From Branchiostoma floridae (taxonomy: Eukaryota > Chordata > Leptocardii > Amphioxiformes > Branchiostomatidae), in contig NC_049989.1 in NCBI RefSeq assembly GCF_000003815.2, positions 8,832,251 through 8,896,250 on the forward strand: a stretch of DNA of 64,000 bases. The letters run 5' to 3'. Each line of letters starts with the position of its first letter. The first letter of the stretch is position 1. Both the position numbers and the translations under genes were made by a program. Under the pieces are notes generated by a model that was not told where the DNA came from, did no database searches, and saw nothing but the letters and a program-made list of their open reading frames with translations. Shown here piece by piece: positions 1-64,000 of the stretch.

Positions 1-172
1 TTTGACACATTTTTTAGGACGGCGTACATATGTGAACCGGCAGAATTATGACAGTAGACGTTACATACAATTAATGTCTAACCAAGCGCCAGCACATATT
101 CAGGCCAAGTGGAGTAACTGGTAACACTCATTAAGCGTCAGGTAATGATGCTTTTGCGGTATTTGACGTTGT

Positions 173-3100
173 TCAAGCCCGCCCGACATAGTTACTTGGG
201 CAGCAGGATATGACAAAAGTCTCCCCCACCTGTTCCACATCATTACCGACACCCGCTAGGAGGTTCCCGCCCCGTTCCAAGACTTTGTCGAACTCCTCGT
301 CGGCTTTGTCGAACTGCCCTGAGAAGTAGTCCTCCAGAGCTCCAATGACCTTCTCCTGATGGTTCTCCACGACTCCCTCCGCGATCCTATCCCCGAGCGC
401 GTCCACCACCTTCCCGCCCACATCCGCGGCCGCCTGCGCCACGAAGGCGGGGACGGCACGCTTTGCGCGGTGGCTCGTCGGAGCTGTAATAGTTATTATA
501 AAAGTACGTCAGGGTTAACTGTGTAAAAAATATGGGGGTCCAAGAAGGAAACCACACGTTTTGATCTACACGCAACTATCTTCGGAAGTGGTAAAACGCC
601 TTCGCCCGGCAAACTCCCTTCTCGGCTTAGCCCATGTTGAAAACCCCATGGCCCAAATCAGCGTACCCCACGAAATAAACACCGCCGTTCCGAAAGTCTG
701 TGAAGGAGGCTACTGAATATCAAACTCTTTCTTGCAACTGTAAAGCAGGTTACTCAAGTTTGACTGCGAATCACCCACAAAGGACAGAACCAGCGAGCTG
801 GACAATTGTGCCAAGGTGTGTCCTCAGCATGCTACTATGGAACCAACATTGCATGACCAAAAACTAGATTGTGGAATACTTGGCTTCCATGAGTTCTGGA
901 AGATCACTAGGGATTCGAATGATTCAAATGTCTTAAATATAAGTTAAACCTCTTTGAGTATTGGCCTTGAGGTTATTTCATCTTTCTCTGAGAAGGCAAA
1001 ACGCCTTAAAAGAATTTGTCGCATCAAATTTTCAGCACGGAATGTTGCACTCCTCGTTCGGGATCTTGAAGCTAACGAAGGCAGCCCAACCAGACCACGC
1101 CCCGGCGGTAGTTCCTAAGAACATTTTGTCTAAATTATCTCCTATCCTGGTCAAGCTCTTCAATCGTTGTCTGAAGGAAAGATATTTGTCTAATATCTGG
1201 AAAATATCATCAGTCTGTCCTGGTTTTAAGAGTGTGAGGCACCAGTCATCTCCATTCTCGTTTTGGATAATCAGCTTTAGCAGCATCATTAATAAATTCT
1301 GTGAGTCCGTAACTAACACGTCCTCAACAAACTCCGATCCTGACTGTCAAACAATATGGGTTTCTGTCTTCTATATGCACGGCAGGTGTTTTGGCTGTTA
1401 TATATGTATTGTCAGATTTGCCATATATTGTCAGTCTATACAGACTATGACATACCTACGCATTACAGAAAAAGTTTCAAAACAAGAAACATAAGAAGGA
1501 AAACCTAAAAGTAGTCCGCACATAACTGACCACACGTGGGTTAGGACTGTCATAATCCATCAAAAAAGAACAGCCCTTGATGGTGGCTTTGTGTCCAGAG
1601 AAGTTACCGTCGATTTATCAAAAGCTATTCTGCAGGGTATGGCAAAGACGTTTGATATAACGTTAACAGTTACAACCTTGCCACTTATAGATTCTCCGGC
1701 AAGGTTCTTGCCGCAATAAAGTCTTGTCTCTATCTGTATTCTATATGTACTACGTAAGATATCAAGCTTCATAAACCATAAAGACCCATTCATCGGTAGA
1801 CATTAATTCTAACCCAAAAGCCCAATTACTAAACCCAATTACTAATCCCTGTACAGTAAATATGTACAGGAGCCCACCCTGGCTAGCTGGAGACGTACGT
1901 GAACCTATTAACTGCATAAGATATCAACCTTCATAAACAAACAAAAAATCAATTGACTGGTTAATTAATCCCATCCCCAAAACCCAATTACTAAACCCAA
2001 TCACTAATCTCTGTACAGTAAATATATACAGGAGCTCACTCTATATCTAGCTAGTTGGAGACGTACGCGAACCTATGTGCACATGTACTACTAGTATAAC
2101 ATAAGATATCAAGCTTCATAAACCACAAAAATCAATTGACTGTTTAACATTGATCCTATCCCCAAAACCCTATTACTAAACCCAATTACTAAACCCAATT
2201 ACTAATCCATGTACAGTAACTGTGCAGGAGAACAGCCTAGCTAGCTGAATATGTAAACGAAACTAAATAAGATATCAGGATTCATAAACCACAAAATCAA
2301 TTGACTGGTAAACATTGATTCTATCCCCAAAGCCCAATCAAACCCCGACAGAATCAGCAATGTGAAGATCTATATCTATAAAATCCCTGTTAGGAACGTC
2401 AGAGTCATCTGAGAATACAAGCACGAAAGACAAATAGAAATAGGGAAAATACAAAAACATAACCACTGCTCATCGCCCATGTGCTCAACAGATACTCGAG
2501 AACTGTTGCTGAAACTCTTAGACTAGCTAAAAATATCAACAAAGTGTTGTCACAAATCCATCCGCTCTAGTTTGCCAGATGATGCCAATCTCTCCCAACC
2601 CCCAGAGCTGTGGCATTGCGGACCTAACCGTTCAAGAAGCCTTCGCTGAAAAAGTCCCTATACTTCGCCGGCTCAAGAACACCGTGAGACTTACAGACTT
2701 TTAAAGTTAACCGCTGAGGTAACAGAACCTTCTATGACATCCCATATATAAACGCAACGCCTGTGGTCTCCAAATTTCTTTAAAAAAATGTCCACACTTG
2801 ACAATATGAATGCCTGACAGTTAACAATATTCCCTCACAAGTCGAGTTGGGTTTCAGATCTGACAATTTCCACAAACAACTCAATGAGAGATGGCACAAA
2901 AGTCAACGATCATCATAGCCACAGAGTTCGTTATACATTTAGAATGACTCAGAATGAAGACAAACATAGGATAACTCCGCTGAAGATCACCAATCAAAAG
3001 GGACATGGAAACAGCTCATGTTAGATGTGATAGCCCTGCCGTAGGTAGCCTAATGTTTGACTCGTATGTTTAGATTTCATGCAAGAGATCCATTTATTAT

Positions 3101-4470
3101 AAACTGGATAACCAACAGAAATACTCAAAACCATAAACACAATATCCAACAACATTTCAGTAAGCATTGACATGTAAATCATTGGACAGAGAGGGTAGCC
3201 CTGACAACAACATACAATGTAATTGCCTCTTCCCTAGACTTCCTTTTTATCGCCCGTACATGAACAAACTATAACTGATTTACTGCAAGTCAAAATATGT
3301 GCAGGTCTGTTGAATGAAACGGTCAAACTTTTATCAAGGATACGGCCGATTATCAAGCTTACGACAAAAGGTTAAAATATAATCGCTAGTCTGTACATGG
3401 GAGAAGATAGTACTGGGGTACACGAATGGAAAATAGAGAAATACTTTGCTACGTTGCAACGAAAACAACGATGCAGTATAGTAGCAAAATGCTTATAGAC
3501 GCATGCAATGAAGAATGGCTATACAACCATACAGTACCTCAGACTGCATAGCCTGGGTAACTAGAGTTAGAATGTGTGCTACTGGAAAGGGCTAATGTCC
3601 ATCCGAGGGGGAGAGGGCGTAAGCCGGTGAGGCATGTACCTCTCAATCACTTTAGAAGGATGACTATGCTTATGAATAGGAAATAATCTCCCAGGTGCAA
3701 CAGAATCGAACCGAGAAGGCTAGCTTGTTCTTACTGATATAAAACTGGTTTGCCTTACCACTGTTTATCGGTTCTGTGATATGAAAGAAAGTAACTGACA
3801 TTAAACTATCTAGCGGCATGAAAACATATTTTACAAACCATCGCGAGATAGACAACTGAGTTGTTTAAGAAGCATATCATGCAGAATAACGTTATAGGGT
3901 TACGGTTAGGGTTAGGGCTCAGATCTCGACAACAAAGCACGCAATTTCAAAACGGTTTGCAGATTACAAGTACCCACCAATAGACCTTTCAAATCATACC
4001 AAGTTTGGCAGCCTTGAAGATAGGTTAGGGTTAGGGCTATTTTAGGGTTAGGGTTAGGGTTGCGGTTAGGGTTAGGGCTCAGATCTCGACAACAAAGCAC
4101 GCAATTTCAAAACGGTTTGCAGATTACAAGTACCCACCAATAGACCTTTCAAATCATACCAAGTTTGGCAGCCTTGAAGATAGGTTAGGGTTAGGGCTAT
4201 TTTAGGGTTAGGATTAGGGTTGCGGTTAGGGTTAGGGCTCAGATCTCGACAACAAAGCACGCAATTTCAAAACGGTTTGCAGATTACAAGTACCCACCAA
4301 TAGACCTTTCAAATCATACCAAGTTTGGCAGCCTTGAAGATAGGTTAGGGTTAGGGCTATTTTAGGGTTAGGGTTATCTGATGCACAATTTTGTTTGTAA
4401 ACTCACCAGCCGGAGACGCGATGACAGTTGCAGTAACGCCGCAGAGGCACAGCAAGACTTCCCTCCACAT
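173..4470 (-). CDS. Small secreted precursor protein, unknown family (signal peptide + RAKR site)
   Basis: Two coding exons: 4407-4470 (ATG at 4470) and 173-483. The first encodes 21 residues forming a signal peptide (starts MWREVLLCLCG, ends IASPA) and stops at a consensus donor in phase 1; the second starts after TTACAG in matching phase. The spliced product has 124 residues. After a short pro-segment comes RAKR (residues 27-30), a furin-type site, leaving a 94-residue mature part rich in Ala, Gly, Val, Asp and Glu, with a helical middle (GDRIAEGVVENHQEK) and a CC pair near the C-terminus. The coding exons are far more GC-rich than the AT-rich intron. Secretion and processing are inferred from motifs. 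I do not recognise the family and assign no function; it could be a peptide hormone, defence or matrix peptide. The main doubt is whether an exon is missing in the 3.9-kb intron. Confidence 0.62.
1080..1320 (+). mobile_element. Degenerate non-LTR retrotransposon fragment (reverse transcriptase finger region)
   Basis: Frame +1 reads VPKNILSKLSPILVKLFNRC, then WKISSVCPGFKS and SSPFSFWIISFSSIINKFCES. This matches the usual order in jockey/CR1-type reverse transcriptases (a helix ending in FN.CL, then W..S.V.P.FK, then P.N.RPIS...I.K..E). Key residues have decayed (the RPIS position reads IIS) and the open frame soon ends, so it is a fossil. It lies in the intron of the secreted-precursor gene. 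The LINE clade cannot be told. Confidence 0.5.
1758..2345. repeat. Tandem repeat, about 160-187 bp unit, 3.5-4 copies
   Basis: The phrase GATATCAAGCTTCATAAAC recurs with small changes at 1758, 1919, 2106 and 2270. Each is followed by ACCCAATTACTAA blocks and GTACAGTAA..TACAGGAG. Copies differ by point changes and small indels. No coding content is seen. It lies in the intron of the secreted-precursor gene. Confidence 0.8.
2350..3902. other. Intronic AT-rich sequence without recognisable features
   Basis: Both strands lack coding-like open frames, RNA genes or terminal inverted repeats that I can see. It is the middle of the 3.9-kb intron. Confidence 0.5.
3903..4378. repeat. 160-bp satellite-like repeat, 3 copies, with TTAGGG telomere-like blocks
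   Basis: Three almost identical 160-bp units begin near 3912, 4072 and 4232. Each has a unique core (CTCAGATCTCGACAACAAAG ... GCAGCCTTGAAGATA) flanked by runs of TTAGGG and GGTTAGGGTTAGGG. The copies differ at very few positions, so amplification was recent. It ends about 30 bp from the donor of the signal-peptide exon. Short open frames here are by-products of the repeat. Confidence 0.9.
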
Positions 4471-5109
4471 GTTGAGGGCCCTCGGACACCGTTAAACTCG
4501 GCCGAACTGTGGGTGAAACAGGCCAAGATATAAGTTAAGTTATTTCAAGGAAACAAAGCAGGCGAACATCAGGCCTAGTTGGGACTTGTCACTGTTTATC
4601 TAGCGGCTACAGATACGTTGGAAGCGGATAGAAGTTTGCATGACATGAGTGAGCTCGGGCAAGGGTAGCATGCATTTATAACGTACGTCGTCTTAAAACC
4701 ATTGGTCCAAATGGACCCTTCCAACCGGAGGAACAAATAGAATCCCCTGTTCTATTTCGAATACTCAAAAACAGGGACAGGAATGGCCAAAGAAAAATGC
4801 TATGCCTTTTTGTTGAAGACTACACCGGCTGAGTATAGTTGTTTTGGGAAGGGTAGGCGCTACATAGCGTAATACGTTGTTCCTGGACAAGATGGAGATG
4901 TAAAGCAGTGTACGTAGAAGAGACGGGACTCTGCACTAGCGGACTTTGTAGTAGGGTCTTATTTGTATTTGGCGTGTGGTACAAGCTCCTTCTCCGTGAG
5001 CGACCGAAAAAATAAAGAGAAAAAGTCCATCAACTTTTGGCCTGTCACGATAAGAAAAAAGGCTGACAAAGAAAGGCATGTTACATGCATGAAGTTAGTG
5101 AATACTTAC

Positions 5110-5305
5110 AAGAGTAGTCCGGAGTCAGTCCTGTAGTTCTGTTCTGGTGCTGAGAGTTGGGTGTCGGGAGAGTTTTGGCTGGAGCCAAGAGTTGGGTCGT
5201 CGTCTGGAGTTTCGGCTGAAGCCGAATCAGAATGAGCAGTGGAGCTGGCGGAGGGACACTTATACTGGTATGTGGGCGGGGTATTGCTGATCGCTGATTG
5301 GTGCA
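5110..5305 (-). promoter_or_regulatory. Promoter and non-coding first exon of the secreted-precursor gene
   Basis: Reading the minus strand there is a CCAAT box (5297-5301), a CCGCCC GC box (5274-5280) and TATAAG (5259-5264). An exon without any ATG follows and ends at 5110 with the donor GTAAGT. The next exon (4407-4506, acceptor CCCACAG) carries the start codon at 4470. Spacing fits transcription starting near 5230. The sequence just upstream (about 5340-5430) is a diverged copy of segments repeated at about 6.9, 8.55 and 10.1 kb, so the promoter lies at the edge of the tandem array. Confidence 0.5.
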
Positions 5306-6038
5306 ACGTGATGTAAACCGTCAACAACACGATGTCATCCGACACATCCGACACTGCCAACGTGGACAGTGAAACGTCGCACAACAGATCTATAAAGGGG
5401 GGGGGGGGCAATATCCTCGCCTCCAACATTAATATGCCAAGACATCACCGCAATATAGAGCCATTTTTATACTTTATACCTGCTCTTTACTTTACCAGTA
5501 ACCTGGTGTCGTACCTGCCTACCCTGGGGGCCAGACAGGATCGGGTAGCTAGCGTGTTTATTCTACGGGGGCCCAAGGCAGTCAGTCCGCCGATCTCATA
5601 TTAGCGGAGGAGTCGCACACATATAGGCGCATTTTAAATTTACCACGCAATTGATAATGGGTACTGCCAAAAGTGATAGAACTATACTGCTAAACGTCAT
5701 AGGACGATACTAATAAAACCCTGACGAATGTGAATAACGTGTTAGTCAACTTGAGATACGGTTAATGACCAGCGGTTTCAGACAGGCAACTCGTCCTTGA
5801 AAAGCAGCCGTCATAGCAAGGATGAAGCCTTTCAGTAACGTACATCTCATCATTCTGCAGACATAGAGCCTGAGCAATAAGGAAGACTTTCACACAGAAA
5901 GTAATACAACCTCAGTTTTAACCCAAACCGACAAGATTGATACGTTTTGCAACTAATTAATTGGAAGGTTCTAGTAACGAGACAATGTGTATATGTTGGT
6001 TATTGAGTTTGTGCTTTTGTTGTTTTCCCTACATAATG

Positions 6039-7490
6039 TCAGGACCTTATGTTCTGTAGATCCTGGTACATCTCACGCAGAAGGGCATTAGAACCACGGG
6101 CTGGCCGTCCCTGACTGGCCTGGGATGGTGAGTTCGGTTGAGTGACGGTGGCGCTGATCGTATCTAAAAGACAAGCTAACTGGCCTGTGTTATAAGATTC
6201 TGGTCTGCCCAGTTCGTGCTTTGTGTCGTATATCCTCGTTCAAATAAAAATATATTCAACAATTTACGTGTACAGCAGATGCCCCAACTTGAATGTTCCA
6301 AGTCATAATTCAATCTTATTTATTTAAGCTTACTTGTGTTTAATCTCATTTTTACTCGACCTCTGGAGAAACCTGTGTCAGTTGAAACATAGAAGATGTA
6401 ATTTGTTTTTTCGAAAACTAAAATGGTAGCTGTATGTAATTTTAGTACACTTGTAGGCACAAACCTCGATTAAAATGAATAGAGCCGTTATCTATCTAAC
6501 ATGATATAGGGTCAATAAACTGCGGTTTCAAACCGGCAGCACGTCCCTGAGACAGTGTTCATCACAAAGACATGCCTCAGTGTTGAAAAAGAATCATCAT
6601 TACACAGACCTATAGTTTGAGCCCATGAAAAAGAGAGAAAGTGCTTAATGAGATTTTGTAACATGTATCGAACGATCATAACCATTTGACGACACTTGTG
6701 TGTTTAAGTGAATGTTTTCAAGGTTAGCTAGCTAGTTCTGTTATCTGACAGGTTCGTGTTGCCTGTACCCCGTATACAAAAGGTTGTTGCCTACAGACAA
6801 TATCGATCATTTGTCATGGTGACATTTCATAAATGTAAGACAATATCTGTTTATTTTTAAGTTTAGATCTATGATATTGCCAAAATTATCTACCAGGACG
6901 CCCCTATCGACGTGGACCGCGTAACTTCACACAACAGATCTATAGATGAGGGTTCAATTATCGCGTCATGAAGCGAGACGAGTAATCAGATATGAGTATG
7001 TGTTAAAACTAAATCCAATTTCAAAAGAAAATTAACAGTCTGTGTACAGCAGTGGTCCCAACTTTCCGAGACATTTTTTATCTATAAATTGATCTTGTAG
7101 GTTGGTCCCTTCAGTCATTATCACAATATTATGCAATTGTCATGGTTTATAGATGTTTTTTATTTTCACCAGACTGTTGAGAAACTTGGTGTCGTACCTG
7201 CCAGAAATAAATTGATAGACGATTCACTGCAGTTAAAATTCTCCTGCATGTTGTAGTGCACTTGTCGCACGTATACAAGCGCATCTCAAATTTACCACGC
7301 AACTGATAATGGGTACTGCCAAAAGTGACAGAACGATCACTTATACTAATAAAACCCTTACGAATATGAAAAAATCTGTTAGCCAACATAAGATAGGGTT
7401 AATGACCAGCGGTTTCAGACAGGCAACTCGTCCTTGAAAAGCAGCCGTCATTGCAAGGATGAAGGCTTTCAGTAACGTACATCTCATCAT
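6039..7490 (-). CDS. Possible two-exon small secreted peptide gene inside the tandem array
   Basis: Proposed exon 1 (7407-7490) reads 28 codons starting MMRCTLLKAFILAMTAAF, a convincing signal peptide. Proposed exon 2 (6039-6119) follows a clean CATCCCAG acceptor and reads 26 codons plus TGA, ending SNALLREMYQDLQNIRS. Both are phase 0 and together give 54 residues. The exon 1 donor (CTG|GTCATT) is poor, which is the main weakness. Related pieces exist in the other array copies: exon 1 at 5770-5853 (intact, no exon 2 after it) and about 9019-9102 (frameshifted); exon 2 at 7676-7761 (5-nt insertion, frameshifted) and 9276-9356 (in frame). This is the only adjacent pair with both pieces intact. 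Function unknown. Confidence 0.35.
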
Positions 7491-7675
7491 TCTGCAGACA
7501 TAGAGCCTGAGCAATAAGGAAGACTTTCACACAGAAAGTAATACAACCTCAGTTTTAACAAAAACCGACAAGATTGATACATTTTGCAACTAATTAATTG
7601 GAAGGTTCTAGTAACGAGACAATGTGTATGTGTTGGTTATTGAGTTTGTGCTTTTGTTGTTTTCAATACATAATG

Positions 7676-9102
7676 TCAGGACCTTATGTTCTGTAGATCC
7701 TGGTACATCTCACGCAGAAGGGCATTAGACCTGAACCACGGGCTGGCCGTCCCTGACTGGCCTGGGATGGTGAGTTCGGTTGAGTGACGGTGGCGCTGAG
7801 CGTATTTCCAAGACAAGCTAACTGGCCTGTGTTATAAGATTCTGGTCTGCCCAGCTTGTGCTTTGTGTCGTATATCCTCGTTCAAATAAAAATTATTCAA
7901 CAATTTACGTGTACAGCAGATGCCCCAACTTGAATGTTCCAAGTCATAATTCAATTTCATTATCTAAGCTTAATGCTTGTGTTTATTCTCATTTTTACTT
8001 GAACTCTTGAGTCGTGCATCAATTAAAACATAGAATATTCCCTGTAATTATTTTTTTTCGAAAACTGAAATGGTAGCTGTATGTACATTTTAGTACGTTT
8101 GTAGCCACAACCCTCGATGAAAATGAATAAAGTCGTTATCAATCTTACGTGATATAGGGTCAATAAACTGCGGTTTCAGACCGGCAGCACGTCCTTGAGA
8201 CAGTGTTCATCACAATGGTATGCCTCAGTGTTGAAAAAGAATTATCACTACACAGATCTATAGTTTGAGCCTAAAAAGAAAGAAAGTGCTTGATAATGAG
8301 TTTTTATAACATGCATTGAACGATCATAACCATTTGACGACACTTGTGTGTTTAAGTGAATGTTTTCAAGGTTAGCTAGATAGTTCTGTTATAGGACAGA
8401 TTCGTGTTGCCTGTACCCCGTATACAAAAGGCTGTATGCAAACAGACGATATCATTTGTCATAGTGATATTTCATAAATATTAGACAATACCTGTGTATT
8501 TTTAAGTTTATATCTATGATATTGCCAAAATTATCTACCAGGACGCCCCTATCGATGTGGACCGCGTAACTTCACACAGCAGATCTATATATGAGGGTTC
8601 AATTATCGCGTCGTGCAGCAAGACGAGTAATCAAGTATGAATATGTGTTAAAATTAAATCCAATTTCAAAAGATAATTAACAGTCTGTGTGTACAGCAGC
8701 TGTCCCGACTTTCCGAGGCATCATCACAATGTTATGCAATTTTCATAGTTTATGCATATTTCTTATTTTCACCAGAATTGTTGAGAAACTTGGTGTCGTG
8801 TCTACCTGCCAGAATTCACTGCAGTTGAATTCCCCGTTAGTGAAACGTTAGGTGTTGCATATTGTGGTACACTTGTCGCACATATACAAGCGCATCTCAA
8901 ATTTACAACGCAATTGATAATGGGTACTACTAAAAATGATAGAACGATAACTTATACTAATAAAACCCTGACGAATATGAAAAAAAATCTGTTAGCCAAC
9001 ATGAGATAGGGTTAATGACCAGCGGTTTCAGACCGGCAACTCGTCCTTGAGAGGCAGCCGTCTTACAAGGATGAAGGCTTTCAGTAACGTACATCTCATC
9101 AT
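7676..9102 (-). pseudogene. Broken second copy of the array peptide gene
   Basis: The signal-peptide segment (9019-9102) has a 1-nt deletion: the homologue of GCTATGAC reads GTAAGAC, so the frame is lost. The downstream last-exon segment (7676-7761) carries 5 extra nt relative to the copy at 6039-6119 and shifts frame before the conserved SNALLREM tail. Both halves being disabled fits a duplicate decaying after tandem duplication. Further orphan pieces lie at 5770-5853 (signal-peptide segment) and 9276-9356 (last-exon segment). Confidence 0.35.
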
Positions 9103-9382
9103 TCTGCAGACATAGAGCCTGAGCAAAAAAGAGACACTTTCACACATAAAGTCGCACAACCTCATGAATGTAAATGAATACATTTTGTAACTAGTTAATT
9201 GGAATATCCTTTAATGAGACACTGTGTATGTGTATGTTGTTGAGTTTGTGCTTTTGTTGTTTTCAATACATAATGTCAAGACCTTATGTCCTGTAGATCC
9301 TGGTACATCTCACGCAGAAGGGCATTAGACCTGAACACCGAGCTGAGCGTCCTTGGCTGGGATGTTGACACTGGCGCTGATA

Positions 9383-9616
9383 CCCCCCCTTTTCACTAGG
9401 ACGGCGCTCTCGCTGCACTCTCTAATTTGACAGATCGCTCAACGAATTGCAGTAGAAAAGAAACTAATCTTTTTGCACTTTGTGTATTTTGCTGTCCTCT
9501 CAGCCACAATTTTATCAATGCTGTATGCTATAAACAGTATGAAATCAAAGGTTACACATATCATATTTAGGTCGCAGTGAGAGCGCAGAGCGATCGCCGT
9601 CTAGTCTAAAGGGGGC
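9383..9616. mobile_element. Short TIR element (MITE) inserted in array copy 3
   Basis: Inverted ends pair CCCCCCTTTTCACTAGGACG with the complement of CGCCGTCTAGTCTAAAGGGGG, continuing as CGCTC-rich arms. It interrupts GGCGCTGA..GTATTTTC, which is continuous in copies 1 (about 6150) and 2 (about 7797), so those copies show the empty site. Element about 234 bp with no coding capacity. Confidence 0.7.
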
Positions 9617-10149
9617 CTGAAGAAGTGTATTTTCGAGGCAAGCTAACAGGCTTCTGTTACAAGATTCTGGTCTGCCTTACCTGTGCTTTGTGATGAATAC
9701 ATGGAATATCCTGGTTTACAATATTTCCCTTTGAGCCTTAACAACAACTTCCTTGCGAAAGTAAAATATCGTCAAATGATAAACCCGTTTCAAAAGACAC
9801 TCAGCAATCTACATGTACAGCAGTTGCCCCAACTTGCCTGAAAAGCATGCCGTGCGTGTGATAATGAGCTTTTGTAAATTGTATCAAAAGATCACAACCA
9901 TTTGACAATACTTGTTTAAGTGAATGTTTTCAAGGTTAGCTAGCTTTTCTGTCTTATGAAAGGTTCCTGTAGCCCGTACACAAAAGATTGTAAGCCAATA
10001 CAACAAACCATTAGTCATGGTGGCATGTCATAAATATTAGACAATTAAGGTATATTATTAAGTTTATATCTATCATATTGTCAAAATTGTCAACCAGGAC
10101 GTCCCCGTGTATCATTACAAAACAGATCTATAGACGAGGATTTCATGTC

Positions 10150-13100
10150 CGCGTCGTACAACAAGAATATATACCAAGTTAATGGCTCATTTAAACCCAT
10201 TTCAAAAGATGCTATTCAATTTGTAGCCTCCTTCACCGGCGTCTCTAGGGCCTTGGCGAAAGTTTTTTTTTGAGGGGGGGGGGCGTCGATCGTCAATCGT
10301 CAATTCGCGATTTTTAAGGAAAAATGCCGGCAGAGGAATATATACTGGGGGAATGTACCGGTGCTAGGGCCGGTTTAGTTTCAACAGGGTGGAATGAGAA
10401 AATTCCTAAAAGTATTCGAACCCAGAACCTAAGTCAAGAGAGTACACACGGTGCTGCAACCTTACCTAGTATCGACACCACAAACAACCATCACCATACA
10501 CACATTGTCTATCTGCCTTTTTTACTTTAATTGCTGCTACAGAGCAACAGCAAAATGCAAATTCTACCTAGCACGTCTTACAATGGCCTTTCCAGAGGAC
10601 AAAAATATAGTGGCAATTTATATCCAGTGGCATAACTCTACCCAATATGCATGGAAAAAACGCAGGCAATATTTACATAAAACAATAACTTAGCTGGTGC
10701 AGGCGAAATGTGAGGAATATTCTAAAGTGAATTATAAAATGTCTAAGCCCAACTAATCATACACCATAGTGGCACATGCCTGTAATATTACAACAGGGTT
10801 TCCAACTAAGACATATACTGGCGTCAGCATTTCTTTACAAAGTGTGAGGGCTCCATCCAAATTGTAAAGGTATAAAATCACAAAATCTGCTTAATATATA
10901 GGTGCATTTCTGACATAAAGTATGTTAAAACATTCCCTGTAAGATATTTTATACATCAAAAAAACAAATTGAAAAAAAAATCTATATTGTTGGACAATGG
11001 CAGTAATTTTGAAATTTAACAATCACTGGAAAATGGAGTTCATATCATTAGGACTAGGAATGTTCTATTTCAAAAGACGAGGGGTGAGTAGGTATTTTCT
11101 AAGAGAAAGTTTTGAAGGTCAAAAAAATGTTATGTAAACGAATAAGAATAAAGGAGTAAATTTACATTATTAAGAAGGGCCACTCTGGAATAAAAAAACA
11201 TGGAATTTACAAATTAGAACATTTTTTATGATCAACAAATCGTGTTCCGTTCTGTTTGTCCTTGACAGAAGGAAAACCTGGTTCTATGATTTTTGTTAAG
11301 CAGACCACCCACATAAGAAATTGTATGGAAAGTCTCAAAATCTCTGTGAGAATATAAAAAATGTAGGTATGGCCCATATATATATATAATTCAGCAGCCA
11401 CAAATTACAGTTAAAATTGTCATAAAACCTTGCTTGATTAGTACATAATATTTACAATTAAAAATCTGCCTTATTACTCACTTCTGCTAGGGTGCACAAT
11501 TAACAACCACATTTACCATACAAGTCATGAAAGTATGCAACAACTTCATTACATCAAGTGCTACCTGCTTTTTTCTGCATTCAAATTCGCAATGAACTGT
11601 TTTAGCTACATTCCCTATAATCCTTGTTTCTTTTTTTTGTACAAAAAAGGAACACCTATTAGATACTTGCCATTTTTGAGTACATTTGTAACACTGATTT
11701 TTTTTTCTTTTTCTAGTTGCAGTACAATTTTATCTAGTTTACAAGCATATTCCTGCACTTTCCTTTTCTTCACAATTCCGTACCTTATTTTTGACATTTG
11801 TCCGTTTGATATTTCTTTCACTGTTATCAACATCATGGTAAACCTTCTGGACATAATTACAATAATGACTATTCATATTTACAATGATATTAGCACAGAT
11901 GTTTCTTCATTTCTTTCCTAGCTAGCTACTCATTATTCAGCATGGTAGAAATCTAGGATATCTTGGAAGCTTTTTTAAGTTTGCTAACATTCTACAAGAT
12001 CATGTCAAATAGCCCTTTCTTTGACTTGAGTAAATACAAGACTAGGCAAGTGAGACATGTCAATAGGTTTATTTGTTTTTGCTAACAACATTATTTTTAC
12101 ATGCTGATACTCAGATAATAAAATAGCAAAGCAACCATTTTGGCTCCATTTTTTCTCAGTAAACTAATAAAAAGAAAGTAGGAAATATTTTCAAGTTAGA
12201 CAATGTTCCAGTGTAAAATATCAAGCTATCTGTACTCTCTTGATAAAGTAAAATAATATTTTGACACTTTTAGGTAGTAGTGGGGTAACTCACAAGAACA
12301 AAACATTTTCAATAATTTCAATACTGTTTTCCAAAAACCGTTACCAAATGTATACCAAAGATTTGACTAGTTCAAAATCTCTTTCCTTTGAACAATTTTA
12401 AGGTGATGTCTTTTAACACTTGGATGAGTGTTACACTGTCTTCCTTGCCCAGTCTTGGTAGTGGTTCTTACAACTAGACAGCACAATAGTAGCTGGAACT
12501 AAGGCAGTAGAAAGTGGTGAGCACTTTGGTTGACAGAATGCTGGTGGTCTATGTATGATTGTGTGCTAGTGATGGGTGATGTGAATTTGTGTGCGATTCT
12601 GACATGCAGCTAACAACAGTGGAATAGCATTTCACAGTGTCACTACATGTCTGCATTTTGATGATACAGGTTTTGAAATCATGATTCTTCCAATGTCTTT
12701 CTCTTATTAAACTTTTTCAGGACACTTTGTGGAAAGTTTTCAGCCAGTATTGCACAAAACTTGTCAAGCAGAACGATTCTGCCCACAACATCACTTATTC
12801 ACCAAGCATTATCTTGTAAGTATATGTCTTGCTTTCTTTGTGAAAATTGACACAGGTTTAAGAGCAGTAAAAATCTGCCATGTGCAAATATACCAATACT
12901 TCAGTTATTATATGAATATCCAAATGACTGAAGGGTATAAGGTTTACTGTTGTTATTTCTAAGATGCATTTAGTGAAGAGCTAAATTAAAGGCTGTGATC
13001 TCAACAGAAGAAATTAAGTAAAAAGAGGACTTCTGGCACCCATGATTCAGAAGTATAATAGATATGAACAATAGTTGGACAAAGACTCTCTTCAGTGCCT

Positions 13101-13495
13101 GTCCTTGGACAACTTTGACTCAGGACAGAACCTGTAACCCTTCTCTTCTGCTTGACAGAAAAAAAAACACAACTTTAGAAAAAAAAAACACAACTTAATG
13201 CCATTTTCATCTTGTAGTCAACAGTACCACTAAACTGTAGCAAAATGTGAAAAAAGAAATGTAGAAAATTTCAAATACAGGAAAAGTGTTTCAGAGGGTT
13301 AGAATTTTCAAACTTCCCAGGGGAGCACCCCCGCCCCCCAGAACACTGCAGAATGATACATTTGTACCTTTGTACTTTTTACGGTCAAACTGAGAGGAGA
13401 AATGTAGATCTGGGTTGGAAATGAAGAACTAGTGGAGATGCCCAGCACTCTGCCCACCCAGTGGTATGTATGTGAGTGTGTGTGATGTATGAAGT
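10150..13495. other. AT-rich sequence without recognisable genes; 3' part may be KSR 3'UTR
   Basis: Open frames here (for example 11535-11921) are low-complexity Phe/Ile/Ser-rich and lack splice context. There is no RNA gene that I recognise. On the minus strand a candidate polyadenylation signal (AATAAA, 12068-12073) lies 1.4 kb past the KSR stop codon and could end that transcript. This is the only AATAAA I found in that range, and the assignment is weak. Confidence 0.4.
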
Positions 13496-16400
13496 TCATA
13501 TGATGGACTCTGCGGAACGGGAGAGGTGCAGAGGTGTGGACGGGCTGCGGGTCAGCCGTTTCCGTGGCAACCTGTCCAGCGTCTGCGTGAGGTCGCTGAA
13601 CTGGGGCCTCTTGTCGGGCTGAGTCTTCCAACACTGCATCAGGATATCCTGGGGAGGGGACGAGACAACAGGTGAAACGAGGATATCAGAGATGGCAGGC
13701 CTCACCCCCTCATTGAGGGACACTTCCATGTCCCACGGACAAAAATAGGAGCATTGAGGATGTTTGGTAATGCTGTGTTGTGTAAATGGAAATAGCAGAA
13801 ACACACATAGACAGTCCGACACACATACCTTGGCATCCCTACTCTGCACATTGCTGGGGGACTGTCGTAGACCCTTCCCCACCTGCCAGATAATGGACTC
13901 TGCCGGTTGAGTCTTGAAGGGGAGATCTCCCACCAGGAGTTCGTACCACACCGTTCTGGAGGGGGGTGGGAGGAGAAACATCTTACATTAACATGGGACC
14001 TTTATTTTCTATACCATGTTTCTACATTTATCTAAAGTTGTAGTGCACATTGTAAATCTAAGGGATTTACATTTCAGCATGTATATTTGCAAATAACAGT
14101 TACTAGAATCAACCTTACCACCTTTACCACTGTGGTCTCCGTTTGGCGGTCCTATCCATCATTCCTCCACTCGATCACAGCATTGAGAATGTAACTACCT
14201 GTCTAATATGACCATCGTCTTACAAGTCCTTTGACTGGTCACAGTAGACAGATTTAGACATAACAAAATGTCAAAACTTTATTGAATTCCCCTCACAATC
14301 TTCTGAAGCTCTACAGCTTCTTTCTTAGAAGTATTTTGTAGACAAAGACAAAGGTAAGTGTTCTCATTATGGGGTGTGTGACCTAGGCTTCTGTACACAC
14401 AAATGTATAAATATTAGGGGTGGGTATCGGTACAGAAAATCCAGGTCCAGGTCCGGTTCAGGTCCAGGTTTGGAGCTGAACCTGATTTTGTATGAGAATT
14501 TGTGAATGGACGATACTCAAAACAATGGCCCTTTTCGCAACAAAGAAATCTGTTTTGTAGAGTATTCAACTCCCACTGGCATTTTAAAATCCTACAAGGC
14601 CAACTGCTTCTGTACTATTGTCTGTAAAACTTGGTAGAAATGACTATAGACTCTACTCTACTTTGCTCTTGTTTTCCTTGACCGGTAAGCCCCAAAAGTG
14701 TGAATGCCTGATGATATAATCTGTTCATTTTCTAATAGGGCCAACATCCGGTCCACCAAATTTTTTCAGGTCCAGTATTTCTGGACCGGTCCAATAGGAA
14801 AAACTGTTTTGTACGGGTACACTGTACTGGTACCCACCCCTAATGCATATGTATTATCTACCATGTGTCGTCCTAACTTTAAAAAAATTCTCATTCCACT
14901 GACCCAAAGGCATAGACATCTGACGCCTGTGAGAAGGGCAGGTCACTGTCTGTGTACTGGCTTGTCGCTCGGAGAGACGTGATCACCTCCGGCGCCAAGT
15001 ACGGCAGCCATCCCGGCGGTATGGCCAGCGTGTCGTCCTTCCTGCACAGGCGCAAAGAAAAATGTACGCAATTCAAAAATTATGTTAGAACAAATGGTGA
15101 ATTTTAATATGACGTCCAAAACATGCTTAAATCAAGTTGGTTATGCCAAAATATTTCCTATGCCTTTTGGCGTATAGGGCAGTGTCCATTACCATTTCTA
15201 CAACCCTTGGGCCACACAGTTGTGCAGCACTATAGCAGAGGACTAGTCCACTGGTAGTGATGTGTGTTCAACTAATGACGCTATCTCATAAGTAATAAGT
15301 GCCATGCAGAGAAAGTTCAGACATACTAAAATAAAGTTAGTATACTCAACTGAAATAGCATGGCAAATTCAATAATTGTTCTAACTAGGAGCCAGAGGAT
15401 GGCAAAGGACAGATGATAAGAGCATATTCATAATAGCATAAAAATACAGAAATTTTCATGTGTGACTTTAAAGAAAAAAGCATACCTTTCTCCATATTGG
15501 ATCAGCTTGGTAACACTGAAGAGGCCAAAGTCAGTGATGACAACCTTGCCATTCTCTAAGAAGATGTTCTTAGACTTCAAGTCCTTGTGTAAGATCTCTC
15601 TGGCATGGAGGTAGCCCATGCCCTGGGGAAATGTCAATCATCCATTTAAAATCACATCCCTACCAAAATCCTGCCTCTGATTGGTCAGGAGTATTAATGA
15701 CATGCAGCTTACATAGCCAATAGGGGCTTGATAAAGAAGACTACTGCAGGGTTGGACAAGTCCACTAGCACTATTGTCCCGGGCAAGTGAAAGTGCTGTT
15801 CGGACAAGTGCATGACCTACACCACTTGCCCGATCGGGCATGTAAGATTTTTCCATTGATTGGATGCAATTTTGATATAGAAAAAAATAACTTGTTACTT
15901 TTTACTGTCATGACATCATAGTCAACAGAGAATTCCATTGCTGGAAGTGAAAATGCATATACTAGTATTAGTTTGAACAGTGACATTTGAATTTTGGGCA
16001 AGTGAAAAATTGGTTCGGGCAATAGGACAAGCGAATTTTAGAAAACTTGTCCAACCTTGTACTGTCTTCCTTATTGTCTGCAGTAGATTATCTAAAGTAG
16101 GCCAGCCAGGACCAGGATTTCACCAATCAAAAATAGAATTGGCCAAATATCAGGGAAGAAAATAGACAACTCACCTGAGCTATTTGCGTTGCTATGTTGA
16201 CTATCCTACTCATATTCAGCGTCTCTCTTCTGTCCCGTACTGTGTCGTACAACGTCTTTCCTTTACATAAACTGTGTACAAACAAATAAGAACTTCAGAG
16301 TCAATCTTGAACTTCATACTACAATTTAGAACTCTAAAGCCTGAATGCCACACATTTGAATATGAATATTATCTTTATGATCTACTCTACTCCAAAATTG

Positions 16401-17914
16401 AATCCAGTTGTATTATAATTGCATCTGCAACAACATTATGTACAGCTATATGCAGCAACATGAATTTACTGTGTAATAAGATGTCTAAGTTACATTGTTA
16501 ATGAAACATGGTAGTAAAAATGTGAAGTCAGATGGTACTTCAAAGAATAACAGCCATTTCATATTACTTTCCATTCCATTTACAACAGTTAAGCTACAGC
16601 CGTGTGGCGCATTGGTACACCCGATCCCTCGATCTCGGAAGTTAAGTAACGCGACGGTCCGGTCAGTTCTCGGATGGGGACCAACCAAGAACAACCGGAG
16701 TGCTGTAGCTGGACCAAGCATGGCCATTCCACAAAATTGTCTTCTTGGAGGGACGTAAAACGGGGGTCCCGTGCTCGAGGAGGTGCCTCGACCACGTTAA
16801 ACAGCCTCATTACTCATATGGGTACCAACTGGCTGGTAAAATACACCAGATGATTATTATTAAGCTACAGACTGCTTTAGCATATGAAGGGAGGTTTCCA
16901 CTTACCTAGTTACAATAGCTAGATGTGGTAGCTTCATACAGGCCCCCATGAACAGAACTAAGTTTTCATGTCTCGTTTTCCTGAACATTGAAACCTGAAA
17001 GTGACAGTTTGAGAAGTGAAGTGAATTTTTAGTGACAAAATACCTGACATTATAATATCTGTAAGTATTTCGTTTTGATGGCCAAAAAAACATTAATAAA
17101 ACAACTGCTCTAATAAAAACAACATTTACTTTTTATTATTGAACTATTTCAACTGTAATATGTAGTTTTTATAATAACAAGGTTAGTATAGAAAAATCAT
17201 AGAATGGAATTTGTTATCACCAAGCAAAGTAGGGGCATCTTCATTGGATAGTTTTAAAGAATACATGTAGATAGATGTGCAAAGGTTAAGTCTGCCAGGT
17301 CGATCAGTGTAATAGAACCAGCTGCTGCTGCACCGCGTGCCCGCAAAGCTGGCATGTTACGCCGAAGGGCAGTTATACCGGCTATAATATAATATATGTA
17401 TAAAGATACAGATAACAAGTGAACTGGCACAAACTGTTGAAGGCATATTTACTCACCTCAGTTTTGAAACTAGCAAGTTGCAGGTCATTATCTGTTTCGA
17501 TGTTGAAGACTTTGATTGCAACATCCCCGTGCCATTTTCCCCTTTAGCAAAGAAAAAAGATGAGAAATCAACTTTCAGTTCCTGCTAGTGTATAAAAACT
17601 TTTTTTCATAAAACACCTATCAGTTACATAATGACTACAAATTAACATGACAAACTGAATTATCATACCTTTAAATATATACAGCATATACACACAGTGG
17701 CTATGACTTCTATGAAAAAGATGAACTTATCATCCATTCCAAATGGCATTATTGCATCAAACAGGCCAACTGCAATTGTAGTTTCATCTCAAACTGCTAG
17801 GGGGCATTTATGTACTACTCACTTGAACACCCTGCCAAACCTCCCAGCTCCTATGAGATCCTGGATCTCCAGTTCTTCATATGGAATATCCCACTCTGAC
17901 AGCACACTGGACCT
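13496..17914 (-). CDS. KSR: KSR exons 15-22 (kinase-like CA5 domain)
   Basis: Residues about 700-960. Visible landmarks: glycine loop GAGRFGRVF (713-721), VAIK with lysine at about 732 (mammalian KSRs have Arg), [24 protein letters not shown], catalytic-loop HKDLKSKN (HKD, the KSR signature, at 824-826), DFG at 843-845, APE in [32 protein letters not shown], and [19 protein letters not shown]. The APE-containing exon ends TTTGG|GTCAGT, and phase with the next exon restores FGTVWYEL. The stop codon is at 13496-13498. Confidence 0.96.
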
Positions 17915-20900
17915 CTGGAAGTCAAGTCAAAGAAAAATAATTAGGTCACTATTTCTTACACTTCCCCCAAAAAGGGATATTTTGAAGAGATGGTTCAGTG
18001 TTGTTTAAAAATCTCAATTGTCAAATTTCTATGAAGAATAGTACTGAACATCCCACTACAGAAATGGCATTTCAAAGGTTACCTATTACTTGTATAGCAC
18101 TCACATTAGTATTAACTTCTGTTAGTGCTTGAAAGCAAACATTTTGCCTAAGTTTATAGGTTGAATTCTTTTTCACCTTGACTCCTTTATGCTCAAATTT
18201 TCTTCAGGACAAAATTTTGATTCTTTATTTCAGTTTGTAAAAGATCAGAATTGTTATTGAAAGCTGGAAATGTTTCATATGTTGCTGTCTTTAAAATACA
18301 GTTACTCAAAATCATAAGGATGTTTTGATATGGCACTTTTATCTGTTCGCACATAATGGTAATGTTGGGTTAGTGATGATTTTATGTGTTATCCTATCTC
18401 CATCAATTGTGAGCCTCAACCTTTGCCTTTAACCCTTATGAGTCTCAACCTTTAACTCTTGTGAGCCTCAACCTTTAACCCTTGAGTCTCAACCTTTAAA
18501 CCTTGTGAGTCTCGACCTTTAGCCCTTGTGAGTCTCAACCTTTACCCCTTGTGAGTCTTGACCTTTAACCTTTAGCCCTTGGGAGTGTCGACCTTTAACC
18601 TTTAGACCTTGTGAGTCTCCACCTTTAACCTTTAACCCTTGTGAGTCTTGACCTTTTAACCCTTGTGAGCCTCAACCTTTAGCCCTTATGAGTCTTAACC
18701 TTTAACCCTTGTGAGTCAACCTTTGCTGGTTAGCCCTATGAGGAGGGTGTTACCTGGTGCCATCTCCAGTCGTTTCTTCCCGGAGGTTCCTGTGGGTCCT
18801 AAGGGCAGGTAGCAACATGCACAGGTGCCTTTTCAACTCAAATCAAATCTCACATGCAAATTTCAAGTTTTTACAGCGTTGAAAAAGTGCTGTGTACAGT
18901 TGGACAGTGATTTTCAGATATGAAAGATGCTTGTTTATTTGATTTTATGGTGAGTCAGGGTGAAGTTTATTGGTGTTTAAGGTTAAAGTTGAGCTGTATG
19001 AAATATGAAATGAGCTACCTTAGGAGGTACAGAGAAAATGATTTGATTTGTATTACAGATGCTTCTAAGTGAATAGGACATGAAAAGTGCAAAAGAAATA
19101 GAACCAAAATCTTATATCGCTCCATAGAAAATGCAGCTGTGATATCCACTAAGATTTTGTATTGCTAGTTATTGAGGTGAGAGTTATTGAAAGAATAATT
19201 GAAATGAATAGTAAATAGTTGGATGACTTGTTGGGATGAATGTGCCTTTTTTTTCTACAGTCATCTATACACTTGACCTTGTTCTTTGATTACCAATGAG
19301 CTGTATGCAGAAGTACTGCAGATGTGTATGATGTAAACTATACAGTCATGTATATTAGTATATGTAGCAGTAAGTGCAAAGTATATCATAAGGTGAATTC
19401 TAGCAATGGCAAACACTATTGCTATATGTTATTGCATGGATATTATTCCTGTAAGTCACACGTAGAACAGAATAGCAAAGAATGTTGTTTGTACTTCAAG
19501 AATCAAGTCACACCAGTTCTTTTCCGTGGTTTTTCGAAAATGAATTCAACATGAAAACAGACAACTTGGAGAAAAGTCGCGCTGTGTGTATACAGGTACT
19601 GACTTTCTACTCAGATTCTGTTTCCATGTTGAAATTCTTGTTCAGGATCATTCTTTAAAATCGGAGAACCAAAGAAATCTTACTGGTGTGACCTTAGAAT
19701 GGAAATTACCTTCAGAGAGTCTAGAATGTGACTCAAGTGTTTCTGCAGTGAGTATAGATTGTTGGGATAACAGAAAGAACAGAACACAAAGACACACAAG
19801 AAACAAAAGAAGAAAGAATGGTTCATGAAAATGAGAACTGTACCAACAACAAAGTATGCACAACAACCCAAAATGCCACAAATTCAAAGGGAAATGACAA
19901 CAATCAAGGAAACACAATACATAACACTGTGTACTTTTGTTCTGTCTTGTGAAACACAAGTTATGCAATATTAGCAAATTCAGACACATGATGCTGAATC
20001 AGATCAAACATTCAACTTACGCTGTTCTGTCGAGTGGGCCAACTTCTCTCCATCGGGTCCACATCACTGTCTATAGAGTCTACTTGTTGTAGGGTCTTCA
20101 ACGTATCGCTCTGTAGAATACAAAGGGAAATTATTTAGACAATGGATGAAACGTTGTGAATACTCTGACAGAGGGTAACCTCCAACAGAGTATTGTAGTT
20201 GGACAAGCTGCATAAGACCACAGTGATAAGTTTAATGAACTCATACATTGTACCAGGTAGAACCACTAAGTGAGGTGGGATCATTAACATGCTCGAGGTG
20301 TGGCTCTCCAAAACAACTCATGGGATGTCCCTAACCTAAGCCACATGTATGTAATTTTGTGTGGGTCAAGTGCCCTTCCCAAGGGCAAAATATGCTAGAG
20401 ATTTAAAACCCAGAGACTTCATATACTTAGTCAACCTCCTTCACAACAAGGCCTTTGTGAGTCTAGTCTTCCTACATGGGTAATTTCAAAATGAGCTCTT
20501 GCCTCCTTTTCAATAAAAACGTAAAGAAAGACTGAAAAGAGTGCACTTACATCGGCTACTTCTGTCTTATCACTACCCTGAGACTCTTCACTCTTAACGG
20601 TGTCTTCACTCTTCACTGTGTCTACTGTGTCAGTCCTGTGGGGAAGACAGAAGCAATCATGAAAATGGCACAGCACAGTAAAAATTGGTATTTCCTTGGT
20701 ACTGAAATTATGGTAGTCATACAAGAATGGAAGGCGCTTCGATCCTTTGACTAAAGCTGAGTTCTGTACTGATTTCCTAGGGAGCTGCCAGCAAACGTTT
20801 GACTTGGTAACATCAAAGGAACAAACAATACTGCATTGCAGATCAGATGACTACTTGCCGTTGACATGGTGAGATAGCCACGTAATCAGATCTCTTACAT

Positions 20901-23900
20901 AGCACTAAGAAGTTTGTCTGGAACTATCAGGTAGAACACAGGACTAACAGGGACTGAGGTCTCTTTGCAATACTGAGTGCAGTACACAGATGTACTCTTT
21001 GTTCTACTCTTGTTGTTTCCTGTATCCAGGGATTCAAAAGGGTCCCAGAAAACATCATAAAATGATATCTAGTATTAGAAATGTTAGTTTAAACAAAGCT
21101 GTACAGCATTTACATGTAATGTCATAGGGAATGGAATGGATTGTGACTTAAGCATTTTTTGACATGTATAGATCTGCTGACCTATTCAAGTAACCTTTAT
21201 GAAGTGTGTATAGTTCACATATGATAATGTGTCTATAAAAACAGCATGCTTGACCTGCAATCAATTGAAATGCAAATAGAGACACCAACATGGCAATTAG
21301 AACCAGTCCACCACTATGATATAAAAAGTGAGTGAAACCTGTCTATAGAGACTTATAAGAACAAGCTACATATTGGCATTTAAATGAGACTTCAATAGAT
21401 CTAGAAGTTGGTGCAGTCGGTATACTCACAGGTGTTTACAGTTTAAAATGATGTCTCCTCTGCCTTGACTGTCCACCTCTGAACCTGACAGACTTGATGT
21501 TACATCTGGAACATTGAGGAAAACAGATACTTTTAACAAGTACTTTGGGGCTAGACAGTAAAGCACTGTGTAGTCAAAGTCTTCTTTCAAAAGCTTGAAA
21601 ACAGATTGTACCAAATTCAGAAAGAAAGAAACAGCCAGCAATTGTACTTCAAATGTCAAATGAACAAAACTGCACTGCGTGAGACATGCTATGTCAGGAG
21701 CTAGAAAAAAACTCATGCAATGCAGATCAAATCTGCTAGGTGGCACTGTTACACCACTGCCTTACCTGGGAACCTGAAGGCCTGCCTGGTCATGGGAGAC
21801 GGCTGGGAGTCGCTGGAGGAAGGCTGGAAGGGACTGGAGGGTGTGGAGGAGGTTGTGGAGGAAGGGTTGGAGCTGGAGTCTCCATGGGGGAAAGGAGGAA
21901 CCTGCATCTGATCCTGCGTTAAACAGACAATTCTGTCAGTAGAATATACAGTCAAAGCTGTATTAGCGGCCACCTTTGCATAACGGCCACCTGCCCATAG
22001 TGGCCACTTTTTGTTGGTCCCTTGGATTCGTAATGATTAAGAAATAGGCTTAGCGACCACCTGTCCAACGCGGCCACGGCCACACGATTTCCGGTCCCGC
22101 AGGTACAAAAACACTGCCGATTACGGCCACGCGGACCGCTGATCTATGTTTCGGCACGCGTTCGGCCATATACAGCGGCCGTATCGTCACCCTACGCCGG
22201 ATTTAAAACCTCTTTGACTTATTTTCAAAACAAAACTTCGTAAACTGGCGCTACCCATACCTGCTGACAAACGAGGTCATGTACGGTCAATAGACGACAC
22301 CAATATTACGGAGGTAAATTGTGTTAAAGTTACGTTCTAATACACTATCGCTTAGATTAATTTACATCACAAAAATTTCTAAATAATTGTTACAAAGACA
22401 AAATGATATGAACTTCAGACTATGGTGGATTGTATTCTTACATTTATCAAGAGATAAGTCTAAAATGACGTGACTTTTCTTGTGAGTACCACATTAGCAT
22501 AATGGGCGAATCTGACGTGTGAACGGGAGCGGGAACATACGGATGGCGAAGTATCAAAGGATACAAGACGAAAGATCAAAGAAATAGGACGATACCGGTC
22601 TCTTCAGACAATATCAACTGTAAAACATTTAAAACTTTTTATAGCTTTTATTTTCTTAATACATATAGTGTAAAAATCATTGCAGTACATGTACATGTAC
22701 AGTACTGTATTATGTGAATAGAGATCAGTGGGTACTAAAACCATGTGTATTATTGCTTGTGGTCAATTAATTAGCATATTCTCTATAGTGGCCACCTCTC
22801 TATAGTGGCCAATTTTGACCAGTCCCTTGAGTGGCCGCTATAGACAGGTTTGACTGTATCTGGTGAATATTCTCTTTGAAAGATGGACTTAAAACCTTTG
22901 GTAGAAAAAATACACAGTTTTACTGACCCTAACTTTCTCCTTATGACTCCATGTTCGGTACTTGTAGTCAGCAGCATTGTGTGTCCAGGCTCCGATAGAC
23001 CCCACGTGGTCGACTGTCTGATTCTGGTTCACTCTCAGCTCAGCACAGGACGGCTCTGACGACGTCCGGTGGACTTTGTTAGGGTGGATGTCTGTATTCA
23101 GATCAGGACTGTGCCCTAATGAAAAAACAAAGAGCTACAGTCATGGGTACAGGCTGACATAATGTGATAATGGCTTTCAGTTCCAGCCAAGACAATGCCT
23201 CCTTCCCTGAGGCGTCGCCAAAAATATTCACAACTGAATCAAAGACAAAAATTAAAATGGCAAGAAACTGGGAAAAAAGGAATCAAAGGATGGAAGGATT
23301 CACAAATCATCCCAAACAAAGACATACAACTCAGAATCCAACAAGTCAATTCAACATTATGATCTGCCAATCAAATGAAATGTAAAACAAGTGTTAGTAC
23401 ATGCACGGCAAGAAAAGGTTAAAAGGAAAGAAAAGGCACAAAAGAAGCAGATACCTGTTGGTATGGGCTTTCTTTCTAACTTAGGAGAGTTTGTTGTCCC
23501 AGCTGAGGAAGTGAAAGTATATGTAACAAGTAAGGTAGAGAATATCAGAGTGCCAGGCAGTGGAAGTGTCTATACATAAAGACAATGTAGGCGTCAAATA
23601 TTATTTTCCTCCTACTTGCAATATAGTGGTCAGAATACTTTTCCCCTGCAAACTCTTTTTAAGAGTTATAACAATTTTTATGAGTGGAAATAGCACTAGA
23701 AATAACAAGTGAGGACACAAGGAAATAGAGGTGCAAAATCATTAGGAAAACTGCATGCCTTTTGTGCAGTAAATGTACACCACAAAGTACTTAGATGAAA
23801 CAAGAAGTTAATGAAGTGATGCTGAAACTTGATTGGCCAATCAGATATTTGACTGGCCTGTTCTTAGCCAATCACAGATAAGAAAGGTGGCAGAGACTTG

Positions 23901-26900
23901 TTATGATTGGACTGCCCCAGTTTTGACCCCACTGTGCCGTACCTTGTAAGGTATCGCGGAAGACTTTCTCTAGATCAGGGGGAAGACCACAGGAGGGGGG
24001 CGCTCTCTGGGCACACTTGTGATGACACTTCACCCTAAAAAAAAAACACCAAGAAAAACACAATTATTAAACAATACATTTATTACAGTAGGCAATTGTA
24101 GTTAATTATCTCAAAATCTGTAAATCCGATAAGGTTGGTCCTTTCACTAAAGTTTCAGTTCAAAAATATTAATTCACTGTCTGAACCAACAGATCATTTC
24201 TTCTTTGTTACTCCTTCTTGCCAGCCTTTCTTCTTTCCTAAATAACTTCTCTTTCTAGCACATAATGACATTAAACATATTGACTTTGATAATTTGACCA
24301 TGTTTGCACAATATACCAATTGTATAAATCCACTCAAGTGTGAAAATATTCATCTCACAGTAGATGTTATGGAAGAATATTGCTACATTTTCTGGTCTGC
24401 ATTTCTGACAGATTCTCTACCCCAACATCTTTCTTGTAGATTGTGGAGATGTGAAAAGTTGGAGAAACAGACACGTACTTGCAATCTTTACACTTGAAAC
24501 CTTTGAACATGATGGCTTTATTGCAGTAGAAGCAGGTCTGAGTCATCCAGAACTGGTTCTTCACCCATCTGCAATTAGAGCAGAAACCATTTTGTTAGAG
24601 TGTGTCTGTCAAAAAGTGACAAAACAGGAAGATACGGCGGTATCATAGAGACAAATAAGAATTCTATATACATACTCAATTTTGTTTAGTTAAGACTGGA
24701 GGAGGGTCTAGTATAAGCTTTACACACTTTTCCCCACCTCCTTGTTTTATCTACTGTTATTTTAATATATCATGTTGTATGTAATATTTTGTTGTGCAAA
24801 TGAATCAAACAAAACAAAGCAATACATAATGTGTGAAAAATTTGTGGTTGAGACTTGAAAGGATTGTTTCACAATCAAATCAGTACTAGTGATCACCTCT
24901 ATATAAAGACCACCTGGACATTGTGGCCATGTTATGGTTATTTTTTCCCATTAACCTAAGCATTAAGAATGAGATCTATAGTTATTTACAAACTGTCTGA
25001 TGTTATATTTTCTGGAGCGATCCCTTGGATGTTCAATACTAGGACATGGTTAACATGTGGCATCTATCAATAGATTTAGCAGCGTTCTCGATAGTTAGAA
25101 ATTGACATTAATTTCCAGCAGTTCCAAACTGTATGCATGTAAGGGAGAAGACCAAACCAGTCAAACATTGTACCTTAACTTGAAAGTTCATCTGTGTTAG
25201 AAGAAGTCATTATTATACCAGTTAAACTGTAATAACCAACACAAAAATTGCACTCACCCAGATTTTGACTGAAAAGCACCAGTCTTTGTCAAGGAATGAA
25301 CAGTCCACTGCTGTCGTGACGTCACGTTATGTAGATAGAACACATGATCCACTGCTTACTGAGTCACGTGTTCATCACGACAGCAGTGGACTGTTCATTC
25401 CTTGACAAAGACTGGTGCTGTTCAGTCAAAAATTTGGGTGAGACCAATTTTTGTGTTGGAAATTATAGTTTAACTAGTTCAATAAAAACATTGTACCTGT
25501 GGTTAATGGAGTGCCCCATACTCCTGCCCACCCTGGCACCGGGCGATCGAGGTGGCATCACGGGAAGTGTTGCTGAAACAAAACAACAACATTTTAAAAT
25601 CCTCAAAAAAAACTTTCTTCAATCCTTTGAATGATGCCCACATAAGGTAAAGAAATCTAACCGCAGATGGGGACAAAACATGATGCTTTTTCGTTAGTTT
25701 CGTTAGTGGGTTTTCTAAGGCTCAAGTATTTTTGCCCAAACACACCAGGTCACCAGGTCACTCTTCTTGAGAAGTATGTTGGGTTCTGTGCAGAGGTTTG
25801 ATGCCCAGAAGAGCAGTCCCTCCAACCTTACCTCCCCTCTGAACGGACAAAGCAATTCTTTCCAGGCACAAGACTTGGGCTGATGGCTCGATTGAATTTG
25901 AACTAGATGTGGTGAGATGCAGAGTGCCCAAATCACGTACCATGCGGACACAACTGTGTAAGAAACCTCGAAAAAGATTTGTTTCCCAGGGTTGTACAAC
26001 GGTCTACTAGCCTGATTGTCCAGAACAAGTGAGAGAGCCCATCAGGCAAGCACATGTCCTACCCCATTTGCACGATCAGGCAAGTAAGATTTTCGCATGA
26101 GTGAGATTTTCATATACTTCTAACTTTTTACAGTCATGCATTGGTCAACACAGAAAAGTTAAGAGCCAATGATAAACGAATACCATCACTGGAAGTGATA
26201 AAATCATTTTATTTTCGGGCAAGAGAAAATTTGACTTCGGTAAGTAAACGTTTTAACTTGCCTGATATGACAAGTGAATTTTAGAAAATTTCTCCAATGC
26301 TGGTTCCCTACCTGATCTACTGTTGTAGTCCTCAGCAGTAGGGTTGTTCCAGTATGGCCCAGGGGAGGAGCTCCTGACAGGAGAGGTGAGGGGGGGAGAG
26401 TGTCTGGTGTTGAGGCGGTTCTCCGACTCGGACACGCCCTTCTGTAAGCCTGTCTCCCAGCTGCCTCCCATGCTGTCTTGGATCTTCAGGTTACTTGGTT
26501 TGGACTTCCCTCGTCTGGGGAGGGAAAAATGAATCAAGACAATCCATTTTGTCCCTTCTTCAAATACACTCTTCCACAGTTTCTGACAAAAATACCCCTC
26601 AACTGCAAAAGAATGCAAACCTATATCGCTTCTTCCCAGCTGCAAAAGCTATCAGCCACTCCAAAATTACAAGATCACAGTATGACCTGACAGAACATGT
26701 AATAACTAGATGTTCCATTAGAAGGAAATCTACTGAGAGCCCCATTTGGTAAAAGTACCTTTCCATACCAAATATTATTAGAAACCAACAATGGAAACTA
26801 GGTCCAAATCATGTCCACAAATACACACACAAAGCCACCAAACAACTATGCCACAAATACACACACAAATAAAGACACCAAAAAAGATACTGTTTTCACT

Positions 26901-29900
26901 GTCAAGGTAATTGTCAAGTAACTAACTTTTGCTAGCAACATCGTATTCTCAATTTCCTCATTACAGCTGTTTAACAACATTTGTAAGAACTTAATGAACA
27001 AGGCAACCAAAGCCTACCAAATGGTTCAAAAGCGCATTTGACATAATAAATAAGCCATGAGTTTGCTTCAAAGTGCAGTCCAAAATGACTTACTTGGGAA
27101 GGGTTCCTCCCACCAGTACATTATAGTCTTCTATTTTGTTTGTGGTTCTGTGTGTTAGCTGTGCTTCGTGAGATCTACTTCTGGTGAGGGGGTTGAGCTG
27201 GTACTCCGGTAGCTGTAGGTTACTCTTGGAGGGAGGGGGGGTGCCTGGGGTCTTCATCTTCTTCTGTATGACTCTCAGCGGTGGGGTCGCAGGGGGGGTC
27301 GGTCGACGAGTCAGAATCGTTGGCGTGGAAGGCGGAGTCATCCCCGCATTCGTCAAATACGACGGTGAAAGAGGAAACTCCTCGTCCTCTGATATATAAG
27401 TCTCGGAGTCCCCGGTGCTGGGGTATAGCGTACGGTCGTGGGTGTCGGACGCACGTCTGTCCGGCGTGCGGAGGGTCGGCGTTTGTGGCGGATCACGGTC
27501 GCCGAAGTCGGCAGGCATGGAGGAGGTGGATGGCCGTTTAGGCGGCGTGTTAGGGCTACCACTAAAGCCGCCCGCCCAAGACTCCCAGTACAAGTCTGTT
27601 GTAGAGTCACCTTTGCACTGTAATTCTGTTGATGGGACAGAGATCAAGTAATTAACAACACTAATCAGTAAGTAATATCACTGTTTATCTAACCACATTA
27701 TCATCACACTTAACTCACGATATGGGTACTGTAGTCTTATATAAAAAATATGTCATTGTATACAAAAATTTGAAGAAAACTAGAAAGGCAACATTTTTGA
27801 AAAAAATGCAGGATGTGGGCGAAGGGAAAAGAAAGGAAAAATCGCAAGAAAAGAAACAACTAGAATGACAACATTTTCGCGAAAATGCAGCAAGTCTTTC
27901 CCGTGGCCTTTTTTGAAGTTTAAGTCAAACTATCTTACACACAATAATAATTGCCATTAGGTGCCCCGTATTCTCGGTTCACCCCTATTCTCGGCCTTTA
28001 CCTGACGTCACGGGTTGTGCTGTGTAGCAATTATAAAGCTGAAATTCATGATCAGGTTCAGGTCCGGTACCGTACCGTAGCCTCCATTCCAAATTTGACT
28101 TAACGCCGCAGGCGACAGACATCGACGATACAGTATTTGGCTGCCGGTATGGTCCGAGGTGTTGACGAGCCCCCCTCCCCACATGGACCGTCCGACCGTT
28201 TAAACGCCGTCTTTTGAGGGCAGTTAAAAAATAAATAAAAAGGCGTGTAAACTGTAAAATTGTTGTAAATATCAAAAAAGAAAAAAAAAGGACAACTAAA
28301 AGAAAGTTGTTCCCGCCCGGAATCGAACCAGGGTTGACCTAGCGAAAAAAGCGCAAATGTAGCTGGTGCTTTAGCCATTCGGCCAAGCTTGCCGTAACGT
28401 TATTTTGCCGGCATTTTAACAGGTACATGTATACAAATGCAATGCGTAGCTTGAACACGTCCGTTCACTGTTTAATTTGCAAGATTCCAAGGTCCCATTT
28501 TCTGAAGATAATGTTTTTCTGTGCAAATTTATCAATCTTGTTCATTCCGTGGCGGGCAACTTCTTCCTTGAGCGCCTGTTTGGTCGAATGCATGGCCGAT
28601 TTACTGCCGCGTCTCAGCTGCTATTATAAAACTGGATGCCGAATGACATTTTGTGTTCTCTGCGTTGATAGGTCCAGCTCTGACGTACACCCGAGACAGT
28701 CTGAATTTAGGCCAATCAAAAAGCTGGGAACGCGGAGTATTTGCTAACAGCTTCCATTTTTCTGAGTTTTGATTGGCTATTATCAAAATGGATGCCGATT
28801 GTGTCCTGCGCGTTGATAGGTTCACCTCTGACGTACAACCGAGAAAGTGCGACTTTAGGCCAATCAAAAAGCTTGAAACATGGAGTACATGGAGGCTTCC
28901 ATTTGTTTCTGATTTCCGGTGAAATACTTGTAAGAAAACTATATGTGTGGCTTCGCCCACATAAAAAAGGCTTCAATTGAAAAAGTACTGCTAAAAATAT
29001 CAGATCAGTTTTGGGTATGTTTCTGAGTATAGAAAATGTGTGCAGACCTTATCACAACATTTTTAGTCACATGTTAACAGTACTAGTATTGCTTTTGCAG
29101 TCAACTTTGCAAATGGGTAACTGTACTTAATTCACAGAAGTCCACTCTAGAATACACAATATGTTCAGAGCACTTCGATTTCACAGCGTGGCAAAAATCA
29201 TGTTCTTGAAACAATAGTCACTGTGGTGGAAGTGAACAAACATTTGCAGATGTTGACTTAATCAAGAATACCGTAAAAATATGATAGCAAGCAATCTGTA
29301 CGGACCTGTGAAGGTTCTAAGATGATTGACAGCTGACAGAAGCCTGATGGTCTCCCCTTCCTCTGCTCCATAGTAACTCATCAGTGACACGATCTCCACT
29401 TTAGTCATCTTCAGCAGGTCTTCCAACGAGATTTTCTTATTTTCAATTCCCTGTGGAAAACATAATTATATGTTGCTTAAACGGTTTCTCCTGTTAAACT
29501 TTGAATTCTATTTTCCGTTATAGTTAAAAGCCAATTTTAGCAAGCACCATAAGGAAATTTGGAGGAATATTTCTATTTTTTTTCTATTTCAACTTCCTCA
29601 AGTTTAACATATTTTTGCAATTCAATCACATTTCAAGCATCCATGGCAAGTTTAACATATAGAATATAACATATGGTGTATTCTGCGTCACCCTCACAAA
29701 AAAAAAACCCACACATTTTACTTTTTAGTGTCAAATGCACCAGAAGATGTGAAAAATTGTAACAACAATCCCAATGTCTGAATCCGTAATTGGAATTTCT
29801 GAATCAGGTAGAACTGCCCTACAGTGCTAAACATACCACCAACACCTGCATAATTACGTACCCTTATTGCCACAGGTTGTATGTCAACGACCTCCAGCCA

Positions 29901-30215
29901 CTGTTTGACAGACGGGTATCTCTGTAGCTCACTGGTTCTCTGGTCCTCGGGAACCTTGTTCTTCGCCTGCAGCTGCTTACTGAACAGCTTCACTAACTTG
30001 CCCTGTAAGGAGGAAATATTAGAAACATTGACCTCTTGAAAGCTTCTTCAGCTATGCTGTCCTCAAAGTCAAACACATAAACACACGTGTACACAGACAC
30101 GTGCACACACACATACACACACACACACACACACAGTCACAGACATGCACAATCACACACAGACAAGTAGTGAAGTACACACACACACACATACATACAC
30201 AGATACACACATCAT

Positions 30216-30270
<55 letters not shown>

Positions 30271-33200
30271 GGATAAAATGTATAAATGTATGGGAGACAT
30301 CAGGAGAGAACCTATTTGATACTGAGCAGAACATGCTGTATCAGTGTATGTACCGGCATACAAATTGAAGAGCCTCAAAAAGCCTAGTGGGAGAAATACT
30401 GCAAAACGATTTATTTTGTAGACGGAGGGGAGGTGTTTTAAGTTCACTGTTGAAACAATTCTGTTGCGAAGCACATGTAGCTAAATGTAGTAATAAGATA
30501 TGATAACATATATATTTGTTGTATCATGGTTTCAGTATGTGAAACAGCCTGTGAAAACTACAAACTTACTAGTACAATAACTATTTCAAGAGTCAGAAGT
30601 ATATATATATATATAGTTTGTAACCTAGAAGTTTTTCAGTTCAGTACACAGACAATCCAACTCCAAGAGTCTTTTCAATATTCAGGTCTGAGTCTAAAAA
30701 TACACTGAGTGCTTTGCCTTTGCCTACATAAAAAGTAAAGACAGTCAGACAGCAAATACAAGTTCTATTTTGAGCAGACACTTCTATTTTAGATGCCAAA
30801 GTTATGTGCTGGGATGAACTTCAGTGCCATGAGGGATTATTGGCCTTGTTTAGCACTGACCGCACAGTCTTTGCATAAAGAATTACGTTTCTAAAAATAA
30901 CGTCAAGATGCTACAAGTATTATGCAGTCTCTAAAAATACTAGTACTAGGCTAAATCTGCCTGTGTCTTCTATTTTTGCAAGAAGAAAAAGAATATTTAC
31001 AATATAGATGTAGAATATGGACTCTAACGTGTATGAAATACAATTCTATATAGGAGAATTCAAACACAAAGCTGGAAGTAACACCTGAACATGCAGGTTT
31101 ACTTAAAATTTAAGTTAAAAGCTCGTAAAACTGAAGTTGTGCATGTATTTCTGATGTCTACATGTACCGAGTACTACCTACACCTGATCCATGACATAAC
31201 CAGCTCCACACAGAGTATCAGGACTGGTCATGTAATGTTCAGTCAGTTCTAGCCCTAAAAATTGCCCTTAATTTTTCATAGTGGAATTTTTTTTAGCAGA
31301 TTGCAAGATTCTAAATCATATCACAAAGTACGATAGGAAACATCTTTAAAACTAAGTGATAACAATATCAGACATCTATAAAACGATTACAACTAGTACA
31401 ATCAGGTACAATGACTGAATGAGTCCGGTGCAGGTAATTTTCAATATATATATATCAGGGCTCGAAATACACTTTTCAGTCAACTTGCACCAGTGCAAGT
31501 TAAGCCAAAGGTAACTTGCACCAAAAGAAACTTACTTGCACAACCCAAAATAGTGAACTGTTGAATTTTGATATTTGTTTTCCAAAGCGTATTTTATTTT
31601 GGATTTCAAATTGTACAACAAATGTGAATTTAGGCTTAATTTAAGACAATTCAATGTCTACAAGTTGATAAGATCAATAGATTTCTTCTGGACTCTTTGA
31701 GTGACTTCCATCACTATTCCTAACCATCGCTAGAACAACTCAATACAAACACATATAACTGGAAAATCCAGTTGATCATATCAAAGTCACTAAATTGTAT
31801 GCAAAATGTATTTACTCATATGCAAATCAAGGTAAGACAACACCATAGGAATCATTAGCATTGTAGAGATGGAATTGTCTTCAAATTTTGTTTACCTGGA
31901 TGTCTAACCAAGTTTAGAAATAACAAATTTAGGCTATTTTTTTATTCAGTGTTGTTTTCTTTTACCTTTCAATGGCAGACAATATTCTTGGTGTGTGTAA
32001 GCTTTTTCTAAAGTCAGGTATTAGTGGATAAAAGTAACTTGCACTGGTGCAAGTTTGGTCCAAACTTACTTGCACCACACCAATTTTACATGCACAAACT
32101 TGCATATGCATGTGGTATTTCGAGCCCTGATTATATATATTATATATATATATATTGAGACCTGCAAATAATATCTATGTTATGTCTGGATTTAACAGTA
32201 ACATAACCTGAATAACAATTGTGTTAAACTCTATTTACAATTTTGAATGAGGAATCTCACATCAGTCACAATGAATCCTATTATCAATTCAAAGTAGACC
32301 GTATTGTTCTATTTGTAGCTACATAAGGGACTGGTCGATATTTAGCGGGGGGGGAGGGCCGGTCGTCAGAGGGGGGAGGGCCTAGGAAAAAAAATTTGAG
32401 CCGGGGGGAGGGCCTAGGAAAAAAGATTTGAGCCGGGGGGAGGGCCTAGGAAAAATTTTTTATCGGACTACCAGCAAAATTTGTCCCTCAAAATGCCGGA
32501 AATTGGCGTTTCAGAGGGTCAAGATTTCAAAATTCCCCAGGCCTCCACAAGCTTGAGACGCCTCGCACCCGAGGTTCGGCGCCCGACATGGTAAAAAGAA
32601 AAAGGCCGGTGGCTCGCCGCTCCACATGTTGAAAATTCGCTCAGTAATATTTCACTGCCGCGCCTTTGACTATATCTCTGTTTAACACCGCTACAATGTT
32701 GTAAAAATATTGATGTTACAGTGTTTATTTACCGTTTTAACGCTTGTATTAATAGAGGTGGGCGGAGAAAATATCAGTCAAATTTGTTTTCCTTTCTTAT
32801 GAAGCTGGCGCGGCAAAGGCAGGAAGCCGATAAAGTTACCAAAATGCGATGTAAAATATAACGTTGCTTCCGGTTTGCAATGCTACCATTCAGTCACGGT
32901 GACAAAATTTAGCGTACTTGCATATCTAGTCAACATCTGCGCACCAACACATGCCGGTATTTTCCTCATATTTTACCACAAAAATGACGTGAAAATGCGT
33001 ATTTTTTTTCATAATTTGGAACCCTCTGGAAGATGACTTGCGACAAAGTGCCGTCTGTGAAACGGCCTGTGAGACTTGTGAATTCAGCTTTAAACTGCGT
33101 TTCATGTCGCTTTCTCTCGCTGTACATTGTCAGCAAACTTGTGTGTTTGGAGATCAAAATCTTTGTCGACAATGTTTAATTTGCTTAGAAGGAAAAAAGA

Positions 33201-36200
33201 CGGCTGTCACAGGGCTTGGCGCATCGTGAGGGCTTGGAATATTTTGCTTGGCGCAACGTGATTTTAAACCCACTGCGCTACCTGAAATTTTGCAGACAGG
33301 ACACCTCTTCCCCCACTACTATATTATAAAATCTTACACAACGTCCTTGTTGTAACCTGTACAGCTAGCAGCGAGTGCTCGACTTGGGAACTATCATAAT
33401 TATCAAAAGCACGCAGTACAAGACGTGTGCAAGCCGATTCCCACGTAGGACATGCTGTTGTACGTGTCGTTACCATGGCAACAGCCTTGGCTGCAGTCTT
33501 TAGATGTACCGATTGGACAGGGCGTGCCACTTTGTGCGTAAAATCGAATTAACTTGCCACCAATCACAGCCCGCAGCGGCGCCAAAAAGGCGGTAAACGT
33601 CAATCAAGAAGAAGCGCGAACTATGGGAATAACCCGGGAAACTGCAATGTTTGGGACTGGACAACATACACAAGTCTCGCCAAGGCGTCGACTTGTCAAG
33701 TAGAAGTGGATGACGCGGAAACTGTTGCATCTACTACAAGTGTTGAGGGACAAGGAGAAGGGGCAGCGGTGGAGTCAGGGCTGGCAAAGATCGCGAGGAA
33801 ACGATGTCGGAGCCGCGGTGGACGGCTCGAGCCTCTCAAATCAAAGAAAAATGGCGCAAGAGGCGGCAGTGTCTTTGTCACGTCGGAGACGAGTGGTGTG
33901 TGACGTCTGTTTACAGTTTGCACCAGGAGGAAAACATCCTTAAACGATTCCTTTGTCGATAGTTTTAAAACTATGAAAATCGGAAGCTTGACAGTTCATA
34001 AGTCGTGTGATACAGGCACAGCTACTGAGAAAAGAATCTGAACTAACGTGTCAAAAAATAAATGAATTTCCGTCAAAATACAGGTTCCGGGTGATTCCGA
34101 TCGGAGTTTGCAGGCATTGCAAATTAGAATCGTGAATAAAAGTGAATGTTACCGAAGAAATAGTATCATAATTCTTTGTCATGCTTGTTCATGTGCCAGT
34201 ACACCTAGAACACCAGTACAAATGGCCTTTTGATTTAGAACTTTTCTTACGCGCTAACATGTTGCTGCAACATCGAGCGGGCGTGCCACTTTGTAAATAT
34301 TTTTTTTCAAATCATCGAAATATCCCTACTATGTGCAGGCCCATTCCGTCATTTTTGACCGACAAAATGGATGTACAAAAAAAGCGTGGCATTTTTAAAA
34401 GATATCCCGAGTAGAAGTCTGTGTTCTAACGCCCCGGGAGAGGTAGAGACTGAAGGCGACCGGTCGACCCCGGCCCGCCGTGGGAAAATCGTCCTTACGC
34501 TTCGGCGCCCCCCTCCCCACTACAGTTATGGTTAGTCGCATCGTGCTGACGTTTTTGTTGGCATTTTCCCCCGAGTCACAGTCAGTTATTGCCACCACAA
34601 AACCAACAAGTCCCAAAGGTATGTATATTATTTGAAAATAGTCTCCGACAAGCTGCTCCGGGGCGGGGGGCGCGCCGCGAGCGGCGCAAACACGTGTCTA
34701 CTAGCTGAAATCCAGGTACAAAATACTTTTGCAGTGTTGTTTGGACTAGTAGAGTGGCATCATTTATGAATATCAAAAGAATAAAGTAGCCTCCATGAAG
34801 AATATATTTATGGGCTCCGAGCCATTCAATTTCCCTTTTTTCCTAGGAGTAAGAGATCTGCTTCGCGACTAAAAACGGAAAACCACTGTATCGTGTATGG
34901 CGTAAAGGATATTTCCAAGCGGGAGCGCGGTGATTTATTTGCGTCTTGAATATTTTTCAAATTTGATAGGAGGGGGGAGGGCCTAGGAAAAATATTTTGA
35001 CTTGGGGGGAGGGCCTAGGAAAAAAAATTTGACCGGGGGGGAGGGCCTAGGAAAAATTTTTTGACCCGACCCTCTGACGACCGGCCCTCCCCCCCCGCTA
35101 AATATCGACCAGTCCCTAAAAGGCATCTCATGTGTATTTCCATCATCAAACACATCTGTGCCCATTTTAGAAAAACACTTAAACTACATTTTCAACAACC
35201 AAAGACAGCACTCGCCCCTAGGCTTGGGACCAAGTTTTACACTAACCAAGCAGTTTACATGGCATACATTGCATTCAATGTTTGGAGTGGGTTTCTTCAC
35301 ATCCAATTCTAATTCAAAACACACTTTCAGGACAGCTGAAACGCCAGAGCAACAAGTGTTTGACGTCAGGGCCTGGTATTTTTGGCTATAGCAACAAGAC
35401 GCGATTATGCACAATAGCTCCGACACACGGACTGCTAACAAGTGCATTTGTCAAGGAGTCACACTCCAAGTTGTGTGATGAGTCCTGCTAAAAATAAGAA
35501 ATATTTCTGTGTGATGGAAAGTTACTAGTACAGCAACGATTGAATTTCAATTTATGTACTAAAAATATGGATTATTATTTAGTCATGTGGTATTTTATTG
35601 TGTTTGTTGAATATCAGATTATCTCAATAACACGTTTCAGTATACTGAATCATAAAAAAATTAAGGCATTATGAAAATGATAATACTGTATAGGTTTATT
35701 TTCAGAAGCCATTGCTAAAAGTCATAGTTTAACATGGTTCAAATATCAGATGTAACTTTAAATCTTCAATTTGACATTCAACTTCATTAAAATCTGCTCA
35801 TATCGCTATGCCCCGTTCATGATGCAAAAAATCAAACAGTTCTATCCATTTTGCAAACTCAAATGGATATGATTTGTCATCAAGAACGCTCCGAAACGGA
35901 TCTGAAACATTTTTTTTTCGGAACCTCCTCGCGAGGTGGATCTGAAACGGTTTCTAGTTATCCGGAATTGCGAACCATCATGATCGCAAAAGCGGCGCGA
36001 TCCGTTTTACATCCGTTCATATTTGGTGGTGTCACGGGGAAAGAGTACAATTTTTAATCTGTCATTCGGGTGTTTAACCGTGTTTTGGCTGCGTTTTCAA
36101 TTGTAAAATTTGTTTTTATTATCGGGCTGCCTCCTGATATCGCAGGGCAATGTGTCAGGAAATCCAGTGGAAATGTCATAGCATGGCATATATCGGGACC

Positions 36201-39200
36201 ACAATGTTTTCAGAGACATTTGTTCAATTTTGATCAATAATCTGACACAGAAGTGCACAAGTTTGAGCAAGATCACAACAACCTCAGGGGTCAGAGGTCA
36301 CATTACCAAGCATTACCATGCCCTTTCAAGGAACTGAAACTGTTTGCAAGTTCGCATCGTGAACGCAAATGCAAACTGTTTGCTGTCGGATTTTTAGGCC
36401 AAACCGATAGAACCGTTTCATTTTTTGCATTATGAATGGGGCCTAAATGATTCTTGTCCATTATTATTATCATCATTGAAGACTCAATGATTAATTTTGG
36501 AAATGTTTCCATTTAACCTTCAAGGTTTGTTACATTCTATTTAATGACTAGAAATTGTCACAAAAAATCATTGATGCAAAAATACATAATATTGATGAAG
36601 TTCTTAAATACAAGCTACATATTTTGCATCATATCACAACTAAATACTCTAACATTACTCTAAGTATCTTTCAGTTTTACCATTTTAATTACTTCCAGTC
36701 CAATCCTAAATCAAAGCCAGTAAATGCTGAAAAGTAAATGATATCAGATTCAAAGTCTGCATTCTGTATAAAAATATACACCTTATTAGGCAACTGTAAA
36801 TTATAAAATTTTAAAAATTCTGAGAAAAAATCAAGAAAGAAAAAAAAGAATTGCCAGAATCTAGAAAATCACACAAATGTCAACCATTTTCTGAGAATTA
36901 TCACCAGGAAGTAATCAGGTACCACACGGCACCATATACCAGGTGTAAAAGTGCTAAAACAAATAGAGATTTCTGTGCAAACAAAAATTCCTCTGAACAG
37001 TCAACAACCAACAACAGCATTTTCTACCCGACTTCCTCTCTGCCAGGTATTTCATTGTCTGAACAGGTGAGCCTGTAGCATGAATAATGGGATTTTTGTG
37101 CAGTGAGTCATCCACAGGGAAACCACCCACCCACCACATGTCCAGTTGACAACCCCTGGCATTTCCCAGTATACCTCAGGACAGGAATAGCACCAAACAA
37201 CACCCTCCAAACCGCACCAGACACCGTTCATGCCGTGTTGACACAACAATGGTGGATATACTGTTGTAAGGACAGGTACATGTACTAGTAATACATAAAA
37301 CTACAACAAGTCATTTTCATGGTTTTCTGTAATATTTTCATGTAAAAATGTCGCAAGGGGTAAAAAGGACACCAAGGCTCAGAGGGCTGGAAATAAAATT
37401 TGCAACTTCCTATTAGTATATAATTACAATAATCAATATTTACCTGTCATTATCAAAGTACATCTAGTTTCCCATCAACTTTGTTTTCAGTTTAGGATTA
37501 TTTTTCAGAGTCAGGGAAAGAACCAATTAAATTGGTGTGGCCTAACACACAACCATAACACAAGAAGGGAGTTTCTTTTCAACATGGAAGAATTGAATAT
37601 TTCACGAACCAAAAGCTTCCATTTAGCAAATTTTTACAGTTCTGAAATAATGCAATGTTTTAATCAGTTAAATATTTTGTGCTTTATCAACATGTACCCG
37701 AAATAACTAGCTGTCTTCATTACCTACATGTACACGGCAAAACATCACAAGGCAAGGCATCACATTCAATTCAAGCTGTCCACATGACATATCCCTTGGA
37801 TTTTTATGTGCTTAAACTAAGTTAAAGTAAAAAAGTATGGTATGGGCTTAATGTTACTTATGACAATGTTTTGCGATGTCATTTACATGTACATAGAATC
37901 TAGATATGGCCTACAAATATTAGGAAACCAGCACAAACTATATGGAGATGTCTTTAGTGTATGAAGCCGAAGGCGAAGGGTTATCACTGATCTGTTGGCC
38001 AATTTGACAGCAAAATTTTGGAACACAAAAGACTAACATAACTGTCAGTAATGTATAACTACATTATAGGTACAGAAATGTTTAATCCAAATTGCAAATG
38101 CTATAGATATCTATGAAATAGCCCAGTACCATACAAATTACAAAGTGAGTTAGCTGTTCTTGTATAATGTTTCTAATAACTAAATTTACATGGAAAATAA
38201 AAGAAACAGAATAAGAAAAGAAATGGAAAATTGTGAAAACTGACCGTACATGAATTTATACAACAGGTAGACTTGCACAAACCCCTCTAATATCCTGATA
38301 CTGTAAGAATCTTTCCTGGTCTCAGTAATAAAATGGGGTATCCAAAATCCTTTTTCTATCCCTTCCTCGACTTGAATTTGTATACTTTTATATTGCAATT
38401 GTGTTCCTACATGTAAAAGGACCTGGCATGTCATGACTGGAAGAAAGTGGGGTAATTCTATATCATTATGAGTGCTGGTGTCATCTGCCGACACATCTAG
38501 TGTCCGGATGGACCTTTGTCATGCAAATGACATCACCAGCGGTGGCCTGCACATGACGCAAGAGCGGGGAAGATAACCGTGTACGGGTCAGGAGGAGTGG
38601 GCGGCGGAGATGCGTGCGTTTACGTCAGGAGGATATTCATAGCACCGGGCTGGAGTCGTTCACCCGAGGAAAGTGGCTGAGCCTACGTAACGCATATAAC
38701 GAGGGGAGAGAATTGGCGGTGACGCCATCCATCCATGACTTACATCTGGGCCAGGTCTGCTTCTGATAAAACAAACTACTGCCTCCAGCTAATGTGGAAG
38801 AGAACCGCTCTATGATCTATCGGGGATGATAAATTACAATCTGTACACTTTGTGAAACACTGTGGACAGAAAATTTGGAAAAAGGCCTTTCCCTTTTGTC
38901 CCTCTTAGTCTAAGTCTAACTTGTATTGTAAGTTTCATGTTCAAATCTGAGTTAGGCACAAAATACATGTACATCAAAAGCAAATCAATTGTACATGTAT
39001 GGTTTGTATAGTTTTTGTTCAGGATTACTAGAAATATTATTATCAATTATCATCTGCCAGGTATTTTCCTCTATTACATCATCAATCCTTAGATGACACA
39101 TCGGCTACCAAGAGCAACAAGGTGCCACCTCAAGTGTTTTACAACAGAAAATTTAAAATTCAAATCAATTCTAAAATATTCAGAATACAAATTACAGTGA

Positions 39201-40806
39201 ATCATCCAGTCATCACTTAAGATCACATTACGAAATTAGAATGAAAATATCACCAGTCTTCAAAAATGTTTCTTGGAAACTTGTGCTATAAATTGCTGAC
39301 AACAAAAACATTATATTATATACAACACCGCGTCATGAATAAGTTTCATTTACTCATAGTTGCTGCATGTCTTTTTCTTCACAACTTAGTTTAATAATTT
39401 TCAAGAAAATGTCCTATTCAGCAATTTAGGTTATGAGACTATTTGGAGTGGAAAACCAACATGCTTTTCTAAAATTCCTGGTTCTCTGGGCTACCTAGTG
39501 TTTTCTCACAATGATTTGCCCATACAAGCAATTTATCATCGCTCATATCTTCGTATCAGCCAGTATGGTGGGTATTACAGTATACACAGCACTTGCTAGT
39601 CCTTATTCCAACATGCAAAATGTTTTGTCACTATACCCTGGGGGAGTAAAGTACTGTACATGTGTATGTCCATGTGTATGTCAGTGTGTGTGCATGTGTG
39701 TGTGTGTGTGTGCATGTGTTTATTGTTGCCATACTAGCCTATATAATAATCAATGCTGCTATCTACTGCTAATAAATAATTGGTGGGACTGGAAGGGTTG
39801 CAGAGTTCTATAAGCAAATTAAAAAGGGGCAAAGTCTGCTATCTCTTATTTCAAAGTGTTGCAACTGCAGTACTTGCCTGGCAGGTGACACTCACACACA
39901 CACACATGTAGTACACGTATAAACAGGTGGCATGTTCATGCCAACAAAAGCACAATGCGTAAACTGCATCATATTCATCATGTCTCAACTTGTTGCTTGG
40001 ATGGTTTTCGAAATCTGACCTTAATTTGGCATTGGATCAGACTTCTATCTAACACATACATATTAATTAAACCTTGCCATTTTCCTTTTTTTTTTCACAA
40101 AATAGTACATGCAACTGCATGCATGATTTCCCATTAAAAAAATACACTGTACAAATTTTGTGTACTTATGTAGATTTCAGTTCCTGTTACTATCAGGTTA
40201 AGGAAAAAAACTGCCACACAATTTTCTGTTTCCTTTTGGTGCCATACGTGTCCTTCAGACTGTTTATTTTTCTCGCCTGGTAAACAGTAAACAACCTGTC
40301 AAGTTTCAGTCTGGGTGTAAACAAAATGCTTGCAAGCATCTGGGATTGAGGAATTAAAATATCTCGTAACCAACTTTCTTTCCGTACAGAAAACGTCCAA
40401 TTGAAAGATTAATAAGAACTGATGAGGTGAGTTTGTTTTATGGTTTGATATGTGCTTTGGTGAAGAAACTTGATGGGGTTTGGCAGCGCCAGTGGTTTCA
40501 TCATAATTTTTACAAGATTTCAAAGAACAGTAACTTGTTATACCGTCGTAAAAAGGCGAAATTCAAACGTAAGGTACATCCCGTTTGGTCATCATTTGGA
40601 GAAAAGTCTCCTGGCTTTTGTGAAAAGAGAAAAGCAAGGTCTCTCACCTCTAAAGTCCGTATTTCTGTTTGTGTGAGGTCGTGCGATGTCTCGCACATCG
40701 TTCTCAACCCGTTCAGATTGGACGCGCTGATGTCGATCATGGACTGTAGAGTCTTGCACGATTCCAGCGCCTTCTTCACGGCTTCCTCTCGCTCTTCCGT
40801 CCCCAT
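13496..40806 (-). CDS. KSR: Kinase suppressor of Ras (KSR), complete gene
   Basis: KSR is a pseudokinase scaffold that assembles RAF, MEK and ERK at the membrane downstream of Ras. Constant coding exons in transcript order: 40806-40648, 30002-29862, 29450-29306, 27625-27094, 26514-26312, 25572-25497, 24568-24479, 24034-23943, 23502-23455, 23115-22928, 21913-21766, 21505-21430, 20635-20551, 20110-20021, 17914-17823, 17541-17457, 16994-16906, 16271-16175, 15622-15486, 15041-14904, 13955-13829, 13648-13496. All junctions keep phase and sum to 2,991 nt (996 residues; human KSR1 and KSR2 are about 920-950). Domain order is canonical: CA1 helices, proline-rich CA2, cysteine-rich C1, Ser/Thr-rich CA4 with an FXFP ERK-docking motif, kinase-like CA5. 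Intron 1 is 10.6 kb. Some minor donors (exon 10 end, exon 20 end) are non-optimal but forced by phase. Confidence 0.97.
14415..14842. mobile_element. Non-autonomous hAT-like element in a KSR intron
   Basis: The left end TAGGGGTGGGTATCGGTAC is mirrored by GTACTGGTACCCACCCCTA at the right end. Between them are repeats of AGGTCCAGGTCC and its complement. Flanking 8-mers (ATAAATAT and ATGCATAT) agree at 6 of 8 positions, fitting a decayed 8-bp target duplication. It has no coding capacity. Confidence 0.65.
15747..16059. mobile_element. Non-autonomous TIR element, CAGGGTTGGACAAGT family, copy 1
   Basis: It begins CAGGGTTGGACAAGT and ends ACTTGTCCAACCTTG. A related copy lies at about 25987-26302 in another KSR intron; the two share CACTTGCCCGATCGGGCA-like and TTTTAGAAAA-CTTGTCCAA blocks. 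The ends resemble hAT elements. No coding capacity. Confidence 0.65.
16595..16858 (+). mobile_element. 5S-rRNA-derived SINE (SINE3 class)
   Basis: The first 120 bp are clearly 5S-like: CCCGATC near the start, the internal block GATCTCGGAAGTTAAG, then CTCGGATGGGGACC and GGAGTGCTGTAG. A non-5S tail follows (GTAAAACGGGGGTCCCGTG, CTCGAGGAGGTGCCTCGA, ACGTTAAACAGCC). The 11-bp duplication TTAAGCTACAG at 16589-16599 and 16859-16869 brackets the element. It sits in a KSR intron, antisense to the gene. Confidence 0.85.
18409..18745. repeat. Minisatellite, about 25-bp unit, next to the KSR cassette exon
   Basis: Roughly a dozen imperfect copies of a unit like GTGAGTCTCAACCTTTAACC are seen. On the KSR sense strand it is G-rich (AAGGGTTAAAGGTTGAGACT) and begins within about 10 nt of the cassette exon's donor. 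Length 330-340 bp. Confidence 0.85.
18754..18798 (-). CDS. KSR: Candidate KSR cassette exon (15 codons)
   Basis: This 45-nt segment lies between constant exons 14 and 15. It is bounded by a strong acceptor (pyrimidine-rich ...CTACCTGCCCTTAG) and a CAG|GTAACA donor. Read in phase 0 it gives [15 protein letters not shown] without a stop, inserted just before the kinase-like domain. From memory, the mouse brain isoform B-KSR1 carries a short insert at this same place between CA4 and CA5. Whether it is used as a cassette is inference. Confidence 0.6.
20021..20110 (-). CDS. KSR: KSR exon 14 (CA4/CA5 junction)
   Basis: It encodes [18 protein letters not shown] and then [12 protein letters not shown], 30 codons, phase 0 at both ends. 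The next constant exon continues [17 protein letters not shown], as at the vertebrate junction. Phase 0 on both sides allows the 45-nt cassette at 18754-18798 to be inserted without breaking frame. Confidence 0.93.
20551..23502 (-). CDS. KSR: KSR exons 9-13 (Ser/Thr-rich CA4 linker with FXFP motif)
   Basis: Exon 9 (23455-23502) is small: 48 nt, reading [11 protein letters not shown]. Exon 10 (22928-23115) has alternative donors AAA|GTTAGG and AGG|GTCAGT, both phase 0; the second is the better match. Exon 11 (21766-21913) encodes [16 protein letters not shown], nearly the vertebrate KSR1 stretch, and ends RQAFRFP: FXFP is the ERK docking motif. Exons 12 and 13 (21430-21505, 20551-20635) are acidic and less conserved. 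Confidence 0.9.
21949..22856. mobile_element. Tc1/mariner-like non-autonomous element
   Basis: The ends CAGTCAAAGCTGTATTAGCG and CGCTATAGACAGGTTTGACTG are inverted and flanked by TA on both sides (21947-21948, 22857-22858). GGCCACC/GGTGGCC blocks recur near both ends. About 908 bp with no transposase frame. Decayed relatives of the end sequence occur near 24890 and 62270. Confidence 0.7.
23943..25572 (-). CDS. KSR: KSR exons 6-8 encoding the C1 (CA3) domain
   Basis: Exons 25497-25572, 24479-24568 and 23943-24034. The spliced product gives H-X12-C-X2-C-X10-C-X2-C-X4-H-X2-C-X7-C (residues about 418-464), with every zinc ligand present. The short 10-residue spacer marks the atypical C1 class, which lacks the diacylglycerol-binding loops, as in other KSRs. 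Role: membrane targeting on Ras activation. Exon 5 (26312-26514) precedes it. Confidence 0.95.
25219..25478. repeat. Long inverted repeat (foldback element) in a KSR intron
   Basis: Arms of about 105-110 bp (25219-25325 and 25369-25478) match almost throughout, including CACCAGTCTTTGTCAAGGAA and AGTCCACTGCTGTCGTGACG and their complements, around a loop of about 43 nt. It lies between the two exons whose join forms the start of the C1 domain. No coding capacity. Confidence 0.85.
25987..26302. mobile_element. Non-autonomous TIR element, CAGGGTTG family, copy 2
   Basis: It is a diverged copy of the element at 15747-16059 with shared blocks in the same order (CAAGTGAGAGAGCCC, GCACGATCAGGCAAGTAAGA, TTTTCGGGCAAG, GAATTTTAGAAAATT). 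The ends are less well preserved. It abuts KSR exon 5. Confidence 0.55.
27094..27625 (-). CDS. KSR: KSR exon 4 (proline-rich CA2 region)
   Basis: This is the largest exon (532 nt). It encodes many Thr-Pro and Pro-Pro motifs ([22 protein letters not shown]) and ends [15 protein letters not shown]. That block matches the vertebrate LTRSKSHESQL phosphorylation/14-3-3 segment. The GC-rich antisense open frames over this exon are shadows. Confidence 0.93.
28308..28396 (-). pseudogene. tRNA-like sequence, type II (Leu/Ser-like), probably pseudogene or SINE head
   Basis: The minus strand shows A-box-like TGGCCGAATGG, a long variable-arm-like GCGCTTTTTTCGC hairpin and B box GGTTCGATTCC (28319-28329) in correct order and spacing. 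The anticodon stem does not pair well and the acceptor ends do not match, so it is not a plausible working tRNA. It lies in KSR intron 3. Confidence 0.5.
28621..28930. repeat. 156-bp tandem duplication with paired CCAAT motifs in KSR intron 3
   Basis: Copy 1 (28621-28776) and copy 2 (28777-28930) share GTTGATAGGT, CTCTGACGTACA, TTTAGGCCAATCAAAAAGCT and GGATGCCG. Each copy keeps GGCCAATC. Divergence is moderate. Confidence 0.75.
29306..30002 (-). CDS. KSR: KSR exons 2-3 (rest of CA1)
   Basis: Exon 2 (29862-30002) reads [16 protein letters not shown] ... [16 protein letters not shown], and exon 3 (29306-29450) reads [18 protein letters not shown] ... [12 protein letters not shown]. Both align with the vertebrate CA1 stretch (KLVRYICKQ..., ELNSYPRFSDWL, LTLDALLEMNEAKVKETL). 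Acceptors TTACAG and TTCCACAG. Phases 0-0 and 0-1. Confidence 0.95.
30098..30270. repeat. (CA)n microsatellite
   Basis: Long interrupted CA tracts lie just inside KSR intron 1. They create long Cys-Val or Thr-His frames on the two strands that are not genes. Confidence 0.95.
31456..32129. mobile_element. hAT-like non-autonomous element (CAGGGCTCGAAATAC ends)
   Basis: The 15-bp ends CAGGGCTCGAAATAC and GTATTTCGAGCCCTG are perfect inverted repeats. Inside them, TTGCACCAGTGCAAGTT and ACTTGCACTGGTGCAAGTT repeats lie near each end. It is inserted in a TATATA run, so the target duplication cannot be read. About 674 bp, non-coding. Confidence 0.75.
32337..35116. mobile_element. 2.8-kb TIR element, Harbinger-like ends, CpG-rich interior
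   Basis: Inverted ends GGGACTGGTCGATATTTAGC and GCTAAATATCGACCAGTCCC continue for about 45 bp into a CCGGTCGTCAGAGGG block. They are bracketed by TAA at 32334-32336 and 35117-35119; a 3-bp TAA duplication and GG-starting ends fit PIF/Harbinger. Three GGGGGAGGGCCTAGGAAAAA repeats follow the left end and three precede the right end in the same, not inverted, orientation. The middle (about 33.4-34.6 kb) is CpG-rich with a CCAAT box, CATGGCAAC and a 65-codon plus-strand frame (33706-33903), more like a captured promoter/first exon than a transposase. No transposase domain is visible. Confidence 0.65.
35809..36442. mobile_element. TIR element (MITE) with CTA flanks
   Basis: The left end TGCCCCGTTCATGATGCAAA and its continuation (AAACAGTTCTATC) are mirrored by GATAGAACCGTTTC ... 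TTTGCATTATGAATGGGGC at the right. CTA on each side (35806-35808, 36443-36445) suggests a 3-bp duplication. About 634 bp without coding capacity. Confidence 0.65.
38480..38830. promoter_or_regulatory. GC-rich island in KSR intron 1, candidate alternative promoter or enhancer
   Basis: An isolated GC- and CpG-richer block in an AT-rich intron. It contains GTGGGCGGCGG, TACGTCAGGAGG, CCTACGTAACGC and GTGACGCCAT, i.e. several CRE/ATF-like and GC-box-like motifs. No coding exon in KSR phase is evident. The rest of the intron between 36.5 and 40.6 kb shows nothing I recognise except a short TG repeat near 39690. Confidence 0.3.
40648..40806 (-). CDS. KSR: KSR coding exon 1 (CA1 start)
   Basis: Starts [20 protein letters not shown] and includes [15 protein letters not shown] and [13 protein letters not shown], close to the vertebrate KSR IDIS..LRGLRTKC..SNDLTQ.EIRTLE. 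It has 53 codons and ends in phase 0 at a consensus donor. CA1 is the KSR-specific helical region that binds BRAF. Sequence just upstream (40.8-41.0 kb) is CpG-bearing and is the likely promoter. Confidence 0.95.
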
Positions 40807-41059
40807 GGTGTAGTCGGATGTGTGGGCACCCTTGGAACAGTGGCTGTATTTTCCTGCTGCGTAAAAAATTTCTACAAATTCGAGAGAAAATCCTGGATTT
40901 GCTTACACTGAACGTCGGCCATTTTCCAACATTGACATCTCGCCGTTTCTCGCGTGATGTAAAAATGCTCAAGGTGACCCCCTGACCTCTGGTATGACGA
41001 AAGGATTGTGGCGGGAAATTTGAATTTGCACACAGTACATGTTACTTTGTGGTTAGCAT

Positions 41060-42743
41060 CATGCATGGGTACCATCCTCCTTGGTTACCACTGGCTCAAT
41101 CTTTTGGCTTTCTAACCACGAAGCCTGGCCCTGCTGGCATCTATTACATCTGGAAGTTGAAGGTTCGTTCAGATTTTGAACAAGCTTGCTGATTGGCCAC
41201 ATTGGTCTTCTGTGAGCCAGCAATATTGAGGGTATGGATTGGGGGCCCTGAAAACGATTTACGCTAAATTCCGAATGGCTGACTATGCTGTACATTAAAT
41301 TCACAAAGGCTACCAACGCTCTACGCTTCATCCAACTACAAATCACGTAAAATAAAATAGCTTCCCTACGAATTATGGGAAATTCGAAAGGCCTGCCAAC
41401 ACCTTACGGAAAAGAGCATGCAGACCCTCAGTAATGGCAGATGGTACCCAGGCTAATTTGTGGTCAGATCAGGCCACACCATAGACCCTAGTCATGCCAT
41501 TTTAATTTCTTTTTCCCAGATATTGACAGAAAATGAATGGAGCAGGCAGCTGTAGGTGGAATTACTGTTCCCACTGTATGTAAAGTCTATTAAAGTACAT
41601 GTGTAACCATGGCATGGGACAAAAGCATGTTCAGAGGCTGGGTTATTTGTCTCCTCCTTTATTACAAGTGGTTAAAGAAAAATGTTCATCCATTTAGTCA
41701 AGTGTGTACAATTCCTTTAAAGAAGTTGTACCTTATAAACCAGAAACTCTAAGTCTTAAATAGACTTTTAATACCTGAGATGGATGTAATGTTACATGCT
41801 AGGTTACGTTGAGTAGTATCTTCAATGTATATACAAGGTCAAGTATCTGTCAAAACATTTTGACAAAAGACTTTTAAAAAATTTTCAAAAAGAAAACATC
41901 ACAAACTGTCACCTTAATTGTATGTAGCATAATTACATATCTATATTTTGAATTCAAATCATATTTCTGCCATTTGATTGAGCTATAATATGTCAACATA
42001 GATTTAGAAGTTCAGCAGTCATATAAGTTGTCTATGAATAGTGCAACACATACAAACACATACTGCAATATCTGATATGACACACTGACTGTACTGCTAG
42101 ATAATGTTTTTGACATTCTTTTAAACAACAGTATTCAATTGTCATTAGCAGCAAACTATTAATACTTTATCCAAGTCACCAATTTTCTTTTCAAATATCT
42201 GTCTTGGGAGTACAAAAGTAGACATGGGGCAATATCACCCCCCCCCCCATTAATCATTGCATAGTAAATTTCATCTTTAATAGTGGGATTTGTCTTCCCT
42301 GAGTACAAATTTTATCAAAGACTCTCTTTCGGTACCAGTAAAACAAATAGGTTTAAAAAATGTGAACCAAATAAACAAGGCAATATCAGTTCTCAATACT
42401 TCCCAGACAATGTTCTCACAATGACATCATGTCTACTAGGACGTTTTCATTTTTTCTATATGAATGAAGCAAACAAGCACAGACTGCCATGTTGGTTTCC
42501 CTATTTGCACTTCAGTGGATCATAGGTTACATACAAACGGCATTTTTCAGTTTTATCTGCAACTTTTCAAGTACTTTTCTCATATTCCATTCTTTGAGCT
42601 GTAGACATTTACATTTATACAAACATGAAAGTCTTTCTTATCATATCAGAAGATCTCTAAATGTCTGAAAAAGCTTGAGCGATGATTTTACTGAAATGCA
42701 AATAGGGACACCAGGCACATGATGCCAAATAACAAATAATCTA
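41060..42743. other. Intergenic/3' flank between KSR promoter and NUDT6, no gene seen
   Basis: AT-rich. The minus-strand frame at 41059-41346 has no family resemblance or splice context and looks like chance. This stretch probably contains the KSR upstream region and the 3'UTR of the longer NUDT6 form. Confidence 0.4.
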
Positions 42744-42911
42744 TTATGGACAATTATGAATACTGTACAATAAGTAACTTTTTCCTGTTCTAATTGATGG
42801 TACATCTGTGGTTGCTATCCTGGAGGACCCCTGCAGAACTGTAGACTTGAATGTCTGTGCGATGAAGCGGTTAGTTTCAGTCAAGGAGGGATGACTCAAG
42901 TATTCCTCAAA
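42744..42911 (-). CDS. NUDT6: NUDT6 distal alternative last exon
   Basis: Acceptor GTTTTTCCAG, phase 0. It starts FEEYLSHPSLTETNRFIA and has 55 codons to TAA. Position by position it parallels the proximal exon (EF/EY, SHP, RF), so the two look like tandem duplicates. Invertebrate NUDT6 proteins I remember are closer to this type of tail, which makes it the likely ancestral one (inference). Confidence 0.75.
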   Translation of the reverse strand, partial: FEEYLSHPSLTETNRFIAQTFKSTVLQGSSRIATTDVPSIRTGKSYLLYSIHNCP

Positions 42912-45900
42912 CTGGAAAAACACCAATGATATTGGTCAAATCAACTATGGCTGGTCACCTATGATTGGCATCTTATCCTATGTTAGCTCTACTTCACTCC
43001 TCTGAATGTTTCTCTGGCTGAATAGTCTGGCATTGTTTATTATAGAGGATCCAAATCAAATATTCCTAAAGCATAAGGGACAGCTCTGATTTGCTTTGAG
43101 TCACAGGCTTTCAGAAGTTTGATTCTATTTATGTAACAATTGCTTCCGAGAAATTTTTAATATCCAACTAATGAAAAGCATGAGGGCCTTGCATTGAAGC
43201 ATCAGGGGAGCAAAATGGAGCTAGAATAGTTAGGATATCAAGCTAAATATCTTGATCTTTTTGACCAAAGTCTCATGACTGCTTCCTTTGAACAGAATAC
43301 CATACAGTAGATTAACCCTTTTTCTCTTGAGGTTACCCATTTGGTACCAAGTTTGTTTTCACAGTGGTAAAGGTAGTGAGAAGCAGGGTTAAAATGAGAA
43401 ACTGCTACATGTTGGTCTCCTTCTACTGATGCTATAAACAAGGTCATGTGAGTTCTTCCAGTATGAAATAACCCTCTTAGGAGCAATAGAGGTGTTCCAG
43501 GAATGTGCGTCGCCGTCCTGGTAACAGGAAAGGAAGAAGCGGTGCTGTTCGCTGACGTCAGGGTGGCTGAAGAACTCGCTAATCTGGAAATCGGTGTATT
43601 TGGGGGAGGCACAATAGATACATGCATCATGAGCCTTATTGTTTTAACAAGGTTATGTGAAGGAGAGCAGACTTAGATGTCTAAACTTTAGGAAACCCAT
43701 ACTCACCTCCTGGTATGATTTAGCCTAACATGGACCTTTTATGTCAGACAGGCTAACCTTGTCTGCCATACAACAAAATGGAAACAATTTTTGGCTATCA
43801 TTTAAGCTAATCATAAGAGAAATCCTACAGAAGACAAATCTAGCAAACCAACATCTTTAGCATAACTGTCATCCCTTAGTAAGACGGCAGACTCGGCTGT
43901 ATATTTCCCACACTTACTCAGCCACTCACACAGACAAGTTTATCCTATATTAATGTGGCTTCTTCAGTGGTTTTGGCTCTAAATCTGGCATGGAATGATA
44001 TGCAACTGCAAACATTGTGCACTCAGCGCTCATTTGAGAAAGAACCACCAATTCACAAGAAGTTGCATCAGTGAAACTGGTCTGCGTGAAAAAATGAGAA
44101 GTTTGTGGCTATGGGGTGACTTTAGTGCAAAAGATGTTAGCTTTAGTATTAGTCTGCTCCACACATATCTTTTGACAGTTTTACAAAATGTAGTAAAAAA
44201 GGTGATTGCTCTGTAGTGATTATCTTCATCGTTAGCACTAGCAGAATTCAAGAAACTTTGGTGAGAGCTTGCAAGAAACATCAGTATGATACCCAAATTG
44301 ATACTTACTGGCATCCACTGACACTTTGATACTTCCTGCTCACATATAGTGATGTCTACATTCTTGGGCTTCATGTGGCAGACAAAGTACATGTCAGAGC
44401 AGCCGAAGGAGAAATTATGCTGGTGTCGAAAACAGAGAAGAGACAGGAACTCTGCGTCAACTCCTGTCTCCTCCAGGACCTCTCTTCTGGCTGTATCTGC
44501 AAGGTCCTCTCCTGTGGAAATAATGGAACCAATGTCATGTCAACTCAATATCAACTTTCATAATGATATGGGATATTGTGCAACCACATTAGCTTCTTTG
44601 ATAAATTCTTGATGACTTATCAAGAATGGCTTGAACATCTAGGGGCTTCAAAATACTGTACATAGCATGTTGCCCAGTTGCACCGTGGAAATGTTAAAAG
44701 GTTTAAGGTTATGATATCTATTAATGATAAGCTGATTTGTGCACTTAGATGACCTTACATGTCTATCCTTTTACATCCCTTGAGTGCTTTGTCCAGCTCT
44801 GATCAAGGACTGGTTAAAACCTTGTTCTGATTGCTTTATCAATCACCTGGTTCAGCGAGGCCACCTGGCAGTTTCCAATGGGCCTGCATGGAGTGGGTAT
44901 ACTTCTCCTGGATCACAAGAACCTCATTCTGATCGTTCACCACAAATCCTGCAACACCTGTGTTTGAGTATGAATAGTTTCATCAGGTAGGTACATATAC
45001 ATCTAAGGGCATCAACAACATTCCCTACCACAACCTTTTGGTAGTCCTTATCAGCTACCTTTCTAAAGGCCGCGAATAATGACAGGATCAGCTTCTTGTA
45101 CCTAGGTGGCACTGTGGTCAGTTTTGCACTCCAAAACAATGTTACATGTAAAAGCTCAAGACATTATTTCCCTGAGGAATGTTACAGTAGCAAAAAGACT
45201 ACCAAACATTTGCAAATGAGAACTGTCATTTAAATGGTAAAAGAATTGTGTAAAAGCAAATGAGGTAGTTTTTCAAAATCTCCAAGCAGATCCTACGGTG
45301 TCATAAGAAAGCATCAAAGCTGGCCAAAGGGAGTCAGATTGGAACCAAAGCATAAATGCTCCTAGTCCGGCTTCACTCTTCTGCCAGCTTTTGATACTAT
45401 CTTATGCTATCTGTTATAGGATCTGCTTGGAGATTAAGTTTTTCAATCAGTAATACATGTACTAGGGATTTACTAGTATATCTCAAAGCAGTCGGATGTT
45501 AGGAGCATTACGTTTTTCTAGGTTACTGTTGAGAAGCCTACCTACCGACATAGTGTGCTGCATACCCTGGGATCATGTTAGGTTCGTCTGTAGGCAGCCA
45601 CCTGATCATCATGACATAATCTTTGTGGGCATGGTGGAATTCAAACCCATTCTGTAAAGGGAAAGATTGCATACAATTTTGGTGACATGGAAATAAATGC
45701 AGCCCTTTTGCACTGATATCATAGTCCTTGTGATGAGGCAAACTTTAATACTATATAAAAAAAAAAACTTTTCAAGCTTAATCAGTAACGGTTTGCTTTG
45801 CATTAAAATGAGAGGAAAAAAGACTGACCTGAGCAGCAATAGGGACAATTTCAGCATCCTTCAGACTAATCTTTATCCAGACACCTCGGACTCCATTCTC

Positions 45901-46876
45901 CTGCCATTTCATCAAGTCAGCTGAGGACAGAAATTCAGGCTAGGTCAGCAGGTTACTGTAAATGCAGAAATGTTCGCAGTGGTTTTATGTCCGCGGTTTT
46001 TGCAGTAACGACAACACTGCAAACTTAAAAACTGCCGCAAACATTTTTCTATTATAGTATGAGACTGCAGTCTATATGGGCACTACCGAGAACTTAAAAC
46101 CACTGCAAAAACTCTATTTTCACATTACCACGAAATTAAATCCCTGCAAACTCAAATACATTTGACAGTATATGATTGATATATCATCATGTTGTTACGC
46201 TGATTTCAAGCATGGCTCTCTTCTGTTCTGAACATATTCTCCATAGAGCAGGTACAGTTAATATAACTACAACAGGCCTCATCTCCTCATACTACCAGTA
46301 GCTGTGTTTCTGACTAGTGAAGGGAATTCTACACACCTTCTAACTTGTTTTTGAATTCTTCTGCACTGCACTCTTGCTTTATGGTTTCAACAATCACCCC
46401 GCCATATCTGTGGAAAAACAATTTGCAGCAGAGTTAGAAATTCATCTGCCTACCCATGATGATCATAGGTACAATTTATGACTTGTATGACGTTGGCTAA
46501 AAAAAGTGATTTTTAAATCTATTTGTAACCATATAAGTTACATATGGGGGTCAAAAAGCTAATACAATTGTATGATAAGTGGGTACAGTACATCTGAAAA
46601 TTACAACCCAATCATATCGATGTCTAAGCCTGAGTTTATGACATTTCCTTTTAGATAACTAAAACACCAGCTCATGAGCTTTAAATCTAAATAAACAAAA
46701 ATGTCAACATAAAATGTCAGAATGAAAATTGATAATATGGACTTCCAAGCAATGAGCAGGATGCAAAAAAATGGAATATAAATGAAGACAGCCTGTATAA
46801 GATATAATTTAATGATGCAGTAAATAGTAAATACTCACCTATCCTTCCTACAGAGAAGTTGGCTATCTTCTGCCAT
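42744..46876 (-). CDS. NUDT6: NUDT6-like Nudix hydrolase
   Basis: Nudix enzymes hydrolyse nucleoside diphosphates linked to a second moiety; NUDT6 is the antisense-FGF2-related member. Coding exons: 46876-46839, 46407-46337, 45920-45829, 45651-45546, 44957-44847, 44511-44309, then either 43583-43389 or 42911-42744. Phases match throughout. The N-terminal NUDT6 part reads YGGVIVETIK ... KWQENGVRGVWIKIS ... NGFEFHHAHKDYVMMIRWLP, followed by IPGYAAHYVG and VAGFVVND. The Nudix box GX5EX7REUXEEXGU is perfect: GLAEPGE, then DLADTAR, REVLEETGV. Products are 271 or 262 residues (human about 316). A non-coding first exon probably ends at 47872 (CAG|GTGAGT) and splices to 46920, placing the promoter near 47.9 kb, divergent from CDK2AP1. 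Confidence 0.93.
43389..43583 (-). CDS. NUDT6: NUDT6 proximal alternative last exon
   Basis: Acceptor GATTTCCAG, phase 0. It starts ISEFFSHPDVSEQHRFF and runs 64 codons to TAA. A minus-strand AATAAA at 43036-43041 lies between it and the distal last exon, so it could end a short transcript. It is homologous in its first 17 residues to the distal exon at 42744-42911. Confidence 0.8.
   Translation of the reverse strand: MSEFFSHPDVSEQHRFFLSCYQDGDAHSWNTSIAPKRVISYWKNSHDLVYSISRRRPTCSSFSF
45956..46168. mobile_element. Small TA-flanked MITE in a NUDT6 intron
   Basis: The ends CTGTAAATGCAGAAATG and CAAATACATTTGACAG are roughly inverted and flanked by TA. The interior repeats GTTCGCAGTGGTTTTAT-type and AAAACCACTGCAAA-type blocks. 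Non-coding. Confidence 0.55.
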
Positions 46877-46922
46877 CTCTGAATCTATTGTGAGCTTTAT
46901 TCATTGACAGTTGAAATGACCT

Positions 46923-48218
46923 GAAATGATGAAATCAAATATTCAATAAACAACAGTTAATACATATTTTGCTTTTATTTTGTTGCCCTGTTACATTTAA
47001 CATGTACAAAGTTATAAAGGCAAACTTGATGACCAACAAGATCAATGAGTACTACTACTAGTACAAACCAAGGTGGTTATATAGACATATATACATGTGT
47101 ATATAACATTAACCTCCTTGTACAAACTTTGGTAACTAGATCGAAACAAAACGTAGTTATTCTAAGGGTTATATACTAGTAGATACCATAACCGAACTGC
47201 CAAATGTGCCGAAGTGCACTGTTGATATTGGCTCCTGTGAAAGATTTCAACCACAATTTGATTAGTTTGAGCAAGGACGTCCTTGGTTTGAGCAAGGACG
47301 TTATATCTGATATAACGTCCTTGGTTTGAGGCATATTTTTTTATAGTTTGCCTATTTTTTCAGCATAGCATATAGCTAACGTTACTATCTCTGCTAGTAC
47401 AGTAGTAGTAACATGCAACAGTTATGTTTGTTTATTTATTTCGAACTGCATTAGACTTTGTGTATTATATTGTACTTATGTACATGGTAAATGTGAATTA
47501 GATAACTGTTGGGACAGACAAAAGAGGTCAAAGTCGGCAGTGGGGGTAAGCAATCATGTGTAAACCGGAAATTGATTCAGATCAGAAACCCACTACCTCC
47601 GGACCTCGAGACACAGGCCCTGACTCATGCAGTTTTATAACCCTCACAACGCATGGCCATCTCTATTTGTGGGAGTTAATCATTCACTAATGTTGACTTA
47701 AAGAGTCAAACGGCACACATGGTTAAAAATTTCGTTATTTATCTATTCTAGCTAATAACAAGCTCCGTTGTTAGATTTTCAGGTGGCAAGTGATTTACAT
47801 GCAGGGCACAACTGTACCTTGTAGAACGGAAAATCCGGGTACGGTTGGAAAGTCAGAGGCAGGCAACTCACCTGGGAAACGGATCCGGAAGTGTATTGGT
47901 AGATTCTATTTCAAACAAAGGGGAACTATGATTTAAATTTATAAATATAAGTAAATTTTTGTGCAATATAATGACAAATGATTATGTAACTATATAACTT
48001 TGTTTTTTTCAAAACTATTTTGTTGACTGTAAAAAAGACCTGCCTATTCAATATTCTTTTGATCTTTATTCGTAACCCCATAATCATTTTTGGATTGATC
48101 TGTCCGATTCTTACCGTGGTGCAATCTGGGATACATAATTTTGCAGCCACCATCTTTGTTGCCGGTGAAAAAGTGTAGCATTTTTTGTCGTATTTGGTGA
48201 GTGTTTTATCATTTAAAA
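46923..48218. promoter_or_regulatory. Divergent 5' region of NUDT6 and CDK2AP1
   Basis: NUDT6 (minus) and CDK2AP1 (plus) are transcribed away from each other. A perfect CAG|GTGAGT donor at 47872 on the minus strand marks the likely NUDT6 leader exon; the CDK2AP1 start codon is at 48219. The promoters would share roughly 47.9-48.15 kb. A small palindrome (CAAGGACGTTATAT with its complement, about 47294-47323) lies in the NUDT6 leader intron. Confidence 0.45.
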
Positions 48219-51200
48219 ATGGACAACCTGAGTCCAACTCAGGTTCCAGGTGAGTCTCTGTGATGCAGTGCATGGTTTGGATTTTAGTGTGAGGGACTAA
48301 ATTGAACTAACTGCGTAGGATTTGAGTTGGTTTTCTGACTAAAGAAAATTTACAGTCCTCCGCTATACCTCCTTTGTCTTGGACGTTCTATACATTTCTG
48401 ATTTGTTTTTTTCCTGAAAATGAATTTCCTGAAATAGAGCATCGCCGAACGCTTTGTTCTTTCCCTCTAAAGTTTGTGAAACAACTTCATGATTTACTTC
48501 TAGTATTCATCCCGAATCTACTGCACTGTTTTGCATAGAGCCTGACTGCTTTGATTTTTATTATATAATTAGCATGTTTATTTGGTATGGATATGTAACT
48601 ACTAATTTATGCATGAGAGGTTTTGTGTACAGATTGGTAGCAGAACCTACCTCAGTTTGATTTTACTGAGTTAACAGCTAATGTAATCTTTCTCAAACTA
48701 CTGTAGTTTTTACTCTATTCTAGTGACTCTAGTCTAGGTATGATTTATGTTAAAAAAAAAAAAGATTTTACTGTAGAATCAAATGAAGAATGTGAGGTAC
48801 TTCAGCTCGTTGTGATGTCAGCTGTGCATCAAAAAGGCAAAAGAGGCAATATCTGTATCTATATAGCAAGTATAACAGCCCTTCAGGCTTAACTCACCAG
48901 CTTCGCAGGCATGTGGTGCTGCAGCGCTGCTGGTTATATTACACTTCAAAGGACCTGTCACATCTAACTTTTGCACATCTATCTACAAATGTTCTTAAAA
49001 ACTATCCAGCAAAGATGACGATAACAATAGTGAAACGCCGAGCCCATTCCAATTTGTGACAGGGCAAAAAATAGGTAAACGCTATTTAAACTTAAAGGCG
49101 ATTTTGAAATTTGTCAACCTCCTACTGATCTAAAAATCTGGCTGGCATTTGTTTGAATCATGAGGCAAAGTAGCTTTGCCAGGTCTTACTACCATGTTGA
49201 TATGTTCTGCAGACACTACACATGTAAATCCCCAGGGAATGTACTTACAAAAAAAAATCTCAGGCTCATTTTTGGTTGTAATAACATAGAACAACTAGAA
49301 GTATGCAGCATTTAAGGCTATCCTGTATGGGGTAAAGCTGAATGTTTGGTGTCTCTTTTTCCTAAATACATGACCTTTCTACAGAGGGGAGACCGTTGAG
49401 AGACCATCCAAAAATTTGACAAATCTCTCAGTCTCAACAATCTTTAAAACTTGAGTGCTCAATGATATCTATCATCCAGTGATTCATTGATCTCTCAGTG
49501 AATGCAGTGCATGTTATGAAAAGTATGAATGAATGGTTGCCCTCAGTTTGGAAGGTTTTGAGGTTCCTCAAAACAGCCTCTCAGGCAGCAGTCTGTGAAT
49601 GTAGCAGTCTTTCAATGAGTCACTCAGCGATCTCTCATTCTCAACGGGCACTCAACGGTCTCACCAGACGATCTGTCCAAGTCAAACATTCCTCAATGAA
49701 CACAACGTTTTTGGTGAATTTTCAGCCCCAACGGTGATTGGTGAGAGACTGTGCTCCGCATGAGAAATTGCTGAAGGACCATTGAAAGATCAGCAAGACA
49801 TTTATGAAACTGGCTGCTTGTGCAACCTGAAGCATAGAAGTGGTTAATGCAAAAAGTTGCAGACCCTCAATTGCTGATGAACAGGCTGCAAAACAAGATC
49901 TACACCATGCCTCCAAAGAAGTGGGTCAAAATAAATCCTCCAGCAGCTACTCCTAGTCCTATCCTTGCCCATGCTCCTGAGGAATCCAGTGACTCTGAGG
50001 TCTCCGATGTCACTGGCCTGAACAAGAAGAAGAGGAAGGACAAGACTGTGGCAACGTTGTCTGAAGAAGAAGAGGAGGTCATGTTGCAGTGGCTAAAGCA
50101 GCACCCAGAGTTTTACAACAGGAGGATGATGGAGTATAAAAACATCCAGAGGAAGGAGGCCCTGTGGCGACAGAAAGCATCAGACATGGGGAAAAGTGTG
50201 GAACATTTAAAAACCTGGTATCGGAGTATGAGAACGAGGATGGCCAGGCTTCTGAGGAATAAGGCCATGAAAACCAGTGAAGATCTAACAGACAGGGACA
50301 CGTGGGTGATAGAGAACTTATCCTTTCTCAGAAAGCACATTGAAGCTGTGCACAGGCGGCCAATAAAGGGCGTGAGTATTTTCATCTTGTTTGCATGCGT
50401 ATTCTTTCCACATTTCAAATTGTTACAAGTATGCATATCGTATCATTGTCAGTTTAATGTTTTTATCTACATCAATAATAAGTCTGTATAATGCAAGCTC
50501 TGTCTGTCTAAGGCTCTATGGTTCTGACCAATGGGAGGGCTGCTAGAAATGCAATTTGATCCAACTCTAAACTCTGGTGACTTATCAAAATTGTATCATT
50601 TCAGATCACTCAGAGATCTGCCCATACAACTGGACAAGGTTCTTTTGACTCTGTCATCTCCATTAAGACTGAAGCTGTCTCCGATACTACAGAAGCACCA
50701 GTCAGCAGTACATCCACGTCTACAGTCCCTAAGATTCCAGAACTAAGAAGGCCAGGTGAGCAGGACAGGAGCACCCTCGAGGGCCTGACCAACCATGTAA
50801 TGACAATGCAAAACCATCTCATCAGCCGTCTCCAACCACAGGGCGACCAGGAGAGGCTGGCGTTCTCGGAGTGGGTACGTGCGAGCCTGGTCGGCTTGGA
50901 ACACGACGTGTGGAGGCAGACCCAGAGGGAGATCACGGAAGTCCTCTTCCGTGCGATAGCGGAGAACGACGCTGCGAGAGAATGGCCGTCACAGGTTCCA
51001 AACCTGACCCCTGTCTGGGCTTCCACCAATCAGGAGCGGCAACAGCAGCAGGTTCATCACGTGAACTCCCAGAGTCCTGTTCCTCAGTCTCAAGTTCAAG
51101 AACAGACAAGGCCTAGATCCGCCCCTCCTGCCACGTCTACCTTCGACAATTCCGACGTTTCGCAGGACGTCAGCGGGTTCATTAACAACCTTCTTCGTAA

Positions 51201-54200
51201 CTTTGATACGAGATACAACTTACAAGATACGAGTTGACTTAGTGCTGTATTAGTTTGTCATACTCATAGTCTTATGTTGAATTAAATAGAAGTTGAACTA
51301 AAGGTCGAGTCAGTTGAATGTACATTGAATTTTACAATAAAAAGCTTGATGGTAGATATACTAATATTGCAATACAGTATTTTGCACAAGAGCAAGATTA
51401 AACAGCTGATGAACTAAATGTACAAATAACCGTCAACAATGTTTTTAAACATCATGATGTTAGACATTTTAACTTCGCTTTTTACAATGATGCAAAGACA
51501 ATTTGATACAGTGTAACTGTTTTTTTTTACGAGTTAGATAGGATAATAGTGAATTGCTGTATTAGTTAATTTGCCCCTAGATTAAGATTGTGTCTTTGGT
51601 GCTTCCATTTGTAACGCTCAACTTGGGGTAAAGTTAGTGTTCTTATGCCTTTTAGCAAGCCTAGATGTGCAAATGCATCTGTAGGTATTTCAATGGCATG
51701 ACTTATATATGTTGTATTATCATTTCTAACAAGAGTATGAATAAATCCCCACTGCAATGACTGTTTATGAATGTCAGCTTTTGTATCATTACTATTTGAT
51801 ATGAAACCTCAATATGCGATGTCTACAAAGCCAATGCAATAGGTTTCTGATAATGTTAATTGCTAATGTAAATTGACTTTTGTGCTATGTAACATAGAAA
51901 GTTGATTGACGGACTAAGTTACAAGTCAAACTAGTGAGAATGATAAAAATATTCTTTAACCATACAACATTTCATGTACTAATAACTATTATAGTCATTG
52001 ATAACCCCCAACCCCTGATCTGACTAATACCTTATGAATACAGTAGTTCATCTTACACCAGTAATGACTCTGGCTGCATCAGTTCTAGTTCCTTCATCTG
52101 AGGGATGCCTTATGCAGGGACTGAACTTCTTATAATAGATAGATCTCCAGAGGACAGGCTTTTAGCCATGCATGCGTCATTGCATCATCTGGACGGTCTT
52201 TTCTTAAAATAGCACAATGTTGGACGCACTAGACGCCTTTACTGTTACACTGGGGAGCAGATCCTCTGACAAGCAAGAAATTCTGTTTGACCAGGGATGC
52301 CACTAGGTCATCTGTGGTCTCAGTCATCTACTGTGACCTCTCTGACAGTAATTTTGGACCCTCTATAATAAAATCCTAGCTAAAAGACTGCCAGAGGAGC
52401 TTACGGTGCCAGGTTATTTGACTGAGTAGGCCTTCTTGGATATCATTGAAGAGGTTTATCAGTCACATGAGTAAGTTTATAGAGTAATTCTTCAATCAGT
52501 GACTCTGGAAAACTCATGTTTCAAGAGTCGCTAATTGAAGAATTATTCTATAAACTCCCTGCATAGGCTGTGAACCATATAAACACTTCGAAGTGCAGTG
52601 TAAATTGTAACAAGTGAGCCTGATTTTACCAATGGTTATTTAGACAAGATGAACACGAATGGACCCTAGCTATCCCATCTCAATTAATGTACTCCGCCTG
52701 TGTTTGGGTTAAGCAACTAGAAAACAGGCTTGTGTATATGTAGCAGCATGACAGCACATTCCTTACAATGTATGAATTGGAATGGACTATTTGTTGACAG
52801 TTCAGAGGGGGGTGAGGGGGACACATGTAATTAATGCCATAATTAAGGCTACAAACAATCCCTTTATGGTGCAGGTTTCTCTGTAACTAAGACTCAAATG
52901 ATTTGTTCCAGTCCATACTTGCCAAAAAATAAAACTTAAAAACTAAAAACTTAAAAACTTAAAAAATAAAAATAAACATGACAAACATGAATCATTGAAG
53001 GCGCATCACCATTTATTTCCCATAATGATTTATGGAATCCTTAGTTCGGGGAGTACTTTAAAAAAAAAATTAGATTTATCTCAAGTTCATCTTAAGCTGG
53101 GTATTAGCAAAGACCAAACACCACGGAACAAGCAAAACCAGTTTACTCTCTGGCTCTCCCCTTGAGAGAAGAACATAGGAAATTTGAACCTGTTGTCTTT
53201 AATTCCAGGAACATCCAACACCTACTTCCCCGTTCAACACCAACTAATCATGGCATCACCCGCTGGACACGTTAACCCCTCGTCACTGCCCGCCTTGGGA
53301 GGACTCATACCAGGCGCTCATCTGTTGGGCCGCGGGGGTCCTGTGCCTCAGAGCAAGTATGCAGAGCTACTTGCTGTTATAGAGGACTTGGGGAAGGACA
53401 TACGACCCACCTATGCTGGTAGTAAAAGCTCCACAGAGAGACTAAAGCGAGGTGGGTGCAATAAATGGTTCCCCTTTTTAGATGTTGTTGTCTTCACTTC
53501 TTTATCATCTGCACTTACTAATGTGTTGTTGTAGTTGTGAGATGCATTTGACATTAACCTTAATCATTGTCTTTGTATATAACATTTCCTAGTGTCACTT
53601 ATCCTATTAACAGTCTACATTGCTGTAACAAGTCATGAACTCCATTACATGCTAGGAGATACCGGGTATTGTGTCTGTACTAAATCATCATACGATTGGA
53701 CACATTAATCATTTTTAATGCATGCATGGATTACTTAATTAGTACTTACATTGTTGCCTCAGCTACCCATACACCCAGCATGCAATGGGACCTGGGATAA
53801 GCTTTATGCAGGGTTAGATTGAAGGAAAAACTCTTTTCTTTCTTTTCTTTTCTTACCCATGACAAGCTCTCAATTCCTTGTTTGGCCTGAGTTGTTTTCG
53901 GAGCTAACTTGTGTGGTGTGTGCCATATGCCTGTGGAGCGGGCGAGGGTGGCAACTCCTGTTGTGTTTTCTGTCTGTGCAGGTATTATCCATGCTCGGGC
54001 CCTGGTCCGCGAGTGTCTCATGGAAACTGAGCGCAGTGCAAGATCCTAAGAGATACAACAGTGCCAAAGAAGATATGAAAGAAAGCCAAAAAATACACAC
54101 AAAACTGCCAAAGAAATTTTTCTCCTATTTATTTTTCTCTCCCCGTCTTCCTCCCGCAGCAATTATTCACGCGAGGGCGTTGGTACGAGAGTGTCGCATG

Positions 54201-54227
54201 GAAATGGAGCGCAGTCAACGGTCATGA
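48219..54227 (+). CDS. CDK2AP1: CDK2-associated protein 1 (DOC-1)
   Basis: Small nuclear protein that binds CDK2 and is a subunit of the NuRD/MBD chromatin complex. Exon 1, 48219-48249 ([10 protein letters not shown], donor GTGAGT, phase 1). Exon 2, 53209-53451, encodes a variable linker and then [19 protein letters not shown] and [17 protein letters not shown], nearly identical to vertebrate CDK2AP1. The last exon is either 53982-54049 or 54160-54227, giving [11 protein letters not shown] plus a short tail. Total 113 residues (human 115). Exon 1 is assigned because its phase, strand and the resulting length fit; it is 5 kb away and the least certain part. The MADF gene lies in intron 1. Confidence 0.93.
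49380..49745. repeat. Cluster of CTCTCA/GAGAGACC short repeats upstream of the MADF gene
   Basis: Motifs such as GACCGTTGAGAGACC, ATCTCTCAGT, CACTCAGCGATCTCTCA and ACTCAACGGTCTCACC recur in both orientations over about 360 bp. No matching inverted end was found after the gene. It could be subterminal repeat of a mobile element or the promoter region. Confidence 0.35.
49907..51237 (+). CDS. MADF-domain (Myb/SANT-like) protein nested in CDK2AP1 intron 1
   Basis: Exons 49907-50371 and 50605-51237, with a 233-nt intron (GGC|GTGAGT ... CATTTCAG, phase 0). The start ATG in ACCATGC is preferred over an in-frame ATG 20 codons upstream. The product has 365 residues: acidic and Pro-rich N-terminus, nuclear-localisation-like KKKRK (40-44), MADF/Myb-like domain about 58-120 ([15 protein letters not shown] ... 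[14 protein letters not shown]), Ser/Thr-rich linker and a C-terminal helical region ([29 protein letters not shown]). AATAAA at 51336-51341 supports its own 3' end. MADF proteins bind DNA; similar ones occur as transposon accessory proteins and as domesticated host genes, and I cannot tell which this is. Confidence 0.8.
52475..52555. repeat. Imperfect 81-nt hairpin in CDK2AP1 intron 1
   Basis: A stem of about 34 bp with only a few mismatches (GTTTATAGAGTAATTCTTCA pairing with TGAAGAATTATTCTATAAAC, and GTGACTC with GAGTCGC) encloses a loop of about 13 nt. Size and mismatch pattern resemble a microRNA precursor but also a small palindromic transposon. Confidence 0.4.
53982..54049 (+). CDS. CDK2AP1: CDK2AP1 last exon, variant a (canonical TER tail)
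   Basis: Acceptor TGTCTGTGCAG. It completes the split codon as Gly, then reads [20 protein letters not shown], Ser, TAA. This matches the vertebrate RGIIHAR.LVRECLAETER tail including the TER tripeptide. No AATAAA is visible between its stop and variant b, so the transcript may simply run on into the common 3'UTR. Confidence 0.9.
54160..54227 (+). CDS. CDK2AP1: CDK2AP1 last exon, variant b (TER replaced by MER)
   Basis: It sits 178 nt downstream of variant a behind a very strong pyrimidine tract (TTTTTCTCTCCCCGTCTTCC, then CTCCCGCAG). It completes the split codon as Ala and reads [20 protein letters not shown], Ser, TGA. It has the same length (21 codons) as variant a, with four changes there plus the Gly-to-Ala at the junction. 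Codons differ at many synonymous positions (ATC/ATT, CAT/CAC, CGG/AGG), so the duplication is old and the protein has been conserved. Confidence 0.88.
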
Positions 54228-56899
54228 CGGACTAAACAGAACTGAACAGGACTCGCTAGTACATTGCTAGCACTAGCCATGCAAACATTCACTTTGTACC
54301 AATGGTATACTTTTGATATGTTTTTGAACTGTATTTAGTGATGTTCACTAGAAAAGTTCAGGGACTTAGATGTTCCGAGTGCCAGCTTATGGTAGGGTCA
54401 CATTTTCAAACTGAGGCTTGGTCGTGCAGTTTGCAGGAACAAGAAGTGTGATATAAAACATGAACTGATTGTCATGACCATAATTTGTATACACTTTTTT
54501 TCCGGCTAGGCCTCAGTTGGAAATTGTGACCCTATCATTAGGGAAGGACGTTGTACCAACCTTAGTTTTATGTGTAGGGTCGGTACGTACCTGTAGAACC
54601 TATAACTTCAATAATCATGTTTTTAATTTAACTACACAGTAGCACAACATTAAGTTTATTGGTATTCCTAGGTTGTCATACAGCAAGATGCCATGTTCCT
54701 TGTCAGACTAGAATTTTCCTCTGACCCTGACTCCTACTTTTTATATATGCTACATGTGAGTTGTCTGTATGTTAAGTACCTTTGGCAATTCTGCTAAATT
54801 TGGGACGGTAGCTTTTCTTGGAAACATACTTGAATTTATTAGGGATGCAGTTTGCTATCCATATCTACATGTATTGAACTATATCCAAGAGCAGTAATAC
54901 ATATTAAGTTGTGCCAATTAAGCATTAGGAAAAATGTATGTATGTTCAGCTATTACTGAATGTTGTTATGCATCTTTATGGACCAAGAAAATTAGTTTTC
55001 TTACTGTTTCTGATTCTACCCCAAACACCTTAGGTGCTGATAAAGGACTGTGTAGCTTTACTATGTGTGCAACTTTGTAGTGCCTGTATTACATAACAAC
55101 AATGCTGTTGATGTAAGAATAGTCCTAAATGTAGAGCTTGTTGAAGACAAAAAGTATGAACATCATACTGGCACATTTCTCAACATCAGTAAACTGTATT
55201 TACATGTACAAATATTGTCAGTATTTGTTTGCTTATGTTTGTGTGTGTGTGTGTGTGCGTGTTTGGGATTACACATTGTCTCATTGTATGTGAGTAGCCT
55301 GTGTTTACACAATCTCTTGCTTGCTAGGTGAGAGACTTGAGACTTGCGCGATTTTAGTCAGGCTATAGTCTGAAGAGTAAGAAATTCACAACCCTAGAGC
55401 TGTGTAAGGGTATACCGGTAGTCAATACCAGAACCCTAGTGTACCGGTTCTGTACCTATATAATCCAGAACACATGTGACCATTCACATCAAGGGACTGC
55501 CTGTCTGTCACTTCGCACTACACAAGGGAACTGACAGAAGAATTCACTTTAAAATTCTAAAATTTGTTTAGGTACACAGCTCTACACAACCCCTCATTCA
55601 TGCTCAGGGTATTACATGTAGTAGACATTATTTCCATACTGGCCTTAGCCAAGCTCAATATGCCATGAGCTGAGAGGTCCCACCAAAGTGAAAGTCAAAT
55701 TGTTCCACCAGTATTTGCATCCTGTCCTCCAGACAAAGGTATGCCAATTGTGATGATACAGACCCTTCACAGCAGAGGGGGCTAAATTACCAGTAGTCAT
55801 TGGAAACTGCACAAGTCTCTCCCCATCTTACCACATACATTAGCCTGACTTGTAATACATAACATCCATTACTTTCAATGAATCTGATTTACTCCGCCTC
55901 CCTTGAACCAGATTTGTACCTATCATACCACTAGGCTTTGTGAATCGGAATCATCTGGGTGAATCCAGGTCAGAGAAACCTGGTATACACAGGGTCAAAG
56001 TCACACTTCTAGCAGCCCTCCTACTGGTCACATAGACATTAACTATCATCATACAGCACCTGAGTGGATAGAAAGCCTTGTCAAGAATATATAAAAATGT
56101 ATTCAACAGGAAAAGCAAATCACTTGACCATTTGTGCCATACTACAATGAAACAAGACATTGGTGAGTATATCAAGAGAAAGAATCTTATTTACTCAATT
56201 TCTTATTTTTGCTGCAGAGAGTGGAAGCAGAGAGCAAGCAACTTGCTTATTTCCTTTTTTTACATGTCTACAACTCATGCACTTACAAACATCAGGTTAA
56301 TCTGTGCAATCAAGCTGCAATTCCCATGATGAATAACATGAACTCTAGTCATTAGCCAAGCATAATTTCCTGGTGGATTTATATAGTTAAATTTGTAAAT
56401 ACACTGTACTACTGGTCATTCTAGTAAAACCAACATCATCTTTGTTCCTCAAAATATTGCAGAGTAAATTTGCCTTCACTGTGACATTCTATTTATCTCG
56501 CCAGTTATCATTTCTAAGCATAAGCAGATGCAATTGTCAATGCTCACAGAGTATTTATAACTAGGTGTCTTTGTCTTTTGTAGACTGACTAGTATCTTTT
56601 TGGCAAACAGAATTATATTTAATATGGCATGATTGATGACTTGAAGAATAAAGGCAAGGAGAAGTTTGATCTGACTCTTATCTCTCTTAGTGCAGTACCT
56701 AATCAAAGCAGTACATAGACCCACTATCACAGTAGTTGTTATACAACATTTCTCTGCAATATGAGCTGGAATTCTGAAAGGCTTTAAAACATACCAATGA
56801 CTACTATGATTGTGTACATGATGTGCCTTACTTCTCATTTCATTGACAATCATTTCTCAACTGATTTTCATTATATCACCATCCTTCTGCGCATGTCCT
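54228..56899. other. CDK2AP1 3'UTR and convergent intergenic region; no further gene seen
   Basis: CDK2AP1 (plus) and MTRFR (minus) converge here. The region is AT-rich, with a short TG repeat near 55240 and no conserved open frame. AATAAA on the plus strand appears only near 56647, too far to assign with confidence. Confidence 0.4.
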
Positions 56900-57789
56900 T
56901 CACACTTCATCATCAGATTCTTGCAGGAGCTGTTTAAAGGCCCTTTTCTTCTCCAGGTTCTTGTTGGCCTTTTTCCGTTTCTCTCTTTTTTTGATGGCGA
57001 GTTCTCTCTTCTCCTTGACCAGCTCACTCTCCTGTCCCTTCAGATGTAGATCTAGTTTCTCTCTCATATGCTGTCTGGCTATCTTCCTGTTTTCATCCAA
57101 GGACCTGGTTTGGTGGCACTGTGATAAGAGGGATAAAAGTTGTTGAAATTTTTAAGGGTTTACGAGACAAGCAAACAATTTTTTTGTAGTATTAAATGAA
57201 TGTACACATATGTTTCAATCAAATACAGTGGTTCAAGAAAAAAAAGCAAAAACAAAAAAACAACAACATATATTTCAATATTTTGTAACTTGTGTTCACA
57301 ATTATTATTAAAAGCAATATGTTCCAGAACACACAAAAGTCCCACCAATGATTCCCACAACCTGATGATTACAAAATGGAATGATCATTGAAAAATGAAT
57401 TGTGTTATGTTTTACTTGGACATGCGAAATTTCAAGTTGTGTTGAATAAACCAAAGAAAGGAACAAAAGTCTACCTTCACTACAATGCCAGTCGGGACAT
57501 GCTTCAGTAGTACACAGTTGTTGGTCTTGTTGGTTGCCTGTCCACCAGGTCCCCAGCCACGCTGAAAGCTCTCTTCCAACTCTGACTCTACTAGTTCAAC
57601 TAAACTCTTTTTGGGTTCTTTTCTGCTGCTTGTCCAGCGAATGGAATACTGTTGTAAACATCTTGGTGGATGTTGTTGTCCTACCAAAGTCGCCTTGCAA
57701 GCTGACAGCAACGAGAATTGTCTTTGTAAACAACCATAAAACAGCGGTGTTAGCTGTAGGTTTTTGGCAAGTAAGGTCAAAGATGTCAT
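56900..57789 (-). CDS. MTRFR: Mitochondrial translation release factor in rescue (C12orf65 homologue)
   Basis: MTRFR hydrolyses peptidyl-tRNA stuck on dissociated mitochondrial large ribosomal subunits. Exons: 57475-57789 and 56900-57118, phase 0 (AAG|GTAGAC ... TTATCACAG). Product 177 residues (human 166). The chosen start at 57789 gives a basic, hydroxylated mitochondrial presequence ([12 protein letters not shown] ... [11 protein letters not shown]). The GGQ catalytic motif lies in [17 protein letters not shown], followed by [12 protein letters not shown] and [12 protein letters not shown], as in human. The C-terminal extension is Lys/Arg-rich ([16 protein letters not shown]), typical of this family's ribosome-binding tail. 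An in-frame ATG 21 codons upstream exists but would spoil the presequence. Confidence 0.94.
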
Positions 57790-58265
57790 GTTGAACAGTT
57801 GTACATGAATGAAAAGTGACTGAATTGTCCAAATATAATGAAAAGTGCACATAAATTGCTCAAAAGTCGATCGATGGCAATTTTCTAGTCTTGTTCAGCC
57901 ATGTTGCAGGTCAGAGGTGAATGGTTGAGACTAATACCCAAGAGGGTGATTAGTACACATAACAAATTTTGTATACTAGCAAGAAGCTCCTTTATCCTAG
58001 CTAGCTGAGACTGTAAAATATTTTCTTGACAACAGTTAATCTTTATGTGGTTAAGAAAATTTATGCGAGCCAATATCGAATATTTCTTGTGACTGTCGAA
58101 AGATTTGTGATTTAAGTCTCCCATTTTGACTATGAAACAGTCTGACCAAAAAATAATGTTTCAAGAAGTGTGATTGGCTATGAGGTTTAGCAAACAACCA
58201 ATCATGTGGCCGGATTAAGTTTCAAGACATGTTATCGTCCCGCCCCGGGCTCTTTTGCAAATATA
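57790..58265. promoter_or_regulatory. Bidirectional promoter of MTRFR and MPHOSPH9
   Basis: The two genes are divergent with start codons less than 1 kb apart. CCAAT boxes occur in both orientations (GATTGGC near 58171, ACCAATC near 58197) and a GC box (CCCGCCCCGGG) lies near 58240. The plus-strand leader begins just after with ATGGCGGCGACC. Confidence 0.6.
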
Positions 58266-58695
58266 ATGGCGGCGACCGTGATGAGAGACTTGTGCAAATG
58301 GTGCTTGAAAACTCCACGCTTTCACTCGGTCGCAGGTGGGCTCTAGGCTTCTATACGGTCCGATATTTGTAGTGAACGATGCAGGCTTTTGTTATGTATG
58401 TGTTGTGGACGTATGGACCTCCGTGACACTTCAACGGAGCTGTAAGGACATATTTCACACCTTGGTGGCGCTGTGAAAGCAGTCAGTCGTATGTTTGTTT
58501 TGTAAACTGTGGTAGTTAGCACTTTATTGTGCCGCTTGGTTTGTTTTCTGTCACTTATCAACTGATTAGGATTATATGGTTGACTTAATAGTTAGGAATC
58601 TGTCCATACTGAATGTTGTTTTTGTGGTTTTCTTTCGTGTTTTCATAACAGGCACCCCTCCCCCTCTTCAAGTCCTGAGGGAAAAAGTCGTCTGA
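58266..58695 (+). CDS. Spliced upstream ORF in the MPHOSPH9 leader (37 codons)
   Basis: ATG at 58266 opens a frame of 23 codons (starts MAATVMRDLCKWCLKTPRF) ending at a GTGGGC donor (58336) in phase 1. After the acceptor TTTTCATAACAG (58651) it continues in frame for 14 codons to TGA at 58693-58695, 67 nt before the main ATG at 58763. The product is basic with an amphipathic start, like a mitochondrial presequence. It could be a regulatory uORF or a microprotein; I recognise no family. Confidence 0.5.
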
Positions 58696-58762
58696 TCCAC
58701 GCCTGAGGGAACGCCCAAGGCAGAACGATTTCTCCGCACATCTGTTGTGACTAGATAACGAC

Positions 58763-61700
58763 ATGGCAGCTGCTACAGATGCTAAACCACCGTTCGACGG
58801 CGATCTAACCACTGACAGTGGCTTTCTCTCACAAAATCCGCTCACAACTACACAACTGGACGTTACGGTTGAAGGGCTGAAAGAGGAAGAAAACTCCTCG
58901 GTAACAACGCCTGCAAATACAGCTGGTGATGTCGTTACCACAGAGAATGGGGATCCAGGGATTGAAGATCTTAAGAGTTCTAACGGCAATGCAGGTCTTA
59001 AGGACACCAACACAAAGACCACAAGCCATTTGCATGGTGAAAGTTTGCAGACAGAAGCTCCAGGCACTGAGGACCAAAACTCAACACAACAGGAAGACAG
59101 TGGACTGGTGGAAATGGCAAGCAGGGCCAGCAGTGACACAATCTCACAGACAGGAAGTGAACCTAAGGAGGATGTAACGTTGCAACAAGATGGAGGGCTT
59201 GGGAAAACGGAAGGTCAGAAGTCGCTTCCTGAAGACGTTGGTAAAACAAGAAGCCCAAGATTATCCGGTAGCCCTTGGGACAACAGGACAAGTCCGTTAA
59301 GTTTTGATCAACATTCTCCTGTCACTCCGTGGCCGCTGGAAACCATGAGCGTTTACGTAGACAAGATGAGTGAATATGAAGGGGAGGGGAGGAGAAGGAT
59401 GCTGGAAGAGCGGTGGCTGCAGCTGTTCCAAGAAATGGAGCTGCGCCACCAGGAACACATGCTGGCTCAGCAAGAAGCACATCAGCGACAGATCCGACAC
59501 ATTCAAGTTCAGATTGAGCGAGAAATGCTTCACCACCAGTTGAGGCAGGATAGGCGGATTGACAGCGGCGGGAAAAACAGTTCTGGGATTGGGTCTTCAC
59601 GCGGGAGCCCCGCAAAGGAAGAGCAATTTGTGATCAAGCCTATCGCAGAAAACCGAGCCAGACAAAGCAGTAGTGCCACAGATATTGCAGACAGCTTAGA
59701 AAATGTTTCAAGGCAGACAAGTAGAATAGAAGATAACAGTCCAGAATCAGTCGGATACAACAAAAGTACACCTTTCCCCCAACAAAGTGTACCACAGATG
59801 CAGGTTACTGATGCTACTGACGAAGATGAAGATTTTCCCAGTGTTTCTACTACCAACACACCCAAAGCGAAGGAGCATAAATCAAATGGACTACATGGTC
59901 AGAGTGAGGTTATTGCGGCACAGTGGCCATTGCGTGAGCCCCCAAAAGACACTCAACTCACGAAACCGTTAACAACTTGGTCAAAGAGGCAACAATCTGT
60001 TCAACAGAAATCAAGAGACGATCCAAAACCACCAACTGATTCCATTAAAGCAAGAAACGAAGAGGAAGAGGTAAACAAGTTTTATCCAAGTGTGCCGTAT
60101 AGTCGATACCCAGCTCACGATGCACAGATTCTAAAGATAGGAGAGAACGGTTCTATAACGGAAGAGTTTGTGCCAGCGGGGCCAGTGGAGAGTGTAAGTC
60201 CATCTACAACAGTGTGCTCGGGATTCTCGTACTGGAAGATGGATGAAAATGAGTTGTACCAGAAGCTGCCGGATGATCTGACGTTAAACGAGGTGTCGGT
60301 AGAGTTGTCACCTCCACGAGGGGTAGTGCCATCCCAGCCACTTCCTGAAAGGCACGCTCGTTCCCAGGGCACTGAGGGCCAAAGACAACCTCCTTCCCAG
60401 GGTCAACTGCCACCTGATCCAATGAAAGTTGCACAGATGACTCCAGGTGGGGTTTGTGTCATTTTAATGTTGACTTAATTATGAACACCCCTATATATAA
60501 AGCGTTGTCATAAGGTACTAGTAGGTACATGTAGTTATAAGTCTTGGTTGCAACGTTAAGACAAAGTACCAGTCTGGGTTAAGATTTTATTGGAGTATCA
60601 ACTTCTCAAGTATGTGTTTATGAAGTTATATTTTAAAGAACAATGAATACCTGAAGGTATAAACAAACAAGTTTCTTGTTTCTGACAAGATTTTTTTGCT
60701 TTAATTAAGGTACAAAGTTGAAGACTGAGCTTCGAGATAGGCATGAAAAAATGAAGGCTTACATGGCGGACGTGGATATGACCTCTGACCCCACAGGAAC
60801 AACCAAAGATCCCTCCCTTACTGAGGATCCAGTGGTCGCATCAAAGTAAGTTATAATTACCGAAGTAATTTGAAAAAAAAATCTATTATGCATACTACTT
60901 TGAAAGGTTTGGGTTTATATCCAAGTAGAGTAGCCTACACTATGTAATTCCATTTATAATTAGATATTCCAATCTTATTTGTTGATTCTCAAGCAAAGAA
61001 ACCGTTGTGGCCTCAATGAAAAACTCCTGGGAAAAGATGTATCAATGTATCAATCTTTCTTCGTATAGGTACTTTTTGATATTATTCAGATACAGTGTAC
61101 ATGTACATTCATTATGATAGAAAGTCTAATGTAGGCTTGATGGTGATGTATAATGTATTGCTATATCCTCTGTTTTAAAACTCTTTGTACTTTCCCACTG
61201 CTTGCCAGTGAAGCAGACAATGAGTAAGTATTTTTGACGGTTAAACCCTTTTCCCATGCCTTTGTTGACAGTGTATTAGGTACAACATAGCGTAATAGAC
61301 CTTTAGGCAAACATGGTCTTTTGTACATACCTGCGTGTACGTGTACATTGTGTGGGAACAATGGACCCTGCTCCCGTTAGGTGACCTTAGCTCGGCCTTA
61401 GCTTTGTGAAGCACAGGTGTTTTTGATGTTCCCCTTGGGACATTGTAAAATATTCATGTAGGTTAATATGTATAGAATTAGAAAGTATCTCTAGCCTGCA
61501 CTTACTTTTCAAATGTATCATACGTATATAAAAAGATATGATAGATTTATTTCCATGTTCGTGTCAGTGTCATCAGCAAGGACAATGGTATGTGGCACCA
61601 GTAACATGAAATGATTTTTACAATGGTTCGATATACATCATCAGAGCTCAAAATACATATTATGTAGAAATGATTTCAAGGAAGAAAAACTATCTACCAT

Positions 61701-64000
61701 TGACGAATGAAGAGCATAATTTCAGTTCCTAGTACTTGTTGTTCGTCCGTCGAGTTGACGAGGACTGCTTTCGCCATCTTACCAACATACTAAACTTACC
61801 AACATACTAAATATTATAAAGATCCATCCACAATGTCCACAATATATATACACAAACACACATCACTGAAAACATAACACAGGCTTGGTATTATAGTTAT
61901 ACCAAGCCTGTGTTATGTTTTCAGTGATGCACTATTAATCATTTGGTATTATGAAACATTCTGCAAAAAAACAGAAATAATGCATTTTGAGCACTGAATT
62001 CATTTCTACTCATGTCAGCACACACATATATGTATCATGAGCAGATACAAATTTCTACCATTTATGATATATCCTTTCATCTCAAACTTTGCTCTTTTCC
62101 TGTCTTTCTCACCTGTGCTCTCTAAGAAAAACTCCCTCTCCGGAGCAGCTTACTCTCATCTTGGAGTATCTATTTTGGTATTCTCTATTTTTACTTTCAA
62201 TTTGAGTTTTGATATATAGCTATAGACATCTACATGTACATTTATAAACAACCAGTAACTTACAGTTACAGTCAAACTTCAAGAATGAACCATATCTGCC
62301 ATTGTGGACACTTTTTGGTGGTCCATTACTAGTAGACTATTTTCCCCGTTATCCCAAGCATTTAGCCTGTCTACTGATAATAAATTGAAAGGTCACTCAT
62401 GCATAAAACAAACTGTTTAAAAAAGATGCATGTATATAAAAATCTACCCAAATCATTGGAAGAGCAAGGCTTGGGTAAATTTGGCATGTGTGTTGCAGTA
62501 TGCAATCGGTATAGTATAGCAAAATACAACAATAAAAGTCTTACAATGATATGCATGTACAATGTATTTCAAATTGCTATTAATCACTTCTAATCATTTC
62601 AAGACACATATTACATAGAACACAATAGTTCTACTAGTGCTTGCCAGCTATATAGTTTATGGTTAAAGTTTTTAATTATATTTCGTTTGCTTAAGATGAA
62701 CAAATAGCTAAGAAGAAATGGTTTTTGTCTTATTAGTATTCGTGTTAACTTGCGCGAGAAGCATGCCCGCCACATGGCAGACCTACGGGCGTACTACGAG
62801 GAAGAGATCACAGAACTCCACAGCCAGCTGGAGAGAGCCAATAACCAGTCTCCTTACAAGAGACTGGAGGATGGGAACAAGAGGCTGAGGGAGAGGTGTG
62901 AACACCTGGAGGAGACCTTACAGTCAGCCAATGGGTGAGCTGGGATTTTTGTATGCATTTGGCAATGAAAAAAATAGATTAATGATGATATAGAAATAGT
63001 TTGATATGGATATAAACTGGTTTGGAAGTATTATATGTGCTTTTATCAGTTGCTTTAGACTAGTGTCTTATCAGAATTCTTGGCATTTAGTACTAGCATC
63101 TTGTATGTTGCTTACAGAAGAGAGTAATGTAAGAGAGAAGAGAAAAGAGTAAACTCCAACACACAGTGCTAAAGTAGACTGTAGATGGTAATATTATCTG
63201 TGCTTGCATTCAGAAGTATGCCTCAAGAGCTAAGAAAACGGATATATCATTATAAGGCAGTGCTCTACACACCACACAGTGTATATTGGGGACAGGACTT
63301 TAACTTTGTGTGGCTAACTCTTTTTGGAATTGCTTGATCACTGGTACATTGTTTTCTGTCCTTCCCAGTCGAATCCAGGACCTAGAGGACACAGTACAGT
63401 CTATGGAGCCCAAACAGCGCTCGCCCCCCTCCCCAATTACAGCACAAAACTCCAGTCCAGTTGAACACATCATGAGTGAAAATGAGCGACTGAGACAGAA
63501 GGTTGCAGAGTTGGAAAAGGCCTTAGCCGATGCCAACAGGTACAATAGAAGGAAATACTCTACATATTTTTTATTTTATTTCGAAAAGCTATTTCATATC
63601 TTAGTCTTAGAAAGTCTATGGCTTTCCTTAAACACAGGAACTGAAGCTTAGTACTAATTTTCACTTCAGTCAAGTTAGGAACGTGGTGTAAAGTGGCTTT
63701 CCCAAAGGCAGAAAATTACTGGAGAACATATGGGTATTTATCAATGGTCAGCACCAAGGACAGGACCATTTTAAGTAGGTATTTTACACCAGGGGTGTAG
63801 CTTTGTATGTATTCATGTGTAGCTTTGTATTCATAGCCTTGTATGTATTCAGTACCAGTGACAAGAAGCAAACACGTGGAGGCCGCGTAGCACAGTGGTA
63901 GTGTATTCGGCCCGTGACCGAGAGGTTGCCGGTTCGAATCCGCCTGCCGTGTTGCCGGTCTTGTGCCCTTGGGAAAGGCACTTTACACGACTTTCCTCAC
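58763..64000 (+). CDS. MPHOSPH9: M-phase phosphoprotein 9-like centriolar coiled-coil protein, 5' part
   Basis: In vertebrates MPHOSPH9 sits at the distal centriole and helps recruit CP110-CEP97, restraining cilium formation. Exons seen: 58763-60446 (561 codons), 60710-60845, optional 61209-61223, 62737-62934, 63369-63539; phases agree and the gene runs out of the window. Exon 1 is mostly disordered (Ser/Thr/Gln/Glu-rich) with a coiled coil about residues 195-262 (EERWLQLFQEMELRHQEHML ...). Later exons carry TKLKTELRDRHEKMKAY, REKHARHMADLRAYYEEEI and MSENERLRQKVAELEKAL coiled coils. The HARH-ADLRAYYE block is what I remember from MPHOSPH9. Adjacency to MTRFR, as in human, supports the call. 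Confidence 0.82.
61209..61223 (+). CDS. MPHOSPH9: Candidate 15-nt microexon of MPHOSPH9
   Basis: It is bounded by a strong acceptor (CTTTCCCACTGCTTGCCAG) and a perfect GA|GTAAGT donor. It enters and leaves in phase 2, so it can be included or skipped in frame; inclusion adds five residues (NEADN type) before the IRVNLREKHARH exon. Confidence 0.5.
61861..61929. repeat. Perfect 31-bp hairpin in an MPHOSPH9 intron
   Basis: CATCACTGAAAACATAACAC and its continuation to 61891 are exactly complementary to 61899-61929 around a 7-nt loop (TATAGTT). No mismatches, so the inversion is recent or maintained. Probably a foldback/MITE end. Confidence 0.85.
63881..64000 (+). mobile_element. tRNA-derived SINE, truncated by the window end
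   Basis: A-box-like TAGCACAGTGGTAG (from 63888) and B box GGTTCGAATCC (63931-63941) are correctly spaced; the anticodon stem TTCGG/CCGAG pairs but position 33 is C, not T. The tail CTTGTGCCCTTGGGAAAGGC follows, a block common in invertebrate and lower-chordate SINEs. It is not a plausible functional tRNA. Confidence 0.75.

Follow-up and report, generated by a model that had tools for sequence, protein, structure and literature searches.

A candidate pair of alternative terminal coding segments in a CDK2AP1 gene of the lancelet Branchiostoma floridae

Tandem duplication that leaves a gene with two homologous alternative exons is known from FGFR IIIb/IIIc, whose splicing has been studied in Branchiostoma lanceolatum (PMC5703972), and JNK likewise possesses a mutually exclusive exon pair (PMC8586503), as described in the accessible parts of both papers. 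The CDK2AP pair presented here resembles FGFR IIIb/IIIc in that homologous alternative exons lie adjacent to each other in a chordate gene. It differs in that the stop codon is part of the duplicate and in that the putative choice concerns 3' splice sites within one terminal region. Isoform choice in the CDK2AP1 gene itself has been reported from the mouse, where an N-terminally truncated form, Cdk2ap1 deltaN(MT2B2), promotes proliferation through CDK2, so that isoforms of this gene have opposed effects on proliferation, according to the available sections of a review (PMC12350819). That truncation originates from a transposon promoter, whereas the lancelet case is a C-terminal exon duplicate. 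The human proteins CDK2AP1 and CDK2AP2 (p12DOC-1 family, PF09806) resemble both predicted lancelet forms, here called a and b, over helix 1, helix 2, and the tail. What sets the lancelet apart is that a single gene carries a pair of candidate alternative terminal segments; both human proteins contain TER.

CDK2AP1 is portrayed, in the portions of the literature covered, as both a CDK2 inhibitor and a NuRD subunit, and mouse Cdk2ap1 was found in the larger only of two NuRD assemblies, as far as the accessible text of that study goes (PMC4813707). Residues 61-115 of human CDK2AP1 form a homodimer folded as a four-helix bundle, where Cys105 alternates between contacting Tyr63 within its own chain and across chains and is termed critical for CDK2 interaction; the NH groups of Thr109 and Glu110 lie at most 7.5 A from the Tyr63 rings (Fig. 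5 legend), and Thr109-Glu110-Arg111, in pocket 1, is a proposed CDK2 site, attributed to Shintani 2000 (PMC11875312, a preprint, in its accessible parts). Which CDK2AP1 residues serve the CDK2 role and which the NuRD role is not settled in these sources, and a natural tail variant would bear on this question. Our literature search returned no paper on CDK2AP1 or CDK2AP in amphioxus or Branchiostoma, and none linking CDK2AP1 with "TER motif" or DOC-1 with CDK2 and TER. No C-terminal CDK2AP1 isoform of such a kind was met in the literature searched, which covers a part of the isoform papers, and others may describe isoforms. Tandem-duplicated alternative exons are already known; the lancelet CDK2AP1 pair, predicted from sequence, is a good new candidate.

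Gene identity and arrangement of the twin segments

The window, which is the whole stretch of DNA analyzed, comprises 64,000 nt of B. floridae (C11:8832251-8896250 of a 513-Mb, 431-contig genome). An initial annotation had identified the gene under study as CDK2AP, and this is borne out by PF09806 scores of 76.8 bits for the a form and 71.7 bits for the b form (curated cutoff, 26.2) as well as by alignments to human CDK2AP1 (2kw6) and CDK2AP2 (2m1l), in which helix 1, helix 2, and the tail of the a form all match and the b form aligns with lower scores. The 22-residue tails alone reached 25.1 bits (a, just below the cutoff) and 19.6 bits (b, below the cutoff). When the whole genome was searched with the profile at E <= 1, two matches were obtained, one in exon 2 (53352-53453) and one in segment a (53981-54043). 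Since both fall within a single locus, this search shows one CDK2AP gene in the genome, although a divergent second gene could escape detection. Segment b by itself was absent from the matches at E <= 1, which is a point against the explanation proposed below. Despite this, the spliced b form is clearly a member of the CDK2AP family, as its PF09806 score attests. For relatives elsewhere, pattern matches numbered 31 in a viral and 173 in a prokaryote collection, and none of them was confirmed.

Exon 2 ends with CTA AAG CGA G|gtgggt and leaves one base of a split codon (Table 1). Its first in-frame ATG, at 53250, is a candidate start only and does not fix the start of the protein. In the search for the first coding exon, a start motif of the human type returned two dissimilar matches, and no donor emerged from a scan of 51240-53120.

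Table 1. Predicted features at the 3' end of the lancelet CDK2AP gene (window positions)
Feature	Position	Strand	Basis
Exon 2, common to both forms	53209..53451	+	Open frame, splice signals, PF09806 match; start inferred from acceptor
Intron if acceptor a is chosen	53452..53981	+	Inferred from donor and acceptor sequences
Coding segment a: completes Gly, then shared stretch, tail, and stop	53982..54049	+	Frame, splice signals
Spacer: 3' UTR in the a form, intron end in the b form	54050..54159	+	Acceptor b, rich in pyrimidines, closes the spacer
Coding segment b: completes Ala, then shared stretch, tail, and stop	54160..54227	+	Frame, splice signals

Segments a and b are each 68 nt long, and each completes the split codon of exon 2 and continues with an 11-residue stretch, a 10-residue tail, and a stop codon (TAA at 54047-54049 in a, TGA at 54225-54227 in b). 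Acceptor a reads ctgtgcag| (ag at 53980-53981) and acceptor b reads cctcccgcag| (ag at 54158-54159). Frames and splice sequences confirm what had been noted about the paired segments, namely, their length, their good acceptors, and their completion of the exon 2 codon. With 49/68 bases identical and the same split-codon phase, they are adjacent homologous copies. A repeat search recovered the pair with 71% identity over 84 nt and a start-to-start spacing of 178; the value of 178 nt given previously for the distance between the segments is correct, but it is measured from start to start.

None of the four poly(A)-type hexamers scanned (AATAAA, ATTAAA, AGTAAA, and TATAAA; rarer signals were outside the scan) occurs between segments a and b, which speaks against a separate poly(A) site for the a form. 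Downstream, such a hexamer is first encountered at 54452 (TATAAA), and AATAAA itself first occurs at 56647. Given the absence of these hexamers between the segments, the arrangement is best read as one donor with two competing 3' splice sites and a common 3' end, and an a-type mRNA would probably carry b inside its 3' UTR. The earlier description as two last exons holds insofar as there are two homologous terminal coding segments, but alternative 3' splice-site choice is the better term.

In a crude pyrimidine count over 26 YAG sites in 53480-54399, acceptor b ranked top with 15/17, and acceptor a, which is the proximal site and has CAG|G, was tied second (12/17) with two unproven intron YAG sites. 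That acceptor a does not surpass these two sites in the count, crude as it is, is a further point against our proposal. Masking of one acceptor by RNA structure was rejected, as the region 53952-54250 folds no better than its shuffles (z, +0.57; 143 of the 200 shuffles were at least as stable). Upstream of both segments, two overlapping Rbfox-type TGCATG motifs are present at 53719 and 53723; at least as many GCATG occur in 298 of 6347 equal-length stretches of the window, so this count is not unusual, and we make no claim for splicing-factor sites.

Some minor features of the region were also recorded. Three imperfect A-rich 22-nt copies are found at 54048-54115 (+) in the spacer between a and b, and the presumed 3' UTR contains an inverted repeat, 54386-54424/54503-54541, with 39-nt arms that are 82% complementary. 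Read upstream, the frame of segment b stays open across the spacer and segment a as far as 53859 (53859-54227, +, 122 amino acids), with no Pfam match at E <= 0.01, and this long open frame is probably due to chance.

Age and constraint of the pair

Segments a and b are identical at 49/68 bases and 18/22 residues. The next-best ungapped placements in the 64-kb window, searched on both strands, reached at most 33/68, which rules out chance similarity of the two segments. Their upstream flanks match at 28/100 positions, which is the chance level, and the 50 bases past the stops match at 19/50, slightly above the one-in-four chance. Across the 22 sense codons, 4, 4, and 10 differences fall on codon positions 1, 2, and 3, respectively. 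Nei-Gojobori counts gave 12.5 synonymous differences per 16 sites, which is saturated, versus 5.5 nonsynonymous differences per 50 sites (dN, 0.12; Fisher P on rounded counts, 4.4e-6).

Because constraint on a alone could account for part of this substitution pattern, we simulated a neutral b with constrained a as the ancestor and a fixed transition bias, at six rates and with 20,000 runs each. The joint outcome of an open frame, at most 4 replacements, and at least 10 third-position differences arose in 10, 52, 9, 1, 0, and 0 runs per 20,000 at the six rates; the model was run without indels and acceptor loss, both of which would lower these counts, and without gene conversion. With synonymous sites saturated and neutral b fitting in at most 52/20,000 runs, b is an old, protein-constrained duplicate, constrained through much of its history, as judged within one genome. 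Age and protein constraint had already been claimed for the pair, and both the substitution counts, a between-segment check of the dN/dS type, and the simulation uphold this. The simulation rejects lifelong neutrality of b, ruling out a pseudo-exon that has always been neutral, and leaves room for a recent loss of use. The 246-bp stretch comprising a and b has a single match in its own genome, and together with the saturated synonymous sites and the unrelated upstream flanks this disfavors recent duplication or an assembly artifact.

The altered tail and its possible meaning

In human CDK2AP1 numbering, counted back from the C terminus (2kw6, residues 61-115), the replacements from a to b are G94A, L106R, T109M, and A113Q. 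The three in the tail had been listed in the initial annotation; the fourth, G94A, which lies in the split codon (GGT Gly in a, GCA Ala in b), had been missed. At each of the four positions where the segments differ, a agrees with human CDK2AP1 and CDK2AP2, and parsimony therefore assigns all four replacements to b. In the alignments to 2kw6, Cys105 and Tyr63 of the human dimer are retained in both forms. Glu110 and Arg111 are also retained in both, so that the tripeptide at 109-111 is TER in a and MER in b, with only Thr altered. On an ideal helix, residues 106, 109, and 113 span 60 degrees; equally tight clusters are formed by 108/1540 random triples, by 6/120 triples within the tail and, with residue 94 included, by 799/7315 quadruples. 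This clustering on one face is weak and suggestive only.

On balance, we incline to the explanation that an ancient tandem duplication of the last CDK2AP coding segment produced alternative 3' splice targets and that the pocket has been remodeled in b. Both copies would be targets of the donor at 53451 and have a common downstream 3' end. Choice of acceptor a would yield the canonical CDK2AP1 tail, with b staying unread in the 3' UTR, and choice of acceptor b would yield a protein identical up to ERLKR and then altered in its C-terminal helix; the two acceptors might be used in different cells or stages. Since helix 1, Tyr63, Cys105, and the greater part of helix 2 stay the same, the b form would be expected to still build the dimeric four-helix bundle, either by itself or together with a. 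L106R and T109M sit by the Cys105-Tyr63 contact and pocket 1, and for this reason we suppose that b shifts partner preference at pocket 1, with regard to CDK2 or another partner, rather than acting as a plain CDK2 off-switch. If pocket 1 is altered while the dimer survives, mixed a/b dimers are likely. L106R, which adjoins Cys105, may matter as much as T109M, and loss of CDK2 binding in b is one possible consequence of the altered pocket.

With a predicted dimer core that is kept and four residues changed, Thr109 of the proposed CDK2 site among them, the b tail would represent a ready-made separation-of-function reagent. Vertebrates have two CDK2AP genes; if b is used, splicing of one chordate gene would generate a diversity for which vertebrates may rely on two. 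Going further, one might speculate, though we consider this unlikely, that the ancient tail duplicate provides two CDK2/NuRD adaptor forms that also heterodimerize, with R106, M109, and Q113 retuning the Cys105-Tyr63 switch and pocket 1 and thereby parting cell-cycle from chromatin roles by splicing.

All four replacements assigned to b affect positions that both human proteins conserve, a pattern to be expected of a relaxing copy, too, and this also counts against the remodeling proposal. It fits a relict, long functional and now unused or rarely used behind a main a form, a reading compatible with the simulation and with the proximal position and CAG|G of acceptor a. The intact frame of b and its acceptor, the most pyrimidine-rich of the 26 scanned, argue against it, and we give this reading a minor share of our confidence. 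The initial annotation had viewed the pair as a CDK2 on/off switch, in which a binds CDK2 through TER and b does not, with both forms joining NuRD. TER is indeed a proposed CDK2 site, and b has Met at 109, but b alters Thr only and keeps Glu110 and Arg111 and also Cys105, termed critical for CDK2 interaction in the accessible parts of the same preprint (PMC11875312). A need for Thr alone is without support in the literature covered, and the three other replacements are left aside by such a switch, which in its plain form appears rather improbable. That b is the main form and a a minor or embryonic one would agree with the richer pyrimidine tract of acceptor b, but the proximal position of acceptor a, its CAG|G, and the retention in a of all four residues common to both human proteins make this very doubtful. 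The divergence, flanks, simulated runs, and single genomic match described above make it scarcely credible that b is a neutral pseudo-exon, was copied recently, or arose as an assembly artifact.

Neighboring genes

Elsewhere in the window, 13496-13981 (-) encodes what looks like the last part of a protein-kinase domain, KSR-like by eye, with a PF07714 score of 20.6 bits (under the cutoff of 23.1). Upstream of CDK2AP1, the ORF at 49847-50491 (+) contains a MADF DNA-binding domain (PF10545, 34 bits; cutoff, 22). At 58763-60478 (+), a 571-amino-acid ORF, for which Pfam gave no match at E <= 0.01, may resemble MPHOSPH9, another neighbor of human CDK2AP1. An ORF at 57412-57852 (-) contains an RF-1 domain (PF00472, 38 bits; cutoff, 35) and by eye is similar to the mitochondrial rescue factor MTRFR. 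As MTRFR is a neighbor of human CDK2AP1 on 12q24, the gene order is possibly conserved.
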